Assembly: GCA_021159235.1 (NCBI GenBank)
Contig: JAGGSF010000063.1
Coordinates: 1 to 31,998, forward strand
Direction: 5' to 3'
DNA length: 31,998 nt
Source: Deltaproteobacteria bacterium
Lineage (GTDB): Bacteria; Campylobacterota_A; Desulfurellia; JAGGSF01
The notes under the pieces: model-generated
Told to the model about the DNA's origin: nothing
Databases searched by the model: none
What the model saw: the letters and a program-made list of their open reading frames with translations, nothing else
Shown here: positions 1-31,998 of the stretch, in pieces
Layout of the letters: every line of letters starts with the position of its first letter
Position numbering within the stretch: position 1 is the stretch's first letter
Made by a program: the position numbers and the translations under genes

Positions 1-2
1 AA

Positions 3-728
3 ATAGTAGAAAGACTGAGAGGAGAAAATGGTTGTCCCTGGGATAGAGCACAGACACACAAATCCATGGAGAAAAACCTTATTGAAGAGGCATATGAGGT
101 GATAGAGGCCATCGAAAATGAGGAATTTTCAAAATTGAAAGAAGAACTGGGTGATGTTTTATTACAGGTTGCTTTTCATGCACAGATGGCGAAGGAAGAG
201 GGTAAATTTGACATAGAAGATGTGATAAACACCATTTCTCGGAAGCTCGTCTACAGACATCCTCATGTATTCGGTAATGTAAAGGTAACGGGAGTGGAGG
301 ATGTTTTGAAAAACTGGGAAGCATTGAAAAAAAAGGAAAAGGGAACGAAATCTGTGCTTGAAGGTGTACCCAAACACCTACCGGCTCTGATTAAGGCTTA
401 TCGTGTAGGGGAAAAGGTAGCGCAGGAAAAATTGGATTGGGATACCTTAGAAGATGTTTTTCTCAAGTTGGATGAAGAGATAAAAGAGCTGAAGTGTGCA
501 GAGGCCAAGGATAGAGAAGAAGAGTTGGGAGATGTTTTGTTTACAATAGTAAATATCGCCCGCAAAGAGGATATCGATCCGGATAGAGCATTGAACAGAG
601 CGATAGAAAAATTCATAAACCGTGTTAAAAAGGCAGAAGAAATGGCACGTAAACTATATGGAAGAGAATTGGAACAATTAGACCGCCAGACGGTAGAAGA
701 ACTTTATGAGAAAGCGAAATCTATTTAA
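3..728 (+). CDS. mazG: Nucleoside triphosphate pyrophosphohydrolase MazG (5' end outside window)
   Basis: The MazG family hydrolyses (d)NTPs to NMP and pyrophosphate in the cytosol. An ATG occurs at 66, but the frame is open to the window edge and the upstream codons read IVERLRGENGCPWDRAQTH, the conserved MazG N-terminus (compare RLR..NGCPWD..QT in E. coli). The gene therefore starts before base 1, probably only about 10-20 residues upstream. Two tandem MazG domains are visible: the first with EEAYEVIEAI and EELGDVLLQV, the second with EELGDVLFTI, which carry the acidic metal-binding residues. The length agrees with the two-domain family of about 260 aa. It ends 11 bases before the convergent RRM gene. 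Family assignment is very secure; the true start is not visible. Confidence 0.93.
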   Translation: MVERLRGENGCPWDRAQTHKSMEKNLIEEAYEVIEAIENEEFSKLKEELGDVLLQVAFHAQMAKEEGKFDIEDVINTISRKLVYRHPHVFGNVKVTGVEDVLKNWEALKKKEKGTKSVLEGVPKHLPALIKAYRVGEKVAQEKLDWDTLEDVFLKLDEEIKELKCAEAKDREEELGDVLFTIVNIARKEDIDPDRALNRAIEKFINRVKKAEEMARKLYGRELEQLDRQTVEELYEKAKSI

Positions 729-739
729 TCTTTTAAAAT

Positions 740-994
740 TTATCTGTGATATGATCTTTCTTGACGGGGCCTGGCCTCATCTACCCTGATATTTCTTCCC
801 TCTAAATCTGTTCCATTTAGTGCTTCTTTTGCTGCTTCAGCTTCTTCAACAGTACCCATTTCCACAAATCCAAATCCTTTACCCTCGAATACTCTCACAG
901 AAACCACATTTCCATACTGCGCAAAGGTACCCCTTACAGTATCCTCCGTTGTCCTGTAGTTGAGGTTGCCTACATACAACTTACTGGTCTTCAT
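740..994 (-). CDS. Small RRM-domain RNA-binding protein
   Basis: This 84-residue protein is almost entirely one RNA recognition motif. RNP2 is LYVGNL (residues 6-11) and RNP1 is KGFGFVEM (39-46), with the aromatic residues that stack on RNA bases. A short basic tail (RPRQERSYHR) follows. Such single-RRM proteins occur in many bacteria and are usually thought to act as RNA chaperones or cold-responsive RNA binders; that role is inferred from the family. The ATG has a good GGAGGA site 5 bases upstream. The upstream gap contains a possible sigma-70 promoter, so it may be expressed separately from the isochorismatase-like gene. Confidence 0.93.
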   Translation of the reverse strand: MKTSKLYVGNLNYRTTEDTVRGTFAQYGNVVSVRVFEGKGFGFVEMGTVEEAEAAKEALNGTDLEGRNIRVDEARPRQERSYHR

Positions 995-1021
995 TTTTCC
1001 TCCAAAAAATTTTATACTTAC

Positions 1022-1050
1022 AGGATATTCATTTTTTATAAAAAAAGCAA
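1022..1050 (-). promoter_or_regulatory. Possible sigma-70 promoter for the RRM gene
   Basis: On the minus strand TTGCTT (1045-1050) is followed after 17 bases by TATCCT (1022-1027). Transcription would start near 1015, leaving a leader of about 20 bases that contains the GGAGGA ribosome site. The surrounding DNA is very AT-rich, so chance matches are easy. Confidence 0.35.
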
Positions 1051-1074
1051 GGAAATTATAAAAAACCTTTCTAA

Positions 1075-1626
1075 CTATTCTTTGCCCAAAATAATACGCT
1101 GCACCTTTTTAAATTGAGGTGTGCCTGCTTCCTTCAACCAGTAAAAGACAATGCTCTCAGCAGGCATTACCCTGGCTCCTTCTTGCCTTAATAATGACAA
1201 TCCCCAGCTGTAAAAACTATCCTTTCTGGACGCAGTGGTGTCTGGAGGAACAACAACAGTATAGTCTTTTTCCAGTAGTTCCAAAGCGGTGCAAAGCACA
1301 CAGATATGTGTCTCTATCCCCGTGAGAATGATTACCTTTCTGTTCAGCTTTCTTAGATAATCTTCACATTCTTTTAACAACAATGCAGAGAATGTCATCT
1401 TTTCAAAATATTTTGCTTGTTTCAAAAGATTTTTTAATATTTCTGTTGTTTCTCCCAAACCTTGTGGATATTGCTCTGTAAAGATCAGGGGAATAGAAAA
1501 TTCGCTTGCCGCTTTCAAAAATATTTCGTTATTTTTTATCACCTCCTCCTTAGAGGGTATAGCGTTTAAGAGCTTTTCCTGCATATCGATAACCATAATT
1601 ACACAATTTTCCTTATCTAACCACAT
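1075..1626 (-). CDS. Isochorismatase-family cysteine hydrolase
   Basis: The protein has the isochorismatase-like alpha/beta hydrolase fold used by nicotinamidases, N-carbamoylsarcosine amidases and related enzymes. The presumed triad is visible: Asp in VIDMQ (about residue 14), Lys in FEKMTFSA (about 76) and the nucleophilic Cys in GIETHICV (about 109). The frame also opens at 1638, but ATG 1626 has GGAGG 5 bases upstream and gives the family-typical beginning MWLDKENCVIMVIDMQ, so I prefer 1626. Substrate cannot be told; the compact form of about 180 aa resembles the poorly characterised YcaC/ISOC1-like members. It lies about 60 bases downstream of the TPR gene on the same strand, probably in the same transcript. 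Confidence 0.9.
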   Translation of the reverse strand: MWLDKENCVIMVIDMQEKLLNAIPSKEEVIKNNEIFLKAASEFSIPLIFTEQYPQGLGETTEILKNLLKQAKYFEKMTFSALLLKECEDYLRKLNRKVIILTGIETHICVLCTALELLEKDYTVVVPPDTTASRKDSFYSWGLSLLRQEGARVMPAESIVFYWLKEAGTPQFKKVQRIILGKE

Positions 1627-1689
1627 ATCTGCCTCCATTGAATAGATTTTCTCCTTTTATAACTCAGGCTCCTGCAATACCGATTTGAT

Positions 1690-2466
1690 TCACCTGTTAC
1701 TAAAATATTGTGTCAGGCTGAACCAGATACTGCTTGCAATTTCTTTTTCCGCTCTTCTTACCACCTGTTCCACATCATTTATTTCCTGCTCTGTTCCATG
1801 CTTTGTTATATAATCCATTGTTCTTCTGGAAAATTCAAGCACTTTTCCTGCATTCCCTATCTTTTTATAACTGTATATTATATTCAACAGTATATTGGTA
1901 CAGAGGCGAACATTCCCTTCCAGGCCCTCTATGGATAACGCATCCTCATAAAACTCTATCGCTTTTTTATATTCTTCCATTTCCTGATAGATATCTGCCA
2001 TATCTTTTAAAATGAAAGCTCTTTTCATACCGGATGAAAGTGCTAATGCTCGTTTTAGATAAAAAAGTGCCTTAGTAAGATCTTTCAAAGCCTTGTTGAG
2101 ATGTGCCAGTTTTGTATAAGCTATAACAATCATCTCCCTGCTGTGTGTTTTGAAGGCCATTCTCAAAACTGCCCTTAAGAATCCTTCGGCTACTTTAAAT
2201 TCTTTTTTTTCTATATATATCATAGCCAGACTGCTTGTAGAGATGCATTTTTCTTCCAGTGTTTTTGCCCCGGCAAGTGATTTTCTCAGGAAGAATTGAG
2301 CAGCATTTAAAGAACCCATTGTAAAATAACAAATACCCATCCAGTACAGGACAGAAAAATTCCGAGGAGAAATCCTGTAGGCATTCTTAAATTCAAGAAT
2401 CGCTTTTAGGGGTTCATTTTCTTTAATTAAAAAACTGATGCCCCTTTCTATATAAGCCTTTATCAT
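1690..2466 (-). CDS. Tetratricopeptide-repeat protein
   Basis: About 258 residues composed of consecutive TPR-like helix pairs. Examples are AILEFKNAYRISPRNFSVLYWMGICYFTMG near the N-terminus and KDMADIYQEMEEYKKAIEFYEDALSI in the middle. There is no signal peptide or transmembrane segment, so a cytosolic scaffold or adaptor role is likely; the partner is unknown. A TTG at 2475 is also in frame, but ATG 2466 has GAGG at a normal distance (about 10 bases), whereas the TTG lies directly on it. Transcription probably starts from a promoter mirrored with that of the divergent transposase gene. Confidence 0.85.
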   Translation of the reverse strand: MIKAYIERGISFLIKENEPLKAILEFKNAYRISPRNFSVLYWMGICYFTMGSLNAAQFFLRKSLAGAKTLEEKCISTSSLAMIYIEKKEFKVAEGFLRAVLRMAFKTHSREMIVIAYTKLAHLNKALKDLTKALFYLKRALALSSGMKRAFILKDMADIYQEMEEYKKAIEFYEDALSIEGLEGNVRLCTNILLNIIYSYKKIGNAGKVLEFSRRTMDYITKHGTEQEINDVEQVVRRAEKEIASSIWFSLTQYFSNR

Positions 2467-2488
2467 TGGGGTCAAACCTCAAATTTAA

Positions 2489-2517
2489 ACTTTACATCCT
2501 CCCTGTTTTCATGTAAA
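2489..2517 (-). promoter_or_regulatory. Promoter of the TPR gene, mirrored with tnpA promoter
   Basis: On the minus strand TTTACA (2512-2517) is followed after exactly 17 bases by TAAAGT (2489-2494). The expected start near 2482 leaves a short leader of about 16 bases containing the GAGG ribosome site. Each hexamer overlaps the opposite-type hexamer of the divergent plus-strand promoter. Confidence 0.5.
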
Positions 2518-2519
2518 AT
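2491..2519 (+). promoter_or_regulatory. Promoter of the transposase gene, apparently leaderless
   Basis: TTTACA (2491-2496), a 17-base spacer and TAAAAT (2514-2519) are followed by only six bases before ATG 2526. Transcription should therefore begin on or within a base of the start codon. No Shine-Dalgarno sequence precedes that ATG. Confidence 0.5.
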
Positions 2520-2525
2520 TTTTAT

Positions 2526-3494
2526 ATGGCACGACAGTTGCGCATCATCTATCCTAACGCATTATATTATATTACCTCGTGCGGTAATACACAACAGGAT
2601 ATTTTTTTTAATGACAGTGATAGACGAAAGTTTCTAAGTATTCTTGCTCGCACCAAAGAGGAATACGGATATATTCTCCACAGCTATTGTCTTATGAACA
2701 GTTGCTTTCATCTTTTATTAGAAACGCCCCATGCCAATTTGCATGCCATTATGCAGAATATCAACACCTCCTACACTGTTTATGTAAACAGGAAATATAA
2801 GAGAACAGGACATCTATTTAGAGGAAGGTATAAGGCGATCATAGTAGACAAAGAAAATTATCTCCTTCGGGTAAGTAAATATATTCATCTCAAACCCGTT
2901 GAAGCCAGATTAACCAACCTTCCCGGAGATTATATGTGGAGTAGCTATAAGGACTTTATCCATCCCTGTAACTCAATTGTAGATACAGAGTTCATCTTAT
3001 CTCGTCTTTGTGATGATGCCAAAAAATCTCGTGAGCTTTATAAATATTTTGTAGAAAAGGAAAAAAGTGAGGATATACAAAAGAATGTAAAGGGTGTAGT
3101 GTTGGGAGATGAAAGATTCATAGAGGATATTCTACAAAGAATAAAAAACATAAGAAAGAAAGAACATCCTGTGGTGCGCCAACTTATGACAGTGTTTCCA
3201 CCAATGGAAGTTATCGCAAAGGTTGCTGCATTTTTTGGAGTTAAACCTGCAAAAATCCTGCGGAGATCACGCAACAGGTGGGAAAGGAAGATTGCCATCT
3301 ATCTGGCAAAGGTTCTCTCCAGAAAGAGTCATAGAATATTGGGAAGGTATTTTGGTATCAGTGGAGCAGCGATAAGTGCGGCTATAAAAAAGTGTATGAC
3401 AGAGATGAAAAAGGATAAAAAACTTGAGAAGATAGTAGAACAGATAAAAAACAATGTTGTTGAGGAGAAAACAAATGCCCCAGACAGGATTTGA
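2526..3494 (+). CDS. REP-associated (RAYT/Y1) transposase-like protein with DnaA-type C-terminal HTH
   Basis: Residues 1-130 match the Y1 transposase domain of RAYTs: MARQLRIIYPNALYYITS at the start, TGHLFRGRYKAI at about 94-105 and SKYIHLKPVEA at about 117-127. The last of these holds the likely catalytic Tyr119. The C-terminal third (about 235-305, ending ILGRYFGISGAAISAAIKK) looks like the DnaA-like helix-turn-helix appended to many of these proteins. The family HUH motif, normally in MPNHYHLL, reads MNSCFHLL here: Cys60 replaces the first His and His62 remains. That may impair or alter metal binding. The last five sense codons and stop lie inside the convergent tRNA-Arg gene. No REP-type palindromes flank it. 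It could be a domesticated or decaying single-copy element. Confidence 0.88.
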   Translation: MARQLRIIYPNALYYITSCGNTQQDIFFNDSDRRKFLSILARTKEEYGYILHSYCLMNSCFHLLLETPHANLHAIMQNINTSYTVYVNRKYKRTGHLFRGRYKAIIVDKENYLLRVSKYIHLKPVEARLTNLPGDYMWSSYKDFIHPCNSIVDTEFILSRLCDDAKKSRELYKYFVEKEKSEDIQKNVKGVVLGDERFIEDILQRIKNIRKKEHPVVRQLMTVFPPMEVIAKVAAFFGVKPAKILRRSRNRWERKIAIYLAKVLSRKSHRILGRYFGISGAAISAAIKKCMTEMKKDKKLEKIVEQIKNNVVEEKTNAPDRI

Positions 3495-3549
3495 ACCTGC
3501 GACACCGGGATTAGGAATCCCGTGCTCTATCCACCTGAGCTACTGGGGC
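3476..3549 (-). tRNA. tRNA-Arg (anticodon CCU)
   Basis: The minus strand folds into a full cloverleaf. The acceptor stem GCCCCAG (3543-3549) pairs with CTGGGGC (3477-3483), and the D arm is GCTC/GAGC. The anticodon stem CGGGA/TCCCG carries loop TTCCTAA with anticodon CCT. The T arm is GCAGG TTCAAAT CCTGT and the discriminator is A. CCA is not encoded, since the next bases are TTT. This tRNA reads AGG codons. The convergent transposase reading frame ends inside its T arm and acceptor region. Confidence 0.97.
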
Positions 3550-3578
3550 TTAAGTATTATTTTATGTTTAATTATAGA
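3550..3578 (+). promoter_or_regulatory. Possible promoter of the SPT-like gene
   Basis: TTAAGT (3550-3555), a 17-base spacer and TATAGA (3573-3578) would start transcription near 3585. The leader of about 27 bases contains the GAGGTGAT ribosome site. It overlaps the divergent tRNA promoter, so the two may interfere. Confidence 0.4.
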
Positions 3579-3586
3579 GTTGTCAA
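3559..3586 (-). promoter_or_regulatory. Likely promoter of tRNA-Arg
   Basis: On the minus strand TTGACA (3581-3586) is a perfect -35 consensus. It is followed after 16 bases by TAAAAT (3559-3564), nine bases before the first base of the tRNA. Strength and position suit a stable RNA promoter. Confidence 0.6.
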
Positions 3587-3611
3587 TCCTTGTTTAAAAA
3601 AAGAGGTGATT

Positions 3612-4793
3612 ATGGACCTGTTTGAAAAATGCAGAAAATTCAAAGATGCAAGAAGAGCAATGGAAATGGGACTTTATCCCTATTTTGTGCCCATTGAATC
3701 TGAACAGGGAACAGAGGTTTTGATAAATGGCAGGAAGATATTGATGTTGGGCTCCAACAGCTATTTAGGTTTGGTTACTCATCCCAAAGTAAAGGAAGCA
3801 GCTATAAATGCAATAAAGAAATATGGGACCGGCTGCGCGGGCTCGCGTTTTTTAAATGGAACACTGGATATACACATGGAATTGGAAGAAAGACTGGCAA
3901 CGTTTGTAGGCAAAGAAGCTGCTCTTTTATTCAGTACTGGTTTTCAAGTGAACTTAGGAACAATCAGTGCACTGGTGGGGAGAGGCGAATATGTAATAAT
4001 GGATAAATCTGACCATGCCAGCATTGTAGATGCTGCTCAGCTTTCTTTTGGTATAGCTAAAAGATACTTGCACAACGATATGAATTCCTTAGAAAAACTT
4101 TTAAAAAGTCTGGATTACGACACCCCGAAGCTCATCGTTGTTGATGGTGTCTATAGCATGGATGGGGACATTGCCAACTTGCCGGAGCTTGTCAGACTGA
4201 AGAAAAAATACAACGCGAGACTCATGGTTGACGATGCACATGCGGTAGGTGTGATTGGAAGAAACGGCAGGGGAACAGCGGATTACTATGGATTAACAGA
4301 TGAGACAGACCTCATCATGGCCACCTTTAGCAAATCTTTTGCATCCCTGGGTGGATTTATAGCAGCCGATGAGTATGTCATACATTATCTAAAGCATTAT
4401 GCACGTTCGCTTATCTTTTCCGCCAGTATTACGCCTGCCTCTACTGCCGCCTGTCTGGCGGCACTGGATATTATGGAGAATGAACCGGAACGTATTGAAA
4501 AATTGTGGGCAAATACCAATCGTATGCGAAAGGGATTGCAAGAGATGGGATACGATACTGGAAACAGTTGCACTCCCATTATTCCCGTTATTGTTGGTGA
4601 TGATCACAAGGTATTGCTTATGCGAAAGATACTGTTTGATGAAGGAATATTTGTAAATCCGGTGGTTTCACCAGCAGTGCCCAAAAACAGAACACTGGTG
4701 AGGGTAAGTGTTATGGCTACCCACACCTTTAACCAGATAGATTTTGCACTGGAAAAATTCAGAAAGGTTGGTAAAAAACTGGGTATTATATGA
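3612..4793 (+). CDS. spt: Serine palmitoyltransferase-like alpha-oxoamine synthase
   Basis: A PLP-dependent alpha-oxoamine synthase condensing an amino acid with an acyl thioester. PLP-site residues are visible: Asp-His in KSDHAS (about residue 135), VDDAH (about 206-210) and the Schiff-base lysine in [11 protein letters not shown] (Lys241). The features favour serine palmitoyltransferase over 2-amino-3-ketobutyrate CoA ligase or KAPA synthase: [30 protein letters not shown], and the C-terminal [12 protein letters not shown]...[13 protein letters not shown] would make 3-ketosphinganine from serine and a long acyl chain. The frame opens at 3522 inside the tRNA gene; ATG 3612 with GAGGTGAT just upstream is the real start. 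It shares ATGA with the GNAT-like gene. Fold and class are near certain, substrate probable. Confidence 0.82.
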
Positions 4794-5896
4794 TAGAGGT
4801 TGTAGAGGCACCTTCAAAGAAAGAATTTGTCCTGTTTCCATGGAAGATTTACAAGAAACACAAATGCTGGGTTCCTCCTTTAATCAAAGAAGAAATAGAA
4901 CTGTTGGACGAAAACAAAAACCCCTTTTATAAGCATGCAAAGATAAAGCTTTTTCTTGCCTATAAGGATAAAGAGGTGGCAGGAAGAATTGCAGCCTGTA
5001 TAGATAAAAGGCATAATGAATATCATAAAGACAAGGTGGGTTTCTTTGGATTCTTTGAGTGTATAAATGATTTCAATGTATCAAGGGCATTGCTGGATGA
5101 AGCCTCTTCTTATTTGCGCCAGCAAGGCATGGATAGAATGAGAGGCCCTGTAAATCCATCTATGAATGATTCCTGTGGTCTTCTGATAAAGGGATTCTTT
5201 TCTCCCCCGGTTTTTATGATGCCATATAATCCCCGCTACTATATAAATCTGTTAGAAAACTACGGATTGAAGAAGGTAAAAGATCTGTATGCCTACTACC
5301 TTTCTACACTAACAAAGCCTGATGAGAGGCTCATTCGCATAGGAGAAAAGATAAAGAAAAGATTCAATATTTCCTTGCGTTATTTTTCTAAAAAAGCCCT
5401 TAAGAGGGATGTGAATATAATTAAAGATATTTATTCTCAGGCCTGGAAAGACAACTGGAGTTTTGTTCCTCCTACCGATGAGGAGATAGCATATACCGCG
5501 AAAAGATTGAAGAACATCGTCCCTGAAAAATTTATCATCTTTGCTGAAAAAGAAGGAGAACCATGCGGATATTCGCTTATCCTTCCGGATTTCAACCAGG
5601 CCTTGAGGGTAATCAATGGAAAAATAACGGTTTTTAATTTTTTAGAATTTTTATCTGCTTTAAAAAAGATAAACAACTGCAGGCTTATTACACTGGGTAT
5701 CATTGATAAATATCGCCGCTTAGGTATAGATTTACTCCTTTACTTAGAGAGTTTCAAGGTGGTGGAAGAAAGCGGATATGTAGGAGGGGAACTCTCCTGG
5801 ACACTGGAGGATAATCTCTCTATCAACAAACCCATAGAAGAAAAGATGAATGCAGAACTGTATAAGGTCTACAGAATATATGAGAAAGAGATTTAG
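4790..5896 (+). CDS. GNAT-fold N-acyltransferase, bacterial ceramide synthase-like (bCerS candidate)
   Basis: A 368-residue cytosolic protein of the GNAT superfamily. Residues about 116-150 contain the striking conserved block [20 protein letters not shown] followed by [16 protein letters not shown] associate this block with the family annotated as GNAT acetyltransferase that includes bacterial ceramide synthase. The C-terminal half has a second GNAT-like segment, with [19 protein letters not shown] resembling the acyl-CoA-binding loop. Its start codon overlaps the stop of the SPT-like gene (ATGA). That coupling supports a joint pathway in which SPT makes the ketosphinganine base and this enzyme N-acylates it. 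No ceramide reductase or dedicated acyl carrier protein is in the window. The family link is from memory, so the specific function is inference. Confidence 0.7.
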
Positions 5897-7168
5897 CTAT
5901 TTTGCTTTTATAACTTTTGTTTTCATATAATCCTGCAATACTTCTGGAATCACCACTGAGCCATCTTCCTGCTGATAGTTTTCCAAGATCGCAATCACCG
6001 TTCTTCCTACCGCCAACCCCGAACCATTCAGGGTGTAAACATACTCTGTTTTCTTGCCACCTTTTCTCCTGAATCTTATATTTGCTCTCCTGGCCTGAAA
6101 ATCTAAACAGTTTGAACAGGAAGAAACCTCTCTAAATCTGTTTTCCCCGGGCAGCCATACCTCTATATCGCAGGTTTTTGCACTGGAAAAACCTATGTCC
6201 CCAGAACACAGCAAAACTACACGATACGGGATTTTTAAAAGTCTCAGTATTTCCTGAGCATCTTCTGTAATTTCTTCCAGTGCTTTGAAAGAATCTTCCG
6301 GTCTTGTAAATTGCACCAGTTCTATTTTGTTAAACTGATGCTGCCTCATTATACCCCTTACATCTCTGCCATAAGAACCTGCCTCTCTACGGAAACAGGC
6401 CGACCAGGCTACATATTTCAATGGCAATGCTTCTTCCTTTAATATTTCGCCTCTATGCAGATTTACTAAAGGAACTTCTGCAGTGGGGATGAGGTATTGT
6501 CCATCTGTTTCATATGCTTCTTCCTTGAACCTCGGTAGCTGACCGGTTCCTATCATTATCTCTTCGTTGACCAAAAACGGGGGAATGATCTCCGTATAGT
6601 TGTGCTTTTCAGTGTGTACATCAATCATAAAGTTTATCAATGCCCTTTCCAACTGTGCTCCATACCCTCTATACACTGCGAATCTGGGTCCGGAGAGTTT
6701 GGCTGCGGTTTTAAAATCCAGAATGTTTAATTTTTCTCCCAGTTCCCAGTGAGTCTTCGGCTTGAAATCAAAATTTGGTATTTCTCCCCATCTCTTTACC
6801 TCTACATTCTCTCTTTCACTCTCTCCTAAAGGCACATCATCATCAATAATATTGGGCACCAGCAGCCATTCCTTTAAAAACATGTCTTCCTTATTCTTCA
6901 CATCTTCCTTTATCTTTCTGATTTCTACATCCATCTTCTTAGATTCCTTTTGGAGCTGCTCGGCTGATTGTCCTTTTCTCTTTATTTCTCCTATCCTTCT
7001 CGACATCTCCTTTTTCTCATGCAACAATATTTCCATTCGCTTTTTATCTTCTCTTATCTCTCTGTCCAAAAGAAAAAGCTTATCTATATCAACGGAATAG
7101 TGTCTTCTCTTTTTGATGTTTTCCTTTAAGAATTCCTTTTTTTCCCTCAAGACTTTTATATCTATCAT
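5897..7168 (-). CDS. serS: Seryl-tRNA synthetase
   Basis: Class II synthetase charging tRNA-Ser. The N-terminal ~100 residues are Lys/Glu-rich helices forming the long antiparallel coiled-coil arm that contacts tRNA-Ser. Motif 2 is [21 protein letters not shown] and motif 3 is [20 protein letters not shown]. The serine-binding TAEVPL segment is also present. The length of 423 aa is standard. It is the last gene of the gdh operon, its ATG overlapping the galU stop (ATGA). Its stop codon abuts the stop of the convergent GNAT-like gene with no gap. Confidence 0.98.
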
Positions 7169-8043
7169 TTATCCTTCAACAAATCCTTCAGATAATTGAG
7201 AAATTCAGGAGCAAATTTTCTGTCCTTCAGTGCATAATTTACAGTAGCCTGTAAAAATCCCATTTTATCTCCACAATCATATCTTTTCCCCTCAATTTTA
7301 CATCCATAGAGGGGTTCTTTTTGTATAAGGAGTTTTAAAGCATCGGTGAGCTGGATCTCCAGTTTATCTTCATTACTCTGTTTAATCAACTCATCCAAGC
7401 AAGAAAATATCTGTGGGGTGAGAATATATCTGCCTACAATAGCCAAATTACCAGGGGCATCCTCTGGTTTTGGTTTCTCTACCAAATCCTCTATTTTAAC
7501 TATATTCCCTTCAACTTCCTTTCCTTTTACTATACCGTATTTACTTACGTCCTTTCTTCTTACCTCCTGCAATCCAACAATGGAACAGCCAGATTTCTCA
7601 AACACCTCCAGCATCTGCTTGATGGCACTCTTTTCAGCATCAATAATATCATCGGCTAAGATAACCACGAATGCTTCATTCCCTACTACTTCCTTTGCTC
7701 GCCAGATAGCATGACCCAATCCTCTGGGTTCTCTTTGCCGGACATATATATAATCTGCCATATAAGATATTTTTCGCATCTGTTTCAATATGGATACTTT
7801 TCCCTGTTTTCTTAAGTAGTATTCCAGCTCAAAGCCAATATCAAAATAATCTGCAATTGCCCTTTTCCCCCGACCCGTAACCAGTATAATCTGCTTTATA
7901 CCCGCATCTACAGCCTCCATTACACCGTAATGAATCAATGGCTTATCGACTAAAGGAAGCATCTCCTTGGGTGAAGATTTTGTGGCAGGAAGAAATCTTG
8001 TCCCAAATCCTCCCACCGGAAAAACAGCTTTTTTTATCTTCAT
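7165..8043 (-). CDS. galU: UTP--glucose-1-phosphate uridylyltransferase
   Basis: Makes UDP-glucose, a donor for LPS, glycolipid and polysaccharide synthesis. The nucleotide-binding signature is at residues 6-35 ([20 protein letters not shown], then [10 protein letters not shown]). The second glycine of the usual AAGLGTR is kept, but the first alanines are replaced by VG. Further family blocks are [28 protein letters not shown] and [12 protein letters not shown]. The length of 292 aa is typical. Both neighbours overlap it by ATGA, so it is translated as part of the gdh-glcDF-galU-serS transcript. Confidence 0.95.
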
Positions 8044-9305
8044 TTTAACGCCTCATCTATTATTTCCAATGTATGCTTTACCTTTATATCATCCCTTCCT
8101 TTTATATGCAATGCTTCTGCTACTTGCATAATACATCCACAGCAACCGGTGGCTACTGTATCTGCATCTGTCTCCATTATAGACTCCGCCTTTTTCAGGC
8201 CAATCTTTAAAGAGGTTTCTCTAAAATCCACACTGAACGAACCTGCATTGCCACAACATGTGTCCGCATCTTTCATCTCTACAAACTTTACACCACTTAT
8301 AGCACTTAAAAGTGCGCGCGGTTCTTGTTTAACCTTTTGTGCTCTACCCAGGTGACAGGGATCATGATATGTAACTGTCCTTTCTTTTATCTCTGTTTTC
8401 CTTAACAACTCCTTTAAGGGGGTATGATCATGCAGATATTTTTCGCTACTGATTACAAGCCCGGAAAATCTTTTTGCCTTTTCCAAATATTCTCCATCTT
8501 CTATATAGGAAAACAATCTTTCATATTCAAACTTCATGGTTGAAGCACAGGTAGGATCAATAACAACAACGAAATCTACATCTAAAGCATTAAACAGATC
8601 TATATTTTTTTTAGCCAGTTTTACAGGGGTGTCGATCAAACCGGAAAAATACAGCGGTCCTCCACAGCATGCCTGTTCTTTGGGAATAAGAACTTCAATA
8701 TTCAGTTTTTTGCAGATTCTAATAAATGCATCGCCAATTTCTCTATAAGCATAATTTACACCACAACCAGGAAAGACGGCAATTCTTCCATTTTTCCCTT
8801 CAATATGTGATGGATATCGTTCTAAAAAGGTCTCACCCACAACAGGGAGAAGCAGTCTCTTTCTCTCTATAAGTTTTGAGCCTATGCGAGGAGAGATGCT
8901 TTCTCTCGGTGTTTCCAGATGTTGAACAAATAAGATATTGTGCAGAAGGTTTACTGTTTTAGCTGAAAGATCCATCGTTTTTCTATTTTTCATAACCAGA
9001 GATAGAATGCGCTTATAGAAGGGTATACCATATTCCTGTGTGTTTTTTATCCGGGCAAAAATCATGGCTAAATCTGTTTCTGCTTTATTGGGGCAGGCTT
9101 CTACACATGCTGTGCACAGGAGGCATTTCCCTAAGTATTCTTTTGCTTTTTTACTGGAAAAATCTATGTTACCCTTTAAAAATTCCTCTACTAAAGTGAT
9201 GTGTCCTCGAGCTACATATTGTTCTTTTTTTTCTTCTCTAAATACAGGACATACAGATCTGCACAGACCGCATTTTACACATGTTTCCCATTTTTTGTCT
9301 ATCAT
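8040..9305 (-). CDS. glcF: GlcF-like iron-sulfur subunit of glycolate/lactate dehydrogenase
   Basis: Electron-transfer partner of a FAD-linked 2-hydroxyacid dehydrogenase. Two 4Fe-4S motifs lie at the N-terminus (Cys 9/12/15/19 and 61/64/67/71). Two CCG domains (DUF224-type) follow, with ACCGGPLYF, DTCCGNAGSF and the terminal TGCCGCIMQ. There is no membrane segment, as in GlcF. It overlaps glcD upstream and galU downstream by ATGA. The physiological substrate (glycolate, lactate or another 2-hydroxyacid) cannot be told from sequence. Confidence 0.88.
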   Translation of the reverse strand: MIDKKWETCVKCGLCRSVCPVFREEKKEQYVARGHITLVEEFLKGNIDFSSKKAKEYLGKCLLCTACVEACPNKAETDLAMIFARIKNTQEYGIPFYKRILSLVMKNRKTMDLSAKTVNLLHNILFVQHLETPRESISPRIGSKLIERKRLLLPVVGETFLERYPSHIEGKNGRIAVFPGCGVNYAYREIGDAFIRICKKLNIEVLIPKEQACCGGPLYFSGLIDTPVKLAKKNIDLFNALDVDFVVVIDPTCASTMKFEYERLFSYIEDGEYLEKAKRFSGLVISSEKYLHDHTPLKELLRKTEIKERTVTYHDPCHLGRAQKVKQEPRALLSAISGVKFVEMKDADTCCGNAGSFSVDFRETSLKIGLKKAESIMETDADTVATGCCGCIMQVAEALHIKGRDDIKVKHTLEIIDEALK

Positions 9306-10672
9306 AGCTTCATCTTATGAGGATTGAGTATGTTATTTGGATCTAATGCTCTTTTAATTTTTCTAAATATTTCAATTGACTCCTTTCCCAGCTGTTTTTC
9401 TAAAAAATCCTGTTTTGTTATCCCTATACCGTGCTCACCGGAGATAGAACCTCCCATGCGGATCACCGTTTCAAATATCTCCCTCATTGCATCCCTCGCT
9501 CTTTTTTCTTCCTCACTTTTCTTTTTAAACATAATGTTGGTATGGATGTTCCCATCTCCAGCATGACCAAAGTTCACAATGGGCAAGTTGTATTTTTTTG
9601 AAATTCTCTGAGTGGATTCAATCATCTCAGGCAAACTGGCTCTGGGAACAACAACATCCTCATTTAATTTTCCATCTCTTATCCTGTTTAAAGAAGGCGA
9701 TATGGATCTTCTTGCTCTCCACAGGAATTCCTCTTCCTCTTTGTCTTTTGCCATCTTTACATATTGAGCATTGTTTTTTTTACATACCTCTTCAATAAGG
9801 GAGAGTTCAGCTTCCACTGATTCTTTCCTGCCATCACATTCAATGATAAGCATAGCCTGAGCTTCCTCAGGTAATCCTATATGCAGGTAATCTTCTACCG
9901 CCCTGATGCAAGGTCCATCTATAAATTCCAGAGCAGAAGGAATAATCCTGTTCGCTATAATACTGCTCACGGTTCGAGCTGCTTCCCTCATATCTGAAAA
10001 GATGGCTTGAAGAACGCTTCTATAAGGAGGTAAGGGAATGAGCTTGAGGAACAACTTTGTGATAACAGCCAGTGTTCCTTCTGAACCTATCATCAGATCT
10101 TTTAGATTGTATCCTGCAACATCCTTCATATTTTTTGAACCTGAGATTACAATCTCACCGGTAGGAAATACCAGTTCCATGCCCAATACATAATTTTTTG
10201 TTACACCGTATTTTACCGCTCTCGGTCCACCAGCATTTTCTGCCACATTTCCTCCAACAGTGCAGTACTTATAGCTGGAAGGATCAGGAGGATAAAAGAG
10301 ACCGAGTCTCTCTGCCTCCTGCTGCAGGTCGTAATTTATTACCCCTGCTTCAACGCAGGCTGTGAGATTCTCTGTATCTATTTCCAATATCCTGTTCATT
10401 TTTTCCATGGACAAACACACACCACCAGAGATAGGCAGGCTACCACCGGAAAAACCCGTTCCCGCTCCTCGAGGAACAACGGGCATTCTATATTCTGTGC
10501 AGAGTTCTAAAAGGTGAGAAATCTGTTCCGTATTCTCCGGGAAAACAACAAAATCCGGCAAATACGTACTCTGGGTAGCATCGTATGCGTAGTGTAACAG
10601 GTCTATCTTGTCTGCACTTACATTTTTCTTTCCTACGATTTCTGTCAGTTGTTTTAGCATTTTGTTTTTCAT
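9302..10672 (-). CDS. glcD: GlcD-like FAD-linked 2-hydroxyacid dehydrogenase
   Basis: FAD-binding oxidoreductase of the vanillyl-alcohol oxidase fold that oxidises glycolate, D-lactate or similar acids. The FAD pyrophosphate loop PRGAGTGFSGGSLP is at 67-80. Other family blocks are the GPRAVKYGVTKNYVLGMELV region and a C-terminal GHAGDGNIHTNI plus SGEHGIG cap. The length of 456 aa is typical. It lies between gdh and glcF with ATGA overlaps on both sides, so the flavin and Fe-S subunits are produced together. Confidence 0.9.
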   Translation of the reverse strand: MKNKMLKQLTEIVGKKNVSADKIDLLHYAYDATQSTYLPDFVVFPENTEQISHLLELCTEYRMPVVPRGAGTGFSGGSLPISGGVCLSMEKMNRILEIDTENLTACVEAGVINYDLQQEAERLGLFYPPDPSSYKYCTVGGNVAENAGGPRAVKYGVTKNYVLGMELVFPTGEIVISGSKNMKDVAGYNLKDLMIGSEGTLAVITKLFLKLIPLPPYRSVLQAIFSDMREAARTVSSIIANRIIPSALEFIDGPCIRAVEDYLHIGLPEEAQAMLIIECDGRKESVEAELSLIEEVCKKNNAQYVKMAKDKEEEEFLWRARRSISPSLNRIRDGKLNEDVVVPRASLPEMIESTQRISKKYNLPIVNFGHAGDGNIHTNIMFKKKSEEEKRARDAMREIFETVIRMGGSISGEHGIGITKQDFLEKQLGKESIEIFRKIKRALDPNNILNPHKMKL

Positions 10673-13600
10673 CTCAAGATTGCCTGTAATGTATCGTATA
10701 GAAGAACAAAGGGATGCAGATTTCCAATTGATATTCCTCTTAAAGATGCAAATTTACTCACCAGTGTTTCATACTCTTCTCTTTTGCTGTCCACGAGTTT
10801 CTGGACGTCTCCATTAAATTCTTTAACCGCCTTCATGGTAAGGGTGGAAGCGGCAAGAAAATAATTTTTTACCATCCATAACTGGGCCTTTCTATCCCAC
10901 TCGTTGGTAACAGGTGCATTTTTCACATCTTCTATTATCTTTGAGATAAAAAATGTTTCCTTTATTTTAGTGATTGTTCCCACTACATCTTCAAGATCTT
11001 TTTGTAAGAGCTTTGAAATATTGAAGGCAGGGATGAAGTCCTCTACAAAATAGAATTTAGCAACCTCAAGAGCAACATCCTTATCTATTCCCTCCTTAAT
11101 CAGTTCATCTGCCTTATCCAGAAATGCATCTTTAAATAGACCGCCAATGCATTTTTTATTAAATTCATTAAAACACTGTTTAGCTTCTTCAATATGCTTT
11201 TTATCCAAGGATATGTTCCTCCCAAACAGATAAATCTCCTGTGTGGCCATCAACTCTACAGACATGAACATATCCATGCACAATCTATAGATGAGATCTT
11301 GAGAAACCTTATTTTCCTCCTTAAATAATCTATCTCTTACATCTACAAGATTAACCAGCTCGTAGATATAGATAAGAGATTTGACAATAGTGGTATAGTC
11401 TGCATCGGTGGATAAGAATATCTTAAATAAAGAGGGCGAACCGCCATTGTTTATAAGGAGGTTTGTAATATAAGTAGATGCAATTTCCCTCTTTAAAGGA
11501 TGTTTTCCTATCATTTCAGCGAAGTTTTCCCTTATGTAAGGAGGAAAATACAAAAGTGCATATTTATTTATAATACTTTCATCTATGGTATTTCTCTGAG
11601 TAATGCTGTTTTTAATAAGTATTTTCATGCAAGCCATAGCTATATACAACTCAGGTCTGGTAAATGAGATATTCTTGCTTAAACGGGCAAGGTATTCCTT
11701 CCTGGTGGGCAAGGGATATTCCTTAGCACTTAATATACCTTCCCTCTGCAGATATCGCAGTAGCTCATAAAATATATCCGGTTCTTCTTTTGCTCTTCTC
11801 TCATCCAATGAAATAGAGAAACTCTGCATATAGTTATGAACAATTACCCTCGAGACAACCTGTTCAGTAAGGTTTTCCAGTAGTTTATTTCTTTCATCCA
11901 TATCTTTAATAAGACCTTCTTTCATTAAAATATGTAAGAAGATCTTTAAGTTTACCTCATGGTCGGACAGATCTACACCACCTGAATTATCCAGAGCATC
12001 TGTGTTTATCCTTCCGCCACCCATAGCATATTCAATGCGCGCCTTCTGCGTAAATCCTAAATTTCCTCCCTCTCCTACCACCTTTGCCTTAAGCTCATTG
12101 GCATTAACCCTTACACTATCGTTTGCTCTATCTTCTACTTCAGACTGAGTTTCTGTAGATGCTTTTACATAGGTGCCAATACCTCCATTCCACAAAAGAT
12201 CAACATCTGCTTCTAAGATGAGTTTGATTATCTCTTCACCTGAAAGTTCATCTTGGTCGGTTTGAAGAAGAGATTTTGCCTCCTCAGATAACTTCACAGA
12301 TTTTGCATTTCTACTGACTATGAATCCCCCCTTTGAAAGAAGGGATCTATTGTAATGTTTCCAGGAAAGGCACTGTTTAAACAGCCTCAATCTTTCTGCA
12401 TAAGATTTTTCTTTATCCGGTGAAGGATCAACAAATATCTCCATATGGTTAAATGCAGCCTTTAACAATAGATTTGGTGAAAGAATCATAAAGTTACCGA
12501 ATACATCTCCACTCATATCACCAATACCACATACGGATATTTCTTCTTTTTCTATATCTTTCCCCAATTCTCTAAAATGCCTCTTTACACATTCCCAGGC
12601 GCCTCTTGCGGTTATACCAATCTTCTTATGATCATAGCCGTATTTTCCCCCACTGGCAAATGCATCCTTTAGCCAGAAATTATACTCCCTGGAGATTTCA
12701 TTGGCGATATCAGAAAAGGTGGCGGTGCCTTTATCGGCAGCCACAACTAAATACGGGTCTTCTCCATCGTAGCATACAACATTTTCGGGATGAACGACCT
12801 TGCCTCCTATGTAGTTATCTGTGATGTTCAATATGCCCCTGATTAGTGTTTTATACGCTTCCTTCCCGGAAGTTTCATTTCCTTTAATTATGAATCCTCC
12901 TTTCGAGCCGGTGGGTACAATCACACTGTTTTTTACTATTTGTGTTTTCATCAGGTCATCAATCTCTATACGAAAATCAGACGGTCGGTCACTCCATCTT
13001 ATACCACCTCGAGCTATCTTTCCTGCTCGCAAATGCACCCCTTCCATAAAAGAAGAATGGACATACATCTCATAGAGGGGTTTTGGTAGCGGCATGGAGG
13101 TAATATTTTTACTGTTTATCTTAAAGGATATGTAATGTCTTTCTTTATTTAAGAAGAAATCCGTTCTCAAAATATTCTGTATAACATTGAATAAATTGTT
13201 TACAACACGGTATTCATGCACATCTTCAATATTAGAGAGTATAGATTCTATGTCTTTGCAAATTCTACTCTGTTTGTCTTGACTCAGGCTTTCGGGATTG
13301 AACTTAGCATAAAAGTATTTTACAAACAACACAGAAAGATTGCTGTACTTGAGCAAAACATTGTTTACGAGTTCTTTGCTTAACTTCTGATTTATCTGTA
13401 GAAGATAGTTTCTTAAAGCCCTCAATAGATCAATATCTTTGTAATTTAGGGAAGCCTTTACAGTCAGTTTGTTTAACACATCATCTTCTACCACCTTTTC
13501 CCATATCTTTTTAAAGTTTTCCTCAACTGTAGAGAAAAGTTTTTCATCCTGTTTTGTTTTGCCTGTGCTGATGTTAAATCTCTGTATATAGACGGTTTTT

Positions 13601-15300
13601 TCTATTTCTATCTCCAGAAAATCCTCGTATAAAACAGTTAATCCCAGATTTCTCAAAACAGGTAATATTTCATACAGTGGGATGCGCGAGAGGGAATAGA
13701 TCTTAAAATATGTTTCTCTTTCCTTGTATATGCTTGCTTCTGTTGTCTTTGTTGAAAGGGTTTTCTCTACTTTCTCTATATCAAATGCCGCCTCGGAAGG
13801 CGTGGTATGAGATGTGTATTCTTCTGTGAGCTTTGGTGCATACTTTTTAAGAATAGAAGGGGCTTCTTCCCTTGAAAAGTACTTATGTATCTCCCTTCCA
13901 AATTCCTCCTGCCAGGAGGTGGCAATTTTCTGCACCTCTCTTTCTATGCTCTTAATATCTGGCAGCCTTTTTTCTCTCGATACTATATAATAATGTAATC
14001 TTATTATACGACTACTTTGAGTGATTGTATTATATTCTATATTGGCGGCATTAAATGCTTGCTCTAAAAAATATGTTATCTTATCCACCGTGGTGCGGCT
14101 ATACAACCTATAGGGCAAAACAACAACCAGAGAAAATCCTCTTACTGAAGCGATAGGGACAATAAAAACATGCACCTGTTGCTCGGTTTCAGATGTAAGG
14201 AGCTTACGGATAATATCACCTAAGTCCCTTGTTTTTAATACAAACAATTCTTCTTTTGGCAGTGTGTTAAATATATCCGTTATATGTTGATATTCAAATG
14301 AGTTTTCTGGTATACCTTCTTCAAAAAGAACCCGATCCAGTTTAGATTTAAGGAAGGGAATACTGGATGCCCGTTCAATAAGGGCTTGAGGCATAAACAT
14401 TCCCATAAACACATTACGTCTTACGATTTTCCCCTTTTTATCAAAGCAGGCAATGGATATGTAGTCCATGCGTGTCTTTCTATACACATTGCTTATAGCG
14501 TTCGTCTTATCAATTACAAACACTTCCCCTTTTTTTATCCTTTCCTGGGCAATGGGTGGTAGAATACCTATGTTTTTTTTCTGTTTAAATTTTGAATGTT
14601 CAACATCTCTTAAAATTCCCAATGCATCTTTCTCGTCTGCCTGCACGAATATTTCACCTTGTTCATGGATTATTCTGTAAGAGCGAAAACCCAGAAACAG
14701 GAAATTTCCCTCTAAAAGCCACAGTAGAAGAGATTTTGCATCTTCTATATCCTTTTCGCTTGTCTTTTCAAGATAAATAGGGTCATTTAGATTTCTCACA
14801 ATGGATTTTAACTTTTGTTTCATCCTTTCAAAATCTCGTTCAGCAGCGAGGGATTCTTCAATAGCTTTCCTGATTTTTTCATTTATTTCTTTTTTCGCTA
14901 AATCTGGTATGTAGCTTACACATGCATATATAAGAAGCTCTTTATCTCCTATATCCAATGGACCCTGTATGGAGATTATGTTCCCATTTTTTTCCCTTTT
15001 TGCAGTGAATATGGGGTGGATAACAAATTCTATTCGCAGATTATACTCGGAAAACAAGGATGTAATGCTGTCTACAATAAAGGGATTGTTGCTTACCAGT
15101 ATTTTAATTACAGAAAAAACATTCCCTTTAAATTTTTTGTCTTCTATCAGAATTCTTATAGACTCTGTTTTCTTCTCTATGAACGTAAGGGAATCTTCAA
15201 CAACACTCCTGGCAACATCTTTATCTGAGGATAGCGCATATATTTTTAACCCTTTACCGGCAACATCTTTCCATTGTTCATATAAAGCTTCTTTTATCAC
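10669..15300 (-). CDS. gdhB: Large (180 kDa type) NAD-specific glutamate dehydrogenase
   Basis: Interconverts glutamate and 2-oxoglutarate plus ammonia with NAD. At 1543 residues it belongs to the large L_180 class. The catalytic region lies at about 745-815, with HLRAGKIARGGIRWSDRPSD and VIVPTGSKGGFII. The NAD-domain block CGIGDMSGDVFGNFMILSPN is at about 920, and WNGGIGTYVKAS and the VGEGGNLGFTQKARIEYA block follow. The long N-terminus is the ACT-like regulatory part of the family. The start is GTG with no clear Shine-Dalgarno site. A promoter about 10 bases upstream implies a very short or absent leader. It is first gene of a five-gene operon and divergent from isocitrate dehydrogenase, which makes or uses its product. 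Confidence 0.96.
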   Translation of the reverse strand: MIKEALYEQWKDVAGKGLKIYALSSDKDVARSVVEDSLTFIEKKTESIRILIEDKKFKGNVFSVIKILVSNNPFIVDSITSLFSEYNLRIEFVIHPIFTAKREKNGNIISIQGPLDIGDKELLIYACVSYIPDLAKKEINEKIRKAIEESLAAERDFERMKQKLKSIVRNLNDPIYLEKTSEKDIEDAKSLLLWLLEGNFLFLGFRSYRIIHEQGEIFVQADEKDALGILRDVEHSKFKQKKNIGILPPIAQERIKKGEVFVIDKTNAISNVYRKTRMDYISIACFDKKGKIVRRNVFMGMFMPQALIERASSIPFLKSKLDRVLFEEGIPENSFEYQHITDIFNTLPKEELFVLKTRDLGDIIRKLLTSETEQQVHVFIVPIASVRGFSLVVVLPYRLYSRTTVDKITYFLEQAFNAANIEYNTITQSSRIIRLHYYIVSREKRLPDIKSIEREVQKIATSWQEEFGREIHKYFSREEAPSILKKYAPKLTEEYTSHTTPSEAAFDIEKVEKTLSTKTTEASIYKERETYFKIYSLSRIPLYEILPVLRNLGLTVLYEDFLEIEIEKTVYIQRFNISTGKTKQDEKLFSTVEENFKKIWEKVVEDDVLNKLTVKASLNYKDIDLLRALRNYLLQINQKLSKELVNNVLLKYSNLSVLFVKYFYAKFNPESLSQDKQSRICKDIESILSNIEDVHEYRVVNNLFNVIQNILRTDFFLNKERHYISFKINSKNITSMPLPKPLYEMYVHSSFMEGVHLRAGKIARGGIRWSDRPSDFRIEIDDLMKTQIVKNSVIVPTGSKGGFIIKGNETSGKEAYKTLIRGILNITDNYIGGKVVHPENVVCYDGEDPYLVVAADKGTATFSDIANEISREYNFWLKDAFASGGKYGYDHKKIGITARGAWECVKRHFRELGKDIEKEEISVCGIGDMSGDVFGNFMILSPNLLLKAAFNHMEIFVDPSPDKEKSYAERLRLFKQCLSWKHYNRSLLSKGGFIVSRNAKSVKLSEEAKSLLQTDQDELSGEEIIKLILEADVDLLWNGGIGTYVKASTETQSEVEDRANDSVRVNANELKAKVVGEGGNLGFTQKARIEYAMGGGRINTDALDNSGGVDLSDHEVNLKIFLHILMKEGLIKDMDERNKLLENLTEQVVSRVIVHNYMQSFSISLDERRAKEEPDIFYELLRYLQREGILSAKEYPLPTRKEYLARLSKNISFTRPELYIAMACMKILIKNSITQRNTIDESIINKYALLYFPPYIRENFAEMIGKHPLKREIASTYITNLLINNGGSPSLFKIFLSTDADYTTIVKSLIYIYELVNLVDVRDRLFKEENKVSQDLIYRLCMDMFMSVELMATQEIYLFGRNISLDKKHIEEAKQCFNEFNKKCIGGLFKDAFLDKADELIKEGIDKDVALEVAKFYFVEDFIPAFNISKLLQKDLEDVVGTITKIKETFFISKIIEDVKNAPVTNEWDRKAQLWMVKNYFLAASTLTMKAVKEFNGDVQKLVDSKREEYETLVSKFASLRGISIGNLHPFVLLYDTLQAILR

Positions 15301-15309
15301 AGCATATAA

Positions 15310-15338
15310 AAACTATCAAAATCTGCCTTTCTTTGCAA
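15310..15338 (-). promoter_or_regulatory. Probable promoter of the gdh operon, near-leaderless
   Basis: On the minus strand TTGCAA (15333-15338), a 17-base spacer and TAGTTT (15310-15315) end nine bases before the GTG start at 15300. The expected transcription start leaves only about 0-3 untranslated bases. No Shine-Dalgarno sequence is present. The -10 match is weak. Confidence 0.4.
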
Positions 15339-15360
15339 TAGAGTTCTTGCTCCGGAGGAT

Positions 15361-15389
15361 TTGACAATATTTGATGTTTCGTATATAGT
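15361..15389 (+). promoter_or_regulatory. Strong sigma-70 promoter of icd-korDABC
   Basis: A perfect TTGACA (15361-15366), a 17-base spacer and TATAGT (15384-15389) are followed about 40 bases later by ATG 15430. The leader is about 34 bases and carries an AAGGAGGA ribosome site. This is the best promoter match in the window and fits a highly expressed central-metabolism operon. Confidence 0.75.
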
Positions 15390-15429
15390 GAAGTGTGAAT
15401 ATATCCTATAAGAAGTAAGGAGGAATTTT

Positions 15430-17673
15430 ATGGAAGGAAAAGCAAAGATAACAGTGACAAAGCCTGATGAGGCTCCGTATCTGGCATCGTTTTCCCTCCT
15501 GCCTGCCGTAAAAAAGTTCCTGGATGCAGCGGGCATTGAAATTGAAATGAAGGATATCTCACTGGCAGGAAGGATACTGGCAAATTTCCCGGATTACTTG
15601 AAAGAAGACCAGAGAGTCCCCGATGACCTGGCTGAGTTAGGGGATAGAGTGTTAAATGATCCTGATCTCAATCTTATTAAACTGCCCAATATAAGTGCTG
15701 CAGTACCCCAGCTGAAGGCTGCCATAAAAGAATTGCAGAGTAAGGGATACAATGTTCCAGATTATCCTGAAGAACCTAAAACGGAAGAGGAAAAGAAATT
15801 ACATGAGAGATATTCAAAGGTTCTGGGAAGTGCAGTTAACCCGGTGATAAGGCAGGGAAATTGTATTCGTATGATTCCTAAACCGGTTAAAGAAAGTGCA
15901 AAAAAATATCCAGAACTCATGGCAGGAGGAATGCCTCTAAAAGAGTGGAATAAGGACTCCAAAACTCATGTATCACATATGGATGGTGAAGATTTCTATG
16001 AGCATGAGAAGTCTGTAACGGTAGAAAAGGCAACAAAGGTAAAAATAGAGTTTACCGATGAGAACAGTAATACCTCTGTAATGAAGGAAGTACCGTTAAC
16101 AGAGGGAGAAATATTTGATGGCACTTACATGAATGTAAGGGCTTTACAGAAGTTCTGCGAAGAGCAAATAAAAGATGCAAAGGAAAAAGATATTTTATGG
16201 TCAATACATCTGAAGGCCACAATGATGAAGGTTTCTGATCCTGTGATGTTTGGCTATGCAGTAAAAGCATACTTTAAAGATGTTTTTGAAAAACACGCCA
16301 AAACATTCAAGGAAATAGGTGTAAATCCAAACAACGGTTTAGCAGATTTGTATTTGAAGATAAAAGATTTACCAGAAGACAAGAGAAAAGAGATAGAAAA
16401 AGACATACAGGCTGTTTACGATAAGAATCCAGCAATGTTTATGGTTGATTCCAGTAGAGGTATTACAAACCTGCACTCGCCCAATCTTGTGATCATAGAT
16501 GCTTCTCTACCCACTATTATCAGGGATGGTGGAAAAGCATGGGGCCCGGATAATAACCAGCATGATGTGAAAATAGTGATACCGGATAGATGCTATGCCA
16601 CATCGTATGAAGAGATTGTTGAAGATTGTAAGAGAAATGGTGCTTTTGACAGGAGAACGATGGGAACACTTATAAATGTTGGGCTTATGGCAATGAAAGC
16701 AGAAGAGTATGGCTCTCATGATAAGACCTTTATGGCGCCATCCAATGGAACTTTTCGTGTTGTAGACGAGGATGGAAATGTGCTAATGGAACATAAGGTT
16801 GAAGAAGGTGATATCTGGAGAGGTTGTCAGGTTAGAGACATCGCAGTCAAAGACTGGGTGAAACTTGGTGTAGAGCAAGCAAGGAAAACAGGTTATTCTA
16901 CAATCTTCTGGCTCGATGAAAACAGAGGTCATGATGCGGAGGTAATAAAAAAGGTAAATAAATACTTGAAAGACCATGATACAGCAGGGCTTGATATTCG
17001 TATAATGAAGCCTCAGGAAGCGATGAGAGTCACAGCAGAAAAGCTCAGAAAGGGTGAAAATGTAATAAGCGTTACGGGGAATGTTTTAAGAGATTACCTA
17101 ACAGACCTATTTCCCATCACCGAAGCAGGGACAAGCGCAAAGGTGCTTTCTGTAATTCCATTGTTGGTTGGCGGTCTCCTGTCTGAAGCTGGTGCAGGTG
17201 GTTCTGCTCCCAAACATGCCCAGCAACTGATAGAAGAAAATCACTTAAGGTGGGATTCTACCGCTGAGTTTACAGCACTGATCTCGGCTTTAAGATTCAT
17301 CGCAGAAAAATACAATCATAAGAAGGCAAGGATCTTGGCTGATACTTCTGAAGAAGCAGTAACCAAACTCTTACTCAATAAATTATGGCCAGGAAGGAAG
17401 GCCGGACAACATGACAATAGAGGAGAACATTATTACTTCATCAGATATTGGGCTGAGACTTTGGCAGAGCAGGATGAAGACGAAGAGCTTAAGAAAAAAT
17501 TTGAAAGAGCCGCTAAGGAGCTCGCAGAAAATGAATCCAAGATAAATGAAGAACTCCTCGCTGTCCAGGGTCATCCTGCTGATATAGATGGCTACTACTT
17601 CCCTGATGAAGATAAGGTTACAAAAGTAATGCGAGCCAGTCCAACCTTAAACGCTATAGTGGATGCCATGTAA
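15430..17673 (+). CDS. icd: NADP-dependent isocitrate dehydrogenase, monomeric type
   Basis: Interconverts isocitrate and 2-oxoglutarate plus CO2 with NADP. The protein is 747 aa, the length of the monomeric IDH-II family rather than the ~420 aa dimeric type, and the resemblance extends over the whole length. Examples are [16 protein letters not shown] at the start, [50 protein letters not shown] and the C-terminal [21 protein letters not shown] strong promoter and an AAGGAGGA site precede it. It is followed after 21 bases by korDABC, so its product 2-oxoglutarate is the substrate (or, in reverse, the product) of the next enzyme. Monomeric IDHs are known in both oxidative and reductive TCA organisms. 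Confidence 0.97.
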
Positions 17674-17694
17674 TTTTAATATAGGGGGTAACAG

Positions 17695-17967
17695 ATGGCT
17701 GAAGAACGATTGCCTGTTATAATCAACGAGAGCTTGTGTAAAGCATGCGGGTATTGTGTGGAGGTGTGTCCTAAGAATGTCTTAGAAATGGTGGAAGCAT
17801 TGGATGTATGGATGGGAGCGATGGCAAAGGTTGTAAGACCGGAGAATTGTAATCGTTGCAAGATGTGTGAGATAATCTGTCCCGATTTCGCCATAGATGT
17901 TGCAGAAAGAGGTGTAGAGATAACATTCACAGATAGCCAGGGTAAAGTGGTTACGAAAACTAAATAA
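17695..17967 (+). CDS. korD: 2-oxoglutarate:ferredoxin oxidoreductase, delta (ferredoxin) subunit
   Basis: A 90-residue bacterial-type 2[4Fe-4S] ferredoxin with Cys 15/18/21/25 and 52/55/58/62, each set ending in CP. It carries electrons between the KorAB catalytic core and soluble ferredoxin. A GGGGGT ribosome site precedes it. It is the first of four adjacent kor genes, in the common D-A-B-C order, 10 bases before korA. Confidence 0.93.
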   Translation: MAEERLPVIINESLCKACGYCVEVCPKNVLEMVEALDVWMGAMAKVVRPENCNRCKMCEIICPDFAIDVAERGVEITFTDSQGKVVTKTK

Positions 17968-17977
17968 GGAGGAATAA

Positions 17978-19174
17978 ATGGGGAGAATTGCGTTTTTAGA
18001 TGCAAATGCCGCAGTAGCAGAAGCGGCAGTTATTGCTGGTTGTGGTTTTTATGCCGGTTATCCCATAACACCGTCTTCGGAGGTTCCAGAGACACTGGCC
18101 AAGATAATGCCGGAGAGGGGTGTTCCTTTTATTATGATGGAGGATGAAATCGCCAGTATAAATGCCTGTATTGGAGCATCTGCCTCCGGTGTAAAGGCTA
18201 TGACCTGCACCAGTGGACCGGGTTTATCTTTAAAACAGGAAGCATTGGGTGAAGCCTGCATCATGGAAATACCACTGGTCCTGGTGGATGTTATGAGGGG
18301 TGGACCGAGCACCGGTCTTCCTACCCGACCTTCCCAGGCAGATATTATGCAGGCGAGATGGGGAACGCATGGTGATCATCCTATAATTGCCATTTCACCT
18401 TGCAATGCCCAGGAAGCAATATTTGAAACCATAAGGGCATTTAATCTGGCAGAAAAATTCAGACAACCCGTTTATATACTTACAGATGGCTTGCTTTCCC
18501 ACCTGCACGCAAAGGTTTACTTGCCTGACCCGGAAGAGGTAGAGATTGTAGAAAGGGCAGCACCTACTGTTCCGCCGGAAGAATATTATCCCTTTGACTA
18601 CAACTATGAAATACCACCCCTTGCTCCATGGTGGACAAAGGATGGAAAAAGCTACCGTTATCATATGTCCAGCTTAAATCATGATAAAACGGGTTTTCCC
18701 ACCGTTGTTCCTCCCTTTATACAGTGGCAGGAAAAGCGTTTGATCAGCAAGATCATGAACCACATAGATGAGATAGAGAAGTTTGAGTATTACAAGATGG
18801 ATGATGCAGAAACATGTGTTATTGCCTACGGTTCTGTAGCAGAGGCGGCTCGTGTTGCTATTGATGAAGCAAGGAAAGCAGGCATAAAAGTAGGTATGTT
18901 CAGACCTATTACCATCTGGCCCTTTGCAGAAAAGCAAATAAGGGATTTAAGAGAGAAAGTCAAGAGAATTATTGTGGTGGAGATGAATCTGGGTCAGTAT
19001 ATCTTAGAGGTTCAAAGAGCAGTAGCTGAAAAGATACCGATATATGGTGTGCTTCAGGCAGCAGGAATACCGATAAGACCGATACAGATACTTGAGAAAA
19101 TCAAGAATCCAGAAAAGAGTGTGGAAATCTGCATGACTGAGGAAGAACTGAAGAAGTTTGGAGGAGGTGAGTAA
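17978..19174 (+). CDS. korA: 2-oxoglutarate:ferredoxin oxidoreductase, alpha subunit
   Basis: Pyrimidine/transketolase-like subunit of the CoA- and TPP-dependent enzyme converting 2-oxoglutarate to succinyl-CoA with ferredoxin reduction (or the reverse carboxylation). The KorA signatures are GYPITPSSEVPE (about residues 28-39), CTSGPGLSLKQE and GGPSTGLPTRPSQADI. The C-terminal transketolase-like domain contains RPITIWPF. The length of 398 aa is typical. It ends one base into korB, and a GGAGG site precedes its ATG. Confidence 0.95.
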   Translation: MGRIAFLDANAAVAEAAVIAGCGFYAGYPITPSSEVPETLAKIMPERGVPFIMMEDEIASINACIGASASGVKAMTCTSGPGLSLKQEALGEACIMEIPLVLVDVMRGGPSTGLPTRPSQADIMQARWGTHGDHPIIAISPCNAQEAIFETIRAFNLAEKFRQPVYILTDGLLSHLHAKVYLPDPEEVEIVERAAPTVPPEEYYPFDYNYEIPPLAPWWTKDGKSYRYHMSSLNHDKTGFPTVVPPFIQWQEKRLISKIMNHIDEIEKFEYYKMDDAETCVIAYGSVAEAARVAIDEARKAGIKVGMFRPITIWPFAEKQIRDLREKVKRIIVVEMNLGQYILEVQRAVAEKIPIYGVLQAAGIPIRPIQILEKIKNPEKSVEICMTEEELKKFGGGE

Positions 19175-20124
19175 TGGCCAAGGTAAATTATGCAAACTAT
19201 TTAAGAATGGAAAAGATGCCCCTTTACTGGTGCCCGGGATGCGGAGATGGTATTGTGCTAAAGGCTTATATAGAGGCAATAGATGAGTTAGGATGGGACA
19301 AGAATGATTGTGTTATGACCTCCGGTATTGGCTGTGCAGCTCGTGTCACAGGATATGTGGATTTTCATACCCTGCATACACTGCACGGAAGAGCTATTGC
19401 TACTGCAGTAGGGATAAAGATGTGTCATCCTGATAAACATGTGTTTGTCTTTGGTGGTGATGGTGATATAGCTCATATTGGCGGTAACCACTTTTTACAT
19501 GCTGCCAGAAGAAATATAGATATTACGGTGGTTTTTATTGATAATTGGAATTATGGTATGACCGGTGGCCAGCATTCCTGTACCACTCCCTTAGGAGTAA
19601 GGGAATCTACAGCCCCCAGAGGCAGTTATGAACCACCAATAGATGCGGCTTCAGCAGCAATTGGAGCAGGGGCTACCTTTGTGGCTCGTGCTTTTGCAGG
19701 GGATGAGTTGCGTCTGAAAAGATATATCAAAGAAGGTTTAGTACATCACGGTTTCAGTATTATTGATGTCTTGTGTCCTTGTCCGGTTAACTTTGGAAGA
19801 AGAAACAAGCTGGGCGATCCTGTAAAACTAATGAACTACCTGAAGAGCCTGTGTGTTCCTAAAGAAAAAGCAGAAAAGATGAGTCCGGAGGAGCTGGAGG
19901 GAAAATATGTAACGGGAATTCTTCATGTGGATGACAAAAAGATAGAACTCACAGATTCCTATAAGAACTTAGTAGCTAAAGCGCAGGCCAGCGATGAGTA
20001 CTGGGCAAGATATGCAACGGGAAGATTGAAAGAGGAAGACAAATATCCTATAACAAGGGAGGAACTAAAAGGGCTTTATCCTTACGATGTAGAAACTCCA
20101 CTAAAAAAATGGAAAAAATTATAA
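19174..20124 (+). CDS. korB: 2-oxoglutarate:ferredoxin oxidoreductase, beta subunit
   Basis: Thiamine diphosphate-binding subunit. WCPGCGDG lies at 19-26. The TPP/Mg signature is at about 89-130: GGDGDIAHIGGNHFLHAARR followed by DNWNYGMTGGQHS. Length is 316 aa. The start codon overlaps the last base of the korA stop, with GGAGGTGA immediately upstream inside korA, so translation is coupled. KorB specificity is assigned mainly from company with KorD, KorA and isocitrate dehydrogenase; a related 2-oxoacid as substrate is possible. Confidence 0.95.
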   Translation: MAKVNYANYLRMEKMPLYWCPGCGDGIVLKAYIEAIDELGWDKNDCVMTSGIGCAARVTGYVDFHTLHTLHGRAIATAVGIKMCHPDKHVFVFGGDGDIAHIGGNHFLHAARRNIDITVVFIDNWNYGMTGGQHSCTTPLGVRESTAPRGSYEPPIDAASAAIGAGATFVARAFAGDELRLKRYIKEGLVHHGFSIIDVLCPCPVNFGRRNKLGDPVKLMNYLKSLCVPKEKAEKMSPEELEGKYVTGILHVDDKKIELTDSYKNLVAKAQASDEYWARYATGRLKEEDKYPITREELKGLYPYDVETPLKKWKKL

Positions 20125-20142
20125 TAAAAAGAGGTAAAAAAA

Positions 20143-20718
20143 ATGGGATATCGTTATGAATTGAGATTTGGAGGAGTTGGAGGCCAGGGTTCATTAACGG
20201 CAGGAACAATGATAGCAGAGGCTGCCGTTTTTCATACCAAATACTATGCTACACAGGTGCCCACCTATACTTCCCAGGTGCGTGGAGGAAAAGCAAAAGC
20301 AGATATAATTATATCCGATGAACCCATTACATTTTCCGAAACTACAAATGTGGATTTCTTCATGACCACTCACCAATCTGTTTATGATGCCTATAGAGGG
20401 GATTTAAAAGAAGGGGCGATAATACTTGTTGATCCTGCGCTGGTAAAAAATATACCTGACGAAGATAGAAAGAAATATAAAGTTTATGAATACCCTCTGA
20501 TATACACAGCAAAACATGAAATAGGCAATGTAGTTACAATGAATGTGCTGGCAGTAGGGGTGTGTATTGGATTAACTCATGTTCTGGATAAGGAAGCGGT
20601 AAGAGAAGCGATAAAAGACAGGGTTCCTCCTGCCTTTTTAGATCTGAATATGAAAGCTTACGATTTAGGTCTGGAGGTAGGAGAAAAATTTAGAAAGGAA
20701 GGACCAACAAAAAAGTAA
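20143..20718 (+). CDS. korC: 2-oxoglutarate:ferredoxin oxidoreductase, gamma subunit
   Basis: A 191-residue gamma-domain protein with FGGVGGQGSLTAGTMIAEA at the N-terminus, the glycine-rich signature of this subunit. VPTYTSQVRGGKAKADIIIS is the CoA/subunit-interface block. A GAGGT site precedes its ATG. It is the last gene of the operon, ending just before a strong intrinsic terminator. Confidence 0.94.
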   Translation: MGYRYELRFGGVGGQGSLTAGTMIAEAAVFHTKYYATQVPTYTSQVRGGKAKADIIISDEPITFSETTNVDFFMTTHQSVYDAYRGDLKEGAIILVDPALVKNIPDEDRKKYKVYEYPLIYTAKHEIGNVVTMNVLAVGVCIGLTHVLDKEAVREAIKDRVPPAFLDLNMKAYDLGLEVGEKFRKEGPTKK

Positions 20719-20731
20719 GGTAAGTTTGATG

Positions 20732-20770
20732 AGCGGCTTATGAATTACTCATAAGCCGCTTTTCTATTTT
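20732..20770 (+). terminator. Intrinsic terminator after korC
   Basis: Perfect 12-bp inverted repeat: AGCGGCTTATGA (20732-20743), loop ATTAC, TCATAAGCCGCT (20749-20760). It is followed by the T-rich run TTTCTATTTT. It closes the icd-kor transcript. The next start codon, of speE, comes only four bases after the T-tract. Confidence 0.93.
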
Positions 20771-20774
20771 AAAT

Positions 20775-21605
20775 ATGGAACCGGAGATCTGGTTTACAGA
20801 AAAACACACGCATTTTACAGGGATTACTTTTAAGGTGGGTACCGTTTTATATACGGGGAAAAGTAAGTTTCAACGGATAGATGTTTTAGATACACCGGAA
20901 TACGGGCGTGTGCTTTTACTGGATGGTCTGATAATGTTTGCAGAAAGGGACGAGTTTGTCTATCATGAGATGATTACCCATGTACCCCTTTTCTCCCATC
21001 CCGATCCAAAAGATGCTTTACTCATAGGTGGTGGAGATGGAGGAGTAATCAGAGAACTCGTCAAACACGCCTATTTAAAAAGAATAGACCAGGTGGAAAT
21101 AGATGAAGAGGTTATTCGTATAGCAAAAGAGTTTTTTCCCGCCATGTCCAGTGGTTATAAAGACAGCAGGGTAAATGTAAAGATAGGCGATGGAAGTGAA
21201 TATGTAAAAAACACAAATAATAAATATGATGTTGTGATTGTGGATTCTACAGATCCTGTAGGTCCTGCAGAATGTTTGTTTAAAGAAGATTTCTACAGAA
21301 ACGTTTATGGTATATTAAGAGAGGACGGGTTTATCTCTATTCAGTCTGAATCACCGTTTTTTGATATGAACTGGACTTCTGCTGCTGTAACAAACTTAAG
21401 AAGGGTATTTCCTGTTGTAAAGACCTATCTGTGCTTTATTCCCACCTATCCCGGTGGCATGTGGAGTTTTACCATCGCCTCTAAGATATACGACCCTGAA
21501 GACATCAGGAATGAAAGATTTAAAGAGATGGATTTAAAATACTACAACAAAGAAATCCATAAAGCCTGTTTTGCTCTCCCTAATTTTGTTCGTTCTAAGC
21601 TTTAA
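20775..21605 (+). CDS. speE: Polyamine aminopropyltransferase (spermidine synthase)
   Basis: Transfers the aminopropyl group of decarboxylated S-adenosylmethionine to putrescine. The N-terminal beta domain begins WFTEKHTHFTGITFKV. The Rossmann-like catalytic domain has the nucleotide-binding LLIGGGDGGVIREL, the QVEIDEEVI acidic site and the catalytic VDSTDPVGPAE. Length 276 aa is normal, and the start matches the family. There is no ribosome binding site: the ATG sits directly behind the korC terminator. Expression must come from a promoter buried in the terminator region or from read-through. Its last 11 bases overlap the convergent gltX. Confidence 0.96.
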   Translation: MEPEIWFTEKHTHFTGITFKVGTVLYTGKSKFQRIDVLDTPEYGRVLLLDGLIMFAERDEFVYHEMITHVPLFSHPDPKDALLIGGGDGGVIRELVKHAYLKRIDQVEIDEEVIRIAKEFFPAMSSGYKDSRVNVKIGDGSEYVKNTNNKYDVVIVDSTDPVGPAECLFKEDFYRNVYGILREDGFISIQSESPFFDMNWTSAAVTNLRRVFPVVKTYLCFIPTYPGGMWSFTIASKIYDPEDIRNERFKEMDLKYYNKEIHKACFALPNFVRSKL

Positions 21606-22995
21606 GGTACTCTATCAGCCTTTTTATGCGGGATAAAGCCTCATTTTTACCCAATATCTCCAGCATTTCAAAGATACCCGGACTTATTGTCTTTCCAGTC
21701 AGAGCAATTCTTACCGGCTGGGCAACTTTTATGAGTTTTAAATCATACCTTTTTGTGATTTTATCAAATACACCCTTTATACTCTCAACATCAAAACTTT
21801 CCAAATATCCGAGATTCTCATACAACTCTTCTAAAATAGACAATACTTCTTTCTTGCAGTATTTTTTAACACCCTTTTCTTCATACTCCTGCGGCGGTTT
21901 AAAATAGAACAACATATCACGGGCTAATGTTTTTAGGGTTTGGGTTCTTACACGCACTGTATCCACCGCCTTTTTTATATATGCTTCGCTAAACCTCTGT
22001 TTAATATTTTCTTCTAAGAACAACCTCTCTATAAAAGGCTTACTGTAGATATATATCTTTTCCAAGGGTAATGTCCTTAAATAATATTCATTTAGCCACA
22101 AAAGTTTTCCGGGATTGAATATGGCAGGAGACAGGTGCAGGTGTTTAATATCAAAATACTCTATAAGTTCCTTCAGGGAAAATATTTCTTTATCTCCATA
22201 CGACCATCCCAAGCGGGCTAAATAGTTTATCAATGCCTCTCTTACATATCCTTCATCTCTATATTCTAAAACAGATTTTGCTCCATGTCTTTTGGAAAGC
22301 CTGCTTTTATCTTCTCCCATAATCAGTGGTATGTGTATAAATTGAGGGACTTTAAGATTGAGCAGCCTGTACAAAACAATTTGCTTTGCTGTATTGGTTA
22401 GATGGTCATCTCCTCTTACAACATGCGTTATTCCCATCTCAAAATCATCTACTACATTTGCAAAATTGTACATGGGAGAACCATCCGATTTCATGATGAT
22501 AAAATCATCAAATTCCGAATATCTGAATCTAATATTACCCCTCAAACCATCCTCAAAAACTATATCTTCCTGAGGCAACTTTATCCTTACCACAAAAGGC
22601 TTGTCCAAGATCTGTTTTATGTTCCTGCAATGACCGTCATAATGTGGCTTTTCTCCCCTTTTTCTCTGTTCTTCTTTCACCTTATTCAATCTTTCTTTGG
22701 TACAATAACACCTGTAAGCCTTACCCTCTGCAATCAGTTTTTCCGCATACCTTTTATATACATTCAATCTATGAGATTGAAAAACGGTCTTATCGGGCAT
22801 CAAACCTGTCCATCTCAAAGATTCCATGATATCTTCTGTGAACTCTCTTTTTGAGCGGATTCTGTCCGTATCCTCTATTCTCAGTAAAAAATCCCCTCCT
22901 TCGTGTTTGGCAAGCAGAAAATTAAACAGAGCTGTGCGCAAACCCCCTAAGTGTAAATTACCGGTGGGACTGGGAGCGAATCTTGTCCTAATCAC
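21595..22995 (-). CDS. gltX: Glutamyl-tRNA synthetase
   Basis: Class I synthetase. The HIGH-type motif is HLGG in APSPTGNLHLGG (7-18) and the KMSKS-type motif is SRLSKRHG. A zinc-binding segment CYCTKERL, then YDGHC, is retained as in the E. coli enzyme. Length is 466 aa. The GTG start has GGAG 8 bases upstream and lies inside the end of the lptA-like gene (8-base overlap). Whether it also charges tRNA-Gln (non-discriminating form) cannot be told here. Confidence 0.97.
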   Translation of the reverse strand: MIRTRFAPSPTGNLHLGGLRTALFNFLLAKHEGGDFLLRIEDTDRIRSKREFTEDIMESLRWTGLMPDKTVFQSHRLNVYKRYAEKLIAEGKAYRCYCTKERLNKVKEEQRKRGEKPHYDGHCRNIKQILDKPFVVRIKLPQEDIVFEDGLRGNIRFRYSEFDDFIIMKSDGSPMYNFANVVDDFEMGITHVVRGDDHLTNTAKQIVLYRLLNLKVPQFIHIPLIMGEDKSRLSKRHGAKSVLEYRDEGYVREALINYLARLGWSYGDKEIFSLKELIEYFDIKHLHLSPAIFNPGKLLWLNEYYLRTLPLEKIYIYSKPFIERLFLEENIKQRFSEAYIKKAVDTVRVRTQTLKTLARDMLFYFKPPQEYEEKGVKKYCKKEVLSILEELYENLGYLESFDVESIKGVFDKITKRYDLKLIKVAQPVRIALTGKTISPGIFEMLEILGKNEALSRIKRLIEYLKA

Positions 22996-23491
22996 TTTTT
23001 TTCTCCTTTCCGGGATAGATAATCACCCTTACCCTCTTCTTTCCGCCTTCCACTACAGTATAGTCCTCGTTTAAAAAAATGATGATTTTTTCACCATGCA
23101 GTTCTCGCAGTTCAGAACCCTTTTGTTCGGCAGAGGCATTTCCTTCTAAAATGATCTTCTGCTCTTCGTCAATATAGGTAGCCCTATCACCCCTTGCCAC
23201 CTCGCCGGGTTTTCTTATAACAACATCGCCTGTACATACAATCTTCTCCACATCTCCTGCTTTTTTGCCCTTGTAAACATCCATCTTATCTGCTTTTATC
23301 TTTAATTCTCCTCTTGTAACCACTACATTACCCGTAAAGATATATTTCCCCTCCTCGTTATAGGCGATAAGTTTGTCAGATGTAATATGAATGGGGACTT
23401 TGTTTGTTTTAAGCTTCTCCTTCAGATTTTCAGCACCTGCCACTTGTAAAGATAACAGTATAAAAAAGATAACGACAAGTTTAAATTTCAT
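22988..23491 (-). CDS. lptA: LptA/OstA-like periplasmic LPS transport protein
   Basis: 167 aa with a Sec signal peptide (about 1-20, cleavage after VAGA). An OstA-like beta-jellyroll follows: PIHITSDKLIAYNEEGKYIFTGNVVVTRGELKIKADKMDVY, and a second ARGDRATYIDEEQKIILEGNA repeat. LptA bridges the inner- and outer-membrane LPS transporters. The match is to the domain, so LptC-like or another OstA protein is an alternative, but the length and signal peptide suit LptA. It overlaps rdgB by 11 bases and gltX by 8. It is the main evidence for an outer membrane. Confidence 0.85.
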   Translation of the reverse strand: MKFKLVVIFFILLSLQVAGAENLKEKLKTNKVPIHITSDKLIAYNEEGKYIFTGNVVVTRGELKIKADKMDVYKGKKAGDVEKIVCTGDVVIRKPGEVARGDRATYIDEEQKIILEGNASAEQKGSELRELHGEKIIIFLNEDYTVVEGGKKRVRVIIYPGKEKKSD

Positions 23492-24074
23492 CTTCTATCC
23501 TTTTCAAAAGATTTATTGCCTTTTTCACTGCCTTTGCCCTGTGGCTGATTTTTTCTTTAATTTCAGGTATTTCAGCAAATGTTTTGTTCCAACCCTCCGG
23601 CATAAATACAGGGTCATATCCAAAACCTCTATTCCCTCTCTCTTCAAATGCAATGTATCCATCACATGTCCCCTCTACAGTGTAAGTCTTCCCTTTTCTG
23701 GTAGCGATAGCAATACAACATACGAAATGTGCTTTCCTTTCATTCAGATTTCTTAAATGTTTCATTTCTTCTAATAATTTTTTTCTATTTTCTTTATCAT
23801 CACCTCCATATCTCGATGAAAGTATTCCCGGTCTTCCACCCAAGGCATCCACCACCAATCCCGAATCATCCGAAAGCGCCGTTATATCGTATTCCTCTGC
23901 ATAGAATCTCGCCTTTATTATTGCATTCTCGCAAAATGTTTTCCCGTTTTCCTCTATTTCATAAGGCAAAGATGGTGCATCCACTATCTTCCATCCAAAT
24001 GGAGAGAGTAAAGCCTTTAACTCTTCTATCTTGTGCCTATTTTTTGTAGCTAAAAGTATCTTTTTACTTTCCAA
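23481..24074 (-). CDS. rdgB: XTP/dITP diphosphatase (RdgB/HAM1)
   Basis: Removes non-canonical purine triphosphates (dITP, XTP) from the nucleotide pool. Family blocks are [13 protein letters not shown] (7-19), [26 protein letters not shown] (66-91) and [13 protein letters not shown]. Length is 197 aa. The start is TTG, chosen because [11 protein letters not shown] matches the family and no ATG lies upstream; the ribosome site is weak. The first 11 bases overlap the aldolase gene, suggesting coupled translation. With MazG at the left edge, the window holds two different house-cleaning pyrophosphatases. Confidence 0.95.
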
Positions 24075-24711
24075 ATGCTTTTTTCCAGTCGTTTAAAAAT
24101 CTTTCAATTCCAATGTCCGTTAAAGGATGGTGAAAGATTTTCTCTAAAACCGCAGGAGGAACAGTAGCGATATCTGCTCCTGATTCCGCCGCCTCTACTA
24201 TGTGTCGTGGATGCCTGATACTGGCAACGATGATTTCTGTTTGAAAATTGTAATTGACAAAGATTGTCCTTATTGACCGTACAATATCCATTCCAACATG
24301 ACTGATATCATCCAGTCTTCCTATAAATGGACTCACAAACCTGGCACCGACCTTTGCTGCAAGTAAGGCCTGTGAAGGAGAAAAAACCAAAGTTACATTT
24401 ACATTTATCCCTCTCCGGGAAAGTATATGAGTGGCTTTTATTCCCTCTCTGGTCATGGGTATCTTTATCGCTATATTAGGTGCAATATCCGCCAATTTTT
24501 TTGCCTCTTCTACCATTCCTTCCGTATCCAAAGAGAGCACCTCCGCACTGATCGGGCCTTTCACAACAGAAGATATCTCTTTGATCACCTCTTCAAAATT
24601 CTTTCCTTCTCTGGCTACCAATGAAGGATTCGTAGTCACTCCATCTACAATCCCCAAATCCGCATATTCTTTTATTTTTTCTATATTTGCCGTATCTATG
24701 AAGAATTTCAT
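24064..24711 (-). CDS. tal: Transaldolase-like aldolase (MipB/TalC subfamily)
   Basis: Small 215-residue class I aldolase of the transaldolase/fructose-6-phosphate aldolase group. [20 protein letters not shown] is at the start, then [12 protein letters not shown] (22-33). The Schiff-base lysine is Lys83 in [33 protein letters not shown] is near the end. Members act as transaldolases in the non-oxidative pentose phosphate pathway or as F6P aldolases; length alone does not decide. The ATG overlaps the CNNM-like gene stop (ATGA) and is preceded by purine-rich GGAGAAGGGGAG. Confidence 0.94.
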
Positions 24712-25955
24712 CTCCCCTTCTCCTTTTCAGTCAGTTTCTTCACATGTATCATTTTTATCCTCCGTTTATCTGCATCCAAGACAGTAAAATTGTATCCGTC
24801 TGCAGACAGCATCTCACCCTTATGGGGGATATACCCCAACCTCTTTATTACAAAACCTCCTATGGTTTCATAATCTTCTTCTCTTTTTATATTTAGTTTT
24901 AAATCCTCGTTAATTCTATCTACCTCTGCACCTCCGTTAATTATATACTCATTTTTCCCCTGGATATGGAAGTATGGCTTAGATTTATCGTACTCATCTT
25001 CAATTTCGCCCATAATCTCTTCCACGCAGTCTTCAACAGTAACCATACCTGTTATTCCTCCGTATTCATCCACAATCATCGCCATAAAGATACCATTTTT
25101 TCTCATCTCATAAAACAGATCATCTACCCGCATATATTCGGAAAAAAATTGTGCAGGCTGAATGAATTTCTTAATACCTTCCTTCTCATCTGCTGCCTTG
25201 ATTAAATCATAGATATTTATTATGCCAACAATATTGTCTATTCTTTCTCTATATACGGGGAAACGGGTAAATCCCGTTTCTTTTACCAGCTTTACCATCT
25301 CTTCAACAGTTGAGGTTTCCTTTACCAGCTTTACCTTAACCAGAGGCACCATTATTTCTCTGGCATATTTCTCCCCGAATTCAAATATATGCTTCAAAAA
25401 CCTGTGTTCTTCACTGCTTATCTCACTTTTTATGTACTTACTGTTCAACAGCGTTTTGAAATCCCTCCGAGATACTTTGTATCTTTTGAAAAACCTGGTT
25501 GGCGTAAGTTTCAAAAGCGCATTGGCAGCCGCAGATACACAGAAGATAAGGGGTGAAAGGATTTTTCCCATAATATACAAAAAATACACACTCTTTGTAG
25601 ACAGAGAAATAGGAAATGTTCTAAACACACTCTTGGGTATCAATTCGCCGAATAGTAAAATAACAGGGGAAATGATGAGTATAGAATACAGTCCTTCACC
25701 TAAGTATTTTGTCATGAGGTATGTGGCTATAGAGGTTGAGGTAACAACACTCAGGTCTGTTATAGAAAGGGTGGTGGAAAGAAGTTTGGCAGGAGTTTTA
25801 AGGTAGTTTTTTATAATCTGTGCACCCTTGACACCTCTTTGGGAAAGGACATCTAACCTTAATGAATTGGCGGAAATAATACCTATTTCCGTTCCAGATG
25901 AAGTAGCTTCTATAAGAACACAGAAAACGATGATAAGAATTAAAATGATATCCAC
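24708..25955 (-). CDS. CNNM/CorC-like transporter (hemolysin-type CBS-domain membrane protein)
   Basis: Integral membrane protein of 415 aa. The N-terminal DUF21/CNNM domain has hydrophobic segments at about 2-22, 57-110 and 124-150. A CBS pair follows (about 200-310; [57 protein letters not shown]). A C-terminal CorC/HlyC domain ends it (about 335-410; [22 protein letters not shown]). Family members are linked to Mg/Co efflux or homeostasis; the name hemolysin is historical. The start is GTG without a Shine-Dalgarno site, and an exact 6-base distance from a -10 element suggests a leaderless message. It is the first gene of CNNM-tal-rdgB-lptA-gltX. Confidence 0.9.
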
Positions 25956-25961
25956 AATTTA

Positions 25962-25990
25962 AAAATAGCAATTTTGAAACACGAAGTCAA
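25962..25990 (-). promoter_or_regulatory. Promoter of the CNNM-tal-rdgB-lptA-gltX operon, apparently leaderless
   Basis: On the minus strand TTGACT (25985-25990), a 17-base spacer and TATTTT (25962-25967) are followed by six bases and then the GTG start at 25955. Transcription is expected to start on the G of GTG. No ribosome site is present. Confidence 0.6.
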
Positions 25991-26006
25991 ACATACAATT
26001 GACTTC
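25983..26006. repeat. Perfect 8-bp dyad spanning both divergent -35 elements
   Basis: GAAGTCAA (25983-25990), eight-base spacer ACATACAA, TTGACTTC (25999-26006). The arms are exact reverse complements and contain the TTGACT -35 hexamers of the minus and plus promoters. It may be an operator for a dimeric regulator, or simply two like -35 regions back to back. Confidence 0.6.
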
Positions 26007-26031
26007 CTTGCTTTTGTTATAGTAATATAAT
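25999..26031 (+). promoter_or_regulatory. Probable promoter of the xseB operon, apparently leaderless
   Basis: TTGACT (25999-26004) lies 18 bases before TAATAT (26023-26028) and 21 bases before TATAAT (26026-26031). The latter ends seven bases before ATG 26039. Either -10 places the start within a few bases of the ATG, which has no Shine-Dalgarno site. The -35 to best -10 spacing is not ideal. Confidence 0.45.
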
Positions 26032-26038
26032 TAAATCT

Positions 26039-26260
26039 ATGGTGGAAGAGATGAGCTTTGAAGAGGCACTGAAGAGATTGGAAGAAATAGCAGGAATATT
26101 AGAAAAAGGAGATGCATCCCTGGATGAAACCTTGAAATTATTTGAAGAGGGAATGAAGCTCTCTAATTTTTGTCAAAAGAAACTTACAGAGGTAGAAAAC
26201 AAGATAAAACTTATCGTTCAAAGAGAAGGGGAAGTCAGTCTTGAGGAATTTAAACCCTGA
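26039..26260 (+). CDS. xseB: Exodeoxyribonuclease VII small subunit
   Basis: A 73-residue helical protein. SFEEALKRLEEIAGILEKGDASLDETLKLFEEGMKL is the family signature, followed by CQKKLTEVENKIKLIV. XseB pairs with XseA to degrade single-stranded DNA; xseA is not in the window. ATG 26039 has no ribosome site but sits at the right distance from a promoter for leaderless start. ATG 26051 (MSFEEALK) is an alternative with GGTGG just upstream. Its end overlaps ispA by 20 bases, the xseB-ispA pairing common in bacteria. Confidence 0.93.
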   Translation: MVEEMSFEEALKRLEEIAGILEKGDASLDETLKLFEEGMKLSNFCQKKLTEVENKIKLIVQREGEVSLEEFKP

Positions 26261-27104
26261 TTTTCTCACTGAATACAAAGACAAGGTAAACAGATATTTA
26301 GAAGAAATCTTTCAGGAAAATCCCTTCTATCCTCCTCTATTTAATGAAGCAATGAAATATGCAGTTTTTACAGGAGGAAAGAGGATAAGAGCAGCTCTTG
26401 TCCTCTCTACAGTGAAGCTCTTTTCCAATTATGAAATTGGATTACCCTTTGCTGCATCTATAGAACTGATCCATACTTATTCCCTCATCCATGATGATTT
26501 GCCATCCATGGACAACGACGATTATAGAAGGGGGAAACCATCCAGTCACAAGGTGTTTGGAGAAGAATTGGCCATTTTAGCTGGTGATGGATTGGGCACT
26601 TTCGCCTATGAAATAATGGTTGAAAAAGGCCTGAAAGTTACAAGTAAAGAGAATGTGCTGAAGATAGTAAGAGAGGTGAGTCATGCCTCAGGTCCATGGG
26701 GAATGGTAGGCGGACAGGCAGCAGATATCCTTGTTGCTAAAAAAAGAATAAAAGTGGAGGATAAAAGGGAAATGGTCAAGTTTATCCACACCCATAAGAC
26801 ACAAAAACTCATTGCTGTATGCCCAACGATCGGTGGAATATTAGGTCATTGCAATAGTGATGAGCTCCACCACCTCAAAAGTTATGGAGAAAAGATTGGC
26901 CTTGCCTTTCAAATCATGGACGATGTATTAGATGCAGGAAAAGAAGAAAATACTTTGACTTTCCCCAAGGTCTACGGTATAGAGAATTCGAAACAGATTG
27001 CCAGAAAACTGGTGGAAGAAGGGAAAGAACAGTTGACGATGTGGGGAGAGAAAGCAAGGGAGCTTTCAGATATAGCTGATTTGATTATCGAAAGAAGTAG
27101 CTGA
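26241..27104 (+). CDS. ispA: Geranyl/farnesyl diphosphate synthase (polyprenyl synthetase)
   Basis: Condenses isopentenyl diphosphate with allylic diphosphates. Motifs: GGKRIRAAL (45-53), first aspartate-rich DDLPSMD (85-91, the DDx4D bacterial type) followed by RRGKPSSHK, GGQAADI and second aspartate-rich QIMDDVLD. The loop after the second motif is shorter than usual, AGKEENTLTFPKVYG replacing the longer GK-rich segment. The start is TTG inside xseB, with GGGGAAG upstream. Length of 287 aa is slightly under the family average. Chain length is probably C15, but this is inferred. Confidence 0.93.
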   Translation: MRNLNPDFLTEYKDKVNRYLEEIFQENPFYPPLFNEAMKYAVFTGGKRIRAALVLSTVKLFSNYEIGLPFAASIELIHTYSLIHDDLPSMDNDDYRRGKPSSHKVFGEELAILAGDGLGTFAYEIMVEKGLKVTSKENVLKIVREVSHASGPWGMVGGQAADILVAKKRIKVEDKREMVKFIHTHKTQKLIAVCPTIGGILGHCNSDELHHLKSYGEKIGLAFQIMDDVLDAGKEENTLTFPKVYGIENSKQIARKLVEEGKEQLTMWGEKARELSDIADLIIERSS

Positions 27105-27133
27105 TGATATAAAAATTCTGAAGGAGAACTCTT

Positions 27134-27712
27134 ATGAAAAGGGAAGCCAGAATTTCAAGGAAAACAGAAGAAACAGAAGTAGAGATAAGTTTATGTATAG
27201 ATGGAAGTGGAAAGGCAGAGATTTCCACACCTGTAGGTTTTTTAAATCATATGCTGGAAACTGTAGCCAAACACAGCAACTTTGATATAAAAGTTCAGGC
27301 CAAAGGTGATGTAGAAGTAGATTTTCATCACACTGTAGAAGATATAGGTATCGTTCTGGGAAAAACCTTTTTGAAAGCGTTGGGTGAAAAGAAGGGAATA
27401 AAGAGGTTTGCATCTGCCATCGTTCCTATGGATGATGCATTGACACTATGCAGTGTAGATATCGGAGGAAGACCGTATCTCTATTATAATCTGAATGTAA
27501 ATGGAAAATTGGGGAATATGGATGTAGAAGTAATAGAGGAATTTTTTCGTGCCTTTTCATATAATGCATTGATTAATCTTTACATAGATGGTCTGCATGG
27601 GAAAAATGCTCATCATATCATTGAATCTGCATTTAAAGCATTTTCCTTAAGCTTAAAAGAAGCGGTAAGAATAGAAGGAGAAAACATTCCATCTACAAAG
27701 GGTGTGCTCTGA
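27134..27712 (+). CDS. hisB: Imidazoleglycerol-phosphate dehydratase
   Basis: Sixth step of histidine synthesis. The two-fold IGPD repeat with Mn-binding His/Glu clusters is intact: VDFHHTVEDIGIVLG and KNAHHIIESAFKAFSLSLKEA. The usual F(L/F)DHML reads GFLNHML, so the Asp is Asn. Length of 192 aa is the stand-alone bacterial form, not fused to histidinol phosphatase. AAGGAG 7 bases upstream sets the start. No other his genes are nearby, so histidine genes must be dispersed. Its TGA stop overlaps the proposed CTG start of mtaB. Confidence 0.95.
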   Translation: MKREARISRKTEETEVEISLCIDGSGKAEISTPVGFLNHMLETVAKHSNFDIKVQAKGDVEVDFHHTVEDIGIVLGKTFLKALGEKKGIKRFASAIVPMDDALTLCSVDIGGRPYLYYNLNVNGKLGNMDVEVIEEFFRAFSYNALINLYIDGLHGKNAHHIIESAFKAFSLSLKEAVRIEGENIPSTKGVL

Positions 27713-28995
27713 AGATAAAGGTAGCTTTCGCAACCCTGGGATGTAAGGTAAATCAATACGAAACAATGTGTATGAAAAGCAGATGTGAAAAGAGGGGTTT
27801 TTATTTTACCTCAATCAACGAAAAGGCAGATGTGTATGTAATCAATGGCTGTTGTGTAACCTCACGAGCAGCTTACGAGACAAGGCTGCTCGCAAAAAAA
27901 GCATTCCAAAACAATAAACAGGCAAAGGTCATAGTTTGTGGCTGTCCATCCTACATGCAAAGAGAAAGGGAAATGCTGAAAGAGATAGGTGTTCATTTCA
28001 TCTTAGGACATTCCTACAAACATGAGATACCAGATTTTATCTTAAGGGCTTTAAACGGTGAAAGTGGTGTATTTGCAGATGAGGGTTCTAAATCTTATGT
28101 GGATGAATCTGTTCTCTGCCGATTTGGCAATAGAGCCCGCGCATTTTGCAAAATAGAGGAAGGTTGTAACTTCCATTGCACATTCTGCATTCTTCCCATG
28201 GTAAGAGGAAAAGAAAGGAGCAAAAGTATAGAAAATGTTCTTAAAGAGATAAGATGCCTGGTAACATCTGGTCATAAGGAAATCGTGCTTACAGGAACAA
28301 ATATCGGCAGTTATCGTTTTGGTTTTAAAAAACTCCTTAAACTTGTTGAACAGATGGATGGTGAGTTTAGAATTCGCATAAGCTCTATCGAACCCGTATA
28401 CATAGATGACTCATTAACAGACATTCTGAAAGAAAGTAAAAAGATTGTCAACCACATGCATATTCCCTTGCAGAGTGGCAGCGAAAGGATTTTAAAACTG
28501 ATGGGTAGACCCTACAGGAAGGAGGACTACTACGATATTGCATGGAGGCTAAGTAAACTGGGTATTGCGCTGGGAACGGATGTCATCGTAGGATTTCCTA
28601 CTGAAACAGACGAAGATTTTGAGGAAACAAGAGCATTTATTGAAAATTTACCTCTCCAATATGCGCATGTCTTTGTTTATTCCAGAAGGGAAAATACACC
28701 AGCAGCATCCCTCAAGGGAGAGGTAAATGGAAGGATAGCGAAAGAAAGAAGCAGGATCATAAGAAGGATAATCGCTTCAAAAAATTACGCATTCCGAAAG
28801 AGCTTAGAGGGGAAAAAAGTGGAAATAATTACAGAACCCACAGAGGTTCTAATAAATGGGAAAGTTTATAGAAAGGGTGTTTCTAAGGAATATGTATCCG
28901 TCCTTGTTCCTTCATCCATTCCTCCTTACGAAAAGATAGAGGTGAAAATTTCTCATGCAGATTATAGTTTCACATTTGCAGAATTGAGTCAATGA
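27709..28995 (+). CDS. mtaB: tRNA t6A37 methylthiotransferase MtaB, probable CTG start
   Basis: Radical-SAM enzyme adding the 2-methylthio group to t6A37 of tRNAs reading ANN codons. The first in-frame ATG (27766) is too late: the upstream codons read KIKVAFATLGCKVNQYE, the conserved MtaB N-terminus with the first cluster Cys. CTG at 27709 has AAGGG 6 bases upstream and forms CTGA with the hisB stop, parallel to the ATGA junctions elsewhere; ATA 27715 is the other option. From CTG the protein is 428 aa, the usual length. The UPF0004 domain has Cys12, Cys49, Cys79. The radical-SAM motif GCNFHCTFC carries Cys153/157/160. A C-terminal TRAM-like region follows. The stop overlaps the next gene. 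Confidence 0.92.
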   Translation: MKIKVAFATLGCKVNQYETMCMKSRCEKRGFYFTSINEKADVYVINGCCVTSRAAYETRLLAKKAFQNNKQAKVIVCGCPSYMQREREMLKEIGVHFILGHSYKHEIPDFILRALNGESGVFADEGSKSYVDESVLCRFGNRARAFCKIEEGCNFHCTFCILPMVRGKERSKSIENVLKEIRCLVTSGHKEIVLTGTNIGSYRFGFKKLLKLVEQMDGEFRIRISSIEPVYIDDSLTDILKESKKIVNHMHIPLQSGSERILKLMGRPYRKEDYYDIAWRLSKLGIALGTDVIVGFPTETDEDFEETRAFIENLPLQYAHVFVYSRRENTPAASLKGEVNGRIAKERSRIIRRIIASKNYAFRKSLEGKKVEIITEPTEVLINGKVYRKGVSKEYVSVLVPSSIPPYEKIEVKISHADYSFTFAELSQ

Positions 28996-29786
28996 AGAAA
29001 AAGCGTAAACCCTTTGATGATAAAAGGGATAAAATTGTGTTTCTTGGCACCGGTGGAGGAAGGGTTGTTGTTTTTTCACAGGTGAGAGCATCAGGTGGTT
29101 TGTGGTTTCAGTTGGACGGCACGATATTTGTTGTTGATCCGGGACCAGGAGCCTTGGTGAAAGCAACGAGCATGGGCATAAACATGGAAAAATTAAGGGC
29201 TATCTTCATTTCACACAGACACCTGGACCACTGCGCGGATGTAAACAGTATCATTCTGGCGATGACAGATGGAGCCAGAAAGAAGAAAGGTATAGTCTTC
29301 GCACCTCCAGATGCTATAGATGAAGATTCTGTAATCCTGGAATACTGCAAAAATACTGTAGAAAACATAATAAGGTTAAAACAAGGAGGAAAATACAAAA
29401 TAGATACCATCTCTCTATATACTCCTATAAGATTTATTCATCCTCCCCAGACATTTGGTGTTACAATAGAAAGCGAAAGATATACCATATCCTATATTAC
29501 AGATACATTATGGTTTGACGAATTACCCCGGATCTTTCAGGGTGATGTGGTCATTATGAATACCGTCTTTAAGGAACCAAGGAAAGGTTTTTATCATCTA
29601 TGCATTCATGATGTGGAGAAGTATCTCTCTGTATATAAACCAAAAATATTGATTCTCAATCACTTTGGTATGGCATTTTTACGAGCAAAACCATGGGAAT
29701 GGGCAGAGAGAATTTCAAAACAATTCAATACAAGAGTCTTAGCAGCATGGGACAATATGATTTTTGATTTAGATGAGGAAACATGA
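28992..29786 (+). CDS. Metallo-beta-lactamase-fold hydrolase
   Basis: 264 aa. The MBL metal motif is SHRHLDH (His75, His77, Asp79, His80), preceded by FVVDPGPG. Later strands contain SYITDTLWFDE and a terminal LNHFGMAFLRAKP, supplying the expected further ligands. The overall form resembles RNase Z-like or PhnP-like members, but the RNase Z exosite arm is not evident and the substrate is unknown. It overlaps mtaB and the lipid-kinase gene by ATGA on both sides, so it is co-translated with them; that does not reveal the role. Confidence 0.88.
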   Translation: MKKKRKPFDDKRDKIVFLGTGGGRVVVFSQVRASGGLWFQLDGTIFVVDPGPGALVKATSMGINMEKLRAIFISHRHLDHCADVNSIILAMTDGARKKKGIVFAPPDAIDEDSVILEYCKNTVENIIRLKQGGKYKIDTISLYTPIRFIHPPQTFGVTIESERYTISYITDTLWFDELPRIFQGDVVIMNTVFKEPRKGFYHLCIHDVEKYLSVYKPKILILNHFGMAFLRAKPWEWAERISKQFNTRVLAAWDNMIFDLDEET

Positions 29787-30652
29787 AAATAGGAATCCTG
29801 ATAAATCCAAAGGCTCGAAGATTTAATCCAAAACAGGTTCACACCATTGCTTCTTACTTCAGAAGAAAGGGACACCATATAAGGGTTGCGTTCATCAAAA
29901 GAAGGGGTGATGGAGAGATAATAGCACGCTCTTTAGCAGGAGATGGTTTTGATGTTGTAGCTGCCTGTGGTGGTGATGGAATAGTCACCGATGTAGCAGA
30001 AGGACTAATTCACACCAACACTGCACTGGCAGTTTTACCTGCAGGAACAACGGACGTCTTTGCACAAGAGATGGGAATACCCAGAAATGCTTTAAAGGCA
30101 AGCCTGCTGATAGAAAAAGGCTTAAAAAAGAAAATATACACTGGAGTAATAAACGGAAACAGGCATTTCTTGGTTATGTGCGGCGTAGGTTTTGATGCTA
30201 TGATTATAAAAACTGTAAGCAACAGGTTTAAAAAACGATGGGGTAAACTCTCTTACATCTCCTCAGGACTATTTCATATGCTCAAATACCATGGAAAACA
30301 AATAGATGTAAAGATAGATGGAGAAAAAGAAAGATGTTTTACGCTTATAATAGGAAATGCAAAAAGGTATGGGGGTAGTTTTAGTGTTACACCTCATGCC
30401 AGTGTTTTTAGAGAAAAACTCGATGTATGTATGTTTCGCGGAAAGGGAATGGGTTATGAAGTTTTATTTCACGCCTTGCTTATAGTGTTAAGCTTTCACT
30501 TAAAGTTAAAATCTATAAAATATCAAAGTTTTGAAAAGATGGAAATCCTTACACCTGGTATACCTGTTCACATAGATGGAGATTTCTTTGGTTTCACGCC
30601 CTTAACTATAGAAATAGAAAAGGATTTATTGCCCGTTATCGTCCCTCAATAA
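29783..30652 (+). CDS. Diacylglycerol kinase-family lipid kinase (YegS/DgkB-like)
   Basis: 289 aa with the DAGK catalytic domain. ILINPKARRF is at the start, GGDGIVTDVAEGL at about 55-70 matches the nucleotide-binding GGDGT motif (Thr replaced by Ile), and LPAGTTDVFAQEMGIP follows. A C-terminal beta domain holds GNAKRYGGSFSVTPHA and VHIDGDFFGFTP. Members phosphorylate diacylglycerol, sphingoid bases or related lipids, or bind lipids. A sphingoid substrate is conceivable given the SPT-like gene 26 kb away, but nothing here shows it. The end overlaps the convergent lipoprotein gene by 27 bases. Confidence 0.87.
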   Translation: MKIGILINPKARRFNPKQVHTIASYFRRKGHHIRVAFIKRRGDGEIIARSLAGDGFDVVAACGGDGIVTDVAEGLIHTNTALAVLPAGTTDVFAQEMGIPRNALKASLLIEKGLKKKIYTGVINGNRHFLVMCGVGFDAMIIKTVSNRFKKRWGKLSYISSGLFHMLKYHGKQIDVKIDGEKERCFTLIIGNAKRYGGSFSVTPHASVFREKLDVCMFRGKGMGYEVLFHALLIVLSFHLKLKSIKYQSFEKMEILTPGIPVHIDGDFFGFTPLTIEIEKDLLPVIVPQ

Positions 30653-31111
30653 TTCATCGGCATCGGTTTCTCCAAGTTTGAATGGATTTTCAACCACAAT
30701 CAAAATCTCTTTCTCATTCTCAAACGCCGTGGGATGCAACATACTCTGTATAAAGAGATAACCGCGAGTATTACCTGAACTATCACTTATTACATAAATA
30801 GAAGAGGGTTTGTCCACGGTTTTTATAAATTTTCCTGGTCTATCTGTAACAATCCCTGTCCTTTCAGCCCTTGCCATATAAAATGAAAGTGTATAATTAT
30901 CATCTATTTTATCCAGTAAAACAGCATTATTCTCTCCCATTCCCCACATTTCCAGCTCCGGATCCGAAAGTACAGAAATTCTATATTTATCCTTTTGAAC
31001 TTGAGAGAGGTTTATCTCCTGCAAAGTAACATATCTGTACCTGCAGCTTAGCACACCAGCAGACACTATCAACATCAGAGATATAATTATAATTTTCTTA
31101 TAATGTAGCAT
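30626..31111 (-). CDS. Small putative lipoprotein of unknown function
   Basis: 161 aa, no recognised domain. The N-terminus has a lysine-containing head, a hydrophobic stretch (IIIISLMLIVSAGVL) and Cys23 in VLSC, a plausible lipobox, so it is likely a lipid-anchored envelope protein. The rest is mixed alpha/beta with NTRGYLFIQSM and KEILIVVENPF, and an acidic tail (ETDADELLRDDNGQ). Its start lies 14 bases inside the MinD-like gene, so translation is probably coupled. I do not recognise the family. Confidence 0.75.
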   Translation of the reverse strand: MLHYKKIIIISLMLIVSAGVLSCRYRYVTLQEINLSQVQKDKYRISVLSDPELEMWGMGENNAVLLDKIDDNYTLSFYMARAERTGIVTDRPGKFIKTVDKPSSIYVISDSSGNTRGYLFIQSMLHPTAFENEKEILIVVENPFKLGETDADELLRDDNGQ

Positions 31112-31961
31112 TTATCTTATGCCACATTTTGTCTATAACTTCCTTTATAGAGGGACAAACATCATATGCAATTTCTTTGTTCATTAAAGCTTCATCTACA
31201 CATCTTGTAAATGGAATCTCTGCTAATACCTCAATTTTGTTTTGTTTGCACCAACTTTTTATCTCTTCGCTTTTTTCCTTGTTTATATCACATTTATTGA
31301 CAACAACCCCTGTCTCTATGTCAAAATTGTTACATAATTGCCAGACCCTCTTCAAGTCGTGAACACCCGATATTGTAGGTTCAGTTACAACTATTGCTAT
31401 CTGTGCCCCAGAGAGAGCAGAAATGACCGGACAGCCAATACCTGGAGGACCATCCACCAGTATATATGGTATATCCTCCTCTTCGGCAATAGTATGCGCT
31501 TCTTCCTTCACCCTCGCTACCAAGCCTCCCGAGTTCTCAGCACCGGGATTAAGTCTTGCATGAACCATCTTTCCATGTTTTGTATTGGAAACAAACCATT
31601 TACCTACAATTTCATCTACGATGGTAATAGCTCTTTCCGGACATACTAAGCTGCACAGAGTGCATCCTTCACATTTCATGGGATTTACAAAATACTTATC
31701 TTCTCTTCTGCAGATGGCATCAAATCGGCAATATTTTTCACATAATCCACAGCCTGTGCATTCTTCTTCATCTATAACTGCTGATTGCCCACCTGTAAAT
31801 TCTTCCTGCTGTAAAATCTCAGGAGTTAAAAGTATAAACATGTCCGCTGCATCCACATCTGTATCCACAATAATCTTTCTTGGTATTGCGCATGACAAAC
31901 AACTAACAATAGTCGTTTTTCCTGTACCTCCTTTTCCACTGACAACTACAATTTCTTTCAT
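31098..31961 (-). CDS. MinD/Mrp-type ATPase with inserted 4Fe-4S ferredoxin domain
   Basis: 287 aa. The deviant Walker A motif is GKGGTGKTT (9-17). A two-cluster ferredoxin insert follows (Cys 68/71/74/78 and 97/100/103/107), then DGPPGIGCPV and VVNKCD typical of the SIMIBI/MinD fold. Such proteins occur in anaerobes, often as adjacent pairs, and are thought to handle Fe-S or metallocluster assembly. The precise client is unknown. ATG 31961 appears to overlap the TGA of an upstream frame that leaves the window, consistent with the tandem arrangement. Confidence 0.92.
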   Translation of the reverse strand: MKEIVVVSGKGGTGKTTIVSCLSCAIPRKIIVDTDVDAADMFILLTPEILQQEEFTGGQSAVIDEEECTGCGLCEKYCRFDAICRREDKYFVNPMKCEGCTLCSLVCPERAITIVDEIVGKWFVSNTKHGKMVHARLNPGAENSGGLVARVKEEAHTIAEEEDIPYILVDGPPGIGCPVISALSGAQIAIVVTEPTISGVHDLKRVWQLCNNFDIETGVVVNKCDINKEKSEEIKSWCKQNKIEVLAEIPFTRCVDEALMNKEIAYDVCPSIKEVIDKMWHKINATL

Positions 31962-31998
31962 ATCCCCAATCTCTTCTTTAAGGACAGAAACAATCCCT
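31958..31998 (-). CDS. 3' end of an unidentified upstream gene (partial)
   Basis: On the minus strand an open frame enters from the right edge, reads GLFLSLKKRLGI and ends in a TGA that shares ATGA with the MinD-like gene. In other genomes such Fe-S MinD ATPases are often in tandem, so this could be the sister ATPase. Only 12 codons are visible, so both reality and identity are tentative. Confidence 0.4.
   Translation of the reverse strand, partial: GLFLSLKKRLGI

Follow-up and report, generated by a model that had tools for sequence, protein, structure and literature searches.

A probable translationally coupled serine palmitoyltransferase and GNAT-type acyltransferase gene pair, with a predicted role in ceramide synthesis, in the Hippea/Desulfurella class of Campylobacterota

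Organization of the locus

The window analyzed here, a stretch of 31,998 nucleotides (contig JAGGSF010000063.1), comes from a genome that is probably best placed beside Hippea and Desulfurellaceae, since proteins from genomes listed under its class occur in identical form in named Desulfurellales and Hippea records. Near one end of it lie two overlapping forward-strand genes and the following associated features:

3476 to 3549, minus strand: tRNA-Arg(CCT), a divergent neighbor outside the system (ARAGORN)
3600 to 3611, plus strand: predicted ribosome-binding-site-like stretch ahead of the first gene, read from the sequence
3612 to 4793, plus strand: predicted serine palmitoyltransferase (SPT; an alpha-oxoamine synthase, AONS) of 393 amino acids, assigned by NCBIfam model NF047600, PDB entry 3a2b and a tree
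4790 to 5896, plus strand: predicted N-acyltransferase of the GNAT superfamily, bacterial ceramide synthase (bCerS/CerS) type, of 368 amino acids, assigned by YghO homology, adjacency to SPT and a tandem GNAT model

Translation places both open reading frames where the initial annotation had them, the first running from the ATG at 3612 to a stop at 4793 and the second from the ATG at 4790 to a stop at 5896, so that the bases ATGA are common to both genes. The sequence AGAGGTGATT forms a good predicted ribosome-binding site 5' of the ATG at 3612. An alternative GTG start at 3522 is unlikely because the longer reading frame would run into the tRNA-Arg gene. The tRNA gene noticed earlier beside the pair is the minus-strand tRNA-Arg(CCT) just upstream (ARAGORN). 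Its sequence is overlapped by about 19 bases by the end (3494) of a forward-strand gene (2526 to 3494) for an IS200/REP-type Y1 transposase whose C-terminus is fused to a DnaA C-terminal DNA-binding domain. On the other side, the acyltransferase gene and a convergent seryl-tRNA synthetase gene end on adjoining bases (5896 and 5897), with zero spacer.

Family membership of the two encoded proteins

The first protein contains GSNSYLGL (residue 47), a 12-residue motif (residue 73) and FSKS (residue 239), the last of which confirms Lys241 as the pyridoxal phosphate (PLP) lysine. Its highest-scoring NCBIfam model is the SPT model NF047600 (SerpalmtaseCFB; 620.6 bits), 212 bits ahead of the runner-up at 408 bits. 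The score lies 19 bits below the equivalog cut-off of 640 bits, which is a database threshold and not a biochemical property. Relatives from the same class score 592 to 634 bits, and SPTs of Myxococcota and Verrucomicrobiota with bCerS and ceramide reductase (CerR) genes nearby score 610 to 615 bits; since these also stay below 640 bits, falling short of the cut-off is no sign of another function, and the cut-off is drawn tightly around Bacteroidota. On the same model, Escherichia coli Kbl and BioF reach 347 and 247 bits, respectively, and each is won by its own model. The preference for SPT over ALAS was tested by model score only. The best solved relative is the Sphingobacterium SPT (PDB 3a2b; 488 bits, full-length), against which the AONS active-site residues are in place, with Lys241 within TFSKS and the DHAS and VDDAH segments aligned; the motif at residue 73 is identical in both enzymes and its surroundings are very alike. 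A maximum-likelihood tree groups the protein with the Sphingobacterium SPT (support 100/97), separate from KBL and BioF. The genome encodes no other AONS. The SPT-like identity proposed in the initial annotation is thus borne out by model, structural match and tree, and the grouping with KBL or KAPA synthases that would have spoken against it was looked for in the tree and not seen. By sequence comparison, we regard the protein as an SPT of the Bacteroidota type.

The second protein was proposed to be a bCerS-like GNAT protein, and this assignment is supported: it is homologous over its full length (33% identity over 365 amino acids) to YghO of E. coli BL21, a proposed N-acyltransferase from a published SPT cluster, and its relatives in many phyla adjoin SPT and an epimerase-type reductase. 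To most GNAT proteins in proteobacterial loci of the SPT-ACP-CerR type it is about 31–36% identical. The 10-residue motif starting at residue 118 and MMPYNPRYY (from residue 143), both described earlier, are present and fall where the family alignment is most strongly conserved. Pfam returns only a sub-threshold GNAT match, and neither Pfam nor NCBIfam holds a curated family for the protein. The predicted structure, computed from 35 sequences, has a mean pLDDT of 92 and a tandem (double) GNAT fold. Among solved structures the model matches tandem-GNAT acetyltransferases (Z 21–24) and N-myristoyltransferases (Z about 15), matches that would suit an N-acyltransferase without proving its substrate. 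In an unrooted tree, all members of the protein's own 20-row clade are SPT-linked, and deeper in the tree SPT-linked and unlinked members are intermingled. For some family members no SPT was present inside the DNA fetched around them, and membership in the GNAT family alone is therefore no proof of function.

Conservation of the pair and partner genes elsewhere

The SPT and GNAT genes lie side by side in each of the 24 Hippea/Desulfurella-class loci examined (some genomes counted twice; named Hippea and Desulfurellaceae genomes included), mostly with the identical ATGA overlap, which argues that the pairing is not due to chance. The genome of the same genus designated G002, scored as 100% complete in 230 contigs, yielded neither SPT nor GNAT and kept the reductase, reflecting either loss or an assembly gap; for G021, whose SPT sits at the very edge of a contig, an assembly gap is a likely cause. 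Outside the class the two genes adjoin or lie near one another in Ignavibacteriota, Zixibacteria, Gemmatimonadota, Myxococcota, Verrucomicrobiota, and Pseudomonadota, and a recurrent third gene beside them encodes an NAD-dependent epimerase, the presumed reductase type (e.g., in Rubrobacter, Streptomyces, Gemmatimonadota, and Myxococcota). All four plasmid matches inspected (Rubrobacter, Streptomyces, Aureispira, and Sphingomonas parapaucimobilis) combine AONS, GNAT and an epimerase or NAD(P)-binding protein, the S. parapaucimobilis locus having a Caulobacter-like layout. The actinobacterial plasmids of Rubrobacter and Streptomyces (L156 and L157), like the Aureispira locus, carry AONS-GNAT-epimerase trios, followed in L157 by a condensation-domain protein. 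In one proteobacterial genome (G140), AONS-GNAT loci occur at two separate places (L138 and L132); the L138 AONS is divergent, branches far from the other SPT of that genome and perhaps serves a different lipid.

That the reductase would be encoded elsewhere, as anticipated from the window, agrees with the genome search: a profile of SPT-linked epimerases finds a CerR candidate at positions 6676 to 7596 of another contig (G000:C14) with 241 bits, the next match scoring 71 bits. The profile has a match in 25 of 25 genomes of the class, with one strong CerR homolog per genome. In a related genome that forms a single contig (G004), the pair maps to about 122 kb and the reductase to about 878 kb, so that they are truly unlinked there. 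The candidate is 26–28% identical to reference reductases, and its placement in a tree is weakly supported. A dedicated acyl carrier protein (ACP), the other partner named in the initial annotation, was not found: the genome has one PP-binding match, and none lies near the pair. Nor were the AcpR and AasR partners of the rhodobacterial SPT system recovered as such in this genome, where AMP-binding proteins are present but unlinked.

LpxC occurs in the genome of the window and almost throughout the class, so the organism probably makes LPS, and the idea of a sphingolipid as LPS substitute is unsupported. Farther along the window (29783 to 30652, plus strand) lies a gene for a lipid kinase of the DAGK/YegS family, the broad family to which the Caulobacter ceramide kinase CpgB belongs; the protein has a GGDG motif. 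The fetched loci, Caulobacter-like clusters included, contained no detectable relative of it, and we therefore do not connect it with a head-group pathway.

Predicted pathway, alternatives and known systems

Taken at the level of sequence, the two overlapping genes very probably provide the enzymes that build the ceramide core. The SPT, with PLP on Lys241, would join a long acyl thioester to an amino acid, most likely L-serine, in a condensation that yields a 3-keto long-chain base; the double-GNAT N-acyltransferase would transfer a second acyl chain to the amine of this base; and the epimerase-type CerR encoded elsewhere would form dihydroceramide by reducing the ketone, either ahead of the N-acylation step or following it. 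As the genome search turned up no dedicated ACP, the acyl donor would probably be acyl-CoA or a general ACP. We hold this reading, a translationally coupled SPT-bCerS pair served by an unlinked reductase, with high confidence. The family membership of all three proteins rests on sequence, phylogeny, synteny and predicted fold; substrates, the order of reactions and actual lipid production are what we infer. The overlap of SPT and acyltransferase genes and the distant reductase fit, without proving it, N-acylation ahead of reduction in bacteria, an order also supported by the cytoplasmic location of bCerS and the periplasmic location of CerR (PMC11087976).

The choice of amino acid is not readable from fold and pairing. 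Spt-like enzymes can accept alanine, and Black Sea 1-deoxyceramides show a correlation with anaerobes (PMC11334938), so that an AONS preferring alanine, glycine or another amino acid, with a 1-deoxyceramide or related lipid as product, would also accommodate the scores slightly below the SPT cut-off. The wide margin of the SPT model and the agreement with the Sphingobacterium enzyme in and around the residue-73 motif make such a preference unlikely. Considerably harder to sustain is an AONS of biotin or threonine metabolism (BioF or KBL) paired with the GNAT by chance. The protein is 38% identical to E. coli Kbl, which equals its identity to E. coli SPT, and a search of the genome found no second AONS, but both the NCBIfam scores and the tree place it with SPT, on which grounds the BioF/KBL assignment was rejected, and the association with GNAT and reductase is conserved across phyla; we give this explanation almost no weight.

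The GNAT fold is used on a wide range of substrates, and the solved structures nearest to this one are acetyltransferases, which leaves a small chance that the second protein acts elsewhere, for example in short-chain acetylation or on another amine, and that the amide is made by a different enzyme. Against this stand its tight coupling to SPT throughout the class and in distant phyla, and the fact that it is a homolog of the acyltransferase on which, by genetic evidence, ceramide formation from SPT clusters depends (PMC11324152; PMC9386255). Returning to the SPT-bCerS reading, we lean towards a broader form of it, in which a class-wide Bacteroidota-type SPT coupled to bCerS and fed by a general ACP or acyl-CoA makes ceramides or 1-deoxyceramides alongside ordinary LPS.

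The initial annotation saw in the pair a useful extension of bacterial sphingolipid distribution. A lineage is indeed added, a deep and partly cultivated anaerobic one that joins the predicted sphingolipid producers, yet the extension is modest and the pair belongs to a known kind, given that Spt-like genes in MAGs already bring the total to about 40 phyla, often with bCerS and CerR clustered (PMC11334938). Campylobacterota are unnamed in the main text of that paper, and a literature search over the main texts of freely accessible papers returned none on topic for sphingolipids in Hippea or Campylobacterota or for Campylobacterota together with SPT. As judged from the genomes, the pair is a sound but unremarkable widening of the bacterial range of sphingolipid synthesis, and because it is kept throughout the class the prediction lends itself readily to testing in cultured Hippea.

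Among known systems, the Sphingobacterium SPT (PDB 3a2b; NF047600) shares with the window's enzyme a full-length match, the catalytic lysine, the motifs and the clade, and differs in that the latter is slightly under the cut-off and comes from Campylobacterota, not Bacteroidota. In E. coli BL21, yghO is divergent to genes for a fatty acyl-AMP ligase, an epimerase, ACP and spt (ECD_02850-02854); ECD_02850, equated with YghO by gene order, has been proposed as the N-acyltransferase of this cluster (PMC9386255). SPT, GNAT and reductase are 38, 33, and 26% identical to their BL21 counterparts, whereas the genome studied here yielded no dedicated ACP, neither a ligase nor the reductase is linked to the pair, the SPT is of the Bacteroidota type, and the SPT and GNAT genes overlap. 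In Caulobacter, where genetics shows that dihydroceramide formation needs SPT, CerR and CerS (PMC11324152), the acpR and aasR partners and lptFG-like genes have no counterpart seen here, while the same three enzyme roles (CC_1162 spt, CC_1164 cerR, CC_1154 cerS) recur, as judged through Caulobacter-like loci and with BL21 YghO as a stand-in.
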